Positions 1 to 64,000 of a stretch of 64,000 nucleotides of DNA are shown piece after piece. This DNA is from Dyella jiangningensis (lineage in GTDB: Bacteria; Pseudomonadota; Gammaproteobacteria; Xanthomonadales; Rhodanobacteraceae): assembly GCF_003264855.1 (NCBI RefSeq), contig NZ_NFZS01000007.1, positions 1 to 64,000 on the forward strand, written 5' to 3'. The stretch's first letter is position 1, and each line of letters begins with the position of its first letter. A program made the translations under genes and the position numbers. Below the pieces are notes generated by a model that saw only the letters and a program-made list of their open reading frames with translations, was not told where the DNA came from and did no database searches.

Positions 1-109
1 CGGAGCGACCCAGCAACCGCCCCAACTGCCTTGCGCTCTCGCCACGGGCCTTGCCCACCATGATCGCACCTCGCTCTTCGGCGCTCAGATGGCTGTAGTG
101 CTGTCCCAT
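1..109 (-). CDS. IS30-family transposase, N-terminal fragment (cut by window edge)
   Basis: Thirty-six codons read leftward off the window edge. The protein begins MGQHYSHLSAEERGAIMVGK and continues through ARQLGRLLGRS. This is the characteristic IS30-type start: an 'HYxHLSxEER' opening followed by a helix-turn-helix with 'RQLGRLLGRS', which binds the transposon ends. The DDE catalytic domain would lie outside the window, so I cannot say whether the gene is intact. The start is the ATG at 109-107. The sequence just upstream, around 127-152, resembles an IS30 terminal inverted repeat (TGTTGCACTTGATGTTAGAG), so the element probably ends there. Family assignment is from motif recognition only. 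Confidence 0.7.
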   Translation of the reverse strand, partial: MGQHYSHLSAEERGAIMVGKARGESARQLGRLLGRS

Positions 110-157
110 GCATCACCTCGTCGTGGGGTGTTGCACTTGATGTTAGAGACCGCCTTA

Positions 158-185
158 CTTTTCTTTTGGGCCAGCAAAAGAAAAG
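158..185. repeat. Perfect 11-bp hairpin, dispersed repeat type
   Basis: CTTTTCTTTTG at 158-168 pairs exactly with CAAAAGAAAAG at 175-185 around a 6-nt loop. It lies directly outside the inferred IS30 end. A similar hairpin occurs at 63309-63340. It could act as a bidirectional transcription stop, but no expression evidence is available from sequence. Confidence 0.6.
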
Positions 186-330
186 CAACTCGGCCGCCGG
201 CAGGACGTCGAAACGCCCGCTGCGTAAGCGGCACGCTGGCGGTACGGCGACAATCGAAGATCGGCATTACGGGATCACCCCCTTCGACTGTTCACTGGGA
301 TGCCGAGAAGTGAAGACTGGCGCGAAAGGA

Positions 331-356
331 TCTCGCGCACAGGGTGCGCTCCTACA
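331..356 (-). repeat. REP-like repeat (single copy, minus orientation)
   Basis: TCTCGCGCACAGGGTGCGCT followed by CCTACA is one copy of the short repeat whose plus form is TGTAGGAGCGCACCCAGTGC. It has two differences from the copies near 14.7, 16.0 and 63.6 kb. No inverted partner is seen nearby, unlike those. Confidence 0.6.
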
Positions 357-431
357 GGGGTAGGCTGCGCGTCGGTACATGGTGAGCACGGTGTTGCGAA
401 CGCAAGCCCGAGAGCCAGAACAAAGCGCCAC

Positions 432-1286
432 TCACCCCCAGGCAATCAACCCGATCGCCCCCAACGCCAGCCCCAGCCCCAGCACATTCACCCCACTCAA
501 CCGCTCGCGGAACGCCGCCGTGCCCACCACCGCACCCAAGGCCACCACACCCAGATTCATGCTCGCGAACACCAGCGAAGGATGATCGGGCAAGGCCTGG
601 TGGCCGCGTACGTAGAACACGATGTTGCCGAAGTTGGCCAGGCCCAGCAGCAGGCCGGCGATGGCGTCGCGCAGAGTGAAGAAGGTGCGGTCGTGCCAGC
701 GGCGCCACAGCAGGATCGCCAGCGATACCACGAAGGCCAGTGCGAACATGGCCTGCAGCGAGGCCGCGAACGGGGTGCCCGCGCGCGCCACCTGCTTGAA
801 CAGGATGTCGATGAGGCCGAAGCCGGCGAATACCACCAGTGGCCACAGCCAGCCCCGCGCCTCGTCACTGCCGCGCGTGTCGACCTTCCACACCATGCAC
901 AGCAGCGCGAGCAGGCCGATCGCGACGCCGGCGCCCTTGGCGAGGCTCAAGGTCTCGCCGAACCACAGGAAGGCCGCCAGCAGCGAGATCAGCAGCGACA
1001 GGCGTTGCGCGGCGTCCGTGCGCACGATGCCGGCGCTGCGCACGGATGACGCCAGCGCGAGGAAGATCAGCGGCAGCAGCAGGCCCAGGCCCACGAAGCC
1101 CAGCCACGGCGCCTGCGCGCTGCGCAGCACGGCGAGTGCCGGATGGAACACGCTCCAGGTAAGCACGCTGGTCGCCACGTAGTTCCACGCGATGGCCTGG
1201 CCCACGTCCACTTGCAGCCGCCGCGCGAGCTTGAGCAGCACCGACACCAGCACGCTGCAGGCGACGCTCATCAACACATAGATCAT
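432..1286 (-). CDS. EamA/DMT-family transporter
   Basis: A 284-residue very hydrophobic protein with about ten predicted membrane helices in two repeated halves, the layout of the drug/metabolite (EamA) permease family. Such proteins export or import small metabolites across the inner membrane; the substrate cannot be read from sequence. The start MIYVLMSVACSVLVSVLLKL runs straight into the first helix, typical of the family. An AAGGA ribosome site sits seven bases before the ATG at 1286. It stands alone, with its 3' end facing the IS30 fragment and its 5' end about 90 bases from the stop of the convergently oriented regulator upstream. Length is normal for the family. Confidence 0.85.
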   Translation of the reverse strand: MIYVLMSVACSVLVSVLLKLARRLQVDVGQAIAWNYVATSVLTWSVFHPALAVLRSAQAPWLGFVGLGLLLPLIFLALASSVRSAGIVRTDAAQRLSLLISLLAAFLWFGETLSLAKGAGVAIGLLALLCMVWKVDTRGSDEARGWLWPLVVFAGFGLIDILFKQVARAGTPFAASLQAMFALAFVVSLAILLWRRWHDRTFFTLRDAIAGLLLGLANFGNIVFYVRGHQALPDHPSLVFASMNLGVVALGAVVGTAAFRERLSGVNVLGLGLALGAIGLIAWG

Positions 1287-1379
1287 GGAATGTCCTTGTC
1301 GGGCGGTGGCCGGGCGAGCCCCGCCTATACAACGGATCGCCTTGCGGGCGTCATCCGGCGGAATGAAGCTGCTCGGGGA

Positions 1380-2369
1380 TCAGCTCGCGTGCGCGAAACG
1401 TTCGCGATAGCGCGCGGGGCTGAGCTTCACATGATGGCGGAAATGGTGGCGCAGCGTATCCGCGCTGCCGAAGCCGCAGACGTCCGCCACGCGCTCCACC
1501 GGGAGGTCGCTGCCTTCGAGCAGCTCGCGCGCGCGATTGAGGCGTTCGCGCGTAAGCCATTGCTTGGGCGAGCAGCCGGTGGCGTCCTCGAAGCGACGCA
1601 GCAGGGTGCGTTCGCTCATGCGCGCGCGTTCGGCGAGCTCGGGCAGCGGCAGGGGCTGGTCGAGGTGGCGCCGCATCCACTCCAGCAGCTTGCCCAGCGT
1701 CGCGCCCTGCTCCGGCAGCGGCGCCTGGATGAACTGGGCCTGCCCGCCATCGCGATGCGCCGGCACCACGGCGCGGCGCGCCACCGAGTTGGCCGCCTCC
1801 GGTCCGAAGTCGCGGCGAATCAGGTGCAGCGACAGATCCAGTGCGGCGGCGGAGCCGGCCGAGGTGAGCACGTCGCCTTCGTCGACATAGAGCACGTCCG
1901 GTTCGATGCGGATGCGCGGAAAGCGCGCGGCCAGTGCATCGGCGTAGCGCCAGTGCGTGGTCGCACGACGGCCGTCGAGCAAGCCCGTGGCGGCCAGCAC
2001 GAACACGCCGGAACAGAACGACAGCAGTCGCGCGCCGTTCGCATGCGCCTTGCGCAGCGCATCGAGCAGGGCCGGTGGCGGCGCGGCATCGATCCCACGC
2101 CAGCCGGGCACGATCACCGTGCCGGCCCCGGCCAGGTCTTCGAGGCCCGCATCGGCCAGTACGCGCATGCCGCCCGCCGCGCGCATCGGCCCGCGGTCGA
2201 CGGCACACAGCCTGAAGCGGTACCAGTCCTTCAGTTCGGGACGCGGCAGTCCAAACATCTCGACGGCAATACCGAATTCGAAGGTGCACAGGCCGTCGTA
2301 GACCAGCACCGCCACGTCGCGGTTGATCGGTGCGGATGGACGTCTGGAACGCTTTGGCGGATTTTTCAT
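1380..2369 (-). CDS. GlxA/FtrA-like transcriptional regulator (DJ-1/PfpI + AraC HTH)
   Basis: A 329-residue protein in two parts. Residues about 18-190 form a DJ-1/PfpI-like domain, with 'VAVLVYDGLCTFEFGIAVEM' at the front and the typical 'CSGVFVLAATGLLDGRRATTHW'-type cysteine segment. Residues about 235-325 form a C-terminal AraC double helix-turn-helix ('MSERTLLRRFEDATG' and 'VCGFGSADTLRHHFRHH'). This is the GlxA/FtrA family; the DJ-1 part is thought to sense a ligand or redox state rather than act as an enzyme. I chose the ATG at 2369; longer in-frame extensions would run over the divergent rhodanese gene. The regulator faces that rhodanese across about 78 bp with two inverted repeats, so regulation of the rhodanese run and of itself is likely. 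Confidence 0.85.
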   Translation of the reverse strand: MKNPPKRSRRPSAPINRDVAVLVYDGLCTFEFGIAVEMFGLPRPELKDWYRFRLCAVDRGPMRAAGGMRVLADAGLEDLAGAGTVIVPGWRGIDAAPPPALLDALRKAHANGARLLSFCSGVFVLAATGLLDGRRATTHWRYADALAARFPRIRIEPDVLYVDEGDVLTSAGSAAALDLSLHLIRRDFGPEAANSVARRAVVPAHRDGGQAQFIQAPLPEQGATLGKLLEWMRRHLDQPLPLPELAERARMSERTLLRRFEDATGCSPKQWLTRERLNRARELLEGSDLPVERVADVCGFGSADTLRHHFRHHVKLSPARYRERFAHAS

Positions 2370-2375
2370 GGTGAC

Positions 2376-2389
2376 TGGCATTCTTGCCA
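2376..2389. promoter_or_regulatory. Inverted repeat, candidate operator of the GlxA-type regulator
   Basis: TGGCA-TTCT-TGCCA is a perfect 5+5 inverted repeat seven bases upstream of the regulator's ATG, in the gap shared with the divergent rhodanese gene. Its position over the regulator's ribosome site suits autoregulation. Function is inferred from position and symmetry only. Confidence 0.4.
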
Positions 2390-2400
2390 ATGTCGGACGC

Positions 2401-2426
2401 CGGCGCCAGTGCCGATACTGGCGCCG
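2401..2426. promoter_or_regulatory. 10-bp-arm palindrome upstream of rhodanese gene
   Basis: CGGCGCCAGT (2401-2410) and ACTGGCGCCG (2417-2426) pair perfectly around GCCGAT. It ends 21 bases before the rhodanese ATG at 2448. It could be an operator or an RNA hairpin in the leader of the rhodanese transcript. Confidence 0.4.
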
Positions 2427-2447
2427 CCTTTTCACATGGAGTCCGTC

Positions 2448-2840
2448 ATGAGCAGTGTCGTCCAGCGCTTTCCCGCCGCCGCCAGCACCGATGCACTGGC
2501 GCATTTCCAGGCCCGCCTCGGCTTCGAAACCGACTGCGCCGACGTGTACTACGCGACCAACCACGAAACCAAGGATTTCGTGCTGCTGGACGTGCGCACC
2601 CCCACGCTCTACGCCGCCGGCCACGTGCCCGGCGCCATCAACATGCCCACGCGCACCATCAGCGAGCAGCGGCTGGCCGAGTATCCGGACGACACCTTGT
2701 TCGTCGTCTACTGCGCCGGCCCGCACTGCAACGGCGCCAACAAGGCCGCGGTGAAGCTTGCCCAGCTCGGCCGGCCGGTGAAGGAGATGATCGGCGGCCT
2801 CACCGGCTGGATCGACGAAGGCTTCGGCCTGGAGCGTTGA
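2448..2840 (+). CDS. Rhodanese-like domain protein
   Basis: A 130-residue single-domain rhodanese. It carries 'FVLLDVRTPTLYAAGHVPGA' (residues about 44-63) and the active loop CAGPHCNGA, with the putative sulfur-carrying Cys at residue 89 and a second Cys at 94. Rhodanese-like proteins move sulfane sulfur via a cysteine persulfide in the cytoplasm; the acceptor is not known here. The ATG at 2448 has a GGAG site six bases upstream; an in-frame ATG at 2436 is an alternative. It leads a compact run with the GNAT gene (next start two bases past the stop) and the DUF1272 gene. The divergent GlxA-type regulator probably controls it. Confidence 0.88.
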   Translation: MSSVVQRFPAAASTDALAHFQARLGFETDCADVYYATNHETKDFVLLDVRTPTLYAAGHVPGAINMPTRTISEQRLAEYPDDTLFVVYCAGPHCNGANKAAVKLAQLGRPVKEMIGGLTGWIDEGFGLER

Positions 2841-2841
2841 G

Positions 2842-3306
2842 GTGGACCACGTGCCCACCATCCGGCGCGCGAGCGGAGCGGACGTCACCGCCCTGCTCGC
2901 GCTCGTGGCCGAGCATGCCGCCTATGAACGCCTGCCGCAGCGGGCTGGCGAGCGGCCGGCCGCGCTCGCGGACGCACTCGACCATGAACCGCCGTGGCTG
3001 TATGCGTGGCTCGCGGAAGTCGATCGGGACGTGGTCGGCTATGCGAGCGCCACCCGCGATTTCTCCACGCTCGATGCCGCCTTCTACCTGCATATGGATT
3101 GCCTCTATGTGCGCGAAGACTGGCGAGGCCATGGCATCGGTCTCCAGCTGTGGCGGACCGTCCGCGATTTCGCCAGCACGCACCGCTGCGCCGCGCTCCA
3201 ATGGCAGACACCGTGGTGGAACCTCGATGCCGCGCGTTTCTATCGCCGGCTTGGCCCGTCGGAGGTTGCCAAGCTGCGCTACCGCCTGTCGCTCGGCGAG
3301 GCCTGA
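2842..3306 (+). CDS. GNAT-family N-acetyltransferase
   Basis: A 154-residue single-domain GNAT protein. 'YLHMDCLYVREDWRGHGIGL' covers strand beta-4 and the acetyl-CoA pyrophosphate loop (R/Q-x-x-G-x-G/A form, here RGHGIG, about residues 92-97). The substrate is unknown; the family transfers acetyl groups from acetyl-CoA to amines. The start is a GTG (2842) two bases after the rhodanese stop, so the two are almost certainly translated from one message. Confidence 0.85.
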   Translation: MDHVPTIRRASGADVTALLALVAEHAAYERLPQRAGERPAALADALDHEPPWLYAWLAEVDRDVVGYASATRDFSTLDAAFYLHMDCLYVREDWRGHGIGLQLWRTVRDFASTHRCAALQWQTPWWNLDAARFYRRLGPSEVAKLRYRLSLGEA

Positions 3307-3344
3307 GGCGCTACGATCGCCACTCCCATGGGCCAGGAGGTTTC

Positions 3345-3650
3345 ATGCTGGAGCTTCGCCCCACTTGTGAGCAATGCAACAAGGCGCTGCCGCCGGATTC
3401 GACCGAGGCGATGATCTGCTCGTTCGAATGCACGTTCTGCAGCGATTGCGTGGCAAGCCTGCAAAACGTCTGCCCGAACTGTGGCGGCGGCTTCGCGCCT
3501 CGGCCCATCCGGCCCATGCGCGACTGGAAGAACGGCAACTCGCTGCTGCGCTATCCCGCGACGACGCACGTCACCTACAAGCCGGTCGCGCTGGCGAGCC
3601 ACGCCGAATTCGCCACCGCGCCAGGCGCGCTGCCACCCGACCGGCGCTGA
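3345..3650 (+). CDS. DUF1272 cysteine-rich small protein
   Basis: A 101-residue protein with eight cysteines arranged as CxxC (8, 11), C25, C29, CxxC (32, 35) and CxxC (43, 46), ending in 'CPNCGGGFAPRPIRP'. This matches the DUF1272 family as I remember it, a probable zinc-binding domain of unknown function. A perfect AGGAGG ribosome site lies four bases before the ATG. It is third in the rhodanese-GNAT-DUF1272 run, 38 bp after the acetyltransferase stop. The family often has only the first ~60 residues; the 40-residue tail here has no recognisable motif. Confidence 0.8.
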   Translation: MLELRPTCEQCNKALPPDSTEAMICSFECTFCSDCVASLQNVCPNCGGGFAPRPIRPMRDWKNGNSLLRYPATTHVTYKPVALASHAEFATAPGALPPDRR

Positions 3651-3697
3651 CCGCGGACTAAGCGCAACGACAAAGCGTTGACGTACGCGTCCTAAAG

Positions 3698-5917
3698 ATG
3701 GCGTGGCGAGTCCGCCCCTCGTTGCCGACCATGGTCATGCACCAGCCATCCCAGCCCTACCGCGAGCGATGGGTCCTGCTCGCCAAGATGGTCGCGGTAC
3801 TTCTGGCGATCTTCATCACCGTCGCCGGCTCCCTATTGCTCGCGCAGCACACCGGCAGCGTGATGTCGATCTGGGTCCCCAACGGCGTTCTGGTCGCCGT
3901 GCTGCTGTATGCGCCGGAGCGGCGATGGCTGGCCTATCTGCTGCTCTACATCGCGGCCTTCATGCTGGCGCACTACGCGACGGCCGGAGGCCTGCTGGGC
4001 ATGCATCCGTGGATGGCCCTCGCGCTGGCGCTGATCAACTGCCTGGAAATCCTCATCGTGGCGGCGGCGATCCACCATGGCTTTCCGAGGATCGCCGAAG
4101 ACACGCGCTTCCTGCGGCTGGGCCGCATCGCGTTCGGCGCCACCCTGGTCGCGTGTGCGGTTTCCGCGCTGATGGCGGCCTTCATCCTGCGGGTGGCCAT
4201 CGGCGCGCCCTACTGGAACACCGTGGACTGGTGGTTCCGCTCGCGCGTGCTGGGCATGGTGATCGTGGGCACCCTGAGCCTGGTGACGCTGATCCAGCAG
4301 CGCCGCATGTTCGGCCAGCCCGGCAGCCGCCTGCGCATGTCGCGCGACATCGCCTTGCATGCCGCCATCACCATCGCGGCCTTCGCGCAGTCACGCTATC
4401 CCCTGCTGTTCATCGTGTTCGCACCGCTGCTGTACCTGGTGTTCCACTATCGGTTCCCCGGCCTGGTGATCGGCATCGCCATCGTGTCGGCGGTGACCAC
4501 GGTGGCGACGGCGCTGGGGCGCGGGCCTTTCGACCTGATCCTCGCCGTTACGCCGGGCGAACGCGCCCTGCTCGCGCAGATCTATCTCGGCGTGCTGTGC
4601 GTCGTCGCGGTGCCAGTGGCGCTTGCGCTGGCCGATCGCCGGCGGCTCGAGCGCCGGGTCAAGGACAGTGAAAGCCGCTACCGGTTGCTGGCCGATTACG
4701 CGAGCGACCTCATCATGCGCATCTCGCGCGATGGCAGGCGCCGCTATGTATCGCCGTCGGTGAAGGACCTGCTGGGCTGGGACATCGACGAGTTCATGGA
4801 CAGCGGCGTCGAGCTGATCCATCCCGACGACCGCGAGCATGTCGCCGCGGCGGTCGCCCGGCTGTGGGAAACCGGCAAGCCCTCGCTCACCGAGTACCGC
4901 GTCCGCTGCCGCTCGGGCCACTACCTCTGGCTGGAAGCGCTGGCGCGCGTGGCGCCCAGCCCGGATCGCTCCGGCGAGATGGAGCTGGTCTACACCGGCC
5001 GCGACATCACCGAGGCAAAGGTGGCCCAGGAAGCGCTGGCCGAAAGCGAGCAACGGCTGCGCACGATCACCGACAACGTGCCCGCCGTCATCGCGCATAT
5101 CGATGCCGAACAGCGCTACACCTTCGTCAACGGCTACGTGAGCGCCATGGTGGGCGTCGAGCCTTCCGCGATGATCGGACGCTCGGTCGAAGACGTCCGC
5201 GGCCCGGAGGTCTACGCCGTGCTCAAGCCGCACATCGAACTGGCGCTCGAAGGCACCACGACCACGTTCGAATACGAGGCGGACTACGCCAACCGGCGCT
5301 ACTACTTCCAGGCCACCTACCTGCCGGCCCGCACCGCCAGCGGCGAGGCCAACGGCATCTACACGCTCACCACCGAGATCACGCGCATCAAGCAGGCGGA
5401 ACAGCAGCTCGCCTTCCTCGCACACCACGACACGCTGACCGGCATCGCCAACCGGCGCTCGTTCAGCGAAGGCATCGACAAGGCGGTACGACATGCTGCA
5501 TTGGTCGACGCGCCACTGTTGCTGCTGATGATCGACGTGGACCACTTCAAGCAGATCAACGATACGCACGGCCACGCGGCCGGCGATGCCGTGCTGCACG
5601 AGGTGGCGCACCGGCTGCGGGCAGCCATACGCGCATCGGATCTATTGGCGCGGCTGGGCGGTGACGAGTTCGTGATCCTGTGCGAGGACGTTGCCACGCG
5701 CGAGGAAGCCGAAGCGCTCGCGCGCAAGGTCACCGCCACCATGGCCACGCCCGTCCTGTTCGGGCATCGCCGGTTGCAGGTCACGCTCAGCGTCGGCGTG
5801 GCCCTGTGCCGCCGCATCGACACGGCCGACACGCTGATGCATATCGCCGACCAGGCGCTGTATCGCGCCAAGGAGCGTGGCCGCGCCCGCTACGACATCA
5901 CCTCGGACGACGCGTGA
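3698..5917 (+). CDS. Membrane diguanylate cyclase (MASE1-PAS-PAS-GGDEF)
   Basis: A 739-residue inner-membrane signalling protein. Residues about 25-310 contain eight or so hydrophobic helices in the MASE1 pattern ('SIWVPNGVLVAVLLYAPERR'). Two PAS domains follow (about 325-440 and 450-570), then a GGDEF domain (about 575-735) with an intact catalytic RLGGDEF. RASD five residues before GGDEF is a complete RxxD inhibitory site, so product feedback is expected. There is no EAL domain. The protein should make cyclic-di-GMP from GTP in response to a membrane or PAS-sensed cue. The start could also be the ATG at 3731 or 3737; no strong ribosome site separates them. Confidence 0.9.
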   Translation: MAWRVRPSLPTMVMHQPSQPYRERWVLLAKMVAVLLAIFITVAGSLLLAQHTGSVMSIWVPNGVLVAVLLYAPERRWLAYLLLYIAAFMLAHYATAGGLLGMHPWMALALALINCLEILIVAAAIHHGFPRIAEDTRFLRLGRIAFGATLVACAVSALMAAFILRVAIGAPYWNTVDWWFRSRVLGMVIVGTLSLVTLIQQRRMFGQPGSRLRMSRDIALHAAITIAAFAQSRYPLLFIVFAPLLYLVFHYRFPGLVIGIAIVSAVTTVATALGRGPFDLILAVTPGERALLAQIYLGVLCVVAVPVALALADRRRLERRVKDSESRYRLLADYASDLIMRISRDGRRRYVSPSVKDLLGWDIDEFMDSGVELIHPDDREHVAAAVARLWETGKPSLTEYRVRCRSGHYLWLEALARVAPSPDRSGEMELVYTGRDITEAKVAQEALAESEQRLRTITDNVPAVIAHIDAEQRYTFVNGYVSAMVGVEPSAMIGRSVEDVRGPEVYAVLKPHIELALEGTTTTFEYEADYANRRYYFQATYLPARTASGEANGIYTLTTEITRIKQAEQQLAFLAHHDTLTGIANRRSFSEGIDKAVRHAALVDAPLLLLMIDVDHFKQINDTHGHAAGDAVLHEVAHRLRAAIRASDLLARLGGDEFVILCEDVATREEAEALARKVTATMATPVLFGHRRLQVTLSVGVALCRRIDTADTLMHIADQALYRAKERGRARYDITSDDA

Positions 5918-6613
5918 TCATCGGCACCAGCCGCCCATCCCGCGGCTTTCCTGCAGATGGAAATGGGTCTGGTGCGCGATGTTGTAGTCAGGTCCGAGCA
6001 CGATGCCGAAGTAGCGGCAGCCTTCGTCTTCCACGCGGTGCAGGAACACGCCGGACGATCCGCGATGCCAATCGCTGCCGATCCGCACCACGCGGCCATC
6101 GCCCAGCCGGAACGCGGTGACGTCGATGGCCTCGGCGGTGGCATGCGAGCTCAGCGCCGCGTCCTGTTCGCCATACACGTTGCGGCAGGCATAACTGCCG
6201 ACGTGATCCATCGTACGGACCGGTTGCCCGAATACCGCTTCCGCCGCCGGCTGCATCACGTGGCGGTCCAGCATCACCAGCGATGCAGCCAACGGGCAGG
6301 TCACCGTGGTGGGGTGCGTCAGCTGCGCGATGCCGGTGCCGCTCAACTGCACGGCATCGTGCCAGCCGCATCCGTCGCGGCCGGCGTGGTCCGGCAGCGG
6401 GGTGAACCGCGCGCCGGCCTGCGCGAGCGCGGCACGGCAGCGCGCGGGATCCTCATCCAGACGGTGCAGCTTGTAGCGCAGGAACAGGTCGGGTTCGGCG
6501 CGCACGTCCAGCGGCGCCCACGGATTGAAGCGGTCCGGCGGACGCCAGCCGCTGAGCCAGAGGCCCAGCACCACCACCACAAGCAACAGCAGCAGGAGCA
6601 GCGTGACGCGCAT
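5918..6613 (-). CDS. Extensin-like C-terminal domain protein (secreted or anchored)
   Basis: A 231-residue protein with an N-terminal hydrophobic helix (residues 3-20) acting as signal or anchor. The following extensin-like domain carries 'SSHATAEAIDVTAFRLGDGR', 'GSDWHR' and the C-terminal 'THFHLQESRGMGGWCR'. The SxHxxxxAxD and HFH elements resemble the metal-binding centre of LAS/VanY-type peptidases. A role on peptidoglycan in the periplasm is plausible but not proven for the family. Its stop is at the very end of the GGDEF gene (convergent, no gap), so the two 3' ends meet. Confidence 0.8.
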   Translation of the reverse strand: MRVTLLLLLLLVVVVLGLWLSGWRPPDRFNPWAPLDVRAEPDLFLRYKLHRLDEDPARCRAALAQAGARFTPLPDHAGRDGCGWHDAVQLSGTGIAQLTHPTTVTCPLAASLVMLDRHVMQPAAEAVFGQPVRTMDHVGSYACRNVYGEQDAALSSHATAEAIDVTAFRLGDGRVVRIGSDWHRGSSGVFLHRVEDEGCRYFGIVLGPDYNIAHQTHFHLQESRGMGGWCR

Positions 6614-6936
6614 GAGGCGACGCTAGCCGCGGTTTCGTCATGGCGGGGTATGCGCGGCGTCGCGCCCTAGGGCAACACTGACTGCGTATCGCCGCCGTCA
6701 TGATCCTGGAAGGCTCGCCGGCTGCGTCGCGTGGCGCCGGGAAGACTGGCCGTCTTGCCAAGCCGCGCGGCGCAGCCGGCGGGCCTTCCAGACATCACCC
6801 ATCATGGAAGAACTCACCGGTTGGGTCCGCCCCGTCTGTCCGCAGGCCATAGGGCGGGTGACGACGCGAAGCTAGTCCCGTGGGGCGACGCGAAGCTAGT
6901 CCCGTGGGACGACGGCGATACGCAGTCAGTGTTGCC
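6614..6936. other. Intergenic region occupied by a palindromic repeat element
   Basis: Contains no gene. Nearly all of it is the 272-bp element at 6668-6939 (described separately), whose right-hand end reaches into the stop codon of the DUF763 gene. Confidence 0.7.
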
Positions 6937-6939
6937 CTA
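6668..6939. repeat. 272-bp MITE-like element with 27-bp perfect terminal inverted repeats
   Basis: The ends are exact reverse complements: TAGGGCAACACTGACTGCGT... at 6668-6694 and its complement at 6913-6939. Inside lies a large stem-loop at 6706-6791 (CTGGAAGGCTCGCCGGCTGC pairing with GCAGCCGGCGGGCCTTCCAG, with a small AAGAC/GTCTT hairpin at the centre) and a 24-bp tandem repeat GACGCGAAGCTAGTCCCGTG at 6863 and 6887. No protein is encoded. The structure suits a non-autonomous mobile or REP-type element. The TIR tip forms the TAG stop of the DUF763 gene. A 29-bp miniature using the same TIR sequence follows cyoD at 13835. Confidence 0.75.
6863..6908 (+). repeat. 24-bp tandem duplication GACGCGAAGCTAGTCCCGTG
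   Basis: Two identical 22-nt cores start at 6863 and 6887. A third copy with one difference (CTAATCCC) lies at 63959-63980 at the end of the window, so this is a dispersed sequence and not only a local duplication. Confidence 0.8.
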
Positions 6940-8214
6940 AGGCTGGGTCCGCTTCTTCGCGAGCGGCGTTGCCTCCGGCGGCGCGGGTTCCCAGCCGAAC
7001 ACGCTGCGTCCGCCGTAGGCGTGCGAAAGACGGCGCTCTTCGGCAATCAGCCCGGGGACGGACGGACCACGCGCATCCCGCTCCAGCCGGCGCGACTGCT
7101 CGTCCAGCCGACGCAGCGCCGCCATGCGCTCGTCGTTCCCCAGCTTCGACTGCGTGATCGCGCTCTTCAGTACGTCGATGGTGTGGTCGTACACGCGCGT
7201 AGGCACGGGGAACGGGTGGCGATCCTTGCCGCCGTGCGCCATCGAGAAGCGCGCCGGGTCGGTAAAGCGGCACGGTGCACCATGCAGTACCTCGGCCACC
7301 ATCGCCAACGCACGCACCGTGCGTGCACCCACGCCCGGCACCTGCAGCAGTTCGGTGAAATCCCTGGGGCCATTCGCCGCGGCGGCCGCGAGATTGCCGT
7401 GCAGGCGGCGCGTGACCACGTCGCTGGCGCGCACGTCATGATGGTCGGGCAGCATCAGGTGCGGCAGCAGTCCGAGTTGCAACGGCGCCTCGGGCCGTGC
7501 GCGATCGCCTTCGAGCAACTGCAACTCGCGCAGGATGCGGTCGGGGCCCAGCGTATGCAGCAGTTCCAGCTGCGCATCGCGCGAGTCGCGCGCACGACGG
7601 TCGGCGAGATTGATGATGCGTCCCTGGCCGGGGCCATCCACCGCGGCATGCGGATCATCGAGGAAACCTTGCAGGCCTTCCGACAGCCAGTGATAGCGAC
7701 GCGCCTGGCGGCGCTCGCCGTTCATGCCCTGCTGGATCACCACCCAGCGGCCTTCGTCGCTGACCACGAAGCCATGCAGGTACAGATCGAAACCGTCCTG
7801 CACCGCGGCGCTGTCCACCTTCGCCACCAGCCGGCTCGCCTGCGCCAGCGCGGCGCCGTCAAAACCCACGCGCTCGCCGATGCCCATGAGCTCCGCCGGC
7901 GTCGCGCGCGAGTGCTTGCCACGGCCGCCGCACACGTGGATGCCCAGCTCGCCGGACATCGGCGCGAGCCCACGCTTGAGTGCGCCGATCACGCTGGTGG
8001 TGATGCCGGAGGAATGCCAATCCATGCCCATCACGGCGCCGAAGCACTGGAACCAGAACGGATGCGCAAGACGACGCAGCAGTTCGTCGCGGCCGTATTC
8101 GCGCACGATCGCCTCGGCCATCAGCGCGCCAAGCTTCGTCATGCGATCGGCCAGCCAGCGCGGCACGCGGCCGCCATGCAGCGGCAGGTCGGCGCTTCCG
8201 GATCGTCGGCTCAT
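6937..8214 (-). CDS. DUF763 domain protein
   Basis: A 425-residue soluble protein that I recognise as DUF763, a family shared by bacteria and archaea with no established activity. Typical pieces are 'ADLPLHGGRVPRWLADRM' at the N-terminus, 'FGAVMGMDWHSSGITTSVIG', 'GGRGKHSR' and 'VPGVGARTVRALAMVAEVLH' around residues 300-320. That last segment looks like a helix-hairpin-helix, so nucleic-acid binding is a reasonable guess. I chose ATG 8214 (MSRRSGSADLPL) because the longer frame adds arginine-rich sequence unlike the family. The TAG stop is the tip of the repeat element's terminal inverted repeat. Confidence 0.8.
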   Translation of the reverse strand: MSRRSGSADLPLHGGRVPRWLADRMTKLGALMAEAIVREYGRDELLRRLAHPFWFQCFGAVMGMDWHSSGITTSVIGALKRGLAPMSGELGIHVCGGRGKHSRATPAELMGIGERVGFDGAALAQASRLVAKVDSAAVQDGFDLYLHGFVVSDEGRWVVIQQGMNGERRQARRYHWLSEGLQGFLDDPHAAVDGPGQGRIINLADRRARDSRDAQLELLHTLGPDRILRELQLLEGDRARPEAPLQLGLLPHLMLPDHHDVRASDVVTRRLHGNLAAAAANGPRDFTELLQVPGVGARTVRALAMVAEVLHGAPCRFTDPARFSMAHGGKDRHPFPVPTRVYDHTIDVLKSAITQSKLGNDERMAALRRLDEQSRRLERDARGPSVPGLIAEERRLSHAYGGRSVFGWEPAPPEATPLAKKRTQP

Positions 8215-8382
8215 GCGTTGGGAACTCCACGAACGGCGCGCACCCGCGCGCATGCGGGGTGAAGTATCGCAAAGCCGCGTCTCGCGTCGCGCGACGACAG
8301 CCACGCCCGCGGCCGGCTTTTGTCGTGTACGCGATAAGCGGGCGACAGGTTCAGACGCGCGCTCGGCGCTCGTACTGATGGC

Positions 8383-9714
8383 TCATTCGCGCGCGGCCAG
8401 CGCGCGATTCACCCGCAGCGCCAGCAGCGTGCACAACACGCCCGACAGCAGATAGGCACTGACCGCCACCAGCCCGAAGCGCATCGACAAACCCAACGCG
8501 ACCAGCGGCGCAAACGCCGCGCCGATCAGCCAGGCGAAGTCGGTGGTGAAGGCCGCGCCCGTATAACGCAGGTGCATCTCGAAGTTGGACGTCACGCTGC
8601 CGGCCGCCTGCCCGTAGGAAAGACCCAGACCGCCGAATCCAAGGATAATGAAGGCGTCCTGCCCCCACTTGCCGCCGCCCAGCAGCCATGGCGTGATCAG
8701 CGCGAAGATCGCGATCAGCGCGGCCATGGTGCCCAGCGTGGTGCGTCGACCCACGCGATCGGCCAGCAGGCCGGAGATGATCATGCCGAGGATGCACGCG
8801 AACGCGCCAATGATCTCCGCCACCAGCACCGAGTTCACCGGCTGCATCGAGCCGAGCACGATCCATGACAGCGGGAAGATCGTCACCAGGTGGAACAACG
8901 CGTAGCTGGCGAGCGCGGCGAACGCGCCGATGAAGATGTTGTAGCCCTGCGTGCGCAGGATGGTCAGGCTGCCGACGGGTTCGAGTTCGCGCTCTTCCAT
9001 CGCGACGGTGTATTCCTCCGTCACCACCAGGCGCAGGCGTGCGAACAAGGCCACCACATTGATGGCGAAGGCGACGAAGAACGGATAGCGCCAGCCCCAG
9101 TCGATGAAGTCTTCATCGGAAAGGCTTTCGTGCAGGAACAGGAACAAGGCGCCGGCCACCAGGAAACCGATCGGCGCGGAGAGTTGCCCGAGCATCGCGT
9201 ACCAGCCGCGCTTGTCCGGCGGCGCATTCAATGCGAGCAGCGAGGGCAGGCCGTCCCACGAACCGCCCAGCGCAATACCCTGCAGGATGCGGAACAGCAC
9301 CAGCAACCCGATCGCCCAGTCACCGACCTGTCGGTAGCTGGGCAGGAACGCCATGCCCGCCGTGGCGCTGCCGAGCAGGAACAGCGCGATGGTGAGCTTG
9401 GTGCCGCGACTCCAACGCCGCTGGAAATCCATGAACAACGCTGTGCCGAACGGCCGCGCGATGAAGGCCAGTGAAAAGACCGTGAAAGCGTAAAGCATGC
9501 CGTGCAGCGTGTCGGTGAAAGGAAACAGCACCTGCGGAAACACCAGTGCGCAAGAAATACCGAACACGAAGAAATCGAAGTGCTCGGACGTACGACCGAT
9601 GATCACGCCGACGGCAATCTCTCCGGGAGCCACCCTTGCGTGCGCATGCAGGCGACCGATCTGCTCCGCCGAGTGTTCCGGTGCGCCGCCATGTTCGGGG
9701 TACGTGCTTGACAT
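8383..9714 (-). CDS. MFS transporter, metabolite:H+ symporter type
   Basis: A 443-residue twelve-helix permease. The 'FDFFVFGISCALVFPQVLFP' opening, 'FIARPFGTALFMDF' and the loop-8/9 motif 'GLLADRVGRRTT' fit the MHS (ProP/KgtP-like) branch of the major facilitator superfamily, which couples uptake of organic acids or osmolytes to protons. The substrate is not evident. The start MSSTYPEHGG (ATG 9714) was preferred over an upstream in-frame extension that would run far into the shared divergent promoter region. It is divergent from cyoA with about 150 bp between starts. Confidence 0.85.
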   Translation of the reverse strand: MSSTYPEHGGAPEHSAEQIGRLHAHARVAPGEIAVGVIIGRTSEHFDFFVFGISCALVFPQVLFPFTDTLHGMLYAFTVFSLAFIARPFGTALFMDFQRRWSRGTKLTIALFLLGSATAGMAFLPSYRQVGDWAIGLLVLFRILQGIALGGSWDGLPSLLALNAPPDKRGWYAMLGQLSAPIGFLVAGALFLFLHESLSDEDFIDWGWRYPFFVAFAINVVALFARLRLVVTEEYTVAMEERELEPVGSLTILRTQGYNIFIGAFAALASYALFHLVTIFPLSWIVLGSMQPVNSVLVAEIIGAFACILGMIISGLLADRVGRRTTLGTMAALIAIFALITPWLLGGGKWGQDAFIILGFGGLGLSYGQAAGSVTSNFEMHLRYTGAAFTTDFAWLIGAAFAPLVALGLSMRFGLVAVSAYLLSGVLCTLLALRVNRALAARE

Positions 9715-9867
9715 AGTCGTTACTCGGGAAGGGGGAGGATGTCCCGGCCAACTGCATGGCGCCGCCACGCCTTGGCCGCGACAGAAGAGGGTGGATGCGC
9801 TTCTGTCCGGCGCCGATCGGCGGACCGTTCAACCATACCCATAACATCGGTTGCGCCGGTGACGTCT

Positions 9868-10815
9868 ATGAAGGCTTTGCGTGGATGGCTGCTTTTCACC
9901 GTGACTCTGCCGCTGGCGGGGTGCCAGTCGGTGCTGATGTCGCCGTCCGGCGACCTGGCCAGGCAACAGCGGGACCTCATCATCACTTCAACCGTGTTGA
10001 TGCTGCTCATCATCGTTCCCGTGATCGTGCTGACGCTGTGGTTCGCCTGGCATTTCCGCGCATCCAACAAGAAAGCCACCTACGATCCCGACTGGGATCA
10101 CTCGACCATCCTTGAACTGCTGATCTGGTCGGCGCCGCTCCTGATCATCATCGCGCTCGGTGCCATCACGTGGGTCAGCACGCACAAGCTCGATCCGTAC
10201 CGGCCGCTCGACCAGCTTGCACCCGGCCGTCCCATTCCCGCCAATGCGCGACCGCTGACCGTGTACGTGGTGGCGCTCGACTGGAAGTGGCTGTTCATAT
10301 ACCCCGAACAGGGCATTGCCACCGTGAACGAACTGGCCGCACCGGTCGATCGGCCGATCAACTTCAAGATTACGGCGTCGACGGTGATGAACTCGTTCTT
10401 CATTCCCGCGCTCGCCGGTCAGATCTATGCGATGCCCGGCATGGAGACCACGCTGCAGGCGGTGATCAACCGACCGGGCGAGTTCGAGGGCTTCTCCGCC
10501 AACTACAGCGGGCTGGGTTTCTCCGGCATGCACTTCGTCTTCCACGGCATGAACGAAGGCGATTTCGGCCGCTGGGTCGAACGCGCGAAGGGCGGCGGGG
10601 GCGACCTGAGTCGTGAGGCGTACGTGAAGCTTGCCCAGCCCAGCCGCTACGAGCCCGTGCATGCCTACGCAACAGTGGCGCCCGGTCTCTACCAGGCCAT
10701 CCTCACGCAATGCGTGGACCCCAACAGCCGCGCATGCATGACCAGCACGCGCCCGGCGGGCGACACGCATACCGGCGACATGGAAGGCATGTCGATGTCC
10801 TCCCGTACCGAATGA
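9868..10815 (+). CDS. cyoA: Cytochrome bo3-type quinol oxidase subunit II
   Basis: A 315-residue inner-membrane lipoprotein. The signal ends in the lipobox LAGC with the modified Cys at residue 19, followed by two membrane helices and a periplasmic cupredoxin-like domain ('[20 protein letters not shown]', '[20 protein letters not shown]'). The Cys/His ligands for a CuA centre found in cytochrome c oxidases are absent (the region reads '[14 protein letters not shown]'), which marks a quinol oxidase. Start chosen at ATG 9868 so that the signal peptide lies at the N-terminus. First gene of cyoABCD, ending 16 bp before cyoB. Confidence 0.92.
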
Positions 10816-10831
10816 ATGCCGTGGTGATGCC

Positions 10832-12826
10832 ATGCCCGATCTGACCAAACTGCTGTTCGGCCGTCTGACGCTCGAATCGCTGCCCTTCCACGAGCCGATC
10901 CTGGTCGGCACGTTTGCCGTGGTGGCGCTCGGCGGCATCGCCTTGCTCGGCGTGATCACCTACTACCGGCTGTGGGGCTACCTGTGGCGCGAGTGGTTCA
11001 CCAGCATCGACCACAAGAAGATCGGGATCATGTACATGATCCTCGGCTTCGTGATGCTGCTGCGCGGCTTCTCCGACGCCATCATGATGCGCGCGCAGCA
11101 GGCCATCGCCTTCGGCGACAACATGGGCTACCTGCCGCCGCATCACTACGACCAGATCTTCACGGCGCACGGCGTGATCATGATCTTCTTCGTGGCCATG
11201 CCGATGGTGACGGGCCTGATGAACTTCGTGATGCCGCTGCAGATCGGCGCGCGCGACGTGGCGTTTCCGTTCCTCAACAATTTCAGCTTCTGGATGACGG
11301 TGGCCGGCGCACTGCTGGTGATGGCCTCGCTGTTCATCGGCGAATTCGCGCGCACCGGCTGGCTCGCCTACCCGCCGCTGTCGGATATCGTGTCCAGCCC
11401 GGATGCGGGCGTCGACTACTACATCTGGGCTTTGCAGATAGCAGGCGTGGGCACGTTGTTATCGGGCATCAACCTGCTGGTGACCATCGTGAAGATGCGT
11501 GCGCCTGGCATGACGCTGATGAAGATGCCGGTGTTCACCTGGACGGCGCTGTGCACCAACGTGCTGATCGTGGCCGCGTTTCCGGTACTTACCGCGGTAC
11601 TCGCCATGCTGGCGCTGGATCGCTACGTGGGCACCAACTTCTTCACCACGGCATCGGGCGGCAACGCCATGATGTACATAAACTTCATCTGGATCTGGGG
11701 CCACCCCGAGGTCTACATCCTGGTGCTTCCCGCCTTCGGCATCTATTCCGAAGTCACCGCCACCTTTTGCCGCAAGCCGCTGTTCGGCTACGCCTCGATG
11801 GTCTACGCCACGGTGGTGATCACCGTGCTGTCGTTCCTCGTGTGGCTGCACCACTTCTTCACGATGGGCTCGGGCGCCAACGTCAACGCGTTCTTCGGCA
11901 TCACGACGATGATCATCTCCATTCCCACCGGGGCGAAGATCTTCAACTGGCTGTTCACCATGTACCGCGGCCGCGTGGAGTTCGAGATACCGATGATGTG
12001 GACGGTGGCCTTCATGGTCACCTTCGTCATCGGCGGCATGACCGGCGTGCTGCTGGCGGTACCGCCGGCGGACTTCTCGCTGCACAACAGCCTGTTCCTG
12101 GTGGCCCACTTCCACAACGTGATCATCGGCGGCGTGCTGTTCGGCCTGTTCGCCGGCATCAACTACTGGTTCCCCAAGGCGTTCGGCTTCCGGCTCGATC
12201 GCTTCTGGGGCAAGTGCTCGTTCTGGTTCTGGCTGATCGGCTTCTATTTCGCCTTCATGCCGCTGTACGTGATGGGCCTGATGGGCGTGACGCGCCGCCT
12301 CAACCATTTCGACGATCCCTCGTTGCGCATCTGGACCTACCTGGCAGCGTTCGGCGCGTTCCTCATCCTGCTCGGCATCGGCTGCACCATCATGCAGTTC
12401 TACGTGAGCTTCCGTCGCCGCGTGGAGCTGCGCGACGTCACCGGCGATCCCTGGCACGGCCGCACGCTGGAATGGTCGACCTCGTCGCCACCGCCACCGT
12501 ACAACTTCGCGTTCACGCCGCGCATCCACGACCACGATGCGTGGTGGATGATGAAGAAGCACAAGTACGAACGGCCGCTGGAAGGCTTCCGTCCCATCCA
12601 CATGCCGCACAACACCGGCACCGGGTTCATCCTCGGTGCGCTGAGCTTCGTGTTTGGCTTCGCGATGATCTGGTACATGTGGCTGGTGGCTGCGCTGTCG
12701 TTCCTGGCGATCCTGGTGGTCGCCATCACGCACACCTTCAATTACGAGCGCGAGTACTACATCCCTGCCGATGAAGTGCACCGCGTCGAACAATCCCGCA
12801 CGGAGCTACTGGCCAGCCATGTCTGA
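10832..12826 (+). CDS. cyoB: Cytochrome bo3-type quinol oxidase subunit I
   Basis: A 664-residue protein with about fifteen membrane helices, the catalytic core of the oxidase. It reduces O2 to water while pumping protons. Visible ligands include the low-spin haem His in '[11 protein letters not shown]', the CuB His and cross-linked Tyr in '[16 protein letters not shown]', the CuB pair in '[10 protein letters not shown]' and the haem His pair in '[11 protein letters not shown]'. Length equals the E. coli protein. The last eight bases overlap cyoC, indicating translational coupling. The haem type (O or A) cannot be told from this; no haem O synthase gene (cyoE) follows. Confidence 0.95.
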
Positions 12827-13457
12827 CATGTCCTCCACGATGACGCCGGGCAGCGGGCCGACCGAGAAGCTGCTGTTCCACGAGGCGCAGGATTACCACC
12901 CCGCGAACGGCACCCTGCTCGGCTTCTGGGTGTACCTGATGAGCGACTGCCTCATCTTCGCCTGCCTGTTCGCGGCCTACGGCGTGCTGGGCCGCGAATA
13001 TGCCGGTGGCCCGACCGGCGCCGAGGTGCTGGAACTGCCCACGGTGGCGCTCAACACGACGCTGCTGCTGCTTTCGTCCATCACCTACGGTTTCGCCGTG
13101 CTGGAAATGCAGCGCGACCGGAAGAATCCGATGCTGCTGTGGCTGGTGATCACCGGCCTGCTGGGCCTGGGCTTTCTCACCGTGGAGCTGCGCGAGTTTG
13201 CGCACCTCATCGCCGAGGGCAACGGTCCGCAGCGCAGCGCTTTTCTCACCTCGTTCTTCAGCCTGGTGGGCACGCACGGCCTGCACGTCACCTGCGGCAT
13301 CCTCTGGCTGATCGTGCTGATGGTGCAGGTGATGAAGAAAGGCCTGATCCACGCCAACAAGCGCCGACTGCTGTGCCTGTCGATGTTCTGGCACTTCCTC
13401 GACGTGGTGTGGGTGGGCGTCTTCAGCTTCGTGTACCTGATGGGGGTGTTGCCATGA
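12819..13457 (+). CDS. cyoC: Cytochrome bo3-type quinol oxidase subunit III
   Basis: A 212-residue five-helix membrane subunit. '[20 protein letters not shown]' and '[18 protein letters not shown]' are typical of subunit III of haem-copper oxidases, which stabilises subunit I and its proton path. The start at ATG 12819 overlaps the cyoB stop by eight bases; upstream in-frame codons lie inside cyoB and add non-homologous sequence. The stop overlaps cyoD as ATGA. Confidence 0.92.
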
Positions 13458-13837
13458 GCGCGCATGACGAACTGCAGCACGCCCACGACGACCACGGCCA
13501 CGACGACCTGGGCATCCACGCCACCTTCAGGGGTTACATGACCGGCTTCGTGCTGGCGGTGATCCTCACCGTCATCCCGTTCTGGCTGGTGATGGGGCAC
13601 GTGGTCAAGGACTCGGCCGCCGCGGCGGTGATCATCCTTGGCCTGGCGGCCGTGCAGATCGTGGTGCACATGATCTACTTCCTGCACATGAATTCGAAAT
13701 CCGAGGGCGGCTGGAACATGCTGGCGCTGGTGTTCACCATCGTGCTCGTGGTGATCACGCTCAGCGGCTCGATCTGGATCATGTACCACCTCAACCACAA
13801 CATGATGCCGCTGATGGATACGTCGAACCTGCCTTAG
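13454..13837 (+). CDS. cyoD: Cytochrome bo3-type quinol oxidase subunit IV
   Basis: A 127-residue three-helix small subunit. A His/Asp-rich head (residues 4-18, HDELQHAHDDHGHDD) precedes 'GFVLAVILTVIPFWLVMGH' and 'VHMIYFLHMNSKSEGGWNML', the standard subunit IV pattern. It is needed for assembly of the CuB site in E. coli. ATGA overlap with cyoC. The TAG stop at 13835-13837 is the first triplet of a 29-bp palindrome (TAGGGCAACACTGA...), so the repeat itself ends the gene. The His-rich N-terminus is longer than in E. coli and could bind metal. Confidence 0.9.
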   Translation: MSAHDELQHAHDDHGHDDLGIHATFRGYMTGFVLAVILTVIPFWLVMGHVVKDSAAAAVIILGLAAVQIVVHMIYFLHMNSKSEGGWNMLALVFTIVLVVITLSGSIWIMYHLNHNMMPLMDTSNLP

Positions 13838-13863
13838 GGCAACACTGAATTAGTATTGCCCTA
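13835..13863. repeat. 29-bp palindrome, miniature of the 6668-6939 element ends; likely terminator
   Basis: TAGGGCAACACT (13835-13846) and AGTATTGCCCTA (13852-13863) are inverted arms of 12 with one mismatch that would be a G-U pair in RNA, around GAATT. The arms are the outer tip of the 27-bp TIR of the element at 6668-6939. It starts at the cyoD stop codon and can form a hairpin between cyoD and the SURF1 gene. Confidence 0.65.
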
Positions 13864-13895
13864 GACTATGGCGCGTTCCCACCGCAGCCCCATCG

Positions 13896-14669
13896 ATGAC
13901 TGACGAACCGATCCGCCGACCGCGCGGCCCCGTCGCACTGGCCTTGTTCGCCCTGTTGGGGCTCGTGCTGTTCAGCAGCTTCGTCGCGCTTGGCACCTGG
14001 CAGGTGAAGCGGCTTTCCTGGAAACGCGACTTGATCGCCCGCGTGGATGCGCGCGTCCACGCGACGCCCGTAGCGACACCCACGCCCGACCAATGGCCTG
14101 CCATCACGGCCGAATCCGCGGAGTATCGGCACGTGTCGCTGCATGGCCGCTTCCTGCACGACCGTCAGACGCTGGTATGGACGGCCACCGATTTCGGCAG
14201 CGGCTATTGGGTGATGACGCCGCTGCAACAAGACGATGGCTCGATCGTGCTGGTCAATCGCGGCTTTGCGCCCGCCGACTGGTGTGGCGCCAAGCGCGCC
14301 TGCCCGCTCGGCCCCGTGGGCGAGACGGCACTCACTGGCCTGCTGCGCATGAGCGAGCCCTCTGGGCTACTGCGCAGCAACGATTCCGCGCGCAACAGCT
14401 GGTACACGCGCGATGTGGCGGCCATCGCCAAGGCGCGCGGCCTCGATCGTGCTGCACCGTTCTTCGTCGACGAAGATGCCGCGCCCGGCACCCTCGACCA
14501 GGGCAAACCCTCATGGCCACAAGGCGGCCTGACGGTGACCGCGTTTCCCAACAACCACCTGAGTTATCTGATCACCTGGTACGCATTGGCGCTGCTGGTG
14601 CTGGGCGCCGCGATCTATGTAGGCCGCGACGAATACCGCTTGCGCAGAACTCAGCCCGGCCCATTGTAG
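13896..14669 (+). CDS. SURF1-family oxidase assembly protein
   Basis: A 257-residue protein with one helix at each end (about 15-36 and 222-240) flanking a periplasmic domain, the SURF1 plan. Typical pieces are 'GTWQVKRLSWKRDLI' after the first helix, 'GFGPADWCG'-like 'VLVNRGFAPADW' and 'NNHLSYLITWYALAL' before the last helix. SURF1 proteins assist haem insertion into subunit I of haem-copper oxidases, so its place behind cyoABCD is logical. It follows cyoD by 58 bp, with a palindrome between. Its TAG stop at 14667 lies inside a REP-like repeat copy. Confidence 0.85.
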   Translation: MTDEPIRRPRGPVALALFALLGLVLFSSFVALGTWQVKRLSWKRDLIARVDARVHATPVATPTPDQWPAITAESAEYRHVSLHGRFLHDRQTLVWTATDFGSGYWVMTPLQQDDGSIVLVNRGFAPADWCGAKRACPLGPVGETALTGLLRMSEPSGLLRSNDSARNSWYTRDVAAIAKARGLDRAAPFFVDEDAAPGTLDQGKPSWPQGGLTVTAFPNNHLSYLITWYALALLVLGAAIYVGRDEYRLRRTQPGPL

Positions 14670-14784
14670 GAGCGCACCCAGTGCGCGACCGCAACGTGTG
14701 CCGTCCCCGGTGCACTCGATGGTCGCCATGCCACGCACCGTGCAGGTGGGGCAGGTTGATCGCGCACTGGGTGCGCTCCTACAA
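14664..14784. repeat. Inverted pair of REP-like repeats after SURF1
   Basis: TTGTAGGAGCGCACCCAGTG... at 14664-14688 and its exact complement at 14760-14784 flank 71 bp. The left copy contains the SURF1 stop codon (TAG, 14667-14669). The arrangement lies between the convergent ends of the SURF1 and DUF2501 genes and could fold into a long hairpin that stops transcription from both sides. Confidence 0.8.
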
Positions 14785-14800
14785 AAGAGGCACGATGCCG

Positions 14801-15337
14801 TTACATATGCAGGAACGACTTGCCCTGCTTCAGCACCGTATCGCACACCTTCGTGGTGATCTGCGACTTCAGGTCGCTCGAACCGCCGCCGACGCTGTTG
14901 AGATCCATGTGCTGGCCGTTGCTGCCCTGCAGGATGCCCTTCGCGCCGCTGAGATAACCGGGATCGCTGGTGCCGCCCGATGTGCCGGAGGCATCGGCAT
15001 GGGACGATGACTTCTTCTTGCCGGTGAGCTGGCCCAGCATGTCGCTGGTGTTCGAACCCTGATCCGAATTGCTCGAGGCCGACGTGGAACCGCCGCCCAG
15101 CTTGCCCATCAACTGCTGCTGGATGCCCGAGGCGCCCGAATCGCCGCCGAGATAGTTGTTCTTCACGCAGTACTCCAGCAGGCCGGCCACGTTGCCCATG
15201 CTGCCCGACGTCATGGATCCGCCGCCGGGAATCATGCTGCCCAGCTTGCCGAGATCCTGCGCGCCGCCCGTGCTGCAGGCGAGGCTCAAGGCGATGGCCA
15301 CACAGCCCGTGGTGATGCCGCTGATGCGCTTGTTCAT
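14801..15337 (-). CDS. DUF2501 protein (YjjA-like), secreted
   Basis: A 178-residue protein with a signal peptide (residues 1-26, ending around STGGAQ), followed by a Gly/Ser-rich middle and a C-terminal 'LKSQITTKVCDTVLKQGKSF'. Segments 'MGNVAGLLEYCVKNNYLGG' and 'VCDTVL' match the DUF2501/YjjA family, periplasmic proteins of unknown function. A GGAGGGAG ribosome site stands about eight bases before the ATG. The low-complexity insert (residues about 80-130, Ser/Gly/Asp-rich) is longer than in E. coli YjjA as I remember it. The gene ends against the REP pair shared with SURF1. Confidence 0.75.
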   Translation of the reverse strand: MNKRISGITTGCVAIALSLACSTGGAQDLGKLGSMIPGGGSMTSGSMGNVAGLLEYCVKNNYLGGDSGASGIQQQLMGKLGGGSTSASSNSDQGSNTSDMLGQLTGKKKSSSHADASGTSGGTSDPGYLSGAKGILQGSNGQHMDLNSVGGGSSDLKSQITTKVCDTVLKQGKSFLHM

Positions 15338-15526
15338 GTCTGTCTCCCTCCGTCAGGTGCGGGCATTCAACACCCTGGATCGTTACGTCCGTGTCACTGG
15401 CGAACTGATCCACGACGGCTTCACGAATCCGCCGCGATAGTGGATTCGCCGCGGAGTTGGGGAACCGTCCGGCACACCCGACAGTGACAGCGCACCACTC
15501 GTTGTTCGTTCAACGGAGTCGCAGCC

Positions 15527-15931
15527 ATGGTATCGATGAAGAAGCGCGAGCGCGCCTGGACCGCCGTCTTGCTGTTCGTCGTCGTCGCCCTGACAGGCTT
15601 CGGCAGCGTCGCCTCGGAACGCGTCAGTTTCGACAAGGGCGCCAACTCCGCCACATTCACCGCCGCGCTGGGCGAAGGACACGACTACGTGCTGGGCGCC
15701 AAGGCCGGGCAGACACTGACGGTAGCCTTGCAGGGCCCCAGCGGCGTGTATTTCAACGTGGTGCCGCCGAACAGCCAGGAAGCGCTGGTCAACACATCGA
15801 TCACCGGTGACGCGCGGTGGAGCGGCGACGTGAAACGGGATGGCGATTACACCGTGCGCGTGTACCAGATGCGGTCCGCGACGCCCCAGGGCAAGAACCC
15901 GACGTTCACCATCACGCTCGCCGTGCGTTGA
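15527..15931 (+). CDS. Small secreted beta-sandwich-like protein, possible lysozyme-inhibitor family
   Basis: A 134-residue protein with an N-terminal signal helix (about 10-28, ending near 'GSVA') and a mature part rich in beta-forming residues: 'VSFDKGANSATFTAALGEGH', 'VLGAKAGQTLTVALQGPSGV', 'YFNVVPPNS' and 'DGDYTVRVYQMRSATPQGK'. This pattern (GQT..V, YFN, GDYtVRVYxMR) resembles secreted proteins annotated as g-type lysozyme inhibitors, but the match is by eye and the activity is unproven. An ATG at 15536 is an alternative start. It stands alone between DUF2501 (divergent) and the REP pair before eda. Confidence 0.6.
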   Translation: MVSMKKRERAWTAVLLFVVVALTGFGSVASERVSFDKGANSATFTAALGEGHDYVLGAKAGQTLTVALQGPSGVYFNVVPPNSQEALVNTSITGDARWSGDVKRDGDYTVRVYQMRSATPQGKNPTFTITLAVR

Positions 15932-15940
15932 TCCTCGATC

Positions 15941-16018
15941 GGGAGCGCACCCAGTGCGCGACCGCAGCAATGCGAGGGGTCATTGCGGGGATCGCGATCG
16001 CGCACTGGGTGCGCTCCC
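15941..16018. repeat. Inverted pair of REP-like repeats between convergent genes
   Basis: GGGAGCGCACCCAGTGCGCG at 15941-15960 (then ACC) is mirrored by TCGCGCACTGGGTGCGCTCC ending at 16018. It is the same repeat family as at 14664 and 63127 but with GGGAG in place of TGTAGGAG. It lies between the 3' ends of the small secreted protein and eda, a place consistent with transcription stop. Confidence 0.75.
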
Positions 16019-16026
16019 GGCGTGGC

Positions 16027-16674
16027 TTACTTCGCGCGCAGCGCTGCCGCCTCGCGGGCAAGTTGTTCGATGCCGGCCCAGTCGCCGTTGCGCAGCTTGT
16101 CGGCCGGCGTCAGCCATGAACCGCCGACGCAGATGACGTTGGGCAATGACAGGAAATCCGGTGCCGTCGCGAGCGAGATGCCACCCGTGGGGCAGAACTT
16201 CATCTGCGGCAGCGGGCTGGCCCATGCACCCACCAGCTTGGCGCCACCGGCCGGCACCGCGGGGAAGAACTTCACGTGGCGATAGCCGCGTTCGAGCAGC
16301 GTCATCACTTCGCTCGCGGTGGCCGTGCCCGGCAACAGCGGAAGTTCGCTGTCGTCGGCCGCGTCGAGCAGGCCGGGTGATACGCCGGGCGATACCGCGA
16401 AGCGCGCACCGGCCTTCTGCGCCGCGCGAAGATCCTTGGCGCTGAGCACGGTGCCCACGCCGACCACGGCGCCTTCCACTTCCTCGGCGACCGCCTTGAT
16501 GGCGTCGAGCGCGGCGGGCGTGCGCAGCGTGATCTCGATGGCTGGCGTGCCACCGGCGACCAGTGCGCGCGCCATCGGCACCGCGTCACGCGCGTTTTCG
16601 ATGATCACCACCGGCACCACCGGCGCCAGGCGCAAGGTGGCTTCAACCTGCTGCTGTTTCTGTTCGATGCTCAT
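16027..16674 (-). CDS. eda: 2-dehydro-3-deoxy-phosphogluconate (KDPG) aldolase
   Basis: A 215-residue class I aldolase that splits KDPG into pyruvate and glyceraldehyde-3-phosphate, the last step of the Entner-Doudoroff path. The Schiff-base lysine is K135 in 'YRHVKFFPAV'; E47 and R51 in 'AIEITLRTP' and the phosphate loop 'GGISLATAPDFLSL' are also present. Length is normal. It is the fourth gene of zwf-pgl-edd-eda, 37 bp after edd. Confidence 0.95.
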   Translation of the reverse strand: MSIEQKQQQVEATLRLAPVVPVVIIENARDAVPMARALVAGGTPAIEITLRTPAALDAIKAVAEEVEGAVVGVGTVLSAKDLRAAQKAGARFAVSPGVSPGLLDAADDSELPLLPGTATASEVMTLLERGYRHVKFFPAVPAGGAKLVGAWASPLPQMKFCPTGGISLATAPDFLSLPNVICVGGSWLTPADKLRNGDWAGIEQLAREAAALRAK

Positions 16675-16711
16675 GGTGTTCCGTGAATGCGGTCAGAAGA
16701 AATGCGTTGCG

Positions 16712-18529
16712 TCAGAACACGCCCGCACCGAGATCGGCGGTGGTGGCGTTGCGGCGGAACATGCCGAAGAGCTCACGTCCCAGCCCGAACTGATGCGTGG
16801 ACAGGTCCGCCGTGGCCGGCACGCGCGCTTCGAATTCGGCCGCTTCCACCAGCACGTCCAGCTTTCCGTGCACGGCATCCAGGCGCACGATGTCGCCGTC
16901 GCGGATACGCGCGATGGCGCCGTTGTCCTGGGCTTCGGGCGTCATGTGGATCGCCGCCGGCACGCGTCCGGAGGCACCCGACATGCGGCCGTCGGTAAGC
17001 AACGCGATGCGATGGCCGCGGTCCTGCAGCACCGACAGCGTCGGCGTCAGCTTGTGCAGCTCCGGCATGCCGATCGCCTGCGGACCCTGGAAGCGCACCA
17101 CGGCGATGAAGTCGCGGTTGAGCTCGCCGCGCTCGAACGCCTTGCGCACATCGTCCTGGTCGTGGAACACGATGGCCGGCGCTTCGATGACGAGACGGTC
17201 GTCCGGCACCGAGGATACCTTGATCACCGCGCGCCCCAGGTTGCCGCTGAGCATTCGCAGGCCGCCGTCGGTCCGGAACGGCTCGGCCACGCCGCGCAGC
17301 ACGCCGCGGTTGCCGCTGTCCTTCGACACCGGCTTCCATACCAGCGCGCCGGCGTCATCCAGGTGCGGCACCTGCGTATAGCCGTCCATACCGGTGCCGA
17401 ACACGGTGCGCACATCGGCGTGCAGCAGGCCCTCGCTGAGCAGCTGGTCGATCAGGAAGGCCATGCCCCCGGCCTCGTGGAACTGGTTCACGTCGGCATA
17501 GCCGTTCGGATACACGCGTGCGAGCAGTGGGATCACCGAGGACAGTGCGTCGAATTCATCCCAGCGCAGCTCGATGCCTGCCGCACGCGCGATGGCGACG
17601 AGATGCAGCAGGTGATTGGTGGAGCCGCCGGTGGCGTGCAGGCCGATCACGCCGTTGACGATGGCGCGCTCGTCGATGATGTGGCCGAGCGGCAGGTGCG
17701 ACGAACCCGGTGCGCTCAGCTCGGCCACGCGCAGCACCGCTTCGCGCGTCAGCGCGTCGCGCAGCGGCGTGTCCGGCGCCACGAAGCTCGCACCCGGCAG
17801 ATGCAGGCCCATGATCTCCATCAGCATCTGGTTGGAGTTGGCGGTGCCGTAGAACGTGCAGGTGCCCGGCGCGTGATACGAAGCCGCCTCGGCCTCCAGC
17901 AGTTCGGCCTTGCTGGCCTTGCCCTCGGCGTAGGCCTGGCGCACCTTCGACTTCTGCTCGTTGCTGATGCCGCTGGGCATCGGGCCGCTGGGCACGAAGA
18001 TGCCGGGCAGGTGGCCGAAGCTCAGTGCGCCGATCAACAGGCCAGGCACGATCTTGTCGCAGATGCCCAGGTACAGCGCGCCGTCGAACATGTTGTGCGA
18101 AAGCGAGATGGCCGTGGCCATGGCGATCAGGTCGCGCGAGAACAGCGACAGCTCCATGCCGGCGCGGCCTTGCGTGATGCCGTCGCACATGGCCGGCACG
18201 CCACCCGCCATCTGCGCGGTGATGCCGATGTCGCGAGCGACGTTGCGGATCAGGTCCGGATAGCGCTCGTACGGCTGATGCGCCGAGAGCATGTCGTTGT
18301 ATGCGTTGATGATGGCGAGGTTGGGCGTATGGCCTTCGCGCAGGCGTTCCTTGTCGGTGGTGCCGCAGGCGGCGAAGCCGTGGGCGAGGTTGCCGCAGGA
18401 AAGACGCTCGCGATGCACGCTGCCGCCCTGCGCGCCATCGATGCGACGCAGGTACTCGGCACGCGATGCGCGGCTGCGCTCGCGCAGTCGCTCGGTGACT
18501 TCGGCAAGAACGGGGTGAAGCACGGTCAT
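16712..18529 (-). CDS. edd: 6-phosphogluconate dehydratase
   Basis: A 605-residue member of the IlvD/Edd family that dehydrates 6-phosphogluconate to KDPG using an iron-sulfur cluster. '[17 protein letters not shown]' and '[20 protein letters not shown]' carry the cluster cysteines, and '[17 protein letters not shown]' is the conserved C-terminal signature. The '[19 protein letters not shown]' segment is also typical. Length is close to E. coli Edd. It lies 67 bp after pgl and 37 bp before eda, all on the minus strand. Confidence 0.95.
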
Positions 18530-18596
18530 GTTCTGACTCCGGGGAATTTCAGGTGGCGCATGGCATGAGGCGCCTTGATTCGTGATGGCGACGCGC

Positions 18597-19310
18597 TTAC
18601 GGGCACCAGTACACGGCGACCGGCACGCGCTCCTGCGTCAGCACCGAGCGCACCGGGAAATGCGCGGCTTCGCCCAGGCCCAGCCGCGCATCGGCCAGCA
18701 GCTGGCGCTTGGCTTCGCCTTCGATGTGCAGGTACAGCGCGCGCGTCTGCAGCAGCGCGGACAAGGTGAACGTGATGCGCGGCTCGCCGGCGCCCGGTGC
18801 ACGCATCGGCAGCACGCGCACGTCGCTGTGGGCATCGAGCGCTTCGGGCAGGCGATCGCCGCCGGGAAAGAACGACGCCGTGTGACCATCGTTGCCCATG
18901 CCCAGCACCACCGCATCGAACGGCAGCGGCAGCGACGCCACGCGTGCGCGCAGGGCGACGAGTCCAGCCTCGGGCGTCGGCGCATCGGCATACAGCGGCA
19001 CGAATTGCGCGACCGATGCGGCGTGCTGCAGCAGCAAGGCCTTCACCATGGCGGCATTGGAACGCTCGCTGGTTTCGGGCACCCAGCGTTCGTCCACCAG
19101 GGTGACCTGCACCTTGGCCCAATCCACCGCCTGTCGCGACAGGCGCTCGAACAGATGCTTCGGCGTGCTGCCGCCGGATACGGCGAGCAGGGCATGGCCG
19201 CGTTCGGCAATGCCTTCGCGCAGGCGGTCGGCGAGTCGCTCGGCCAGGGCGTCGGCCAGGGCATGGCAATCGGTGAAGCTGTGGGTGGTGACGTTCAAGA
19301 TCGGCGGCAT
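18597..19310 (-). CDS. pgl: 6-phosphogluconolactonase
   Basis: A 237-residue protein of the DevB/Pgl family, hydrolysing 6-phosphogluconolactone to 6-phosphogluconate. It shows '[19 protein letters not shown]', '[17 protein letters not shown]' and '[16 protein letters not shown]', the three family motifs that build the phosphosugar site. I chose ATG 19310 ([10 protein letters not shown]); a longer frame adds a stretch unlike the family. It sits between zwf (120 bp upstream) and edd. Confidence 0.93.
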
Positions 19311-19430
19311 GTCGGGGAAATGTGGGCTGCGCGGATGACACACGCGTGGCGGGAAAACGAGTCTAGGCCCGGCGCCGCAACGCACAGGTGAAACACCTGT
19401 GCATGGCGCTCGACGGTGTCGGACATCGGC

Positions 19431-20930
19431 TTATTCACTGTCCTCGTTCCAGGTGCGACCGTCGCGCTCGATCAGCGCCACCGCCGCGCTCGGGCCCCAG
19501 GTGCCCGAGGTGTACGGTCGCGGCGACTCGCCGCTGTCCGCCCACGCGGCGAGGATGGGATCGGCCCAGTGCCACGCCGCTTCCACTTCGTCGCGACGCA
19601 TGAACAGGGTCGGGTTGCCGCGCACCACGTCGAGGATGAGGCGCTCGTACGCATCGGGCTGCTGCACGCCGAAGGCCTCGGCAAAGCTCATGTCCAGCGA
19701 CACGTGGCGCAGGCGCAGGCCGCCCGGACCCGGATGCTTGATGGTGACCCACAACTTGATGTTCTCGTCCGGCTGCAGGCGCAGCACCAGGCGGTTCTGC
19801 GCCAGCACGCCGGCCGACGGATCGAAGATCGAATGCGGCACCGGCTTGAACACCACCACGATCTCGGACACGCGCTCGGGCAGGCGCTTGCCGGTACGCA
19901 GGTAGAACGGCACGCCGGCCCAGCGCCAGTTGGCGATCTCGGCCTTCACGGCCACGAACGTTTCGGTGTTGGACTTGTGGTCCTTCAGCTCGTCGAGATA
20001 GCCCGGCACGCTCTGGCCTTCGGCCGCGCCCGCGCGGTACTGGCCGCGCACGGTGAGCTGGCTCGCGTTGCTTTCGTCGATGTGCTTGAGCGAGCGCAGC
20101 ACCTTGAGCTTCTCATCGCGCACCGCGTCGGGCGACAGCGAGGAGGGCGGCTCCATCGCCACCATGCACAGCAGCTGCAGCAGGTGGTTCTGCACCATGT
20201 CGCGCAGCGCGCCGGCATGGTCGTAATAGCCCGCGCGCTGACCCACGCCCAGCGTTTCGGCCACGGTGATCTGCACGTGGTCGATGTGCTCGGCGTTCCA
20301 CAGCGGCTCGAACAGGATGTTGCCGAAGCGCAGCGCCAGCAGGTTCTGCACCGTTTCCTTGCCGAGGTAATGGTCGATGCGATAGGTCTGCGATTCGTCG
20401 AACACGCGACCGACCGCGTCGTTGATCTGGTTGGCGCTCTTGAGGTCGCGGCCGATGGGCTTTTCCAGCACCACGCGCGCCTTGCCCTTGTTGAGGCCGT
20501 AGGTGCCAAGGCGGTTGCAGATGTCCACGAACAGCTCGGGCGAAGTGGACAGGTAGAACACGCGCACGTGATCGGGCTGGCCGCCGATGAGCGCGGCGAA
20601 GTCGTCCCAGCCGTCGTCCTTGCGCGCGTCCAGCGAGCGGTAATGCACGAGCTTGAGGAAGGCGTCGATCTTGCTCTTGTCGCCGCCGTTTTCCTGCAGC
20701 GCCTTGCGCGTGCTGGCGCGGTAACCGTCGTCGTCGAGACCCTCGCGGGCGATGCCGATGATCCGGCTGGTCTCGGGAATCTGCCCGTCCGCGTAGCGGT
20801 GGTACAGCGCGGGCAGCAGCTTGCGAACGGCGAGGTCGCCGGTTCCGCCGAAGATCACCAGGTCGAAGGGGTCGACCGGCAGGGGAGAAGCAGTCACTTC
20901 AGTCACCTCGAGCGATGCGGGGAGCGACAC
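19431..20930 (-). CDS. zwf: Glucose-6-phosphate 1-dehydrogenase
   Basis: A 499-residue enzyme that oxidises glucose-6-phosphate to the lactone with NAD(P)+. The N-terminal dinucleotide motif 'VIFGGTGDLAVRKLLPALY', the 'EKPIGRDLKSA' segment and the catalytic-site 'YRIDHYLGKE' are intact. The start appears to be a GTG at 20930 (MSLPASLEVTEV); another GTG at 'VTEVTASP' is possible, and no ATG lies nearby. First gene of the minus-strand Entner-Doudoroff cluster, divergent from the GntR/UTRA regulator, with repeated GGTAT/ATACC boxes in the 185-bp gap. Confidence 0.95.
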   Translation of the reverse strand: MSLPASLEVTEVTASPLPVDPFDLVIFGGTGDLAVRKLLPALYHRYADGQIPETSRIIGIAREGLDDDGYRASTRKALQENGGDKSKIDAFLKLVHYRSLDARKDDGWDDFAALIGGQPDHVRVFYLSTSPELFVDICNRLGTYGLNKGKARVVLEKPIGRDLKSANQINDAVGRVFDESQTYRIDHYLGKETVQNLLALRFGNILFEPLWNAEHIDHVQITVAETLGVGQRAGYYDHAGALRDMVQNHLLQLLCMVAMEPPSSLSPDAVRDEKLKVLRSLKHIDESNASQLTVRGQYRAGAAEGQSVPGYLDELKDHKSNTETFVAVKAEIANWRWAGVPFYLRTGKRLPERVSEIVVVFKPVPHSIFDPSAGVLAQNRLVLRLQPDENIKLWVTIKHPGPGGLRLRHVSLDMSFAEAFGVQQPDAYERLILDVVRGNPTLFMRRDEVEAAWHWADPILAAWADSGESPRPYTSGTWGPSAAVALIERDGRTWNEDSE

Positions 20931-20964
20931 GTGGCATGCATACCACGTGCGATGCCTGACGATC

Positions 20965-21106
20965 GTACCAGTGAAATACCAGACAACACCAGTTCCCCGG
21001 CGCGCCTTGGTCGGCCTACGTTGAGGAGGGATTCGACACCCGAATTGGTACCACCGGAAAGCCGCGTCGCAGCGCCTGATTGCGCGATTGGTATTCTCAT
21101 TGGTAT
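20965..21106. promoter_or_regulatory. Divergent zwf/GntR control region with repeated TGGTAT boxes
   Basis: The gap between the zwf GTG and the regulator ATG holds clustered boxes. TACCAGTGAAATACCAGACA runs from 20965, then ACACCAGTT; AATTGGTACCACC lies near 21043; and a direct repeat ATTGGTAT occurs at 21087-21094 and 21099-21106 (12-bp spacing). Boxes near zwf read ATACCA and those near the regulator read TGGTAT. Such arrays suit a GntR/HutC-type dimer acting on both promoters. No biochemical support is available from sequence. Confidence 0.5.
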
Positions 21107-21115
21107 CGTGCAGGC

Positions 21116-21868
21116 ATGGAAACCGCCCTCGTCAACGAATATCGCCGCCTCAGCCGTGACCCGGCCGTGAACCAGCCGCTGGCCTATCTGCGCCTGCGCC
21201 GGGCCATCCGCAACGTGGTCGAGCACCGGGACATCGAGCCGGGCCAGGCCCTGCCGAGCGAACGCGACCTGTCGCGCCTGCTGCAGCTGTCGCGCGTCAC
21301 CGTGCGCAAGGCCATCGCCGGCCTCGTCGAAGAGGGCCTGCTGAACCAGCGGCACGGCGCCGGCACCTTCGTGGCCGAGCGCATCATCAAGCCGATGTCG
21401 CGCCTCACCAGCTTCACGGAAGACCTGCGCGCGCGCGGCCTGAACCCGCGCTCGGAGTTCTTCGAGCGCAGCGTGGGCGAGGTGACGCCCGAGGAATCGA
21501 TGGCGCTCAACCTTTCGCCGGGCGTGCTGGTCGCGCGCCTGCATCGCGTGCGCTATGCGAAGGAAGAGCCCCTGGCGATCGAGCGCAGCGTGGTGCCCGC
21601 CAGCGTGCTGCCCGACCCGATGATCGTGCACGACTCGCTGTACCAGGTGCTGGAAACCCTCGGCGCGCGCCCGCGCCGCGCCTTGCAGCGCCTGCGCGCC
21701 GTGTCGTTGGGTGCCCAGCAGGCGCGCCTGCTGCACGTCCCGGCCGGCAGCGCGGGCCTCAACATCGAGCGGCGCAGCTTTCTCGACGACGGCCGCGTGG
21801 TGGAGTTCACCACCTCGTGGTATCGCGGCGACATCTACGATTTCGTGGCCGAACTGCAGACGGACTGA
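21116..21868 (+). CDS. GntR/HutC-family regulator with UTRA domain
   Basis: A 250-residue transcription factor. A winged helix-turn-helix lies at residues about 15-85 ('ALPSERDLSRLLQLSRVTVR', 'EEGLLNQRHGAGTFV'). A UTRA ligand domain follows (about 100-245, 'LTSFTEDLRARGLNPRSEF' to 'FTTSWYRGDIYDFVAEL'). UTRA domains bind small metabolites, often sugar phosphates or histidine-pathway intermediates. Being divergent from zwf-pgl-edd-eda, it is the probable controller of that cluster, in place of the RpiR-type HexR used by pseudomonads. ATG 21116 was chosen because it places METALVNEYRR just before the HTH and leaves the operator-like boxes upstream. Confidence 0.88.
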   Translation: METALVNEYRRLSRDPAVNQPLAYLRLRRAIRNVVEHRDIEPGQALPSERDLSRLLQLSRVTVRKAIAGLVEEGLLNQRHGAGTFVAERIIKPMSRLTSFTEDLRARGLNPRSEFFERSVGEVTPEESMALNLSPGVLVARLHRVRYAKEEPLAIERSVVPASVLPDPMIVHDSLYQVLETLGARPRRALQRLRAVSLGAQQARLLHVPAGSAGLNIERRSFLDDGRVVEFTTSWYRGDIYDFVAELQTD

Positions 21869-21877
21869 GGTCCGGCA

Positions 21878-22324
21878 CTAGAACGCCAGCGCCACCGACT
21901 GGCCCACGCCCGTGGCCTGCCACTGCGCGGTGAGTGCGAGGATGCATGCCCGCACGGCCTCCATGTCCTGCTCGTCCACCGCCAGCGGTTCGCACTGCCT
22001 GGCCTGGCAGGTCACCCGGTAGAGATCCAGCATGTCCGTCGGTGCGCTGCTCCATCCAGCCCATCCGTCGGCCTGGAACACTTCGACCAGCCGCTCCACG
22101 CCATCGCTTTCGGCTTCCGCGCCCATGCGGACGTCCGCTGTCTCGCCCGCGGCCAGACGCGTGACGAAGCCGCGCCTGCGCAGCACGCTTTCCACGGCGA
22201 AATGCACCATATCGTGCGGAATGATGCCCTGCTTCGGGCAATCGACCTGCTCGTTCGGCGCATCCTCGCGGACGACCTCCATGCGATCGTGCTTGCCGGC
22301 GCCTTTGGTGAAGATGAGCTGCAT
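21878..22324 (-). CDS. Conserved hypothetical protein (IPHDMVHFAVE motif)
   Basis: A 148-residue soluble protein I cannot assign. It opens MQLIFTKGAGKHDRMEVVRE and contains 'CPKQGIIPHDMVHFAVESVL', with two histidines and nearby acidic residues that could bind a metal. Short proteins with this 'PHDxxHxxVE' box occur in other proteobacteria as hypotheticals. It is divergent from the DUF3348 operon (121 bp between starts) and convergent with the GntR gene (9 bp between stops). Whether it shares regulation with the operon is unknown. Start taken at ATG 22324; longer frames would cross into the operon. Confidence 0.6.
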   Translation of the reverse strand: MQLIFTKGAGKHDRMEVVREDAPNEQVDCPKQGIIPHDMVHFAVESVLRRRGFVTRLAAGETADVRMGAEAESDGVERLVEVFQADGWAGWSSAPTDMLDLYRVTCQARQCEPLAVDEQDMEAVRACILALTAQWQATGVGQSVALAF

Positions 22325-22403
22325 GGGCCACCTGTCGCGGGACGATTCATCGCCGTGCTGAATAGCATCCGGGCAAGGTCGTGTCTGCGCCGGGGCGTCT
22401 TCG

Positions 22404-22428
22404 CTCCATAACCGTGTAAAATATGGAG
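22404..22428. promoter_or_regulatory. Palindrome over a -10-like box upstream of the DUF3348 operon
   Basis: CTCCATA (22404-22410) and TATGGAG (22422-22428) are perfect inverted arms 11 bp apart. A TAAAAT box (22417-22422) lies in the spacer, and the operon's first ATG is at 22446. The site looks like an operator overlapping a -10 element. A TTTTTG run follows the second arm, so a weak terminator for leftward-entering transcription is an alternative reading. No -35 with good match is seen. Confidence 0.4.
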
Positions 22429-22445
22429 TTTTTGACGTCCGTAGT

Positions 22446-23129
22446 ATGGCGCAGGACTCTCCACGAACAAGCATCCGCGGCTCGACGTTCATTCGCCTGC
22501 TGGCTCGCCTGACGGACGCTGACGTTTCCCCGTCCCGCTCGTCCCTCTCGGACCGGTTGAGCCAGTGGCTCGACTGGACGCATGCGATCGCGCTGTCCAC
22601 CGCGATGGATCGCCGGGCGTCCACGGAGGCTTTCGATGCCCCGCCCTTCGGCGATGCCGAGGCGGAAGAGTGCGCGCGCGTGCGCGCCTCGCTCGCGGAA
22701 GTGATCAAGGGCGCCGGGGAGAGCACCGACGGCGACGTGGAATACCCGGCCTTCCGCCAGCGCTACCTCACCATGCAACGCCGCATGCAGACCGCCACGG
22801 GCAACCTGCGTGGTCGGCTGCGCGACATGCTCGCGCAAAAGACGCCGGACATGGCGCGCCTCGCCGAGGTGGACGCGGTGATGGAACGCGCGCTGAGTCC
22901 GCGCGAACATACGCTGCTCGCCGCCGTGCCCCATCTGCTTGGCGATCATTTCGAACGACTGCGCAAGCGCGCGCAGGACACACCGGCCGATGCGCCGCCC
23001 GCGGAGAACATCTCTGCCGGCGCATGGCTCGACACTTTCCGCAAGGACATGCAGAGCGTGTTGCTCGCCGAACTGGATGTTCGTTTTCAACCGGTCGAAG
23101 GGCTGCTCGCAGCGCTTCGCACCCGCTAA
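22446..23129 (+). CDS. DUF3348 protein, first gene of stator-like operon
   Basis: A 227-residue, mostly helical soluble protein with no signal or membrane segment. The opening 'STFIRLLARLTDADV' and 'SDRLSQWLDWTHAIALSTAM' fit the DUF3348 family as I recall it; function is unknown. The charged middle ('RQRYLTMQRRMQTATGNLRG') suggests helix-bundle packing against a partner. It is followed after 10 bp by the MotA/ExbB-like gene and then by an OmpA-like and a DUF2894 gene, all overlapping, so it is presumably a cytoplasmic partner of that membrane complex. Translation starts at ATG 22446, just downstream of a palindrome over a -10-like box. Confidence 0.75.
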   Translation: MAQDSPRTSIRGSTFIRLLARLTDADVSPSRSSLSDRLSQWLDWTHAIALSTAMDRRASTEAFDAPPFGDAEAEECARVRASLAEVIKGAGESTDGDVEYPAFRQRYLTMQRRMQTATGNLRGRLRDMLAQKTPDMARLAEVDAVMERALSPREHTLLAAVPHLLGDHFERLRKRAQDTPADAPPAENISAGAWLDTFRKDMQSVLLAELDVRFQPVEGLLAALRTR

Positions 23130-23139
23130 CTGGTCAATC

Positions 23140-25233
23140 ATGTTCAGAAACCTCCTCAATCTCGGCGTGTTCCTCGTTGGCCTCGCCGCCATCGGCTGGA
23201 TCGGCATCGGCTACATCGGTTCCAACCCGCTGGGCGCAGCCGTCGCGGCACTGATCGCCGCGTGCTACCTCGCCGGTGCCTTCGAACTGCATCGATATCG
23301 CCAGGCCACGGGCTCGCTGCTGCGCGCCGTTGCGGATCTGTCCACCGCGCCCGCCAGTCTGGGCGCATGGCTGGAACGCCTGCATCCCAGCGTGCGCAAC
23401 CATGCGCGGCTGCGCATCGAAGGTGAACGCGCAGCGATGCCCACGCCGGCATTGACGCCTTACCTGGTCGGCATGCTGGTGCTGCTGGGCATGCTGGGCA
23501 CGCTGCTTGGCATGATGGCCACGCTGCGCGGCACCGGCCTCGCACTGGAAAGCGCCACCGACCTTGAGGCGATGCGCGGCTCGCTTGCCGCGCCGGTCAA
23601 GGGCCTGGGCTTTGCGTTCGGTACCTCGATTGCCGGTGTCGCCAGCTCGGCCATGCTCGGCCTGCTGTCCGCGCTGAGCCGCCGCGAGCGCATGCAGGCG
23701 ACGCAGCTGCTCGATGCGAAGGCCGCGACCACGCTGCGCGCGTTCTCGAAGACACACCAGCGCGAGGAAGCGTTCAAGCTGCTGCAGCAGCAGACGGCGC
23801 AGATGCCCGCGCTGGTCGAGCATCTGCAGGCGATGATGACTGCCATCGAACAACAGAACGTCGCGGCGCACGAGCGCCAGATGGCCAGCCACGAGGCCTT
23901 CCACGCACGTACCGAAGCCGTCTATACGCAGCTGGCTTCGTCCGTTGAAACGTCGCTGAAGGAAGGCATCGCCGGCAGCGCCAGTGCGGCCAGCGCGGCA
24001 CTGCAACCGGTGGTGGAGGCGACCATGGCCGGCCTCATGCGCGAAACGGGTGCGCTGCACGACAAGCTTTCGCAGGCCGTGCAGCGCCAGCTCGACGGCG
24101 TGTCGGCGCAACTGGAGACGACGACCAAGGACGTGGCAGGCCTTTGGCGCGACGCAGTGGCCGAACATCGCGACGCCAATGGCAAGCTCGTCGGGCAGCT
24201 GGGCGAGACCCTTGATCAGTTCAGCGCCACGTTCGAACAGCGCGCCAGCCACCTGCTGCAGAACACGTCGACCCAGCTCGAGACCGCAACGAGCAACACT
24301 GCCCAGGCGTGGAACGATGCGCTGTCGCGCCAGGACACGCTCAACGCACAGTTGGCCGAGCGCAACCAGCAGGGGCTCACTGCGGCCGCTGCTGCCTTCG
24401 AGGAACATGCGGCGTCGCTGGTGCGCGTCGTGCAGGCTTCGCACACCGACCTGCAGGCCGCTTTGGAAGCCCGTGACCAGCAGCGACTGTCGGCCTGGAC
24501 CGAAACCCTCGGCGCGATGACGGACGCCCTGGGCAAGCAGTGGGAGCATGCCGGCGAACAGGTGGCCCAGCGCCAGCAGGATATCTGCGACACGCTCGCG
24601 CAGACCGCGCGCGGCATCACCGCCGAAGCGCAGTCGCACGCCAAGGAAACCATCGCGGAGATCTCGCGACTGGTACAGACCGCCTCCGAGGCACCGAAGG
24701 CCGCTGCCGAAGTCATTGCCGAGCTGCGCCAGAAACTTTCCGACAGCATGGTGCGCGACACCGCCATGCTGGATGAACGCGCACGCCTGCTGGGCACGCT
24801 GGAAACCCTGCTCGACGCGGTCAACCATGCCTCGACCGAACAGCGCGAAGCCGTCGATGCGCTGGTCGGTACGTCGGCCGCGCTGCTCGAACGCGTCGGC
24901 ACACGCTTCACCGACCACGTCGAAGCCGAAACAGGCAAGCTTGAGACGGTGGCCGCACAGCTCACCAGCAGCGCCATCGAAGTAGCGAGCCTGGGCGATG
25001 CCTTCGGCGCCGCCGTGCAACTGTTCGGCCAGTCGAACGAGATGCTGATGGAGCGCCTGCAAGGCATCGAAGCCGCGCTGGACAAGTCGCTCGCTCGCAG
25101 TGACGAGCAGCTCGCGTACTACGTGGCGCAGGCGAAGGAGGTCATCGACCTCAGCATGCTGTCGCAGAAGCAGATCATCGAGGAAGTGCAGCTGCTTGCC
25201 GAACAGCGTACCGCCGGGGCCGACGCGGCATGA
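23140..25233 (+). CDS. DUF802 protein: MotA/ExbB/ZorA-like stator subunit with long coiled-coil tail
   Basis: A 697-residue inner-membrane protein. Four hydrophobic helices lie at about residues 5-27, 31-49, 107-128 and 154-180. The last two carry the MotA/TolQ/ExbB signature ('LVGMLVLLGMLGTLLGMMAT' and 'LGFAFGTSIAGVASSAMLGL'). Residues 181-697 are a nearly unbroken charged helical tail rich in Ala, Glu, Gln and Thr, strongly coiled-coil in look, with methyl-accepting-like or apolipoprotein-like periodicity. That architecture (stator channel plus very long cytoplasmic tail) is that of ZorA in Zorya defence. It lies next to a MotB/OmpA-like gene with ATGA overlap, so the pair likely forms a proton-driven 5:2 motor. 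I recall the family as DUF802. The start at ATG 23140 leaves helix 1 at the N-terminus. Confidence 0.8.
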   Translation: MFRNLLNLGVFLVGLAAIGWIGIGYIGSNPLGAAVAALIAACYLAGAFELHRYRQATGSLLRAVADLSTAPASLGAWLERLHPSVRNHARLRIEGERAAMPTPALTPYLVGMLVLLGMLGTLLGMMATLRGTGLALESATDLEAMRGSLAAPVKGLGFAFGTSIAGVASSAMLGLLSALSRRERMQATQLLDAKAATTLRAFSKTHQREEAFKLLQQQTAQMPALVEHLQAMMTAIEQQNVAAHERQMASHEAFHARTEAVYTQLASSVETSLKEGIAGSASAASAALQPVVEATMAGLMRETGALHDKLSQAVQRQLDGVSAQLETTTKDVAGLWRDAVAEHRDANGKLVGQLGETLDQFSATFEQRASHLLQNTSTQLETATSNTAQAWNDALSRQDTLNAQLAERNQQGLTAAAAAFEEHAASLVRVVQASHTDLQAALEARDQQRLSAWTETLGAMTDALGKQWEHAGEQVAQRQQDICDTLAQTARGITAEAQSHAKETIAEISRLVQTASEAPKAAAEVIAELRQKLSDSMVRDTAMLDERARLLGTLETLLDAVNHASTEQREAVDALVGTSAALLERVGTRFTDHVEAETGKLETVAAQLTSSAIEVASLGDAFGAAVQLFGQSNEMLMERLQGIEAALDKSLARSDEQLAYYVAQAKEVIDLSMLSQKQIIEEVQLLAEQRTAGADAA

Positions 25234-25877
25234 ACGAGGACATCGACCTCGAAGGCGAATCATCGGCGCCGATCTGGGCCGCCTTCGGCGACCTGATGTC
25301 CGTGCTGCTGGGCGCGTTCGTGCTGATCCTGGTCGGCGTGATTGGCGTGCAACTGCAGCTTTCGCACCGGCTCGACGAAGAGGTGAAGCAGCGCCAGGCC
25401 GAAGCGCAACGACGCATGACCTTGGAACAGGCACTGGCCGCGCCGCTGGCTGCCGGCCGCGTCACGCTGGTCAATGGGCGCATCGGCATCCGCGGCAACG
25501 TGCTGTTCGCACTCAACTCCGACCAGCTGCAGCCGGAAGGCCGCGAGCTGCTGAAGAGCCTCGCCGGCCCGCTCACCAATTACCTGAAGTCCCGCGACGA
25601 GATCCTGATGGTGAGCGGCTTCACCGATGATCGCCAGGTGCGCGACGGCAACCGCCAGTTCACCGACAACTGGGAACTCTCGGCCGAGCGCGCACTCACC
25701 GTAACGCGCGCCTTGATCGCCGAAGGCGTGCCCGCGTCGTCGCTGTTTGCCGCCGCGTTCGGCGCGGAGCAGCCGGTGGGTTCGAACACCAGCGAAGAAG
25801 GGCGCGCGAAGAACCGTCGCGTGGAGATCGCGCCCATCCCCAAGCCTTCCAGCGCGACCGCCGCCTCCCATGACTGA
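25230..25877 (+). CDS. MotB/ZorB-like OmpA-domain protein, stator partner
   Basis: A 215-residue protein with a short cytoplasmic head (MNEDIDLEGESSAPIW), one membrane helix at about 17-41, a charged linker (45-68) and an OmpA-type peptidoglycan-binding domain (about 80-200). The helix starts 'AFGDLMSVLLGAF': Asp21 sits where MotB, TolR/ExbD and ZorB carry the proton-binding Asp. The OmpA domain shows 'FALNSDQLQPEGRELLKSLA', 'VSGFTDD' and 'AKNRRVEI', the usual peptidoglycan-contact positions. Start overlaps the DUF802 stop (ATGA) and its own stop overlaps the DUF2894 start by eight bases. Together these point to a membrane motor anchored to the cell wall. Confidence 0.88.
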   Translation: MNEDIDLEGESSAPIWAAFGDLMSVLLGAFVLILVGVIGVQLQLSHRLDEEVKQRQAEAQRRMTLEQALAAPLAAGRVTLVNGRIGIRGNVLFALNSDQLQPEGRELLKSLAGPLTNYLKSRDEILMVSGFTDDRQVRDGNRQFTDNWELSAERALTVTRALIAEGVPASSLFAAAFGAEQPVGSNTSEEGRAKNRRVEIAPIPKPSSATAASHD

Positions 25878-26505
25878 TGCGGCGACGCGCGCACGAACCA
25901 TGCTCGACGCGTGGCGCGCACAGCGAGCCGATCGCATCGACACCGTGCGCTTTCACTTCATCGACGCGATGGAACGACGCGCCCGCGAACAGACGGGCGC
26001 GGTGCGCAAGTTGCTCGACGGGAAGCTGTCGGCACTGCTCGATGCGTATGCGAACGACGTAGCGAAGGCGGCCTCCGCTCACGTCGCGACGACGGAATCG
26101 CCGGCCCGCGGCCCGCTCGGCGAACTGGTCGATGAACTCGCCCGCCACGCGGGCGACCGCCGCGTGCAACCGGATCCCGACGCGGAAGAGGCCGTTTCCC
26201 TGCCGCCACTGGAAGCACTGGACGAGTTCCAGCAGATCTGGTCGCAGGTGCGCACGCAGAGCCAGGTGCGCCAGTCGCTGGAACAGGCGCCGACGAACGC
26301 CGGTCCACTCAATTCGAGCGCACTCGTGCATCGCTCGATCGCACTCATGCGCGATCTCTCACCCGGCTACCTCCAGCAGTTCCTCGGCTATATCGACGAC
26401 CTGGCATGGCTCGAACAGCTGGGCGCGAGCAGCGGGCCGGTCATCAAGGACGCGCCTGCGCCTGCCGCGAAAAAGCGCAGCAGGCGCAAAGCCAAAGAAC
26501 CCTGA
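25870..26505 (+). CDS. DUF2894 protein, last gene of stator-like operon
   Basis: A 211-residue soluble protein of the DUF2894 family by recollection. It is helical ('MLDAWRAQRADRIDTVRFHF', 'SSALVHRSIALMRDLSPGYL', 'LQQFLGYIDDLAWLEQL') and ends in a basic tail (KKRSRRKAKEP), which could contact nucleic acid or acidic lipid. No enzymatic motif is visible. The ATG overlaps the stop of the OmpA-like gene by eight bases, so its product is probably made in a fixed ratio with that partner. The only informative context is the operon. Confidence 0.75.
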   Translation: MTDAATRARTMLDAWRAQRADRIDTVRFHFIDAMERRAREQTGAVRKLLDGKLSALLDAYANDVAKAASAHVATTESPARGPLGELVDELARHAGDRRVQPDPDAEEAVSLPPLEALDEFQQIWSQVRTQSQVRQSLEQAPTNAGPLNSSALVHRSIALMRDLSPGYLQQFLGYIDDLAWLEQLGASSGPVIKDAPAPAAKKRSRRKAKEP

Positions 26506-26597
26506 TGGCGGCGGCGCGGAGCGGCTGAGTCGCGTACTCGCCGGCCTGATGTCGGAAGGGCCGTTTGCGCCATGGCGTGCCAGCAGCGCCACCTGCG

Positions 26598-27245
26598 TCA
26601 GTGCTTCTGGGCCACGGCCGTCCATGCGGCCAGGCAGGCAAGCTTCTGCTCTTTGCGCCAGGGCTTGCCCACGGCCATGCCCAAAGGCTTCAACCGCGCG
26701 GTCATCTCATCCACCGACTGCCCGAGCACCTGCGCGGCACGATCAGGCAGCGACTTTTCGTCCAGCTCGACGAGCGCGATACCGCATCGCAGGGCCGCGG
26801 CACGAAACGCATCGCGCACGGCCAGCGCTTCGGCCACCGGCACGTGTTCGGCCCATGCCAGGCTGTAATCGAGCAGGTCGGTGATCCAACCGGCCCGGTT
26901 CACCAGCAGTGCGATCACGACGGGCTTGCAAGCCATCGCCTCAAGCTGTCGCGCGATCGCCTGAAGTCCCTCCGTTGCCCGGTGCTCCTGCCGACGGCGT
27001 CCTTCCGCCACGGTCGCTCTTGCCTCGTCCGTTGCGCGGCCCGAGGCATCTCGCGCCATCTCGGCCGCGAGTCGATACGGCTCGAAGGACAACCTGTCGT
27101 CGACCGTGCCGGTTTCAAGCGACACGGAGAGGACGACGCGGGGCTCGCCCCGTTCAATGGAGACACCGACCGCCACGGCACCGCCCTTGTGCGCATGCAG
27201 ACCAATGGCGGCGATGGTCGACGGATAGCGTTCGGGCCGTGGCAT
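26598..27245 (-). CDS. Hypothetical protein, possibly RNase H-like fold
   Basis: A 215-residue soluble protein not recognised with certainty. It opens MPRPERYPSTIAAIGLHAHK and alternates strand-like and helical segments ('PRVVLSVSLETGTV', 'CKPVVIALLVNRAGW', 'GIALVELDEKSLPDRAAQVL'), ending 'RKEQKLACLAAWTAVAQ'. The first strand with the G-rich turn and the late acidic helix recall RNase H/actin-like folds, but no complete acidic triad is obvious. The start at 27245 has GGGAG six bases upstream; an ATG two codons earlier is possible but too close to that site. It converges on the DUF2894 gene and follows the M14 peptidase start region on the same strand. Confidence 0.5.
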   Translation of the reverse strand: MPRPERYPSTIAAIGLHAHKGGAVAVGVSIERGEPRVVLSVSLETGTVDDRLSFEPYRLAAEMARDASGRATDEARATVAEGRRRQEHRATEGLQAIARQLEAMACKPVVIALLVNRAGWITDLLDYSLAWAEHVPVAEALAVRDAFRAAALRCGIALVELDEKSLPDRAAQVLGQSVDEMTARLKPLGMAVGKPWRKEQKLACLAAWTAVAQKH

Positions 27246-27346
27246 CGACATCTCCCGACGATCGGCAGGAACTCGCCGTGTTGGCCAGCCCCGCGAAACG
27301 GACGTCCAAATCAACCCATCCTGGCGTCTGTTCGACGCCAGGGGCT

Positions 27347-28273
27347 TCAACCGCCGCGATGCGCCAGCGCGTAATCGATCGCCGCACGCACTGCCGCCAC
27401 CTGCGCGTCATTGCACTGCTGCGGCGTGGCGCGAGGACTGTCCGGGTAGACCTCGGTCGTGGTCGCGTAGCGCGCGTTGGTGATGCCCGCGCACAGGCTC
27501 CACTGCTTCACCGGAAACTTGATCACGCCAGGCAGCAGCAGTGGCGAGCCGATGATCTCGCCGCGGGCGTCGGCATCGGCGATGTGGGTCACCTTCGCCA
27601 CGGCCTCGACCACGGCCTGCTGGAACGCCGGCTGCGGCTGATCGGCATCGTCCACCAGGTAGAAACCATCGGGCACCTCGCCGGGCTCGAACGGCTTGCC
27701 GTCGCGGGCAGCCAGCGCCGGGCGGAACTCCGATTCGTCCGAATCGGTCGTTTCGTGCAGGTCGATGTGCATCAACACCACATCACGCAGCGGTTCCAGC
27801 AGATTCACCAACGCCGCCGACTCCCCCGCCGGGCTGTCCTTGCGGAAGTTGCGATTGGGATCGAGCGCATCGGGATTCCAGCGATGGATGCGCTCGTACG
27901 CCCACGGACTCACGCACGGAACCACCATGACGTTCGCGCGCCCGGCATACTCGCCTGCGTGCTGCTGCAGGAACTGCAGCGCGCCATGCACGCCGCTGGT
28001 TTCGTAGCCGTGCACGCCGCCGGTCACCAGCACGACCGGCAGGTCGTCCCGCCAGCCGCGGCTGCGAACGACGATCAACGGGTAGTGCTCCGCACCGTAG
28101 GTCAGCGCGCCGTACTCGGACACGTCGAAGGCATCGCGCAGGCGATCGATGGCGCTCAGCACGTCCTGCGCGTAGCTGCGATGCTTGACCTGCTTCGCCA
28201 GCCACGCGGCGCGTTCCTGCGCACCCCACGGCTGGCCGGGTGTACCGATCGGATAGAAAGCTTCGTTGCCCAT
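27347..28273 (-). CDS. M14-family metallopeptidase / desuccinylase-like
   Basis: A 308-residue zinc hydrolase of the M14 carboxypeptidase superfamily. Zinc ligands are seen as H88 and E91 in 'VTGGVHGYETSG' and H173 in 'MHIDLHETTDSDES'. N140-R141 in 'DPNRNF' would bind the substrate carboxylate, and 'TTEVYPDSPR' carries the likely catalytic Glu near the C-terminus. No signal peptide, so it should act in the cytoplasm, on a peptide or acylated amino acid. The start at ATG 28273 (MGNEAFYPIG) is preferred; an ATG 30 bases upstream (28303) is possible but follows a GATAAA-like promoter box too closely. Confidence 0.82.
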   Translation of the reverse strand: MGNEAFYPIGTPGQPWGAQERAAWLAKQVKHRSYAQDVLSAIDRLRDAFDVSEYGALTYGAEHYPLIVVRSRGWRDDLPVVLVTGGVHGYETSGVHGALQFLQQHAGEYAGRANVMVVPCVSPWAYERIHRWNPDALDPNRNFRKDSPAGESAALVNLLEPLRDVVLMHIDLHETTDSDESEFRPALAARDGKPFEPGEVPDGFYLVDDADQPQPAFQQAVVEAVAKVTHIADADARGEIIGSPLLLPGVIKFPVKQWSLCAGITNARYATTTEVYPDSPRATPQQCNDAQVAAVRAAIDYALAHRGG

Positions 28274-28480
28274 GGCGAGACCGTCGTGTGGGAAAGCGCG
28301 CATTTTATCATCCGCGCCCGGCCGTCACGGCGTCGATCGCACGTGCGTCGTCGGACCCGCAGCTCCACACCTGCGACTGACGCGGCCACCCCGGCCTGCA
28401 CGGACGGCCAGACGGCCAAGTCACACAGCGGCCTCCCCAGCGTTAAAGAGAGTTGCCATACTGGCGTCCGGGGTTTTGAG

Positions 28481-28504
28481 GCCTGCCTTCCACGCAAGGC
28501 AGGC
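28481..28504. promoter_or_regulatory. Perfect 9-bp hairpin in the leader of the 86-residue gene
   Basis: GCCTGCCTT (28481-28489) pairs with AAGGCAGGC (28496-28504) around CCACGC. It ends 21 bases before the ATG at 28526, immediately before the AGGGGG ribosome site, so it could affect translation of the small protein. There is no U-tract, so it is not a classic terminator. Confidence 0.4.
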
Positions 28505-28525
28505 GCGGGACATCAGGGGGAAGAC

Positions 28526-28786
28526 ATGAATCTTTGGGCCGTCATGGCCGTCGGGGAGGGCTTCGCCCATCTCGAGGGAACCGCGAGTTTCGAACTGTAT
28601 GGCGTGGTCTCGGCCGCCGATGCGCACGCGGCGCTGGACAAGGCGATCGACCTCGCCGTCCAACGCTGGCCCGAGATCGCGCAAGGTCGCGAGGGCGCCG
28701 GTGCGATGATCCACGCCGAAGAGGTCAACGAAATCACCATGACGCCGGGCATGGAAGTCGACGTGGTCGACGTCTCCTGGGTGTAA
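28526..28786 (+). CDS. Small hypothetical acidic protein
   Basis: An 86-residue acidic protein, MNLWAVMAVGEGFAHLEGTA at the start and 'TPGMEVDVVDVSWV' at the end. No signal peptide, membrane helix or recognised domain. Support comes from a good ribosome site (AGGGGG six bases before the ATG) and protein-like composition. It stands alone between the divergent M14 peptidase and the alpha/beta hydrolase, downstream of a 9-bp hairpin. Confidence 0.6.
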   Translation: MNLWAVMAVGEGFAHLEGTASFELYGVVSAADAHAALDKAIDLAVQRWPEIAQGREGAGAMIHAEEVNEITMTPGMEVDVVDVSWV

Positions 28787-28886
28787 GCGCACTCTTGGGC
28801 GCAGCTGCTTCGGCAAATCGATGACGCCGCATCGCTGCCGAGCTCGCGTCCACTGCACGCCTTTTCGTTCATCGCCGGAGAAGACC

Positions 28887-29813
28887 ATGAAGCGCCACAC
28901 GACCACTGCGTTCCTGGCGGCTTGCCTGTTGACGGGCCTGGCCCTGTGTCCTTCGTCTGCCACCGCGGAAACCAAGGCGATCAGCGATGCCACGCACCTC
29001 GTGCAGAAGCCGCAGGGCGACAGTCGCGCCTCCATGGAAACCATGCAGATTCCCAGCCATGGCGCACTGATGAACGCCCTGGTCTACGTGGCGGCAGGCG
29101 CCGGACCGCATCCGACGGTCGTGCTGCTGCATGGCTTCCCCGGCAACGAGCGCAACCTGGATCTCGCGCAGGACATCCGCCGCGCAGGCTGGAACGTTCT
29201 TTACTTCAATTACCGCGGATCATGGGGAACGCCGGGCGACTTCTCCTTCTCGCACGGCATCGAGGACGTCGCTTCGGCCCTGGCCTATCTGCGGCAGCCG
29301 GAGAACGCCAAGCGGCTCCGCGTCGATACCACGCGCATCGTCCTGATCGGGCACAGCATGGGTGGCTTCATGACCGTGCAGGCCGGCGCGGCCGATCCTG
29401 CGGTCAAGGCCATCGGCATGATCTCGGCCGCCGACATGGCCGGCAGGGTTCAGGGCCTGCTCGGCAAGGGCACTCGCCAGGCCGCCATCCAGAGCACCAG
29501 CATGGGCCTGGCCGATGAGGGCATGGCACCGCTCAGCGGCTGCACGCCAGATGGCCTGGCACAGGAACTGGCCGAGCATGCACGCGATTGGAGCTTTCTA
29601 TCCAAGGTCGCCGCGCTCAAGGATCGCCCGGCGCTGGTCATCACCTCGGACGATGGCCTCACGACGTGGAACGATGCTTTCAGCGCCGCGCTTCGCAAGG
29701 CCGGTGATCGACAGGTGACCACCCTGCACCTCGCCACCGACCACGCGTATTCCGACAAGCGCACCGAGCTGTCGCGCGCCGTGCTCGCGTGGCTGGCGCC
29801 ATTGGCGCAGTAG
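28887..29813 (+). CDS. Secreted alpha/beta hydrolase
   Basis: A 308-residue protein with a signal peptide (residues 1-28, cut near 'ATAE'), then an alpha/beta-hydrolase fold. 'VVLLHGFPGNERN' gives the oxyanion strand, 'VLIGHSMGGFMT' the nucleophile elbow (GHSMG), 'VITSDDGLT' the likely acid region and 'ATDHAYSDKR' the catalytic His. Probable periplasmic esterase or peptidase-like hydrolase; substrate unknown. ATG 28887 is used because it begins the signal peptide and has GGAG upstream. Confidence 0.82.
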   Translation: MKRHTTTAFLAACLLTGLALCPSSATAETKAISDATHLVQKPQGDSRASMETMQIPSHGALMNALVYVAAGAGPHPTVVLLHGFPGNERNLDLAQDIRRAGWNVLYFNYRGSWGTPGDFSFSHGIEDVASALAYLRQPENAKRLRVDTTRIVLIGHSMGGFMTVQAGAADPAVKAIGMISAADMAGRVQGLLGKGTRQAAIQSTSMGLADEGMAPLSGCTPDGLAQELAEHARDWSFLSKVAALKDRPALVITSDDGLTTWNDAFSAALRKAGDRQVTTLHLATDHAYSDKRTELSRAVLAWLAPLAQ

Positions 29814-29841
29814 CAACGCTATCGCTTGCCCGCCCTGGCGT

Positions 29842-31380
29842 TTACGGGGACGCCCAGTACGCACGCCCCATCCACGCGCCGGCCTGGCTGGGGTTCCACA
29901 CGAACGTGGCCACGCTTTCGGCGGGCATCGTGTAGTCGAAGCGGCTCTGGCTTTCCGCGACGGATACGCGGCGAGCTTCCTTGTTGCTGTTCACCATGAC
30001 CAGCACGATCGAGCCGTCGGCCTCGTTCTGGAAGGCGACGTTGTCCAGATGCTCCTTCTCCGTCGCGGTCGATTCCACGCGCACCGCGCCAGGCAGCACG
30101 AACTTGCTGAAGTGGGCCAACGCGTAATATTCATCGTTGCGGCTCACTTCGCCGGTCTTCGAGTTGATCAGGATCACGCCCTTGCAGAGCGCGCAGCCGC
30201 CGAAGTGCGGGCCGTGGTTTTCGTCCAGCGCCAGGTTCCAGTAGATGACGCCGCGCGCCCACTGGCGGATGCCCGTGACCAACAGGTTGCGCGAAAACCA
30301 CAGCAGTTCGCCGTTGGCGGCGGATGCCCAATCGCCGCCGGAACATTCGGTGATGTAGGTGTCCTTGTCGGGATAGGCGCGATGCACGCGGCCCTGCGCG
30401 TACTGGCTGCCTTCGTAGCAATGCCAGGCCACGCCATCGATGTATTTCGCGGCATCCGGATCGGACAGCACGCTCAGGGGCTGCTCGGGCTGGTTCCAGT
30501 TGTGATCCCACTCCAGGATGCGCGTCTTCTGCTTGCGACGCGCCAGCTTCGGGCCGAGGTACTGCCCGATCACGCGCGCACGCGTGGATGCCGACATTTC
30601 CATGCCCGGGTACGTGATCGGCACGTAGCTCGGCTCGTTCTGCATCGTCAGCGCGTAGATCGGGATGCCGTAATTGCGATAGGCATCGACGTACTTGACC
30701 AGATAGCTCGCGTACGCGTCTTCGTACTGCTCCAGCAACTCGCCGCCAATCACATTCTGGTTGGTCTTCATCCATGCCGGCGCCGTCCACGACGACGCGA
30801 CGATGAGCAGCGAGGGATTGATGGAGAGCGCCTCGCGCACCGTCGGTATCACGTTGCGCAGATTGGGCGTGACGTTGAAATGCGTCAGGCCCGGATCGTC
30901 CTGGCCGAAGGGCACGTCATCCAGCGTATACGGCTTCAACGAAAAATCGGACGCGCCGATGGTCAGGCGCATCATGGTCAGGTTGAGGTTCGGCGGCGGG
31001 CCGTACATCTCGTGCAGCAACTCGCTGCGCTGCAATCCACTCAGCCTGTTCTGCAGCAGCCACGCCGACGAATCGGTCATCGCCGCGCCGAAGCCGGTCA
31101 TGGTCTGGAATTTCTTCTGGACATCGATGACGACGTCGACGGGCTCCGTGCCACGCGGTTTCATCTCGATCTCCGGCTGCCGGTCGAGCCTCAACCGGCG
31201 ATCCTGGGTGCTCAGCCATAGATCAACCGACGGCGCGACGGGGCGCGCCGTCGGAACGATCTTGGGAGCGATCTTGGGAAACTCGAAATGCGGTGCGCGC
31301 AGCACCACCAGGGTGAGCAGCGTGATCAAAGCGATGAAGACGGGAGCGCCCCGGTTCGAACCCTGCTTGTACTCATCCAT
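29842..31380 (-). CDS. Glycoside hydrolase family 30 (glucosylceramidase-like)
   Basis: A 512-residue protein with an N-terminal membrane helix (about 12-28), acting as signal or anchor, and a GH30 barrel plus beta-sandwich. The acid/base Glu is E249 in 'ALTMQNEPSYVP', and the nucleophile is E345 in 'TYITECSGGD'. 'FGAAMTDSSAWLL' and 'TIGASDFSLKPYTLDD' are also typical. Family members cleave beta-glucosyl, beta-xylosyl or related linkages; this one resembles the glucosylceramidase branch, with the exact substrate unknown. It converges with the alpha/beta hydrolase gene (28 bp between stops). Confidence 0.88.
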   Translation of the reverse strand: MDEYKQGSNRGAPVFIALITLLTLVVLRAPHFEFPKIAPKIVPTARPVAPSVDLWLSTQDRRLRLDRQPEIEMKPRGTEPVDVVIDVQKKFQTMTGFGAAMTDSSAWLLQNRLSGLQRSELLHEMYGPPPNLNLTMMRLTIGASDFSLKPYTLDDVPFGQDDPGLTHFNVTPNLRNVIPTVREALSINPSLLIVASSWTAPAWMKTNQNVIGGELLEQYEDAYASYLVKYVDAYRNYGIPIYALTMQNEPSYVPITYPGMEMSASTRARVIGQYLGPKLARRKQKTRILEWDHNWNQPEQPLSVLSDPDAAKYIDGVAWHCYEGSQYAQGRVHRAYPDKDTYITECSGGDWASAANGELLWFSRNLLVTGIRQWARGVIYWNLALDENHGPHFGGCALCKGVILINSKTGEVSRNDEYYALAHFSKFVLPGAVRVESTATEKEHLDNVAFQNEADGSIVLVMVNSNKEARRVSVAESQSRFDYTMPAESVATFVWNPSQAGAWMGRAYWASP

Positions 31381-31745
31381 GGCGCTTGTAAAACCCGTCG
31401 TTCATGCTGCAACCCACTTGGATGACGAAGCTCCCGATGCTTCCGCGTTAAACATGCGCCGCTTCGCGCCTGACGAAACGGCTGCGTATGGTGACCCGGG
31501 ACGAGATGGGCCCGCGGCTAGAGCGGACGGTAGCACTGAATCCCGATGGAAAGTGCCTCGGCCTCGGTAAACCTATCGGCACCGTGACGCGCTTCCTGAG
31601 GCCTTCGGACAATTCGCAAGCAAGAGACAGCGCTCAGCGCTGAATGATGCGGGTTTCAACTTTCAGCAGCCTTTTCCCGCAGGCGGATCTGCTGCGCGTC
31701 GGCTTCTCGCCGCCACGGCCAGGCGCAGGCGCCGCCCTCGGTCGT
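31381..31745. other. 365-bp intergenic region, no gene seen
   Basis: Between the start of the GH30 gene and the stop of the GNAT gene, both on the minus strand. No ORF with protein-like composition, hairpin of note or recognised repeat. It must contain the GH30 promoter, though I cannot place it. Confidence 0.4.
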
Positions 31746-32225
31746 TCAGCCGCCGTGGCCCTCGGGCGATGCTTCCGGCGTCTTCGCCATTTCCGTGGTG
31801 CCGTTCCAGCCCATTCCCAGATAAAGCGGGCGGCCTTTGTCGGTGGCATGCAGGACGGCATAGCCGATGCCGCGCCTGCCGAACTCCTCGTCCGCGAGAC
31901 GCATCAGTGCACGCGCCAGGCCGCGATGGCGGTAATCGGGCTCGACAAACACGTTCAGCACATAGCCGCGCTGGTCCTGCAGCGGATGCGCGGGATGCGG
32001 CGGCCAGTCGATCAGCATCAGCCCGATGCCCGCGACGACCGTGCCGCCGTCCGACATCATGAAGCCAAAGTACGATCCGTTCGCCAGGCGCGGCCTCAGC
32101 CATTCGCGGAAATGCGCCGTCATGGGCCTCAATACATCGTCGCCCTTGCCTGCATCGCGAAACATCGCTTCGCGATGCCTGCAGATCAGCTCGAGATCGT
32201 CTGCACAGAGTGTCCGTATATCCAT
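31746..32225 (-). CDS. GNAT-family N-acetyltransferase
   Basis: A 159-residue single-domain GNAT protein. 'GYVLNVFVEPDYRHRGLARA' holds the beta-4 strand and the acetyl-CoA loop (RHRGLA, about residues 94-99), and 'LHATDKGRPLYLGMGW' is the usual late segment with the Tyr before a small loop. The substrate is unknown. The start at ATG 32225 (MDIRTLCADDLELI) matches the family N-terminus; a longer frame adds a Cys/Ser-rich piece unlike GNAT proteins. Confidence 0.8.
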   Translation of the reverse strand: MDIRTLCADDLELICRHREAMFRDAGKGDDVLRPMTAHFREWLRPRLANGSYFGFMMSDGGTVVAGIGLMLIDWPPHPAHPLQDQRGYVLNVFVEPDYRHRGLARALMRLADEEFGRRGIGYAVLHATDKGRPLYLGMGWNGTTEMAKTPEASPEGHGG

Positions 32226-32297
32226 CGTGCTGCCGAAGAAGGAATGAAGCCGTCCACATGACGACGCGCCACATGGGTACGCGAGCGGCACCCGGCC

Positions 32298-32819
32298 CTA
32301 GCGAACGCGCGTGAAGTAGCTCGCCTTCATGACGAGCGGGCCGTTGTTGCCCGGATAGACCGCCGTCTCGACGAGATGCTGGCCATCCGGCATGACGGAA
32401 TAGATCCGGGTCGAAACGAGCACGCCTTGCTGCTGCAGCGCCATGACGAGCACGTTGGGCGCCGGTTGCTTCACCGACGCGGTATCCGCCTCGGGACTGT
32501 CCTTGACGGCGGCCGCCGTTCCATCGAGCGCCACCGTGGAAGCGGAATGCGCCTCCTGACCGGGTGCGTACACGATGTCGACACGTACGCTCAGCTTGTC
32601 TTCGCCCGCGTCGGCGAACGTGAACCGCACGCTCCTGGGGCGCTGCGCCGGCGGCATGGGCAGCCGCGATGTATCCAGGGCCCAACTTCCGAGCAAAGGC
32701 GACGTCGCCGTGCGACTGGGCACAACATCGTTTGCCGCTCCAGCCGCAGCGGCCGTGGTCAACAGGGACGTCAGGGCAACCAGCAGCGATACGACCAAGG
32801 TTTTCGGCAAGAGCTTCAT
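32298..32819 (-). CDS. Secreted hypothetical protein
   Basis: A 173-residue protein with a clear signal peptide (MKLLPKTLVVSLLVALTSLL, cut near 'AAAAGAA') and a beta-rich mature part with 'PLLGSWALDTSRLPMPPAQR' at the front and 'YPGNNGPLVMKASYFTRVR' at the end. The 'GSWxLDxxxS' opening resembles small lipocalin-like secreted proteins of proteobacteria, but I cannot assign a family. The start ATG 32819 begins the signal peptide; five extra codons upstream are possible. Confidence 0.6.
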   Translation of the reverse strand: MKLLPKTLVVSLLVALTSLLTTAAAAGAANDVVPSRTATSPLLGSWALDTSRLPMPPAQRPRSVRFTFADAGEDKLSVRVDIVYAPGQEAHSASTVALDGTAAAVKDSPEADTASVKQPAPNVLVMALQQQGVLVSTRIYSVMPDGQHLVETAVYPGNNGPLVMKASYFTRVR

Positions 32820-33001
32820 GTCCTGTCCTTCCATGCAGACGGGTCAACGGGAAGTAGTGCGCGAGTGGGCAGGGCGAGTATGCCGCTTCGCGTGTACGAA
32901 AAGCAGCGCTCGATCGGCGACGGGGCGGCGTGATGAAACCTGGCCGCAGGCATCGCGACGCAAGATCCGATGCCGGAGACCCCAGCCGTTATGATGGACG
33001 C

Positions 33002-33748
33002 ATGAACAATCGCGCAGACTCGTTCGACGCCACGCTGTCAGGCCAGGTAGACGCACAGGGCTTCGCCTTCGTCGAGGGCGACCGCATGCGATCGCTGCTC
33101 ATCGCCGAAGGCGAACTGACGGACTGGGCGGCCTTCGTGGACAGCTGGAATCATCTGGAGCTGGACGAATACCTTGCCGCCAAGGGTCGGTTCCGCCGCA
33201 GGCGCCACGCGACGTTTTCCGCCGCGGCCGATGGCCCCGTCGTGCCGCAACCACACCAGGCCCACTTCCAGAGCCTGCAGTACAACACGCTGCAAGGCGA
33301 CATCCAGCGCTGGTTCGAGCCGGTCGATGCCTCCGTGGTCAACGGCGCCACGCTGCGCACCATCCTTCGCTTCTGCCATGGCTTCTTCGGCAAGCTGGCG
33401 ACACCTGCGATTCGCTGGCATATCGAAGTGCATCAGTTCCGCATCGAAGCCACGGCCGATTCCGCCGGCGAGCCCACGCCCGAAGGCAGTCATCGCGATG
33501 GCGTGGATTACGTGCTCGTGCTTCTCGTCGATCGCAAGAACATCGCCAGCGGCACGACCACGATCCACTCGCCCGACGGAAAACTGCTCGGCGACTTCAC
33601 GCTGACGCACGCGCTGGACGCGGCATTGATCGACGATCACCGCGTCTACCACGGCGTGACACCAGTCATACCGCTGTCCGCAGGCGAACCGGCCTTCCGC
33701 GATGTACTCGTGGTGACGTTCAGGGCGGTGGCTGAACTGCCCGGCTGA
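33002..33748 (+). CDS. 2-oxoglutarate/Fe-dependent dioxygenase (isoleucine-hydroxylase-like)
   Basis: A 248-residue soluble protein matching the 2OG-Fe dioxygenase family that includes free-amino-acid hydroxylases such as L-isoleucine 4-hydroxylase. 'PEGSHRDGVDYVLVLLVDRK' supplies the HxD iron ligands, and 'DDHRVYHGVTPVIPL' the distal His and its surroundings. 'IRWHIEVHQFRIEA' is the preceding core strand. It should hydroxylate an amino acid using O2 and 2-oxoglutarate in the cytoplasm; substrate not determinable. ATG 33002 was chosen; a 24-codon upstream extension is Arg/Asp-rich and unlike the family. Confidence 0.75.
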   Translation: MNNRADSFDATLSGQVDAQGFAFVEGDRMRSLLIAEGELTDWAAFVDSWNHLELDEYLAAKGRFRRRRHATFSAAADGPVVPQPHQAHFQSLQYNTLQGDIQRWFEPVDASVVNGATLRTILRFCHGFFGKLATPAIRWHIEVHQFRIEATADSAGEPTPEGSHRDGVDYVLVLLVDRKNIASGTTTIHSPDGKLLGDFTLTHALDAALIDDHRVYHGVTPVIPLSAGEPAFRDVLVVTFRAVAELPG

Positions 33749-33822
33749 GTCTTCGCAGACCGCTGCTTGCTTGCAAGCGCTGCGATGTACTCGCACAGCC
33801 TTGGCCAGGCGCGGACATCCGG

Positions 33823-34152
33823 TTACGGATCATCAAATACGGCGATTGTCGTGTCTTCCCGAGTCACTTCACAGCGGTAAGTCACGGCCTTGCCGCCCAC
33901 ATCGGCGGCAAACGTCAGCACGAAGCCATGCGGTTCCGAAACTTCATCCCTCAACTGCCATCTGGCGACCGGCGCACGCAGACTTGCCTGCACCTTTGCC
34001 TCGCAGGACCGGACTGCCGCTTCCATCGCGACGCGATCAGGGTTCGGGCGAGGGCGCCAAGGCCCGCTCAGCAACACCAGGCCCATCACCAGGCCGACGA
34101 TCGCCAGAGTGAGCGAGCCTCTAAAAATCCTTCGCTTCGTCCGCCGCTTCAC
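33823..34152 (-). CDS. Small membrane-anchored hypothetical protein
   Basis: A 109-residue protein with a basic head (MKRRTKRRIFRG), one hydrophobic helix (about 13-32) and a mostly polar domain with two cysteines ('AVRSCEAKVQASL', 'AVTYRCEVTRED') that might be disulfide-linked outside the membrane. Function unknown. I chose a GTG start at 34152 with AGAGG five bases before; a longer frame to 34317 adds a Lys/Arg/Pro-rich, low-quality leader. Confidence 0.5.
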   Translation of the reverse strand: MKRRTKRRIFRGSLTLAIVGLVMGLVLLSGPWRPRPNPDRVAMEAAVRSCEAKVQASLRAPVARWQLRDEVSEPHGFVLTFAADVGGKAVTYRCEVTREDTTIAVFDDP

Positions 34153-34285
34153 GGCCACCTCTTTGAGGACTGGTCTTCGCCCCTTCGAGGATACGTGACC
34201 TGGTGGGTCTTGGCGCGGCCGCGAAGTGGCTAGGCGGCGGCCACGGGATATTTCCAAACAAAGGTCCGGTTTGAGGAAAAGCTCC

Positions 34286-34873
34286 TCAGTGCCACAACTG
34301 GTCTTCGTTGGCGTCAATCATCCGCAGGGTCACGCCCGTCATGCAGGTGGGCAGACCCTCCCTGGGCGAGTACTCGTCGAATCCGACGGCGAACAAGCCC
34401 CAGGGCATTCGGCGATAGCGTCCTTCGTGATAGGTGATCGGACCGTTCGAGACAGGGTAGCCCGCCGCGGGCGGCGCCGGTGCCGGGCCCGGCGGCGTCA
34501 AGCCGGCCAGTTCGTAGCGGGAAATCAGACTGGCCGGCGAAATACACGGCAAACGGTTGACAACGATACTTATCAGCCGAACCTTCGGATTCTCCGGCGG
34601 ATAGACGCGAAGCTCGATGCCATCGATTCGTGTGCCATCCGGCAACGTCAGTGCGTCACTTACCCACTCGCGCGAACCATGGAACTCCGGGTGGAAACGC
34701 ATGCCGAGAGTCCGTTCGACATCTCCTGGCGTCGTTGGCACGACCGGATGAAGGCTCAACAATCTATCGACCAGCCCGGGCAACGTGACATCGTTGTGTG
34801 CGGCTGCCTGGGCATGGCCGAGAAGTGGACAACACCACAGGATCGAAAAGGCAAACCTAGCTGGAAACCGCAT
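34286..34873 (-). CDS. Secreted hypothetical protein
   Basis: A 195-residue protein with a signal peptide (MRFPARFAFSILWCCPLLGH, cut near 'AQAAA'). The mature part includes 'TLGMRFHPEFHGSREWVSDA', 'ELRVYPPENPKVRLISIVVN' and a Pro/Ala-rich 'PPGPAPAPPAAGYPV' linker. Two cysteines may be paired. No family recognised. The ATG at 34885 four codons upstream is possible, but its AAGGAG lies only one base away, so 34873 is preferred. It belongs to a cluster of small unlinked minus-strand genes. Confidence 0.55.
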   Translation of the reverse strand: MRFPARFAFSILWCCPLLGHAQAAAHNDVTLPGLVDRLLSLHPVVPTTPGDVERTLGMRFHPEFHGSREWVSDALTLPDGTRIDGIELRVYPPENPKVRLISIVVNRLPCISPASLISRYELAGLTPPGPAPAPPAAGYPVSNGPITYHEGRYRRMPWGLFAVGFDEYSPREGLPTCMTGVTLRMIDANEDQLWH

Positions 34874-34991
34874 GGGTTCTTCCATGCTCCTTCGTTGTCA
34901 TTCCATCGCCAAGGATATCCACTCGGGCAAATGGAAGCGTCTCCCTGGGCCGACATCCGGCGCGCGAGGATCCAGCATCCTGCGATGCCGA

Positions 34992-35465
34992 TTACTTCGC
35001 AGGACATTCGACGCGATTGTCTTGAACCGCGATGATCTGCCACTTCCCGTTGCGACGTAACCACATGTCGGTCCATACCAGGCAGTGGCGTTCGTGCTTG
35101 GAATCCGGCAGCGCCACCGTTTTCGATTCCGCCCCATACACGACCGCGACGTCGGCGGAAAAGAACCGGACGTCCGCACTATCGAGGCGACAGTCGGTGG
35201 ACCACGGTGTCTTGGGATCATAGGCGGGCGCGCTCGCCGGCTTTCCGTAGCGCATGCCCTTGGGTGCCGTACCCTGGAAGTCATCCGCCAGGATTTCCGA
35301 TGCGACCCACTCACCTCCGCACGCCATGTTCGCCCAGGCTCTTTCCTTCGCGATCATCCACTGCGCCGTAGCACCATCCTTCGCTGGAACGTCGTCCGCC
35401 AGAGCGGCTCCGGCGCATAGCGCGGCAAGGATAGCTGCGGCAAAACGGCCGGTGTGACTCGTCAT
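34992..35465 (-). CDS. Secreted NTF2-like (DUF4440/SnoaL-type) protein
   Basis: A 157-residue protein with a signal peptide (residues 1-23, cut near 'ALADD'). The mature part has the NTF2-like cone fold pattern: 'WMIAKERAWANMACGGEWVA', 'ILADDFQGTAPKGMRYGKP', 'VRFFSADVAVVYGAESKTV' and 'HCLVWTDMWLRRNGKWQIIA'. Such proteins are small enzymes or binding domains; no catalytic residues stand out. The start at ATG 35465 begins the signal peptide. Confidence 0.7.
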   Translation of the reverse strand: MTSHTGRFAAAILAALCAGAALADDVPAKDGATAQWMIAKERAWANMACGGEWVASEILADDFQGTAPKGMRYGKPASAPAYDPKTPWSTDCRLDSADVRFFSADVAVVYGAESKTVALPDSKHERHCLVWTDMWLRRNGKWQIIAVQDNRVECPAK

Positions 35466-35746
35466 CGCTCTCTCTCCCCATCTCCTGGTTTCCCCTGGCG
35501 CTTCCGTCTGCTCGACCGTGGACAGTGCGTACCCATGGCGAACTAGATTGCCGTATCGAAGACGTTCTTCTCGATGCAGCCATGTCTGACGAGTGCGTAC
35601 AGGCAGGCACTTCGGTCGCAAGCGGACATGGCATCCAACGGATCAGTGGCCGGGCTAGACGATTCGGTGTCGCTCATGATGCCTCCCGGCTGTCGTGGCA
35701 GGCCCGCCTTGGTCGAAAGCGGATGCAGAAGCGGACCTGGGCCACG

Positions 35747-36175
35747 CTAGATGGCCGGCTGATCAACGCCATAACGTATGGCGGCTTTCAGTGTCTCTAC
35801 CCTGATATCGCGCAGCGCCTTGAACTTGATGCAATACCCGGTGATCTTTGCCTTTCCGAGGTCCTTTCCATATGTCTGCGCCAGGTACTTCCTGTCTTCG
35901 ATGCCAAGAATGTAGACGGAAATTCCGGTTGTGTTTGCGCTGACGCCAATTCGGTAGAACTCCCTGGTGCTTCCGTTGGCGTACTGAATGGTCCGGGCTC
36001 CATACCCTATGCTGGGGTTGGAAACCGTTTTGCCCGCATCGTCCTTGCCATCCAGGAACCACAACCTGCCATCCGGCATCATCTCCAGAATGAGGCGGTG
36101 CAACGCCATCATGTCCAGGCGCTTCGGTTCAGGCTGGGCGGCGATATATTCCTTGATCTGTTCATCAACGCTCAT
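35747..36175 (-). CDS. DUF1801 (YdhG-like) protein
   Basis: A 142-residue soluble protein of the DUF1801 type. It begins MSVDEQIKEYIAAQPEPKRL and shows 'HRLILEMMPDGRLWFLDG', 'SIGYGARTIQYANGSTREFY' and a C-terminal 'KALRDIRVETLKAAIRYGV', all typical of this family of unknown role. The gene is lower in GC than its neighbours (codons such as ATA and AAT are frequent), which hints at recent acquisition. ATG 36175 fits the usual N-terminus. Confidence 0.75.
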   Translation of the reverse strand: MSVDEQIKEYIAAQPEPKRLDMMALHRLILEMMPDGRLWFLDGKDDAGKTVSNPSIGYGARTIQYANGSTREFYRIGVSANTTGISVYILGIEDRKYLAQTYGKDLGKAKITGYCIKFKALRDIRVETLKAAIRYGVDQPAI

Positions 36176-36313
36176 ACAGCCCCCTGCTTGGAGCGGGTAC
36201 GGTGCTGGCCGCAACCGCTTCGAACCAAAGCTTCATGCGATCACCGACCTGCCAGGCCCGTTACCAACGGGGAGCCGACACCATCGCTCCTCGTCCTGCC
36301 CGATCGAATCCGA

Positions 36314-37588
36314 TCAAATCGGATCGTCGATCGACTTGGCGAGTTCGGTGAAGAGCTTCGGGCCTGACTCGGTCATATGCCAGCAGTCTTCCAGGCGGAT
36401 GCCGAATTCGCCGGGGATGTAGAGGCCCGGTTCGTCGGAGAAGCACATGCCGGCCGCCAGCGGCGTGGCGTCGCCGTGGACGAGGTAAGGAGATTCATGG
36501 CCGTCCAAACCGATGCCGTGGCCGGTGCGGTGGGGCAGGCCGGGCAGGTGGTAGCCGGGGCCCCAGCCTTCCTTTTCGTAGTAGGCGCGCACGGCGTCAT
36601 CGATGGTGCCCACGGGTACGCCCAGCTTGGCGGTGGCCAGCGCGAGTTCCTGGCCGCGCTTGACCGTGTCCCACACCTTGCGCTGTTTCACGGTCGGCTG
36701 GCCCATCACCCAGGTGCGCGAGATGTCCGACTGATAGCCATGCACGGCGCAGCCCACGTCCATCAGGATGACCGAACCCTCGTGCAAGGTCTCCGGCTTG
36801 TGCGAGCCGTGCGGATACGCGCTGGCTTCGTTGATCAACACCAGGGCGAACTCCGGCGCGCCGCCCAGGGCGACGGTGGCGGCGTTCATCATGGTGGCGA
36901 TCTCGCCGGGGCTCATGCCTGCACGGACGTTGCCGTGGACGTAGCGCAGCGCCGCCAGGGTGACGTCGTTGGCGATCTGCATCAGCGCCAGTTCCGCGGG
37001 GGATTTGATCAGGCGGACGGCTTTGACCAACGCATCGCCGGACACCACGGTGTAAGCGCCGCCACTTGCCTCGCGCACGCCGTCGACGATGAAAAGACGC
37101 GTGGTGGCTTCGAAGGCGATCGAACCGGACGTGACCCCGCGGTCGCGAAGCGCGCCAACGAGGCGGGCGAACGGGCTTTCGTGCTCGTTCCAGGGACGCA
37201 CGTCGCCGCCCACCGCCAGGGTCTCGCGGATCGAGGGTTCTTCGAAGGCCGGGGTCACCACGACGATGTCGCCACGCGCCGGGATCACCGCGGCCGTCGT
37301 ACGCTCCGAACGATGCCACTGGATGCCGGTGAAGTATTCCAGGCTCGAACCCGATTCCAGGATCAGGGCGCCGACCTTCTGGTCGACCATCAGCTGTTGC
37401 AGCTTGGCGATACGCGCACGTCGCTCCTCCACCGAAATCGGCCTGGCGCCGGTGGTCATGGAGGTCAGGCCAGTCAGCCCAGCCGGTTTGGCGGGCGCGG
37501 CCTGCGCTGCCCGGCCGGGCAGCAGGAAGGCCGTGGAGGCCGCGGCGGTGGCAGCTACAGCTCCGGTGAGAAAGTCGCGACGACGCAT
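36314..37588 (-). CDS. Tat-exported M24 peptidase (Xaa-Pro aminopeptidase-like)
   Basis: A 424-residue protein with a twin-arginine signal (MRRRDFLTGAVAATAAASTA), a creatinase-type N-domain and an M24 'pita-bread' metallopeptidase domain. Metal ligands appear as two Asp in 'MDVGCAVHGYQSDISRTW', His in 'HRTGHGIGLDGHESPYLV' and Glu in 'DEPGLYIPGEFGIRLED'. Family members remove N-terminal residues before proline, using two metal ions. The Tat signal means the folded, metal-loaded enzyme acts in the periplasm, less usual than the cytoplasmic forms. No operon partner. Confidence 0.87.
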   Translation of the reverse strand: MRRRDFLTGAVAATAAASTAFLLPGRAAQAAPAKPAGLTGLTSMTTGARPISVEERRARIAKLQQLMVDQKVGALILESGSSLEYFTGIQWHRSERTTAAVIPARGDIVVVTPAFEEPSIRETLAVGGDVRPWNEHESPFARLVGALRDRGVTSGSIAFEATTRLFIVDGVREASGGAYTVVSGDALVKAVRLIKSPAELALMQIANDVTLAALRYVHGNVRAGMSPGEIATMMNAATVALGGAPEFALVLINEASAYPHGSHKPETLHEGSVILMDVGCAVHGYQSDISRTWVMGQPTVKQRKVWDTVKRGQELALATAKLGVPVGTIDDAVRAYYEKEGWGPGYHLPGLPHRTGHGIGLDGHESPYLVHGDATPLAAGMCFSDEPGLYIPGEFGIRLEDCWHMTESGPKLFTELAKSIDDPI

Positions 37589-37782
37589 GGAGACTCCGGA
37601 CCGAGGGTAAGGATGTCCCGCAGTATGCGACCGGAATCGGCGACGCGACTACTGCCGGGCAGGGTGCCGAATTGCATTTGCGCCGGCGCCGCGGCCCGTG
37701 CAGGACGGCAAGGGCGGGCAGGCTTAAACCTTGTCGGACCGAACGACATCCGACCAGCACCTTGCCTGGCCCGGAGATGCCG

Positions 37783-38895
37783 ATGGACGGCTTGCTGATG
37801 TCGCGGAAGCGAATGGATCGACGCGCCGGCTGGCGGATCGCGCTAGCGCTGCTGGCCTTGCTCTGCTCCTTTCCGGTATGGGCGGACTGCGCCGAATGCG
37901 CGGTTGTCGCCCGGCGCTTCGTGGTGAACGAAGGATTCAACGGCGTGGTGCTGGTGGGTCATGGCGCGACGATCGATTACGTCGAGAGCTTCGGCGTGGC
38001 GGACGCCCAAACGGGACGGGCCTTGACCGTCGATACGCCGTTCGAGACGGGCTCGATCTCCAAGTGGATCGCTGCCGTGGTGGTGATGCGGCTGGTGCAG
38101 CAAGGTCAACTCGCGCTGGATCAACCGATTTCCAACTATCTACCCGACTACCGCCGCGACAACGGCGCCAGGCTGACGCTGCGCACCCTGATGAGCCACG
38201 CCAGCGGCGTTCCCAACGAGATCGATGACGCCATCAAGCGGGATCCGGCGACCCGCACGCTTTCGCTCGACAACAGCGAGGCCGTGCAACGCTTCGCCAG
38301 CGGCAACCTGCGTTTCGAGCCGGGCGCGGACTGGGACTATTCGCACTCCAACTGGCTGCTGGTGAAGGCGATCGTCGAACGCACCACGGGAAGGGACTAC
38401 GCCTCGCTGGTCGAGGGATATCTGGTCCAGCCGCTGGCCCTGCACCATAGCGGCGTCTTCAGCGGAAGCTCGTTGGGCGTGGCCGGCATGGCGCACGGCT
38501 ATCGACGACTCGCGCCAGACGCGGAGCCGCTCGACAAGCCTTCGCCGGACTTCATGATGCTCGCGGGCGGTTTCTACGCCAGCGCGAACGATCTCTTCGT
38601 CCTGATGGATGGCCTTTTCGCGGGCAGGCTTCTGTCGCCGGAATCCGTGCGCATCCTGATGGCGATCGAGCGACCACCCCAGCACTACGCGCTGGGTGGA
38701 CGCACCAAGACCTTGCCGTTCGCCGGCAAGGATCATCCTGTTGCCTGGGAATACGGGTCCAACGGCGCCTATCGCGTGCTCGCCTGGCGCACGCTGGACG
38801 ATGGGCACACCGTCATCCTGATGAACAACACCAGCTTCGATCACATGAAGATCGGCGAGCTGGGTACGGCGCTGATGGAAGCCAGTTATCGCTGA
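37783..38895 (+). CDS. Serine hydrolase, beta-lactamase class C fold
   Basis: A 370-residue protein with a signal peptide (about 10-36, 'IALALLALLCSFPVWADC') and a beta-lactamase/PBP4-type domain. The SxxK nucleophile box is 'GSISKW', the second motif YxN-like is 'YSHSN', and 'LRTLMSHASGVP' is the usual loop. It is probably a periplasmic esterase or peptidase of the class C superfamily, not necessarily a beta-lactamase. Start taken at ATG 37783, six bases after GGAG; an ATG at 37777 lies on top of that site. Confidence 0.85.
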   Translation: MDGLLMSRKRMDRRAGWRIALALLALLCSFPVWADCAECAVVARRFVVNEGFNGVVLVGHGATIDYVESFGVADAQTGRALTVDTPFETGSISKWIAAVVVMRLVQQGQLALDQPISNYLPDYRRDNGARLTLRTLMSHASGVPNEIDDAIKRDPATRTLSLDNSEAVQRFASGNLRFEPGADWDYSHSNWLLVKAIVERTTGRDYASLVEGYLVQPLALHHSGVFSGSSLGVAGMAHGYRRLAPDAEPLDKPSPDFMMLAGGFYASANDLFVLMDGLFAGRLLSPESVRILMAIERPPQHYALGGRTKTLPFAGKDHPVAWEYGSNGAYRVLAWRTLDDGHTVILMNNTSFDHMKIGELGTALMEASYR

Positions 38896-38970
38896 GTCAT
38901 CCGGCGAGCAGGGCGACACGGGCCGCGTCAGGCGGCGCTGTGTTGAACGTCGCCGCGTCGGCGCCGATGA

Positions 38971-40671
38971 TCACGGCGCGGCAGCGACGGCCGTGTCCCG
39001 CTCCGCCTGGAAACCCGGCCCGTGCAGCACCTTGCCCGGCAGTGCGGGCGTCAGCTTGCCATCGCGGATGACGGGAACGCCGTTGACCAGCACGTCGCGC
39101 ATGCCCTGCGCGAGCTGTCGCGGCTGTTCGAACGTGGCCGGCGCGCGCAGCCGGGCAGGGTCGAAGATGGCGATGTCCGCCCACATGCCTTCCTTGATGA
39201 CGCCACGCTGCTTCAGGCCCATGCGTTGCGCGGGCAGGGCCGTCATCTTGTGGATCGCTTCGGGCAGCGTCAGCACGTGGTCTTCGTTGACGTACTTGCT
39301 GATGATCCGCGCGAAAGCCGCGTAGGCGCGTGGATGCGGATGGCCCTGGCCGAGCGGGCCGGTGGGCGCCTGCGCGGCCGCGTCGTCGCACACCGACATC
39401 CAGGGCTGCCTGAGCGCGAGCGTGACATCCGGTTGCGCCATGCCGAACACGGCGACGTCGGTGGCGGCGTGGTCCTTGATCAACAGGTCGATCAGCGCAT
39501 CGATCGGCTTCTCGTGCCAGGCCCGCGCGACCTCGTCCAATCGCCTGCCTTCGAATCGCTTGAGCGAGGGCTCCTGCACCGAGGTGATCTCCACGGCCTC
39601 GGGGCCGGGCACCTCCAGCCAGTCGTTGCTCCACGCCTCCGACGGCGTCTGCATGTCCTTCTGGATGCGCGCGCGTGACTGCGGATCCTCGAGTCGCTGC
39701 AGCAGCTTGGCGGTGCCGCCCACGTGCGCCCACGGCGGAATGAACGAAGCCAGGCCATTGCCCCAGGCGGTATAGGCGTAAGTGTCGGCGGTGACGTCGA
39801 GACCGGCGGCGCGCGCCGCATCGATCCTGGCGATGACCTTGGGCATGCTGCCCCAGTTGGCGTGCCCGGCCACCTTCAGGTGGAAGATCTCGACGGGAAT
39901 ATGCGCCTGGCGCCCGATCTCGAAGGCCTCGTCGAGCGCGGCCATCTCGCCGTCGCCTTCGCTGCGCATGTGCGTGGCATAGATGCCACCGTAGCTGGCC
40001 GCCGTTTCCGCCAGCGCGATGAGTTCCGGCGTGGTGCTGTAGGTGGCCGGGGGATATTGCAGGCCGGTCGATACGCCGAACGCGCCGTCGCGCATGGCAC
40101 TGGCCACCACCGCCTGCATCCGCTGCAGTTCCTCGGCGGTCGGCTGGCGATCGCCGTAACCCATCACCATTTCGCGCGCCGTCGCGGCGCCGACATAGCT
40201 GCCGAAGTTCACCGCGATGCCGCGGCTTTGCAGGCGTTGCAGGTAATCGCCGAGCGTCGCCCAGTCGGGCTTGGCATGCGCGCCTTCTTCGCGGGTGATG
40301 GTGTCGTTGACCGGCGCCACCGATTCGCCTTCGCCGGTGATCAGCGTGGTGACGCCCTGGAAGATCTTGGACTGCGCATGGCCATCCACCAGCAGCGTGT
40401 GGGCCGACTGGTCGAGCATGTCGATGAAACCGGGCGTGATGGTCATGCCCTGCGCATCGATGACCTGCTTCGCACTCGCCTGGCCAAGCGTGCCCACGGC
40501 CGCGATGCGGCCGTCCTTGATCGCGATGTCGGCCGCGTAGGCCGCTGTGCCGGTGCCATCGATGACCTGGCCGTTGCGGATGAGGATGTCATAGGACGAT
40601 GCGGGCGTCGCCGTCGCGCCGTGCACGGACATGCCAAGCGAGATGACCAACAGACAGGTGAGCAGGCGCAT
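38971..40671 (-). CDS. Amidohydrolase of N-acyl-D-amino-acid deacylase family, atypical site
   Basis: A 566-residue secreted protein (signal about 1-20, 'MRLLTCLLVISLGMSVHGAT') with a D-aminoacylase-type composite fold. 'DILIRNGQVIDGTGTAAY' begins the beta-sandwich, and 'YATHMRSEGDGEM', 'EIFHLKVAGHAN' and 'GMAQPDV' hold the usual late His, His and Asp. But the N-terminal HxH metal motif is replaced: the site reads 'PGFIDMLDQSAHTLLVDGHA'. The metal centre must therefore differ or use one metal. The family removes acyl groups from N-acyl-D-amino acids; activity here is uncertain. Confidence 0.8.
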   Translation of the reverse strand: MRLLTCLLVISLGMSVHGATATPASSYDILIRNGQVIDGTGTAAYAADIAIKDGRIAAVGTLGQASAKQVIDAQGMTITPGFIDMLDQSAHTLLVDGHAQSKIFQGVTTLITGEGESVAPVNDTITREEGAHAKPDWATLGDYLQRLQSRGIAVNFGSYVGAATAREMVMGYGDRQPTAEELQRMQAVVASAMRDGAFGVSTGLQYPPATYSTTPELIALAETAASYGGIYATHMRSEGDGEMAALDEAFEIGRQAHIPVEIFHLKVAGHANWGSMPKVIARIDAARAAGLDVTADTYAYTAWGNGLASFIPPWAHVGGTAKLLQRLEDPQSRARIQKDMQTPSEAWSNDWLEVPGPEAVEITSVQEPSLKRFEGRRLDEVARAWHEKPIDALIDLLIKDHAATDVAVFGMAQPDVTLALRQPWMSVCDDAAAQAPTGPLGQGHPHPRAYAAFARIISKYVNEDHVLTLPEAIHKMTALPAQRMGLKQRGVIKEGMWADIAIFDPARLRAPATFEQPRQLAQGMRDVLVNGVPVIRDGKLTPALPGKVLHGPGFQAERDTAVAAAP

Positions 40672-40947
40672 ACCGGTTCTTCCATCCCTATCGTCGACGA
40701 TGGTGGGTGGCGCGGGCGTTGGGACGTGCCCGCGACCGTGCGGCGGAACGGCAACGGCGGTCTCGTCACGCAGGCGGTCGAGGAGAGCCGTGCCGAAGCG
40801 TATCGGCACGGCTGCTGGCCGTCCATCTCGGTGACAGGTGAGGCACGCTCGCCTATGCTCGGCAGCCTGCGCATCGCACCCGCTCGCATGAGTGCATGCC
40901 GTGTGCGCGGCTCTTCAACGCAGGCGCACACGCAGCGGATCGGTTCG

Positions 40948-41640
40948 ATGGCCTATCGGCACTTTCTCTTTGACCTGGATGACACCTTGCTCGACTTTCG
41001 CGCGAGCGAGCGGCTCTCGTTCCAGACCATGCTCGAAAGCTTCGGCGCGCGCGCCGCGAGTCCCGCGATGTTCGCCGACTACCAGCGCGAGAACCTCCAG
41101 CTCTGGAATGACTTCGAGCGCCGGCTGATCACCAAGGAAGCCCTGAAGATCGAGCGGTTCCGGCGAACCTTCGCACCGCATGGGATCGACATCGATCCCG
41201 CCGAGGCGAGCACGCGCTATCTGGAATGCCTTGCGGAGACCGTCGTGCTGATCGACGGTGCGGCGATGCTGTGCGAGGCGCTTTCGGCGATGGGCGAGGT
41301 GGGCATCATCACCAACGGCATCGAGCACGTGCAGACGAGGCGTATCGCCAAGTCGGGGCTGGAGCGCTGGATCCGGTTCGTGGCGACGTCGGAGGCGTGC
41401 GGCTTCGCCAAACCGGATGGCCGGTTCTTCCAGTACGCCCTCGACAAGTTCTCGCGTGTTAGCAAGCCAGAGACCATCATCGTCGGCGATCGCCTGGACG
41501 CCGACGTGCTGGGCGCCAATCGCTTCGGCATCGACAGCTGCTGGTTCAATCCGGGCCGGCTGGAGGGCGATGGTGTCGCCGTCGCCACCTTCGAGGCGGC
41601 GACCCTGGCGGAGATTCTGCAGGCGCTCACGCCCCCATAG
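40948..41640 (+). CDS. HAD-family nucleotidase, YjjG-like
   Basis: A 230-residue HAD phosphatase. Motif I is 'FLFDLDDTLLDF', with the nucleophile Asp and DxD acid/base; 'GIITNGIEHVQTRR' is motif II; 'CGFAKPDGRFFQYAL' carries the Lys of motif III; and 'VGDRLDADVLGANRFGID' is motif IV. The overall pattern matches the YjjG noncanonical pyrimidine nucleotidases, which clean mutagenic nucleotides from the pool. ATG 40948 (MAYRHFLFDL) is the family-like start; a longer frame adds unrelated sequence. Confidence 0.85.
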   Translation: MAYRHFLFDLDDTLLDFRASERLSFQTMLESFGARAASPAMFADYQRENLQLWNDFERRLITKEALKIERFRRTFAPHGIDIDPAEASTRYLECLAETVVLIDGAAMLCEALSAMGEVGIITNGIEHVQTRRIAKSGLERWIRFVATSEACGFAKPDGRFFQYALDKFSRVSKPETIIVGDRLDADVLGANRFGIDSCWFNPGRLEGDGVAVATFEAATLAEILQALTPP

Positions 41641-41775
41641 CGCGGCGGTGGCCTTCGGTGACATGCTGCGATGGCTCCTGGCGCGGCGCATTGGCTATCT
41701 CGGGAAGGTGCAAGCAGGGCCGCCCCGCGCCGGGCCGTCATGGGGCGATTCATCGACCTGACTCAAGGACCACGC

Positions 41776-43299
41776 ATGGCTGCCACGGATATTGCGGTTT
41801 CGCGCGCCCGGGAAGGGCAACGGGAAAGTGCCATGCCTGTGATCCTCATCGCCGTGCTCTTCGGCGTGGCGCACATGCTGACCAACGGCCAGTACGGCTT
41901 TCATCGGGACGAATGGCAGTTCCTCAGCGATGCGCAGCATCTGGACTGGGGCTTCGTGCCGTATCCGCCGCTGACCGCCGCACTGGAACACGTGGGTCTG
42001 GCGATGTTCGGATTGTCGCTGGTGGGCCTGCGCCTGTTCTCGGTACTTGCGCAAACGCTGGTGATCCTCGCCGCCGGCCTCATGGCGCGCGACCTTGGCG
42101 GCGGCCGGCGGGCGCAGGTGTTTGCGGCGCTCGCGGTGGCGCTGTCGCCATTGCCGATGTTCGAAGCGACGGAATTCCAGTACTCCTCGTTCGACCTGTT
42201 GTGGTGGGTGCTGATCGCGTGGTGCGTGATTCGCCTGCGGCGTGACGACGAACCGCGATGGTGGCTGGCGATCGGTGCGGTCGCCGGGCTGGCCCTGCAG
42301 ACGAAATATGCAATCGCATTCGAACTCGCTGGCGTGCTGGCGGGCGTATTGCTCACCGACGCACGGCGCTATGTCATGAACCGCTGGTTCTGGGCCGGAG
42401 GCGCCGTCGCGCTGCTCATCGTTGCGCCCAACCTCGTCTGGCTGATCCGCCACGATTTCGTTTCCTACCATTTCCTGCAGGGCATCCACGCGCGCGACGT
42501 ACACCAGGGACGGGCGGAAGGATTCCTGCGCGATCAGTTCCTGCTGAACGCCAACCTGTTCGCCGCACCGGTGTGGCTGGCGGGCCTGTACGCCTGCTTC
42601 AAAAGCCGACGCTATCGCATGCTGGCGTGGATGTACGTGGTGCCGCTGCTGTTATTCATGGTGGCGCAGGGGCGCTTCTATTACACCTGCGGCGCGTACC
42701 CGATGCTCCTGGCCATGGGCTCCGTGGTCGGCGAGCGATGGCTGCATACGCTTCGCCCCGCATGGCGCACCGGCATCGCCACGCTCATGTTTGCCGGCGT
42801 CCTGGCCATCGGCGGCTATGCGGCGCTTCGCATCGTCCCCATCGCGTCGAGCGGCCCATTGCGTGATTTCGCGCTACGCAACAACGGTGATCTCCGCGAA
42901 GAAATCGGCTGGGACGAGTTGGTCGCGCAGGTGGCGGCCATTCGCGACGCCCTGCCCGCCGAGCAACGCGCCCAGGTCCAGATCGCCGTGGGCAACTACG
43001 GCGAGTACGGCGCCCTCGCCCTGCTCGGCCCGCAGTACCACCTGCCCACGCCGATCACCACCATCAACTCCGGATGGCTGCGCGGCTACCCGCAGACGCC
43101 ACCCACCACGCTCATCGTGCTTGGCAACTCGCGCGAGCGTGCCGATGAGCTTTTCACGGGATGTCGCCTGGCGGGACATACCCGCAACGCCCTGGGCGTG
43201 GACAACGAGGAAACCCGGGATCATCCCGACATCTTCGTGTGCGGCCCGACGCGCAAGCCGTGGGGCGACCTGTGGAAGCTCGGGCCGGAATTTGGTTGA
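41776..43299 (+). CDS. GT39-type membrane glycosyltransferase
   Basis: A 507-residue inner-membrane protein with about ten helices and a C-terminal periplasmic domain of roughly 130 residues. The first loop carries 'YGFHRDEWQFLSDAQHLDW', with the Asp-Glu pair typical of GT39/PMT-like (dolichyl-phosphate-mannose or ArnT-like) enzymes, which transfer a sugar from a lipid phosphate carrier to lipid A, protein or glycan. The acceptor is unknown. ATG 41776 (MAATDIAVSR) was preferred over an earlier ATG whose extra residues do not resemble the family. Confidence 0.8.
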   Translation: MAATDIAVSRAREGQRESAMPVILIAVLFGVAHMLTNGQYGFHRDEWQFLSDAQHLDWGFVPYPPLTAALEHVGLAMFGLSLVGLRLFSVLAQTLVILAAGLMARDLGGGRRAQVFAALAVALSPLPMFEATEFQYSSFDLLWWVLIAWCVIRLRRDDEPRWWLAIGAVAGLALQTKYAIAFELAGVLAGVLLTDARRYVMNRWFWAGGAVALLIVAPNLVWLIRHDFVSYHFLQGIHARDVHQGRAEGFLRDQFLLNANLFAAPVWLAGLYACFKSRRYRMLAWMYVVPLLLFMVAQGRFYYTCGAYPMLLAMGSVVGERWLHTLRPAWRTGIATLMFAGVLAIGGYAALRIVPIASSGPLRDFALRNNGDLREEIGWDELVAQVAAIRDALPAEQRAQVQIAVGNYGEYGALALLGPQYHLPTPITTINSGWLRGYPQTPPTTLIVLGNSRERADELFTGCRLAGHTRNALGVDNEETRDHPDIFVCGPTRKPWGDLWKLGPEFG

Positions 43300-43447
43300 G
43301 CCGCGACCACGAGGCTGTCAGCTGCTGTGCAGGCCATCCCGCGAGGAGGTGGCAGAAACGGGACAACACGCGGTTGCAAGGCTTGAAGCCGCCCGCACAA
43401 CGCTGCACGCTCCGCGCTGAGGTCGGGGGTCCACGCCGGGGAACAGG

Positions 43448-44353
43448 ATGAAGCAGCGGCATATCGATCTGTTGGTGGTGCTCGGCATTTTCGTGGCGTA
43501 CTCGGTCACGATCCGGTTGGCGATGCACCTGGGCGTGCTGGAGAGCCTGCTTGGCGGCGCCGCCAACACCATTCCCGTGGTGGTGTTCGGCGCGATGGTC
43601 CGACGCATCATCCTGCGCAGGCTCGTCGGAAAGCCCGCCGCCGTGCAATGGCTGGCCCATGTTCCGCTGTGCGCCGCGTTCTCCGTGCTCTCCTATGGCC
43701 TGCTGATCGTGCTGCTGGGCTTGTTCAATGGCGGCGAGTCTTCCGGCTTTCTGGTCAAGCCCTTCTCGGTGAGCGGAACGGCCTGGCAAACGCTGGAGAA
43801 CGTGACGACCTACGCACTCATCGCGGCGATGTCGTACCTGCAGGCCCAACATCGGCAACAGGACGTGTCGCCCGTTCTCTCCGAGACGCCGCCGGTCGAC
43901 CGGCCGGAACCACTGCCACCGCGCGTGAGTGTCGGGCTGGAGTCGGCGCCAGACCATCGCGCCGCTCCGGTCACGCCTTCGGCCGACGGGGCCGCCAAGG
44001 AGCGCGACGATGCCGGCATGCAGCCGGACCGGTCACGCTACTTCGTCCGGATCGGTGACGAGCTGCGGCCGATCGACATGAATGCGGTGGTGAGCATCGG
44101 CGGCGCGGACGACTATGCCGAAGTGTGGACGCTCACAGGCAGGCACCTCGTACGCATGACCCTGGCGGAGTTCACCAAGTCGCTGGATCCGGCCAAGTAC
44201 GCCCGCGTCCATCGTTCGTGGATCGTCAACGTGCATCGCATCGCGCGGGCGGAGCCCGCCGGTGGCGGACGGTTGCTCCTGCACATGGAAACCGGACAGA
44301 CGATTTCCACCAGCCGCACGGGAGCGAAGCTGCTGCGCGACCGCGTCATCTGA
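43448..44353 (+). CDS. Membrane-bound LytTR transcriptional regulator
   Basis: A 301-residue protein with four membrane helices (about 8-27, 38-56, 68-90 and 115-135), a polar Pro/Ser-rich linker (140-190) and a C-terminal LytTR DNA-binding domain (about 195-301; 'MNAVVSIGGADDYAEVWTLT', 'YARVHRSWIVNVHRIARAE'). No phosphoacceptor or kinase domain is present, so a membrane event would be sensed and passed to DNA directly in one protein. It ends about 130 bp upstream of the CocE-type hydrolase gene on the same strand, a plausible target. Confidence 0.85.
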   Translation: MKQRHIDLLVVLGIFVAYSVTIRLAMHLGVLESLLGGAANTIPVVVFGAMVRRIILRRLVGKPAAVQWLAHVPLCAAFSVLSYGLLIVLLGLFNGGESSGFLVKPFSVSGTAWQTLENVTTYALIAAMSYLQAQHRQQDVSPVLSETPPVDRPEPLPPRVSVGLESAPDHRAAPVTPSADGAAKERDDAGMQPDRSRYFVRIGDELRPIDMNAVVSIGGADDYAEVWTLTGRHLVRMTLAEFTKSLDPAKYARVHRSWIVNVHRIARAEPAGGGRLLLHMETGQTISTSRTGAKLLRDRVI

Positions 44354-44486
44354 CCGTTCGCCGATCCGGCGTGTCCGTTCACCGATTTTCTTCCTGCATT
44401 CCCGCGTCGACCGGAATCATTCCTCCGACATGGATACCGCGCCGCCATGAACGCGGATCCGGAAATCGTCCCGGGAGAAACGCTTC

Positions 44487-46886
44487 ATGCACACCGTCGC
44501 CTCAACCTCGGCTGCGACAGATCAGATCCACGGTTTCGCACCCGCATCACCCGCAGATGGATCGCCCGCCGCGCTGAAACGGGAAAGCGGCAGGGCATTT
44601 AGCGCCCTGTGGCTACTCGCACTCTGCATGCCTCATACCGTGTTTGCGCAGACGTATGCGTGGAAGGCCCCGACGACCTCGGATGCGACGGCGTCGCAGG
44701 AAGCCATGCCGGAACTGGCCACGCGCGTGCTGCACGACCTTCCGGACGATCCGAGCGCCGCGGGCCTCGATCGCCGCTACCGGCTCGAACTGGTCGCCGG
44801 CGAGTACGACGCGGCCTCGCACACCATGGCCTCGTTGAACGAACGGTGGCGCCACGAGACGGCGATTCCTTCCCGGGCGGCATGGGTCACGGTGCCTTAT
44901 GAGATCTACGCCGATGCCCGGAAGGAGGCGGCCGCAGGCCACCTCGATGAGGCCGCAGCCTACGCCAAGGCGTTCCGCGCGCACTTTGCCCGGCTGGACG
45001 ATTGGCCGTCCGCGGAGGTCGCGCGCACCTTCACCGACACGAGCCTGGCGGAGATGCATGCCGCCTTGCAGTCGGACCTCGAGGCGGCCAAGGGCGCATC
45101 CAAGCTCGATCAGGCCGGAGCCACCCGCCTGCTGGGCGACTATCTGGATGTCTCGGTCTTCCGGCAGGCGTCACTGTTCGCGCCGTCGCTGATGAAGGAG
45201 GACGACGCCCGTCGATATGTCACGGAGGAAAACGTCCTCGTCGAGGAAGCCGCCGGCGCCAGTGTCTGCGCCTACGTCATGCGCCCCAGGAAGGCGGGCC
45301 GGCTTCCCGCGCTGCTTGAGTTCACCATCTATGCCTCGTCGCCCGAGGCCATCCGCGGCAGGGCCCGCCTGTCGGCGGCAAGGAATTATGTCGGCGTGCT
45401 GGGCTTCACGCGCGGCAAGGTGTGCAGCCCCGGCCAGCCTTCCGCGTACCTGACCGATGCGGACGATGCCAGCGCGCTGATCGACTGGATCGGCAAGCAA
45501 CCCTGGAGCGACGGCCGCGTCGGCATGTACGGCGGCAGCTACGAAGGCTTCGCGCAATGGGCAGCAGCCAAGCGCATGCCCTCGGCGTTGAAGGCGATCA
45601 TGCCCAGCGCACCGGTGGCTCCCGGCATCGACGTGCCGATGGAAGGCAACGTGTTCTGGAATTTCGTCTATCCGTGGCCGTTCTTCACGCTCGACGGGAA
45701 GTTCAACGACAAGGCCGCCTACGGCGATGCACAGCGCTGGAGGCAGCTGGACCAGGCGTGGTACGCCAGCGGTCGCGCCTATCGCGACCTGGAGAAGATC
45801 GACGGCACGCCAAACCCCACGTTCCATGCGTGGATCTCGCACCCGTCCTACGACAGCTACTGGCAGGCCATGATTCCGTACCGCACGGAATTCTCGCGTG
45901 TCACGATTCCCGTGCTGCTGGTGGCCGGCTATTACTACGGCGGGCCTGGTGCGGCGGTCTACTACTTCCAGCAATTGGAGAAGTACGCACCGGCCGGCGA
46001 GCACTATCTTCTCATCGGCCCTTATCACCACCTCGGCGCGCAATACGGCGTGCTCGACGCGCAGGGCCGGCTGGTCGACACGCTTGCCGGCCTGCCCGTC
46101 GATGCTGTGGCCCAGCTCGACATGTACGAGCTGCGCTATCCGTGGTTCGACTATGTGTTCAAGCGTGCGCCACGACCCGCGTTGCTTCGCGACAAGGTCA
46201 ACTACGAGGTGACGGGTGCGAACGTGTGGAAGCATGCGCCGTCCTTGGCCGCCATGGCCGATGCGGAACTGCGCTTCCATCTTGGCAGCGGCATGGCGGA
46301 ACGCGGGTTCCACTCGCTCATCGAGCAGGCTCCTTCAGGAAAGCGGACGTCCATTCCCTTCACCATCGATCTCGCCGACCGAAGCGACCGGCATGATGCC
46401 GCCATCGGCGGCCGCGTGATGGACACGGCCATCGACACCCGCCATGGCCTGGCCTTCGTCAGCCGGCGATTCGACACGGCGACCGAACTGAGCGGCCTGT
46501 TCTCCGGCCAGCTCGACTTCATCACGAACAAGCAGGACTTCGACCTCGCGATCGATCTGTACGACCTAACGCCCCAAGGTCATTACATACAGCTCAGCCA
46601 GTACTGGACGCGCGCCAGTTACGCGGCGGACCGCACGCGGCGCCGGCTTCTGACGCCTGGCCGCGAGCAGCACCTGGTCATCGAAGGCAACCGCCTGATG
46701 AGCCGCGAGCTTGCGCCCGGAAGCCGCCTCGTCATCGTGCTGGGCGTCATCAAGGAAAGCGGCCGGCAGATCAATGTCGGCAGCGGCAAGGACGTCAGCG
46801 ACGAAACGGTGGCGGATGCCGGCGCACCGTTGTCCATTCGCTGGCTGACCACCAGCTTCATCGCCGTACCGCTGCGGCGCCGATGA
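44487..46886 (+). CDS. CocE/NonD-family (X-Pro dipeptidyl peptidase-like) hydrolase
   Basis: A 799-residue exported protein. A hydrophobic segment at about 40-55 ('LWLLALCMPHTVFAQ') probably forms the signal, with an unusually long leader before it. A helical domain without known relatives follows (about 60-245), then an S15/CocE alpha/beta-hydrolase domain with 'GMYGGSYEGFAQWAAAKRMP' (nucleophile Ser in GGSYEG) and 'LLIGPYHHLGA' (catalytic His region), and a C-terminal jelly-roll-like domain. Family members cleave peptides, beta-lactams or esters. The start at 44487 is uncertain; ATG 44629 is also plausible and would shorten the leader. Confidence 0.82.
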   Translation: MHTVASTSAATDQIHGFAPASPADGSPAALKRESGRAFSALWLLALCMPHTVFAQTYAWKAPTTSDATASQEAMPELATRVLHDLPDDPSAAGLDRRYRLELVAGEYDAASHTMASLNERWRHETAIPSRAAWVTVPYEIYADARKEAAAGHLDEAAAYAKAFRAHFARLDDWPSAEVARTFTDTSLAEMHAALQSDLEAAKGASKLDQAGATRLLGDYLDVSVFRQASLFAPSLMKEDDARRYVTEENVLVEEAAGASVCAYVMRPRKAGRLPALLEFTIYASSPEAIRGRARLSAARNYVGVLGFTRGKVCSPGQPSAYLTDADDASALIDWIGKQPWSDGRVGMYGGSYEGFAQWAAAKRMPSALKAIMPSAPVAPGIDVPMEGNVFWNFVYPWPFFTLDGKFNDKAAYGDAQRWRQLDQAWYASGRAYRDLEKIDGTPNPTFHAWISHPSYDSYWQAMIPYRTEFSRVTIPVLLVAGYYYGGPGAAVYYFQQLEKYAPAGEHYLLIGPYHHLGAQYGVLDAQGRLVDTLAGLPVDAVAQLDMYELRYPWFDYVFKRAPRPALLRDKVNYEVTGANVWKHAPSLAAMADAELRFHLGSGMAERGFHSLIEQAPSGKRTSIPFTIDLADRSDRHDAAIGGRVMDTAIDTRHGLAFVSRRFDTATELSGLFSGQLDFITNKQDFDLAIDLYDLTPQGHYIQLSQYWTRASYAADRTRRRLLTPGREQHLVIEGNRLMSRELAPGSRLVIVLGVIKESGRQINVGSGKDVSDETVADAGAPLSIRWLTTSFIAVPLRRR

Positions 46887-46973
46887 GCGTCAAACGTCTG
46901 CATGGTCGGCGGAATGCGGGAAGCGTCCGCTTCGGTCGGCACAGCGATATCGCCATGGTTCAAGCGAATGCCG

Positions 46974-48056
46974 TCAGGCGATGGATGCGTCGACGACGAC
47001 CCGATTGCGCCCGTTGAGCTTGGCCTGGCGCATCGCCATGTCGGCGCGCGACATCAGGCTGTCGATGCTTTCGCCGGGGCGGTTGCATGGCGCGATGCCG
47101 ATGCTGATCGTCAGGGGGCGATCGGGGCGCTGCACGACGCGCATCGCTTCGCGCAGCTGCTCGGCGCGCAGCTGAGCATGCTGCAGGTCGGCGCCGGGCA
47201 GCAGCACGACGAACTCTTCGCCGCCGATCCTTCCGATCAGGTCCGATTCGCGCATCTGCGAACGCAGGCGGTCCGCGAGCTTGACCAGCACGTCGTCGCC
47301 GGCTGCGTGGCCAAACGTGTCGTTGAGCTGCTTGAAATGGTCGGCATCGAGATAGAGCACCGCCGCCGGCATCCGTCGGAGGTAGATATCGTCCAGCGCA
47401 TCGCGTGCGAGTTCGAGGAAGCGGTTGCGCTGCAGCAGTCCGGTCAGTCCGTCGGTGTGCGCCTGCGCCCTCAGTTGCTTCTCCAGCCGGTACTGTTCGA
47501 ACAGGGTCCGCGTCATGAATGCGCGCAGCACGGTGGCCACCGACATGGCGATGGTCATGTACACCGCGTACTGGAAGATCGGGAGACCGCTGGTCGCGCC
47601 TATCAGCAGCATGGGCAAGGGGCCGAGCGCGCAGATGATCATCGCGACGATGAAATCCCAGCGCCCGATCCAGATCACCGACGAAGCCACTGGCAACAAC
47701 AGGCCGGGCAGCACCAGCCGCTGCCCGGGCGCCTGCCCGATGCCGTTGAGGTTGACGCCCATTTCCAGCACGAGCACGCACGACAAGGCCAGCAGGCTGA
47801 GCGGAACGGGCCGCTTCTCGCGACGGGTGAGCAGGGCCAGCACGGCGAGCGGGACGGCCGGGGCAAGGCGCAGCAGCACGGGCACCGGTGAGCCGCTGAC
47901 CAGCGCGCGCCCGCCGGCCGCCAGCAGATAGGCGGCAACGGCCAGCAAGGTCAGGGCCTGGATCGCCGGCGCCATGCGTTGTGCCAGATAGTGCGTGTAG
48001 TCGCTCCGCTGACGGGAATCGTCGGCGCCAGGCTCCTTGGCGAAACGGTTGTGCAT
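46974..48056 (-). CDS. Membrane GGDEF diguanylate cyclase
   Basis: A 360-residue protein with about six membrane helices (residues 28-190) and a cytoplasmic GGDEF domain (about 195-358). The signature is GGEEF in 'GRIGGEEFVVLLPG' (a functional variant), preceded by RESD five residues upstream, an intact RxxD feedback site. 'AHTDGLTGLLQRNRF' and 'LDADHFKQLNDTFGHAAGDD' are the usual metal and GTP loops. It should synthesise c-di-GMP, with the membrane part possibly sensing. It starts next to a long gene-free region, divergent from the TonB receptor. Confidence 0.88.
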   Translation of the reverse strand: MHNRFAKEPGADDSRQRSDYTHYLAQRMAPAIQALTLLAVAAYLLAAGGRALVSGSPVPVLLRLAPAVPLAVLALLTRREKRPVPLSLLALSCVLVLEMGVNLNGIGQAPGQRLVLPGLLLPVASSVIWIGRWDFIVAMIICALGPLPMLLIGATSGLPIFQYAVYMTIAMSVATVLRAFMTRTLFEQYRLEKQLRAQAHTDGLTGLLQRNRFLELARDALDDIYLRRMPAAVLYLDADHFKQLNDTFGHAAGDDVLVKLADRLRSQMRESDLIGRIGGEEFVVLLPGADLQHAQLRAEQLREAMRVVQRPDRPLTISIGIAPCNRPGESIDSLMSRADMAMRQAKLNGRNRVVVDASIA

Positions 48057-48822
48057 GCGTATCCCTGGGCGCGTCCGGCAAACGGTTGCCGGAGACGCAG
48101 CAAGATGAATGCCATCGGGCGGGAAGCACGCTCAAGAGCAGCCATCGGCGGGCTTCCGCTTGCCGTGCGCGCGTCAGGCCTTACGCGGAAGGGCAGGCAG
48201 CGACGCCCAAGGGCACTGTCCGCGCGCGGCGCCCTGAAGGGAACCCCGGTTCCGTTCGATGGTGGCACCGCCCGCTGCTCTACCGCCGGCAAGCCATCCC
48301 GCAGGCCCGCGAGCTGCGCGTGGGAACGGTGTATGCGACGGCACTGGAATGGTTGACATCGCATGGAATTGATGCACAAATAGACGTCCATACCGCCAAT
48401 TCGGCCGGTATCGTATCTCTCAAGAGACCCATCGCTCGTGGACACCCAGCGTTTCTGCATGCCCAGCCATACCGCACACCGCCTTCCGGCGATGTGTTGC
48501 GGTTGTTGATCGGCAACCGCGCAGAAACCCTCACCGGGCCCCAGGCCCCTACGCGACCGGCCCCTGGCCCAGCGAGTGTCCCATGTTCCGTTTTCCCCAC
48601 GCCCCTGCGGCGAATCCGCTCGTGCCACGACATCAGCCTTGCTGTTGTTGTCGCTGTCGAATGTGCCGCGTCGCCTGACGTAGCTCCCGCGGGCGTTTCC
48701 ACGCCCCTGCTCTGACGCCGTCCCCACGGCGAATCCCCGGCAGCTCCCCCGCTGTCTTCATCCGCATCCCCTTTACCTGGCCGCGCGCCGGGACGGGCGT
48801 GCACATAAGGACTTTTTGCACC
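48057..48822. other. 766-bp gene-free region upstream of the TonB receptor
   Basis: Divergent space between the GGDEF gene and the TonB receptor. Open frames here have poor composition and no recognised domains, and I accept none. A promoter-like pair TTGACA (48353-48358) and ACAAAT (48376-48381) at a 17-bp spacing lies about 440 bp before the receptor's ATG, with a local drop in GC. A long 5' leader or a small RNA is possible, but I see no known riboswitch. Confidence 0.4.
48353..48381 (+). promoter_or_regulatory. Possible sigma-70 promoter in the long gap before the TonB receptor
   Basis: TTGACA, 17 bp, ACAAAT. The -35 is a perfect match and the -10 matches only at three positions. The local sequence is AT-richer than its surroundings. 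Low confidence. Confidence 0.25.
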
Positions 48823-51411
48823 ATGGCCAAGCCAAGCCTGCTTACCCTCGCCATTGCCGCCGTACTGGCGGCATCCGTGCATGCCGAGGACAACAACGAC
48901 ACCACCAGGCCCACCCAGTTGGAGGCTGTCACCGTCACCGGCTCCAACATCAAGACCACCGACATCGAAGGCCCCAGCCCGGTGCAGGTGATCACCGCGG
49001 AACAGATCAAGAGCAGTGGCAAGACCACGCTGCCCGACGTGCTCCGCGCCATTTCCGCGAACACCGGCAACAGCGTGAACGAGCAGCTCACGGGGAGCTT
49101 CTCCGCCGGCACCGCGGGCATTTCACTGCGTGGCCTGGGCCAGAAGAACACCCTGGTGCTGGTCGACGGCAAGCGCGTGGCGAACTACGCCACGGCGTAT
49201 GAACTGCAGGACACCTTCGTCGATCTCAACTCGCTTCCGCTGGCAGCAGTAGAGCGCATCGAAGTGCTCAAGGATGGCGCGTCGGCGGTGTATGGCTCCG
49301 ACGCCATCGCGGGCGTCGTCAACATCATCCTCAAGCAGAACTACCAGGGCGCGGAAGCCGGCGCGAGTTTCGGCAGCAGCACCGAAGGCACCGGCCAGAC
49401 GGAGAACAATTTCCATCTGCTGCTGGGCCACGGCGACGTGAAGAAGGACGGCTACAACGTGTTCTTCGCGCTGGACGGTACGCGCAGCAACCAGCTCAAT
49501 GCCAGCGACGTGAGCTGGCTGCGCGGCAACGATTTCCGTGACAAGCCGGGCGGCCAGCTCAACTGGGTGCCGACCAACTACTACGACAACGATCCCACCC
49601 AAGGCTTCGCCAACGCCGTGGGCCCGGTGCAGAAAGTGCCCTACGGCGCGATCACGCCAGGCAAGACGGGCGATGTATGGGCCTACAATCCCGCCGCCTA
49701 CGACTCGGTGATCCCCGGCGTGGAGCGCTACCACGCCGTACTGCGCGGCACGGTCAAGCTCACCGATGACATCACCGGCTACGGCGAGGCCATCTACAGC
49801 CGCAGCCATGCTGCTTTCATCTTCGGCGCGCCGCTTGCCATCGGCAGCGGACTGCGGTCATGGGACAACCAGCAACAACACCTGGTGAACATCAACACCA
49901 CGTTGCCCGTGGGCAATCCCGCCAACCCCTACGACGTGCCCACGCCGGTCAACACCAACCTGTGGGGCGTAGGTCCACGCAACAAGCGCGACCGCACGAT
50001 CTTCACGCGCTTCCTCGCCGGCGTGAAAGGGCATACCGGAAACTGGGACTGGGATGTCTCGGCGCAGCATTCCGAAAGCAGCCTGAAGGAATACGTCACC
50101 AACTTCGGCAATCGGTACGCGTTCGAATCGTTGCTGGCCCATGGCGGCTACGATTTCACCAGCAACGACAATCCTGCGTCGGCGGTGGATGCCCTGCGCC
50201 TGTCCACCATCCGCCCCGCGGTATCGCGATTGAGCACGGTGGATGCCACGGCAAGCACGCAGCTGTTCGACTTGCCGGCGGGTGCGGTCGGTTTCGCGGC
50301 GGGTTACCAGTTCCGCCACGAGGCGATGAACTCGCGCACCTCCGAAGCGGTGCTGTCGGGCACGGAACTGCGTCCGGCCATCGACGTGATCCAGGGCTCA
50401 CGCAACGTCAACGCCGCCTACGCGGAGTTCAACGTGCCGCTGCTCAGCACGCTGGAAGTGAATGTCGCCGGCCGCCTGGATCGCTACAGCGATTTCGGCG
50501 ACGCCTTCGCACCGAAGGCCAGCCTGCGCTATCAGCCGCTGGATTGGCTGCTGCTGCGCGGGTCGTTCTCGCGCGGGTTCCGCGCGCCGTCGCTGCCGGA
50601 GATCACCAACAGCACGGCGGTGAGCTACAGCAGCGTGGTCGATCCGTACGACCCGGTCACGCCGGGCCAGCGTCGTGGCTATACCGACGTATTCACGGCC
50701 AACCCGAACCTCAAGCCCGAACGCTCGACCAACTACAACCTGGGCTTCGTGATTTCGCCCACCAGCGATACCAGCCTGGGCGCGGACTACTACCACATCG
50801 TGCAGCGCGGGATCATCGGACCGGACAACGACCAGGCGTTGGTGAACCAGCAGGATCCGCGCGTTCAGCGCGACGCGCAGGGCCGCATCGTCACCATCTA
50901 CAACCAGTACAAGAACCAGCAGAGCCTCACCACCGATGGCATCGACATCGACTTCCACCACGCACTGCATACGCAAGCTTATGGCGACTTCGCGCTGAAC
51001 AGTTCGATCACGCGCCTGTTGAAGTACAGCGAACCGCTGGTGGCAGGCGAAGCACCGGTGAACGGGGCCGGCACCAACCTGTTCGGTTCACTGCCCAAGT
51101 GGCGTGCGGTCACGGGCCTCAACTGGGCGTACCGCGATGTCTCGAGCACGCTTACCTGGTACTACGTGGATGGCTACAAGCAGAACCCGGACAACCTGCT
51201 GACGCCGGCGTATCCCACGCGCGTGAAGAACTGGAGCACGTTCGATCTGTCGGTGGCGTACACGGGCCTGCCCAAGACCACCATCACCCTGGCAGTGCAG
51301 AACCTGCAGAACCGCCGGCCGCCGTGGGATCCGTCGACGCCATACTTCGACATCACGCAGGCCGATCCGCGCGGGCGCTTCGTGACGCTGGGCGTCGACT
51401 ACCACTTCTGA
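48823..51411 (+). CDS. TonB-dependent outer-membrane receptor
   Basis: An 862-residue outer-membrane protein. It has a signal peptide (MAKPSLLTLAIAAVLAASVH, cut before 'AEDNN'), the TonB box-like 'LEAVTVTGS', a plug domain (about 45-170, 'SLRGLGQKNTLVLVDGKRVA', 'IEVLKDGASAVYGSDAIAGV') and a C-terminal barrel ending 'FVTLGVDYHF' with the terminal Phe needed for BamA recognition. It resembles the large Xanthomonadales TonB receptors, many used for carbohydrates or peptides; the ligand is unknown. No regulator or partner is adjacent apart from the downstream SDR gene, which is convergent. Confidence 0.92.
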   Translation: MAKPSLLTLAIAAVLAASVHAEDNNDTTRPTQLEAVTVTGSNIKTTDIEGPSPVQVITAEQIKSSGKTTLPDVLRAISANTGNSVNEQLTGSFSAGTAGISLRGLGQKNTLVLVDGKRVANYATAYELQDTFVDLNSLPLAAVERIEVLKDGASAVYGSDAIAGVVNIILKQNYQGAEAGASFGSSTEGTGQTENNFHLLLGHGDVKKDGYNVFFALDGTRSNQLNASDVSWLRGNDFRDKPGGQLNWVPTNYYDNDPTQGFANAVGPVQKVPYGAITPGKTGDVWAYNPAAYDSVIPGVERYHAVLRGTVKLTDDITGYGEAIYSRSHAAFIFGAPLAIGSGLRSWDNQQQHLVNINTTLPVGNPANPYDVPTPVNTNLWGVGPRNKRDRTIFTRFLAGVKGHTGNWDWDVSAQHSESSLKEYVTNFGNRYAFESLLAHGGYDFTSNDNPASAVDALRLSTIRPAVSRLSTVDATASTQLFDLPAGAVGFAAGYQFRHEAMNSRTSEAVLSGTELRPAIDVIQGSRNVNAAYAEFNVPLLSTLEVNVAGRLDRYSDFGDAFAPKASLRYQPLDWLLLRGSFSRGFRAPSLPEITNSTAVSYSSVVDPYDPVTPGQRRGYTDVFTANPNLKPERSTNYNLGFVISPTSDTSLGADYYHIVQRGIIGPDNDQALVNQQDPRVQRDAQGRIVTIYNQYKNQQSLTTDGIDIDFHHALHTQAYGDFALNSSITRLLKYSEPLVAGEAPVNGAGTNLFGSLPKWRAVTGLNWAYRDVSSTLTWYYVDGYKQNPDNLLTPAYPTRVKNWSTFDLSVAYTGLPKTTITLAVQNLQNRRPPWDPSTPYFDITQADPRGRFVTLGVDYHF

Positions 51412-51464
51412 GCGCAGCGATGCTTCCATGGAGCCTGATGGCCCGGCAGGCTCCTCGGTTCGCT

Positions 51465-52169
51465 TCAGATCGAGCGCATCAGCCCGCCGTCGACGCGCAG
51501 GTTCTGCCCGGTGATGTAACCGGCGCCGTCGGAGACCAGGAAGGCGACCGTCGCGGCGATCTCCTCCGCCGTGCCGTAACGACCGAGCGGCACGGCCTGT
51601 CTGCGTTCGACGGTTTCGGGCAGGGAGTCGATCCAGCCCGGGAGAATGTTGTTGATGCGCACGCCGGCCGGCGCGACTTCGTCTGCCACCATCTTGATGA
51701 AGCTCGCTAGGCCTGCGCGCATGACGCCCGAGGTCGGGAACATCGGTGATGGCTCGAAAGCCCAGGCGGTGGAGATGTTGACGATGGCGCCGCCGCCCTG
51801 GGCCACCATGATCGGCGCCACCAGGCGCGTGGGCCGGATCGCGCTCAGCAGATAGACGTCCATCGCGCTGTGCCAGTCGTCGTCCGACAGCTCCAGCACC
51901 TTGCCGCGCGGGCCATGGCCCGCCGAGTTCACCAGCGCATCGATGCGACCCCACTGCGCCATGGCGTTGTCCACGAGCCGCTTGAGGTCATCCGGCGACT
52001 GGTTGGAACCGGTGACGCCGATGCCGCCCAGCTCCTTGGCCAGCGCTTCGCCCTTGCCCGATGAGGAAAGGATGCCGACGCGATAACCGTCCTGCGCCAG
52101 CCGCCGGGCCGCCGCGGCGCCCATGCCCGAACCACCGGCGGTGATGAGCGCTACTTTTTCTACAGCCAT
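51465..52169 (-). CDS. SDR-fold oxidoreductase lacking the YxxxK pair
   Basis: A 234-residue short-chain dehydrogenase/reductase-type protein. It has the NAD(P) loop 'VALITAGGSGMGAAAARRLA', 'ALVNSAGHGPRGK' (NAG-like), 'ISTAW' and the C-terminal 'SDGAGYITGQNLRVDGGLM'. Where the catalytic YxxxK should be, the sequence reads 'FPTSGVMRAGLASF', with Ser in place of Tyr and Arg in place of Lys, so the classical mechanism is not possible. I recall related proteins with the same change, so it may be a distinct subgroup. Start at ATG 52169. Confidence 0.85.
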   Translation of the reverse strand: MAVEKVALITAGGSGMGAAAARRLAQDGYRVGILSSSGKGEALAKELGGIGVTGSNQSPDDLKRLVDNAMAQWGRIDALVNSAGHGPRGKVLELSDDDWHSAMDVYLLSAIRPTRLVAPIMVAQGGGAIVNISTAWAFEPSPMFPTSGVMRAGLASFIKMVADEVAPAGVRINNILPGWIDSLPETVERRQAVPLGRYGTAEEIAATVAFLVSDGAGYITGQNLRVDGGLMRSI

Positions 52170-52256
52170 GGCGTGTCCTCGAAAGTGGGGAATGCTCGCG
52201 CATTGATACACCGATGCGGCGTCGCCGGGCAAAAGGCCTCGCCGTGCGGATGCCGC

Positions 52257-53183
52257 TCAGAGCAGCACGAAGTCCTTGGGCTCCAGCGGCGGCGGCAGAT
52301 CCGCGTCGCCAAGCAGTCCGAGCAGGTCGATCTCGATGTTGCGGCTGATCGCATCGAGCGGCAGATCGTTGGGCAGCAGATCGAAGGGATCCTCGATCTG
52401 TTCGCCGATCGCATCAAGCCCGAAGAAGGTATAGGCGATCACGCCGACGACGAGCGGCGTGAACCAGCCGAGCGGGCCGATCAGGCAGAACGGCAGCATG
52501 AAGCAGTACACGTGCACGGTTCGATGCAGCAGCAGGATGTAGGTGAAGGGAATCGGCGTTCCCTTGATACGTTCGCAGCCGCCGAGGACATGCGAGAAGC
52601 GATCCAGCTCTTCATCCATCCGCGCCAGCAGGATGTCGCCTGCACCCGCGTCGCGCACCGCCTTGGCCAGGTCACGTCCGAGCTGGTCGAGAATCGCGTT
52701 CGGCACATGGCGAACGTGCTTCAGGCGTTCGCTCGCCTCATGGCCGAGCCAGCGCTCCAGTTCCGCATGCGCGGTGGTGCCGCGCAGGTGGTGGCGCAAT
52801 GCGTGCACGAAGCCGATCACGCGATGGACAAGCGCGCGCCGTTCGCGGGGATCAAGGTCCGGCAGGAATGTGCCGGTTTGCCGGACGAGGTTGCGCGCGC
52901 AGATCACCAGCTCGCCCCACAAGGTGCGCCCCTCCCACCAGCGCTGGTAGGCCACGCTGTTGCGGAACTGCAGGAAGATCGCCAGCGTCAGGCCGAGCAG
53001 GGTCAGCGGCGCGGCATTCAAGGTGAAAGCCACCGTGATGCCCCGGCGCTCCGCCACTACCACCGCCAGGGAAAGCAGCATGGTGTAGACCACGCGCGGC
53101 CAGATGATGGGGACGATGGAACCCTTCAACGCGAACAGCAGCGTGGTGACGGAGTGGGTGGTCTTGTGAGGTCTTACGATCAT
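52257..53183 (-). CDS. Bestrophin-family membrane protein
   Basis: A 308-residue protein with about four membrane helices and the bestrophin pattern: an N-terminal 'SIVPIIWPRVVYTMLLSLAV', 'LAIFLQFRNSVAYQRWWEGR' (the RWWEGR segment is diagnostic) and 'LPFCLIGPLGWFTPLVVGVI'. Bacterial members form pentameric channels, usually for cations such as Na+. Length is normal. No genetic partner is evident; it follows the atypical SDR gene on the same strand at about 90 bp distance. Confidence 0.88.
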   Translation of the reverse strand: MIVRPHKTTHSVTTLLFALKGSIVPIIWPRVVYTMLLSLAVVVAERRGITVAFTLNAAPLTLLGLTLAIFLQFRNSVAYQRWWEGRTLWGELVICARNLVRQTGTFLPDLDPRERRALVHRVIGFVHALRHHLRGTTAHAELERWLGHEASERLKHVRHVPNAILDQLGRDLAKAVRDAGAGDILLARMDEELDRFSHVLGGCERIKGTPIPFTYILLLHRTVHVYCFMLPFCLIGPLGWFTPLVVGVIAYTFFGLDAIGEQIEDPFDLLPNDLPLDAISRNIEIDLLGLLGDADLPPPLEPKDFVLL

Positions 53184-53257
53184 GCCGGCGCGCTCGAAGT
53201 TGCCGCATTATCGCCCTGCGGGGCCGCCATGCGTGAGGAAGCACGCTGCACAGGGCA

Positions 53258-54187
53258 TCAGCGGTTCCGATCGAACCAGCGATATTGCACCGCCAGCGTG
53301 ATGCTCTTGTAGTCGCCACCGATGCGCGTGACCAGCCCGTTGGATACCGCCACCTTGGCCGACCAGCCGGCCGCGATCGGTGCGGAGAAGGTGAGGCCGT
53401 AGCGCGCGTTCGACTGGCGATTTCGATCGGCCACGCCGTTGATGCTCGTCCTGCCGCCTTCCACATAACCCACCGCGCCAGCGAGCCACATGCCGGGCCG
53501 GAAGGTGTAGCCGCCATAGAGCTGGGCCGTGAAAATCGGGTCCTGGCTGCGCTCCCTGCCGCCGACATAGTCGTGATTGGTGGTGAAAAACCACGCACCG
53601 GCGGACGCCTCGAAAAACCACCTGCCCCAGGGATAGGAAAGGCCGACCTCCGGCTTGAACGACCACCGGTTGGTGCCGACATTGACCAGTCGCGACGACT
53701 CGTACACGCCCGTCGGGGCGGACATGGTAAGGCTCACGCCGAGGGAAGGGCCGGGCGGATGCCGCGCAAATTCCTCCGGCGACATGGCCGGATTGCCGAT
53801 CAGGTTGAGGGCAAACCGCAGGCGCACATCGCCCGCACCGCCACGATGGATTTCCGTGGGCGCGTCGATCACGTTGCCGCTGAGGTTGGCGCTCATCGCC
53901 GGCAGCACGAAACCCAGCGACGAACTTCGCCCGGCCAGGCTGAAGGTATGTACGTACGCCAGCGCAAACGTGTTGATGTGCGCCTGCACGTTGGTGACCG
54001 GCAACGAAGGGTCCGTCGTGACGTCGCCGGTGAGGTAGCTGTAGCTGGCACCGACGAAGTTCGTGCCCACCGGCGAAGGCGAGTAGGTTCGCGGTTCCAG
54101 TTCCTGTGCATGGACTGCAGCCGCATGGAACAGCAGCACGGCGATGAGGCAGGCGCACAGGCCTGTGCTGTCCGTTCGCCGCCGCAT
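53258..54187 (-). CDS. Outer-membrane beta-barrel protein (phenol-pathway MetA-like)
   Basis: A 309-residue protein with a signal peptide (about 8-28, 'LCACLIAVLLFHAAAVHAQE') and alternating strands typical of a small outer-membrane barrel ('VGASYSYLTGDVTTDPSL', 'FKPEVGLSYPWGRWFFEAS', 'GYTFRPGMWLAGAVGY'), ending 'SITLAVQYRWFDRNR'. It resembles the family annotated as 'MetA-pathway of phenol degradation' transporters, which move hydrophobic molecules; the substrate is not evident and no catabolic genes are near. Start at ATG 54187, which begins the signal region. Confidence 0.7.
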   Translation of the reverse strand: MRRRTDSTGLCACLIAVLLFHAAAVHAQELEPRTYSPSPVGTNFVGASYSYLTGDVTTDPSLPVTNVQAHINTFALAYVHTFSLAGRSSSLGFVLPAMSANLSGNVIDAPTEIHRGGAGDVRLRFALNLIGNPAMSPEEFARHPPGPSLGVSLTMSAPTGVYESSRLVNVGTNRWSFKPEVGLSYPWGRWFFEASAGAWFFTTNHDYVGGRERSQDPIFTAQLYGGYTFRPGMWLAGAVGYVEGGRTSINGVADRNRQSNARYGLTFSAPIAAGWSAKVAVSNGLVTRIGGDYKSITLAVQYRWFDRNR

Positions 54188-54670
54188 CAGCAGCCGCCTC
54201 GTTGAACGTCCTGCATCACCTCGGGCATCGCGCGGCATCCGGTGTTCTCAGGCCTTGGAATGCCTTGCGTAGGACGAGCACGCGGAGAAACGCCGAAGGC
54301 TGCGAGCCGAGGCGGCGTGCATGAACCGGGCGAATTGGCGTGCAGCGTCCCCGCTCCACCGCATCCGGCACTGCAGAATCCAGTCGATGTGCATGCCCAG
54401 CTCCGACGCCGACATTCGTGATCAAAGGATTCGAACAAGGTCTTCGTGATGCGCCGGCACGTTGCTTGCGTCCAGCGTTTGGCCGTCCGCACGCGATGCC
54501 GCCGGGCGACACGCGCATCGTCTTGCACAGGCGTGCCACTGTGCTCGCCATGCTATCACCACCGATGAGCGACCCGTCGCCTCGCGGCGTTACCGATGAT
54601 AGGTAAATCTACTTAAGCATGAAGCGACGCATTCCTTCGCAGGGCGGCGTGCGCCCGTAGAGCGATGTGT
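54188..54670. other. 483-bp intergenic region, no confident gene
   Basis: Between the starts/stops of two minus-strand genes. Frames here are arginine-rich and give no recognised domain. A 55-codon minus-strand frame beginning 'MSASELGMHIDWILQCRMRW' is the most protein-like piece, but it has no good ribosome site or context, so I do not call it. A locally AT-richer patch near 54595-54620 (TAGGTAAATCTACTTAAGCA) may hold a promoter. Confidence 0.4.
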
Positions 54671-54901
54671 CTAGCCCAGCCACATGGGTTCGGCCGACAA
54701 CTCGTGATGTTCCATCAGGGCGCACAGCTGCAGCCACCACCAGCTGCGGTCATCGGGCGCCACGGTCGACGAGGGATCGAGCAACTCTTCCTGCATGGCC
54801 TGCCACAACGCTGCGTCTGCCGTCCTGGCGTTGCGCATCGCCGTCATGCGCCGGTCCAGCGCCATGAAGCGGGCCTGCAACTCTTCGCGCGAGAGGTACA
54901 T
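54671..54901 (-). CDS. Small conserved hypothetical protein
   Basis: A 76-residue acidic, tryptophan-rich protein, MYLSREELQARFMALDRRMT ... 'DRSWWWLQLCALMEHHELSA'. No signal or membrane helix. Codon composition is protein-like, and an AAGGA site lies a few bases before the ATG. It is divergent from the ABC transporter operon, about 180 bp away. Function unknown. Confidence 0.55.
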   Translation of the reverse strand: MYLSREELQARFMALDRRMTAMRNARTADAALWQAMQEELLDPSSTVAPDDRSWWWLQLCALMEHHELSAEPMWLG

Positions 54902-55081
54902 TGTCCTTTGCTTCCTGCGAGGCGAATGCGGGAACGTTAGGCTGGTGCAACGCCGGGGATGGAGTGTCTTGAGTCACGCCATGCCTTAAGACATAAGGAC
55001 CATCGACCTATGCCGGACGAAGCAAGGCCGGCTTTGCCGGTGCGGCCGTTCGGCGGCGAGGCAATGGTAGAGTCCTTGACC

Positions 55082-55864
55082 ATGTCCTTTCCCCAGCCTG
55101 ACCAGCCGCCACGGCATGCCGCGGACTTCGCCCTGCGCGAGGTGACCAAGCACTACAACGGCGTCAGTGCCCTGAAGGACGTCAGCCTGTCGTTTGCCGC
55201 GGGCAGCACGACGGCATTGATCGGTGGCAGCGGTGCGGGCAAGTCCACCGTGCTTCGCCTGTTGCTTGGGCTGGACTGGCCCGACACCGGCACGGTCACT
55301 GCGTGGGGCGAAGCCCTGCAACGCGATCGCCTGCTCGCCCTGCGCCAACGCGTGGGTTATGTGATCCAGGAAGGCGGCCTGTTTCCGCATCTCACGGCCC
55401 TGGGCAACCTCGCGCTGCAGCCACGCTACCTGGGCTGGGAAGCCGAACGCATCCGCCAGCGCGCGCATGAGCTGGCTGAGCTCGCTCGCCTGCCGATCGA
55501 TGTGCTCACACGTTATCCCGCCGAACTTTCCGGCGGCCAGCGCCAGCGCGTGGCCTTGATGCGTGGCCTGATGGCCGACCCGGGTGCACTGCTGCTCGAC
55601 GAACCGCTGGGCGCGCTCGACCCCATCGTGCGCCATGAACTGCAGGACGAGCTGAAGCGCATTTTCAGCGAACTCGGCAAGACGGTGATCGTGGTGACGC
55701 ACGATCTCGCCGAAGCAGCGTGGTTCGCCGACCGCCTGGTGCTGTTACGCGATGGGCACGTCGTGCAGGACGGTCGCTACGAGGACCTTCTCGACCGGCC
55801 CGCGGATGATTTCGTCAGGGCGTTCACCCACGCGCAGCGCGCACTGCCGGGCGGTGCCGCATGA
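55082..55864 (+). CDS. Osmoprotectant-type ABC transporter ATPase (OpuCA-like)
   Basis: A 260-residue ABC ATPase. Walker A is 'IGGSGAGKST', the Q-loop is 'YVIQEGGLFPHLT', the signature is 'LSGGQRQRVALMRGL', Walker B is 'LLLDEPLGALDP' and the switch is 'VVTHDLAEAAWFADR'. The pattern and its partner match OpuC/ProV-like quaternary-amine importers. No C-terminal CBS pair is present, which is usual for shorter OpuCA/YehX forms. Start at ATG 55082; ATG 55064 is an alternative. The stop overlaps the next gene (ATGA). Confidence 0.88.
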   Translation: MSFPQPDQPPRHAADFALREVTKHYNGVSALKDVSLSFAAGSTTALIGGSGAGKSTVLRLLLGLDWPDTGTVTAWGEALQRDRLLALRQRVGYVIQEGGLFPHLTALGNLALQPRYLGWEAERIRQRAHELAELARLPIDVLTRYPAELSGGQRQRVALMRGLMADPGALLLDEPLGALDPIVRHELQDELKRIFSELGKTVIVVTHDLAEAAWFADRLVLLRDGHVVQDGRYEDLLDRPADDFVRAFTHAQRALPGGAA

Positions 55865-57336
55865 AGCGGCTGGCCTGCCTGTTGTTGATGATGTTGCCCG
55901 CGCTGGGCGTGGCGCAGCCGTTGCGCGTGGGCTCCAAGCAGTTCACCGAATCGGTGATCCTCGCCGAACTCGCACGCGGCGAAGCACGGCGCATCGGCAC
56001 CGAGGTGGAGCATCGGCGTGAACTCGGCGGCACCGCCATCCTGTGGAGCGCCTTGCAGCACGGCGACATCGATGCGTATCCCGAATACACCGGCACGCTC
56101 ACGCAGGAACTGCTGAAGGGCGTGGCACCCGATGCCGGCATCGCTGCGTTGCGTGCACGGTTGGCGCCGATGGGCATCGGCATCACCGATTCGCTCGGCT
56201 TCGACGACAACTACGCCCTCGGCATGCGCGAGCAGCGCGCCGAGCAACTGGGCATACGGAACATCAGCGACCTCGCCGCGCATCCGGAGGTGTGGCTGGG
56301 TTTCTCCAACGAGTTCATGGATCGCGGCGACGGCTGGCCCGGCCTTCGGCAGCGATATGGATTGCCGTCCACGCAGGTGCGCGGCCTGGATCACGCGCTC
56401 TCGTATCGTGCGCTGGCCAGCGGCGCGGTGGATGTCACCGATCTCTACAGCACCGATGCCGAGATTGCCTACTACCACCTGCGCGTGCTGCAGGACGACC
56501 GTCATTATTTTCCGCGCTACCAGGCGGTGTTCCTCTATCGCCTGGCGCTGGAGCGGCAATCGCCCGTTTTCGTGGCCGCGCTGAAACGCCTGGTCGGGCG
56601 GATCGATGAACCCGCCATGCGCCGCATGAATGCGCAGGCGAAGCTCGAGGGCCAGCCCGAGGGGGACATCGCCGCACGTTTTCTGGGTGTGCCGGCAGGC
56701 GGCCGCGAGGACGGCTTCTGGCAGCGGCTGCTGCATCGCACCGCCGAACACGTCAGCCTCGCCGCGGCATCGCTCGCACTCGCGGTGCTGTTCGCCATTC
56801 CGCTCGGCATCGTGGCGGCGCGCTGGCGCAGGCTGGGGCAATGGGTGATCGGGCTTACCGGCATCCTGCAGACGGTGCCGTCGCTGGCGATGTTCGTGTT
56901 CATGATCCCGCTGTTCGGCATCGGTGCGTGGCCGGCGTTGGCGGCGCTGTTCCTCTACAGCCTGCTTCCCATCGTGCGCAATACGCATGCAGGCCTGCTC
57001 GATATCCCGCTGGAGCTGCGCGAATCGGCGGCCGCGCTCGGCCTGCCATGGCGCACGCGGCTCGCGAGGGTGGAACTGCCGCTGGCGACGCGATCGATCC
57101 TCGCCGGCATCAAGACCGCGTCGGTGATCAACGTCGGCACGGCCACGCTCGCCGCGCTGATCGGCGCGGGCGGCTACGGGCAACCCATCCTCACCGGCAT
57201 CCGCCTCAACGATATCGGCCTGATCCTCGAAGGGGCTGTGCCCGCCGCGGTATTGGCGATGCTCGTGCAGTGGCTGTTCGAAGGCATCGAGCGATGGCTC
57301 ACGCCGCGCGGCCTGCGTATCGCGGCGCGCGAGTGA
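55861..57336 (+). CDS. Fused osmoprotectant binding protein-permease
   Basis: A 491-residue fusion. A signal peptide (1-19) leads a substrate-binding domain (about 20-275) with 'LRVGSKQFTESVILAELARG', 'DAYPEYTGTLTQELL' and 'TDLYSTDAEI', the OpuC/YehZ class for glycine betaine, choline or carnitine. The permease part (about 290-485) has five to six helices and an EAA loop 'LRESAAALGLPWRTRLARVE'. Fusion of binding protein and permease in one chain means the binding domain is tethered at the outer face of the inner membrane. It overlaps the ATPase gene by ATGA, giving a complete importer from two genes. Confidence 0.9.
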   Translation: MKRLACLLLMMLPALGVAQPLRVGSKQFTESVILAELARGEARRIGTEVEHRRELGGTAILWSALQHGDIDAYPEYTGTLTQELLKGVAPDAGIAALRARLAPMGIGITDSLGFDDNYALGMREQRAEQLGIRNISDLAAHPEVWLGFSNEFMDRGDGWPGLRQRYGLPSTQVRGLDHALSYRALASGAVDVTDLYSTDAEIAYYHLRVLQDDRHYFPRYQAVFLYRLALERQSPVFVAALKRLVGRIDEPAMRRMNAQAKLEGQPEGDIAARFLGVPAGGREDGFWQRLLHRTAEHVSLAAASLALAVLFAIPLGIVAARWRRLGQWVIGLTGILQTVPSLAMFVFMIPLFGIGAWPALAALFLYSLLPIVRNTHAGLLDIPLELRESAAALGLPWRTRLARVELPLATRSILAGIKTASVINVGTATLAALIGAGGYGQPILTGIRLNDIGLILEGAVPAAVLAMLVQWLFEGIERWLTPRGLRIAARE

Positions 57337-57520
57337 CGAGGTCGCAGCGCTGAGGTCATTGGACTTGCGGCGAACGCAACGTTGATCGCCGATAGGCCTT
57401 CGCAAGCACGTTGGTCGGTTCCCTTCGCGGCCTGGTGTCCGCCTCTGTCGCGAAACTGTCGTTGGGGGAGCTGCATCCTCCTTCCCCTCAACCGCGCGAA
57501 CACCGGCTAAAATGCCGCTC

Positions 57521-57697
57521 GTTCGGGTGTCCCGGCTCGGCCGGGATGAAACGGGAAGCCGGTTGAAGTCCGGCACTGCCCCCGCAACGGTAAGCGAGTG
57601 AAACCAAGGGCGAGACGCCACTGGGCCAAGGCCCGGGAAGGCGCCCGCGGTTGCATGCGGCACGCATGGCGCTCGCGAGTCCGGAGACCGGCCCGAT
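57521..57697 (+). ncRNA. Cobalamin (B12) riboswitch
   Basis: The region has the classic B12 element blocks: 'GGGAAGCCGGTTGAAGTCCG', then 'CCCCCGCAACGGTAA', 'AAGGCCCGGGAAGGCG' and the closing 'GAGTCCGGAGACCGGCC' near 57677-57695. It lies 160 bp upstream of a BtuB-type receptor on the same strand. Adenosylcobalamin binding usually lowers expression by hiding the ribosome site. A TAAAAT -10-like box is found at 57508-57513, 8 bp before the start of the element. Confidence 0.93.
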
Positions 57698-57856
57698 CAG
57701 ACGGACCCGCCACCACGGCGGGTTTCAGCGCGCGGCTCGCGGTGGGCGAGGCCGGACGTCTGCATGGCCGCCTGGCCTGCCGCCGTTCCTGACTCCACCC
57801 GTGTCGTGCACCCCACAGTCGGGACGCGCGTGTGGGCGCGTCCGCAAGGAACATGC

Positions 57857-59752
57857 ATGAAGAAGACCCTGCTGGCAGCCTCGCTGCTCTCCGCCACGAT
57901 GGCCGCCCATGCGGCTGATGCGGACCAGGCGACGTCGCTGTCGTCCGTGATCGTCACCGCCACGCGCACATCCATCACCACCGACGAGGCGCTCTCCTCG
58001 GTAAGCGTGATCACCCGCGCCGATATCGAGCGGCTGCAGCCGGCGTCGGTGCGCGACTTGCTGGTGGGCCTGCCGGGCGTGGCGTTCACGCAGGCCGGCG
58101 GACAGGGCCAGTTGAGCACGCTGTTCCTGCGCGGCACCAACTCCACGCACGTGCTGGTATTGATCGATGGCGTTCGCATCGGTGCGGTGGGCGCCGGCCT
58201 GCCGGCGTTCGAACAGATTCCGGTGGACCAGATCGAGCGCATCGAGCTCGTGCGCGGTCCGCGCTCCAGCCTGTACGGCGCCGACGCGATGGGCGGCGTG
58301 ATCCAGATCTTCACCCGCCACGGCGCGCAGGACGGCAAGCTCGATCCTTCGCTCAGCGTGTCTACCGGCAGCCGCAGCTATTTGGATGGCCATGCGGGCC
58401 TTTCCGGTGGCGACTCGCATGCGTGGTTCAACGCCGGCCTTGGCGGCCAGTACACCGCGGGCATCAATGCCTGCCGCGTCGGTGCGGCCGAACTGGGCGT
58501 GGCCTGCTTCGCCGACCAGCCCGACCACGACGCTTACCGCAACTGGAACGGCATGGCCAACGGCGGCTATCACTGGGACAACGGCACCGAACTCGCCGCC
58601 ACCTGGCTGCGCAGCAAGAATTTCGTGGAATACGACGGCAGCCCGTATGGCGGCAACCAGGCGGTGAACCAGCAGCAGGTGGCCGGCGCGCGCCTGAGCT
58701 TCGCGCCGCTGGACGCGTGGAAGGTCACGCTCAACGCGGGCCAGAGCCGCGACGACAACGCCACCTATTTCCAGGGCGACTACAGCGACCTGTTCACCCC
58801 GCTCACGTACTACCCGCGCACGCCGGTGGGCCACACCTATTCGCGCCGCAACCAGGCGTCGTGGCAGAACGACATCACGCTCGATGCGAACCAGCTGCTC
58901 ACCGCCGGCGTCGATTACCAGCAGGAACACATCGACAGCGACACCGGCTACCTCAGGAGCACGCGCGAGGACACCGGCGTGTACGCGCAGTACATGGGCA
59001 CGTTCGGGCGCAACGAGGTGCAGCTGTCCGCGCGCCACGACCACAACGGCCAGTTCGGCAACCACAACACCGGTTCGGCGGCGTGGGGCTACGCGTTCGA
59101 CCACGGCCTGCGCCTGTCGGCGAGCTACGGCACCGCGTTCCACGCGCCCACGTTCAACGACATCTACTATCCGTTCGGCCTGGGCAACCCCGACCTCAAG
59201 CCGGAGAAATCGCGTTCGGGCGAACTCGGCCTCAGCCAGGCGCAGGGTACGTGGAACTGGGCGGTGAACGTCTACCAGACCACCATCACCGACCTGATCA
59301 CGCTGGACGAGAACTTCGTGCCGCAGAACATCAGCCAGGCGCGCATCCGCGGGCTGGAAGGCCAGTTCGGCATCAACCTGGATGGCTGGCAGGTGCAGAG
59401 CTATCTCACCCTGATGCAGCCGAAGAACCGCGAAGGCGCCTATGACGGCAACCTGCTGCCGCGCCGCCCGGAACAGACGGCGCGCGTGGATGTGGATCGC
59501 AGCTTTGGCGCCTTCGGTGTCGGCGCGACGTTCTTCGCCTCCGGCAAGGCATATGACGACCAGGCCAACCTGCATCGTCTTGGCGGCTACGCCACCACCG
59601 ATCTGCGTGCGAGCTACGCGTTCCTGCCGGGCTGGCGCATCGAGGCCAAGTTGGCCAATGCCTTCGATCGGAACTATGAGACCGCGTACTACTTCAACCA
59701 GCCGGGCCGCACCTGGTTCCTCACGTTGCGGTACAGCCCGGCGGCGCGCTGA
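57857..59752 (+). CDS. btuB: BtuB-like TonB-dependent vitamin B12 receptor
   Basis: A 631-residue outer-membrane receptor, with signal peptide (residues 1-20, 'LLAASLLSATMAAHA'), TonB-box-like 'SLSSVIVTATRTS', plug (about 30-160, 'LFLRGTNSTHVLVLIDGVRI', 'IELVRGPRSSLYGADAMGGV') and a barrel ending 'PGRTWFLTLRYSPAAR'. The plug matches the BtuB class, and the B12 riboswitch upstream supports cobalamin as ligand. It does not end in a terminal aromatic residue, since the last residues are PAAR, so the C-terminal beta signal is slightly displaced. AAGGA lies before the ATG at 57857. Confidence 0.92.
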   Translation: MKKTLLAASLLSATMAAHAADADQATSLSSVIVTATRTSITTDEALSSVSVITRADIERLQPASVRDLLVGLPGVAFTQAGGQGQLSTLFLRGTNSTHVLVLIDGVRIGAVGAGLPAFEQIPVDQIERIELVRGPRSSLYGADAMGGVIQIFTRHGAQDGKLDPSLSVSTGSRSYLDGHAGLSGGDSHAWFNAGLGGQYTAGINACRVGAAELGVACFADQPDHDAYRNWNGMANGGYHWDNGTELAATWLRSKNFVEYDGSPYGGNQAVNQQQVAGARLSFAPLDAWKVTLNAGQSRDDNATYFQGDYSDLFTPLTYYPRTPVGHTYSRRNQASWQNDITLDANQLLTAGVDYQQEHIDSDTGYLRSTREDTGVYAQYMGTFGRNEVQLSARHDHNGQFGNHNTGSAAWGYAFDHGLRLSASYGTAFHAPTFNDIYYPFGLGNPDLKPEKSRSGELGLSQAQGTWNWAVNVYQTTITDLITLDENFVPQNISQARIRGLEGQFGINLDGWQVQSYLTLMQPKNREGAYDGNLLPRRPEQTARVDVDRSFGAFGVGATFFASGKAYDDQANLHRLGGYATTDLRASYAFLPGWRIEAKLANAFDRNYETAYYFNQPGRTWFLTLRYSPAAR

Positions 59753-59772
59753 GGCTCGATCGACGAAATCTT

Positions 59773-59806
59773 CACCGCCGTCCCGGCGCGCGCTGGGACG
59801 ACGGTG
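59773..59806. terminator. GC-rich hairpin after btuB, possible terminator
   Basis: CACCGCCGTCCCGGCGC (from 59773) pairs with GCGCTGGGACGACGGTG (to 59806) with two mismatches, a strong stem 20 bases after the btuB stop. No U-run follows, so it is either a Rho-assisted stop or an RNA-stabilising hairpin. Confidence 0.5.
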
Positions 59807-59893
59807 ACGAGCGATCGCGTTGCGAGGCGGACTAACGGCACATCCGCGGCAACACGTTTGCAGGCATAAAGGCGCCTGAGGTCAGCCGTCCTG

Positions 59894-59918
59894 GTCGCGC
59901 CTCGTACCGAGGCGCGAC
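59894..59918. promoter_or_regulatory. Perfect 11-bp hairpin in the RND gene leader
   Basis: GTCGCGCCTCG (59894-59904), TAC, CGAGGCGCGAC (59908-59918) form a perfect stem-loop. If translation began at the ATG at 59923, the hairpin would bury its ribosome site; it leaves the GTG at 59953 free. It may be an attenuator or translational control element for the pump gene. Confidence 0.5.
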
Positions 59919-59952
59919 GGGGATGCGCCGCCATCGACGGTTCTTGGAGCCC

Positions 59953-62900
59953 GTGAACCTTTTCGCGCCACTGATACGCCGCCCGATCGGCACTTCCGTG
60001 CTGGCGATCGGCCTCGCGCTTGCCGGCATCTGGGCTTACCTGTTGCTGGGCGTGGCCGCGCTGCCGCAGCTCGAATTTCCCGGCATGGTGGTGTACGTGG
60101 AGATGCCCGGCGCGAACGCGCAGACCATGGCATCCACCGTGGCCGCGCCGCTGGAGCGCCACCTCGGGCGCATCCCCGGCATCAAGGAGATGCACTCGGA
60201 GAGCAACGAAGGTTCCACGTCAGTTCGCATCATCTTCAATTTCGGCAACAACACCGACAAGCTGGCGCGCGACGTGCAGGCGGCGATCAACGCGAGCACC
60301 GCCGACCTGCCGATCGCGAGCATGCCGTCGCTGCCGCGCTACTTCAAATTCAACACCGCCAACATACCGGTACTGCTACTCTCGCTGACGTCGCAGACGC
60401 TGCCGCCGGACAAGCTCTACGACCTCGCCGACACGCTGATCAATCCCGCCATCGCGCAGATTCCCGGCGTGGCGCAGGTGCGCGTGATCGGCGGACGCCC
60501 GCGCGCGGTGCGCGTGGAGCTCAATACCGCCGCGCTCGCCAGCAAGGGGCTCACGGCCAACGACGTCGCCAACGCGCTGCGTGCGGCCAATGTCACCTCG
60601 CCGCAGGGCGTGCTCACCGACGGGCGCACCCAGATGACGGTGTCGGCGACCGATGCCCTGCATGATCCGGACGAGTTCGCCAGGCTGCTGATCGCCACGC
60701 GCAACGGCGCGCCCGTGCGCCTGTCGGACGTGGCGCGCGTCACCAGCGGCCAGCAGGACGAGTATCAGGCCGCCTGGTTCAACGACCAGCGCGCGGTGGC
60801 GCTGCGCATCAGCAAGCGTCCCGAGGCCAATGCGGTGGCTACCGCCGACGCAGTGCGCGCCAAGCTGCCGCAGATGCGCGCGTGGATGCCGGCGGACATC
60901 AGGATCACGCCGATCTTCGACCTTACCCAGACCACCAAGTCCGCACTGCATGAAGTGCAAGTCGCGCTGCTGCTCAGCGTGGTGATGGTGGCGGCGGTGA
61001 TGCTGGTGTTCCTGCGGCGCATCGGCCCGACGCTGATCGCGATGCTGAGCGTGCCGCTGTCGCTGGCGGGCGCCTTCGTGGTGATGTGGTCGCTGGGCTA
61101 TACGCTCAACACGCTGTCGCTGGTGGCGCTGGTGTTGTGCATCGGCTTCGTGGTGGACGATGCCATCGTGGTGATCGAGAACATCGTCCGCCACATGGAG
61201 CACGGTTCGCCACCGCTCGTGGCAGCGATGGATGGCGTGAAGGAGATCGGCTTCACCGTCGTCTCCATCACGCTCTCGCTGATCGCCGTGTTCGCGCCGC
61301 TGCTGTTCGGCAACAACCAGTTCACCCTGTTGCTGCGCGAATTCTCGGTAACGCTGACCGCGGCGGTGGTGATCTCGGCGTTGATCTCGCTCTCGCTTAC
61401 GCCCGCGCTGTGCGGGCGCTATCTTTCCCTGGCGAATGCCGGCGGACGCGAGCCCAACCGCATGGAGCGCGCGCTCGAACGCTTCGATCGTGCGTTGCAT
61501 CGCGTCTATGAGAGAGCGCTCGACTGGGCCATGCATCATCGCCGGCTGATGCGGTGGCAGCCGCTCATCCTGCTCGGCCTCACCATCGGCATGGCGATGC
61601 TGGTGGTGAAGCTGTTTGGCTTCAATTTCATGCCGCAGGAAGACATCGGCATGATCCAGGGCGACATCCGCGCCGACGCGAACATTTCGCCCACGCTGAT
61701 GGCCCAGCGCGCGCAGCGCGCCGCGGCGATCATGCGCGAAGACCCCGCGGTGCTGGATGTGACCACCTTCCTTGGAAGCGACCGCGCTGGCGGCGCGGTG
61801 GGCAACCAGGCCACGATGTTCGTGGACCTGAAGCCACGCGGGCATGGCCCGGGCCAGCGGCCAGACGCGCTCAAGGACGTGATCACGCGTCTCAACAAAG
61901 CCTACGCGAAGCTGCCCGAGCTGCGCGTCTCGCTCAATGCCATCGGCTTCTTCAACGACAACAACGACAGCGACCGCGGCAGCCAGAGTTTCGAACTGGT
62001 GAGCAGCAACATGGGCGTCGACCTGCAGCCGCTCGCGCTGCAGGTGACCAAGCTGATGCGCAAGCACAAGGAATTCCACGACGTCAGCAGCGACTACGAC
62101 GACATCGACAAGCAGCAGATGCTCACCGTGGACCGCGCCGCGGCAGGGCGGTTGCACCTCAACATGGGGCAGGTGGATTCGGCGCTGTACAACGCGTTTG
62201 GTCAGCGCCAGGTGTCGATCATCTATTCGAACATCAACCAGTACTGGGTGGTGCTGACGTCATCGGCGGAACGTTCGCTGAGCCCCGATACGCTGCTCAA
62301 CACCTACGTGCGCGGCGACAACGGCAACATGGTGCCGCTCTCGGCGGTGGCGCACATCCAGCCGCAGGTGACGCCGTCGTTCGTGATCCACACCAACCAG
62401 CTGGAGGCGGCCAAGATCTACTACAACATCGACCCCGGCTTTCCGCAGAACAAGGCGATGGACCTGATCAACCAGATCGTCGCCGATGCGCGCCTGCCGG
62501 CCGGCGTGCAGGTCGGCTATTCCGGCAGCGCACAGAACCTGGAAGAGACGCGTTCCAACGCCAACGTGCTGTTGATCGGCTCGATCCTGGCGATGTACAT
62601 CGTGCTGGGCATTCTCTATGAGAGCCTCGGCCATCCGCTGACCATCCTCTCCACGCTGCCCGCGGCCGGCGCTGGTGCCTTCCTCGCCATGCTCGCCACC
62701 GGCACGCCGATGTCGCTGATGGCGATCATCGCTATTTTGATGTTGATCGGCATCGTGAAGAAGAACGCGATCTTGATGGTGGACTTCGCCCTGGTCGCGC
62801 AGCGGGAGCGCGGCATGTCACCGCCGGATGCGATTCGCGAAGCGGCGCTGGTACGTTTCCGTCCGATCACCATGACGACGCTGGTGGCGATGGGCGCGGC

Positions 62901-63114
62901 GCTGCCGTTGGCGATCGGCTTCGGTGTCGGTTCGGAGATGCGTCAGCCGCTGGGTGTGGCCATCGTCGGCGGTTTGCTGGTGTCGCAGTTGCTGACGTTG
63001 CTGAGTACGCCGGCGATTTATCTGTGGAACCACGATCGCAAGATCCGCAAGGAAGCCCGTCGCGCGAAGCGTGCGGCGAAGCGGGCGTTGAAGGCGCAGA
63101 CGGCGGCGGGGTGA
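59953..63114 (+). CDS. RND efflux pump inner-membrane subunit (MdtB/C-like)
   Basis: A 1053-residue twelve-helix RND transporter of the HAE1 type. It begins 'NLFAPLIRRPIGTSVL', the normal family opening. It has two large periplasmic loops and the proton-relay helix 4 segment 'CIGFVVDDAIVVIENIVRHM' (the Asp pair is conserved) with its helix 10 counterpart 'LMLIGIVKKNAILMVD' carrying the Lys. It is likely a drug or solute exporter by proton antiport. No membrane-fusion or outer-membrane channel gene lies beside it, so it must share partners encoded elsewhere. GTG 59953 is the preferred start; ATG 59923 is the alternative. The C-terminus is unusually basic (RRAKRAAKRALKAQ). Confidence 0.88.
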   Translation: MNLFAPLIRRPIGTSVLAIGLALAGIWAYLLLGVAALPQLEFPGMVVYVEMPGANAQTMASTVAAPLERHLGRIPGIKEMHSESNEGSTSVRIIFNFGNNTDKLARDVQAAINASTADLPIASMPSLPRYFKFNTANIPVLLLSLTSQTLPPDKLYDLADTLINPAIAQIPGVAQVRVIGGRPRAVRVELNTAALASKGLTANDVANALRAANVTSPQGVLTDGRTQMTVSATDALHDPDEFARLLIATRNGAPVRLSDVARVTSGQQDEYQAAWFNDQRAVALRISKRPEANAVATADAVRAKLPQMRAWMPADIRITPIFDLTQTTKSALHEVQVALLLSVVMVAAVMLVFLRRIGPTLIAMLSVPLSLAGAFVVMWSLGYTLNTLSLVALVLCIGFVVDDAIVVIENIVRHMEHGSPPLVAAMDGVKEIGFTVVSITLSLIAVFAPLLFGNNQFTLLLREFSVTLTAAVVISALISLSLTPALCGRYLSLANAGGREPNRMERALERFDRALHRVYERALDWAMHHRRLMRWQPLILLGLTIGMAMLVVKLFGFNFMPQEDIGMIQGDIRADANISPTLMAQRAQRAAAIMREDPAVLDVTTFLGSDRAGGAVGNQATMFVDLKPRGHGPGQRPDALKDVITRLNKAYAKLPELRVSLNAIGFFNDNNDSDRGSQSFELVSSNMGVDLQPLALQVTKLMRKHKEFHDVSSDYDDIDKQQMLTVDRAAAGRLHLNMGQVDSALYNAFGQRQVSIIYSNINQYWVVLTSSAERSLSPDTLLNTYVRGDNGNMVPLSAVAHIQPQVTPSFVIHTNQLEAAKIYYNIDPGFPQNKAMDLINQIVADARLPAGVQVGYSGSAQNLEETRSNANVLLIGSILAMYIVLGILYESLGHPLTILSTLPAAGAGAFLAMLATGTPMSLMAIIAILMLIGIVKKNAILMVDFALVAQRERGMSPPDAIREAALVRFRPITMTTLVAMGAALPLAIGFGVGSEMRQPLGVAIVGGLLVSQLLTLLSTPAIYLWNHDRKIRKEARRAKRAAKRALKAQTAAG

Positions 63115-63126
63115 GTCTCCTATCTC

Positions 63127-63153
63127 TGTAGGAGCGCACCCAGTGCGCGACCG
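63127..63153 (+). repeat. REP-like repeat copy
   Basis: TGTAGGAGCGCACCCAGTGC followed by GCGACCG, shortly after the RND gene stop. No close inverted partner. Confidence 0.75.
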
Positions 63154-63308
63154 CCTTTCGCGCCGGTCTACATGATCGTCGCCCCGGCGCAGGCCGGGGC
63201 CCAGAGCCTCGGTCTTCGGTTGTCGCCATACGGCAACCGGGCTCGCCTGCGACCGAAGGGAGTCCCTGTGGGGCGGCGGGCTTCCGAGCCACTACCGCGG
63301 CCCGGGTC

Positions 63309-63340
63309 ACTTCTCTTTGGGTGGCCAAAGAGAAGTGACC
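63309..63340. repeat. Perfect inverted repeat TCACTTCTCTTTGG / CCAAAGAGAAGTGA
   Basis: Two 14-nt arms separated by GTGG form a strong hairpin. It resembles the hairpin at 158-185, both with CTTTG-type arms, and a half copy appears near 63934-63956 (GTTTTCTTTGGGTTACTTTT). Confidence 0.7.
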
Positions 63341-63565
63341 AAGAGAAAGGCCACCCCGGTGTGGCGCTGCCTGGGCTTCGCCCAGCCAGTCCGTGAGGGG
63401 CGGCCGGGCTTTTCGACCGGGCTCCTGCCCGGACGAAAAGTGCCCGACGTCCTGTCGGGCACCCCTGCGGGGCCTGATCGTCCACCCCTCACCGCCACAC
63501 AGGGGTTGGGTGACGGCTCGTGCCGCTGCACGGCACATCGCAGTGAGAAGAGCGTGGCGGTTCCG

Positions 63566-63689
63566 TTGTAGGAGCGCACCCAGTGCGCGACCGCGGACTG
63601 GCATGGTTGCCTCAGTGGATAGTTGTCGCGATGACGTAGGGCGAGGTACATCGCCATGCGGCGGTCGCGCACTGGGTGCGCTCCTACAG
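63566..63689. repeat. Inverted pair of REP-like repeats
   Basis: TTGTAGGAGCGCACCCAGTG... at 63566-63593 is mirrored by ...CACTGGGTGCGCTCCTACA at 63661-63689. Same pair organisation as at 14664-14784, with a 67-bp spacer. Confidence 0.8.
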
Positions 63690-63734
63690 AGGTGGATAGG
63701 TGATTCCATCGCGAGCACCCGCCCCTCACCCCAA

Positions 63735-63757
63735 CCCTCTCCCCGGAGGGGAGAGGG
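63735..63757. repeat. CCCTCTCCCC/GGGGAGAGGG palindromic repeat
   Basis: CCCTCTCCCC-GGA-GGGGAGAGGG is a widespread kind of intergenic palindrome in GC-rich proteobacteria. No gene association here. Confidence 0.7.
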
Positions 63758-64000
63758 AGAAGGTACGCAGCCTGATGGATTCCCTCGCGAAACAACGAAG
63801 TTGCCTTAAGTCCTCTTCGCTACGGCGCGTTGCGGTGTAGCCGCTCCGTTCGAGGTAGTAACGAGCGTGCCAAGGCTGACCTCGGTCATCCAACGCTTCT
63901 ATCCCACGTACTGCTAAGAGCCTTGGCTCTAAAAGGCCGTTTTCTTTGGGTTACTTTTGACGCGAAGCTAATCCCGTGGGACTTTGACTCCGGGCTGACG

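What the first reader, a model, noticed from the sequence alone, without database searches (positions are those of the whole stretch)
22446..26505. Zorya-like motor operon with unknown partners: DUF3348 - MotA/ZorA-like (long tail) - MotB/ZorB-like - DUF2894
Four genes overlap or nearly overlap (10-bp gap, ATGA, 8-bp overlap). The second encodes a four-helix stator with the MotA/ExbB channel segments and a cytoplasmic tail of about 510 residues. The third encodes one helix with an Asp at the proton-site position plus a peptidoglycan-binding OmpA domain. This is the ZorA/ZorB design, but no ZorC, ZorD or ZorE genes are present. Instead two soluble, uncharacterised DUF proteins flank the motor genes. 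The inference is a proton-driven, wall-anchored membrane motor whose long tail relays a signal or force to DUF3348/DUF2894 partners, either an envelope-maintenance machine or an undescribed defence relative.
Basis: partly seen in the sequence, partly recalled or inferred. Interest (0 to 1): 0.9.

Follow-up and report, generated by a model that had tools for sequence, protein, structure and literature searches.

The report
Zorya type III anti-phage motor operon
The four genes are a known kind of bacterial anti-virus system, Zorya type III, built like a small membrane motor; comparing relatives shows that the motor's long tail changes length in steps that keep its coil in register, which may help explain how the motor passes its signal on.

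Summary
In detail: four overlapping + strand genes (22446-26505) encode DUF3348, a MotA/ExbB-like protein with a ~500-residue tail, a MotB/OmpA-like protein and DUF2894. The "unknown partners" are not new: this is the defining set of Zorya type III (Payne 2021), and PADLOC's ZorA3/B3/F3/G3 models hit all four genes very strongly. A Stenotrophomonas type III operon reduced phage plating in E. coli (PMC8565338, passages), so envelope maintenance is the weaker reading. No enzyme domain was found in either DUF protein; both are predicted all-helical.

One family property that my literature searches did not find described: ZorA type III tail length varies (625-1229 aa in 124 distinct proteins; the window's spacer length is commonest, 59 of 124) mainly by in-frame tandem duplications of 22-149 aa in the middle of the tail. 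The 11 unit lengths lie close to whole helical turns at 3.636 residues per turn (0 of 20,000 random sets as good). Motor and distal tail stay conserved. None of 20 type I-like ZorA proteins reached the same repeat score. This fits an extendable, phase-locked shaft carrying a fixed tip; what the tip does to ZorF/ZorG is inference.

The parts
22446..23129 (+). DUF3348 protein, 227 aa (called ZorF in Payne 2021 and Mariano 2025, labelled ZorG3 in PADLOC-DB); predicted all-helical, no enzyme domain found
   Evidence: 1.6e-83; 2.5e-90; pLDDT 82.8, pTM 0.78
23140..25233 (+). ZorA type III, 697 aa: four-helix stator part (about residues 1-200) and a helical cytoplasmic tail
   Evidence: ZorA3, 1195 bits; hydropathy; profile match to type I ZorA
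23467..23673 (+). ZorA residues 110-178: the two channel helices TM3 and TM4 with invariant T121, T162, S163
   Evidence: invariant columns; only significant PDB match is ZorA of 8VVN, E 6.8e-6
23830..24639 (+). ZorA variable middle tail (about residues 231-500): the stretch in which relatives carry in-frame tandem duplications; none in the window itself. Mean commonest-residue frequency 0.64-0.75 by 50-residue block
   Evidence: no strong repeat in the window
24640..25230 (+). ZorA conserved distal tail (about residues 501-697; mean commonest-residue frequency 0.77-0.90 by block)
25230..25877 (+). ZorB type III, 215 aa: one membrane helix and an OmpA peptidoglycan-binding domain (residues 92-196)
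   Evidence: OmpA 9.2e-19; ZorB3 1.5e-117
25290..25292 (+). codon of ZorB Asp21, the presumed ion-site aspartate, identical in 81 of 81 aligned ZorB proteins
25870..26505 (+). DUF2894 protein, 211 aa (ZorG in the papers, ZorF3 in PADLOC-DB); helical, with a basic C-terminal tail predicted with low confidence
   Evidence: 2e-57; 3e-79; net charge of last 30 residues at least +3 in 80 of 80; pLDDT 76.4, pTM 0.42

Best explanation
This is a Zorya type III anti-phage operon of a Dyella-like bacterium (DUF3348-ZorA-ZorB-DUF2894). Shown or well supported: gene content, order, family membership of all four proteins, channel and wall-binding residues, bipartite tail conservation. Inferred: five ZorA and two ZorB form an ion-driven motor held to the cell wall by the ZorB OmpA domain; the five ZorA tails bundle into a long cytoplasmic shaft made of an extendable hendecad/heptad middle and a conserved tip; on phage infection the motor is released, turns or twists the shaft, and the tip recruits or gates the two helical soluble proteins DUF3348 and DUF2894. 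Because no nuclease or helicase was found in the operon, either the two DUF proteins form an undescribed effector (the basic DUF2894 tail could touch nucleic acid) or the motor itself, gated by them, is the effector.
For: PADLOC ZorA3 1195 bits, ZorB3 1.5e-117, ZorF3 3e-79, ZorG3 2.5e-90. Order conserved in 77 of 80 named loci, 3 cut at contig ends. No fifth gene recurs: apart from the ZorA fragments at contig ends in L075, L078 and L084, the most widespread neighbour family is near the operon in 3 of 35 location groups. ZorA channel profile matches type I ZorA (hhalign E 5.1e-7, prob 92; PDB 8VVN chain C E 6.8e-6). ZorB D21 in 81 of 81. Defence activity of a Stenotrophomonas type III operon against some of the phages tested in E. 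coli, and the requirement of ZorA tail, ZorB wall domain and the ion-site Asp in types I and II (PMC8565338 passages; PMC11890865 abstract and section 6 part 1).
Against: No phage test of this operon. ZorA type III gives no PDB match as a single sequence and, as a full-length profile, only helical bundles and apolipoproteins. Near-fixation in the genus (18 of 19 genomes), neighbours that are not defence genes (10 window neighbours, 0 PADLOC matches at 1e-5; 112 neighbour genes of 17 relatives, 7 PADLOC families in at most 3 genes each at 1e-10) and genus-wise inheritance are less island-like than usual for defence. The roles of DUF3348 and DUF2894 are not shown anywhere I looked.
Confidence: 0.85

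Rival explanations
1. A housekeeping envelope machine (Tol/Ton/Mot-like) that is only incidentally protective: ZorAB energises DUF3348/DUF2894 for wall or membrane upkeep.
For: 18 of 19 genus genomes carry it; window neighbours are metabolic or regulatory with no PADLOC match; base composition equals its surroundings (GC 0.67); largely genus-wise inheritance (15 label changes, minimum 10, shuffled 46.5).
Against: Patchy in the family (80 of 195 genomes) and rare in the class (9 of 377); its place differs among relatives; a type III operon gave protection in E. coli (PMC8565338 passages). DUF2894 frames holding a stop occur in 3 of the 83 genomes with a match (G090, G092, G111) and one ZorA is out of frame (L104), so loss seems tolerated.
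Confidence: 0.1
2. The tail-length series is only slippage of repeat DNA in any long coiled coil; register is kept because the bundle must fold, and tail length has no functional meaning.
For: A helical bundle disfavours out-of-phase insertions whatever its job; copies are DNA tandem repeats (261-nt unit, 5.0 copies, 86% matches; 393-nt unit, 4.5 copies); lengths change often on the tree (at least 30 changes among 75 operons).
Against: 59 of 124 distinct proteins across several families keep exactly the same spacer length; none of 20 type I-like ZorA proteins reached the repeat score used, although these also have long helical tails. The distal tail is conserved while the middle is not.
Confidence: 0.5
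3. An orphan or accessory flagellar stator (MotAB-like) rather than a Zorya motor.
For: ZorB matches MotB-type OmpA domains (3KHN, E 1.3e-16) and a weak MotB plug model (0.27).
Against: The genome has two other places matching MotA_N, neither in this contig; the ZorA channel profile's only significant PDB match is a Zorya ZorA; gene partners are DUF3348 and DUF2894.
Confidence: 0.02

Closest known systems
Zorya type III (ZorA-ZorB-DUF3348-DUF2894; Payne et al. 2021, PMC8565338)
   Same: Same four families, same operon, same order in 77 of 80 relatives
   Different: Nothing in the window itself. What I add is a family property: variable ZorA tail length by in-register tandem duplication. Naming conflict: the papers call DUF3348 ZorF and DUF2894 ZorG, PADLOC-DB labels them the other way round
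Zorya types I and II (cryo-EM 8VVN, 8VVI in PMC11890865; 8QYD series in the PDB)
   Same: ZorA/ZorB motor with channel helices, ion-site Asp in ZorB, OmpA wall domain, long helical ZorA tail
   Different: No ZorC, ZorD or ZorE among the neighbours scanned. PMC11890865 section 6 states that component size is well conserved within each of families I and II; in type III ZorA it is not
Flagellar MotAB, ExbBD, TolQR
   Same: Five-plus-two stator design by inference; peptidoglycan-binding MotB-like domain; invariant Asp in the B-subunit helix
   Different: No MotA_N match in the window; very long tail; different partner genes

Membership tests
Zorya type III | ZorA and ZorB of type III | tested here: met
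   PADLOC ZorA3 1195 bits, ZorB3 E 1.5e-117
Zorya type III | ZorAB flanked by DUF3348 and DUF2894 genes | tested here: met
   Pfam and PADLOC; coordinates
Zorya type III | Protection against phages | not testable with these tools
   Shown for a Stenotrophomonas operon in PMC8565338 (passages), not for this one
Zorya type I | ZorC and ZorD genes beside ZorAB | tested here: not met
   0 PADLOC matches in 10 neighbouring window proteins; the two flanking operon genes are DUF3348 and DUF2894
Zorya type II | ZorE (HNH nickase) gene beside ZorAB | tested here: not met
Stator-type ion-driven motors (Mot/Exb/Tol/Zor) | Asp in the single helix of the B subunit and Thr/Ser facing it in the A subunit | tested here: met
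   ZorB D21 in 81 of 81; ZorA T121, T162, S163 invariant in 22 and in 14 sequences. That these face the Asp is inference from MotA/ZorA structures
Stator-type ion-driven motors (Mot/Exb/Tol/Zor) | 5:2 stoichiometry and ion flow | not testable with these tools
Stator-type ion-driven motors (Mot/Exb/Tol/Zor) | Sequence kinship of the A-subunit channel helices | tested here: met
   hhalign with type I-like ZorA over 60 columns, E 5.1e-7, prob 92; 8VVN chain C E 6.8e-6
Flagellar MotA | MotA_N domain (PF20560) | tested here: not met
   Two matches in the genome, on contigs C4 and C1, none in the window

The most novel reading that the evidence does not exclude
Type III Zorya is a motor with an evolvable drive shaft. 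The ZorA tail has a conserved tip carried on a repeat shaft that evolution lengthens or shortens only by whole-turn modules (about 4 to 22 nm each at 1.5 A per residue), so that the angle between motor and tip is kept while reach changes. This would mean that torque or twist, not just membrane leak, is what reaches the non-enzymatic partners DUF3348 and DUF2894, and that shaft length is tuned per lineage.
Probability: 0.35. Interest if true: 0.7.

Novelty: new member of a known kind. Interest (0 to 1): 0.4.

Why it matters
What remains open in the field is how ion flow through ZorAB at the wall becomes an effect in the cytoplasm, and type III is the sharpest case because no nuclease or helicase was found in it. 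A natural series of relatives with the same motor and tip but shafts of different, in-register lengths is a ready-made experiment on whether the tail transmits torque, position or neither. The family also lacks any solved structure that I could find for its ZorA tail, DUF3348 or DUF2894.

Tried and rejected
Undescribed defence relative: rejected, the set is Zorya type III.

Fifth gene or hidden effector beside the operon: none recurs across 35 location groups of the 80 named loci plus the window.

Defence island: not supported, but only 112 of 154 listed neighbour genes of 17 relatives went into the scan, and the 7 PADLOC families found (Mads-, AriA- and AbiLi-like among them) were not examined one by one.

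Empty-site test in Dyella: inconclusive. zwf is found in 19 of 20 genus genomes (the miss, G596, is 86% complete). In 15 relatives fetched, the GntR gene lies next to zwf in 14 and about 7.6 kb from it in one, no gene of the operon is in the stretch fetched, and what follows differs. The gene right of the operon lies elsewhere, without other window genes, in 9 relatives (G049 was fetched for the left-hand gene). I did not measure how much synteny decays in general, so horizontal movement is not proved.

Promoter and terminator scans: 0 promoter-like and 3 terminator-like sites, no more than in shuffles. tRNA: none in the window.

Type I control: chosen from NF033914 matches; 20 loci tried. Nine of them are below that model's curated cut-off, and L206 is cut at a contig end, so they are 'type I-like'. 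One search missed 10 because of strand; one search repaired that but lost L121, whose value (50) comes. The highest score was 108 (L130, offset 51, 38% identity), so a weak old duplication there is possible.

Limits of the phase test: the threshold of 150 and the list of 11 unit lengths were picked by me. Low-scoring best offsets in shortened tails (44, 136, 92; scores 48-73) and the offset 55 seen in 65 of 67 base-length loci were left out. Spacer changes are not independent of unit lengths, and several long spacers drift from phase by 0.24-0.32 turn (110, 230, 261, 348). 56 of 62 lengthened proteins have a spacer change that is an exact multiple of the best offset; the exceptions are 62/51, 185/62, 230/22, 531/131, 502/131 and 7/40. 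10 of the 134 in-frame loci were the same genomes fetched twice; counts of 124 are after removing them.

Full report
What is there. Four + strand genes overlap or nearly so at 22446-26505: DUF3348 (227 aa), ZorA (697 aa), ZorB (215 aa), DUF2894 (211 aa). Pfam gives DUF3348, DUF802 (within the ZorA tail), OmpA and DUF2894. PADLOC gives ZorG3, ZorA3, ZorB3 and ZorF3 with very strong scores. NCBIfam has no family for the two DUF proteins and only a negligible ZorA_1 match (0.26), but it names ZorB PRK09040, hypothetical.

What it is called. Payne et al. 2021 (PMC8565338; passages seen) found 6,401 such gene sets, named them Zorya type III, cloned one from Stenotrophomonas nitritireducens into E. 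coli and saw significantly reduced plating of at least one of the phages tested for each system. Mariano et al. 2025 (PMC11890865; abstract, section 6 part 1 and passages seen) describe types I and II in detail and mention type III as DUF3348 plus DUF2894. Burkholderia cenocepacia transcripts of one to two genes of its Zorya III changed during infection (PMC12584637; one passage seen). The two papers call DUF3348 ZorF and DUF2894 ZorG; PADLOC-DB labels them the other way round. The Nature paper on the type I system is not held and is only recalled.

Kinship of the motor. Searching solved structures with ZorA alone gave nothing, and a profile of the whole protein gave only helical bundles and apolipoproteins. 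A profile of the motor part alone found ZorA of Shewanella (8VVN chain C, E 6.8e-6) as the only match below 0.1. Profile against profile, it matches type I-like ZorA over the channel helices (E 5.1e-7, probability 92). ZorB D21 is the same in 81 of 81 proteins. ZorA T121, T162 and S163 are invariant. So membership of the ZorA/ZorB family is met by sequence; stoichiometry and ion flow are inferred.

Partners. DUF3348 is predicted all-helical (pLDDT 82.8, pTM 0.78), DUF2894 helical with a poorly defined C-terminal half (76.4, 0.42). Neither has a PDB match at E 0.001 or better, and no enzyme domain appears in the Pfam or NCBIfam scans. The last 30 residues of DUF2894 carry a net charge of at least +3 in 80 of 80 relatives, median +5. 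DUF3348 and DUF2894 go together: of 195 family genomes, 80 have DUF3348 and 83 DUF2894; the 80 are shared, on one contig in every case. The DUF2894 model also rings in Corynebacterium glutamicum among the 14 control genomes, so PF11445 alone is not proof of Zorya.

Where it occurs. In the window's genus (Dyella by the nearest named relatives) 18 of 19 genomes at least 90% complete have it, counting the window's own. In the class sample, 9 of 377 do. It was found in 27 of 72,556 plasmid records; the 20 listed are 0.59-3.2 Mb replicons, and 20 of the 27 are typed non-mobilizable. It was found in none of 50,697 phage records. Within Stenotrophomonas, Xanthomonas and part of Paraburkholderia it tends to sit in one place per group, while across groups and within Dyella the place differs. 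The window's copy shares its place with three of the 17 other Dyella genomes that carry it (L149, L153, L163). Neighbouring genes are mostly ordinary. A tree of 75 operons is largely genus-wise (15 label changes, minimum 10, shuffled mean 46.5), with the Burkholderiales set (29 rows) placed inside a group otherwise made of Dyella and Rhodanobacter (quick tree, midpoint root), which suggests at least one transfer between orders.

The tail. Measured between a motor anchor and a distal-tail anchor, 134 in-frame ZorA loci (124 distinct proteins) were compared; three loci lacked the motor end, and one (L104) was out of frame. 59 of the 124 have exactly the window's spacer of 255 residues; 65 differ, by 26 distinct amounts from -73 to +531. 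Whole proteins run from 625 to 1229 residues. Self-comparison shows why: in 60 of the 65 there is an internal repeat scoring 100 or more, against at most 53 in 60 shuffles of the window's tail (base-length proteins reach up to 124 at offset 55, so 100 alone is not proof, but 51 of 124 exceed 150). Repeat units of 22, 29, 40, 51, 62, 69, 84, 87, 98, 131 and 149 residues were read off. DNA tandem repeats confirm several, such as 5.0 copies of 261 nt in L067, 3.0 in L071 and 4.5 copies of 393 nt in L090. Two close relatives, L065 and L067, differ by one 87-residue copy, and the remaining copies pair one to one at 93-99% identity.

Register. The 11 unit lengths lie within 0.1 turn of whole turns at 3.636 residues per turn (mean cosine 0.954; 20,000 random sets averaged 0.38 and none reached it). 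The 26 spacer changes give 0.748 against 0.297 with 0 of 5,000, but these are not independent of the units and the longest drift. Hydrophobic periodicity of base-length tails is 3.68 in the middle (hendecad-like) and 3.58 in the distal part, both above all 500 shuffles. So the tail has two parts of different coil type, and the 3.636 of the units is not identical to the 3.68 of the base middle. Conservation follows: blocks from residue 301 to 500 have mean commonest-residue frequency 0.64-0.70, 501-600 have 0.86-0.90, and the channel region has 0.90-0.93. On the tree, 19 length states among 75 operons need at least 30 changes. As a control, 20 type I-like ZorA proteins stayed below 150, the best 108. 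Mariano et al. write that component size is well conserved within types I and II. My searches for this property in type III found no description, but most subscription papers are not held.

How it most likely works. A wall-anchored ion-driven motor (inferred from family) carries a helical shaft (supported by periodicity) whose conserved tip meets DUF3348 and DUF2894 (inferred from conservation, constant gene partnership and, for types I and II, the published need for the tail). Keeping the coil in register while length changes is what a continuous bundle requires, so register alone does not prove that torque is passed on; that is the bold reading, set at 0.35.

Verdict. A correct observation of a known system, with a family-level property worth a follow-up. 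Interest 0.4.

Noticed in passing
L104 (Paraburkholderia tropica) 7025-9238: ZorA frame is broken in this named relative although all four genes are still recognisable. Not mended.
   Followed up: no
G090, G092, G111 (unnamed family genomes): The DUF2894 frame contains an in-frame stop in these three of the 83 genomes with a DUF2894 match, suggesting occasional decay of the system.
   Followed up: no
window 16027-21868: An apparent Entner-Doudoroff gene block (zwf, pgl, edd, eda by my reading of the sequences) ends in a GntR/UTRA regulator. The gene pair zwf-GntR is kept across the genus while what follows GntR is a variable stretch, which in the window holds the Zorya operon.
   Followed up: partly
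L067 10789-10905: A separate short tandem array (9-nt unit, 13.3 copies) lies where DUF2894 begins in this Burkholderia relative (DUF2894 coordinates).
   Followed up: no
PADLOC-DB models PDLC00652-PDLC00658: The ZorF and ZorG labels are swapped relative to the text of Payne 2021 and Mariano 2025.
   Followed up: yes
window 21878-22324 and 26598-27245: The two genes next to the operon encode proteins with no Pfam match at 0.001; the right-hand one occurs alone elsewhere in several Dyella genomes.
   Followed up: partly
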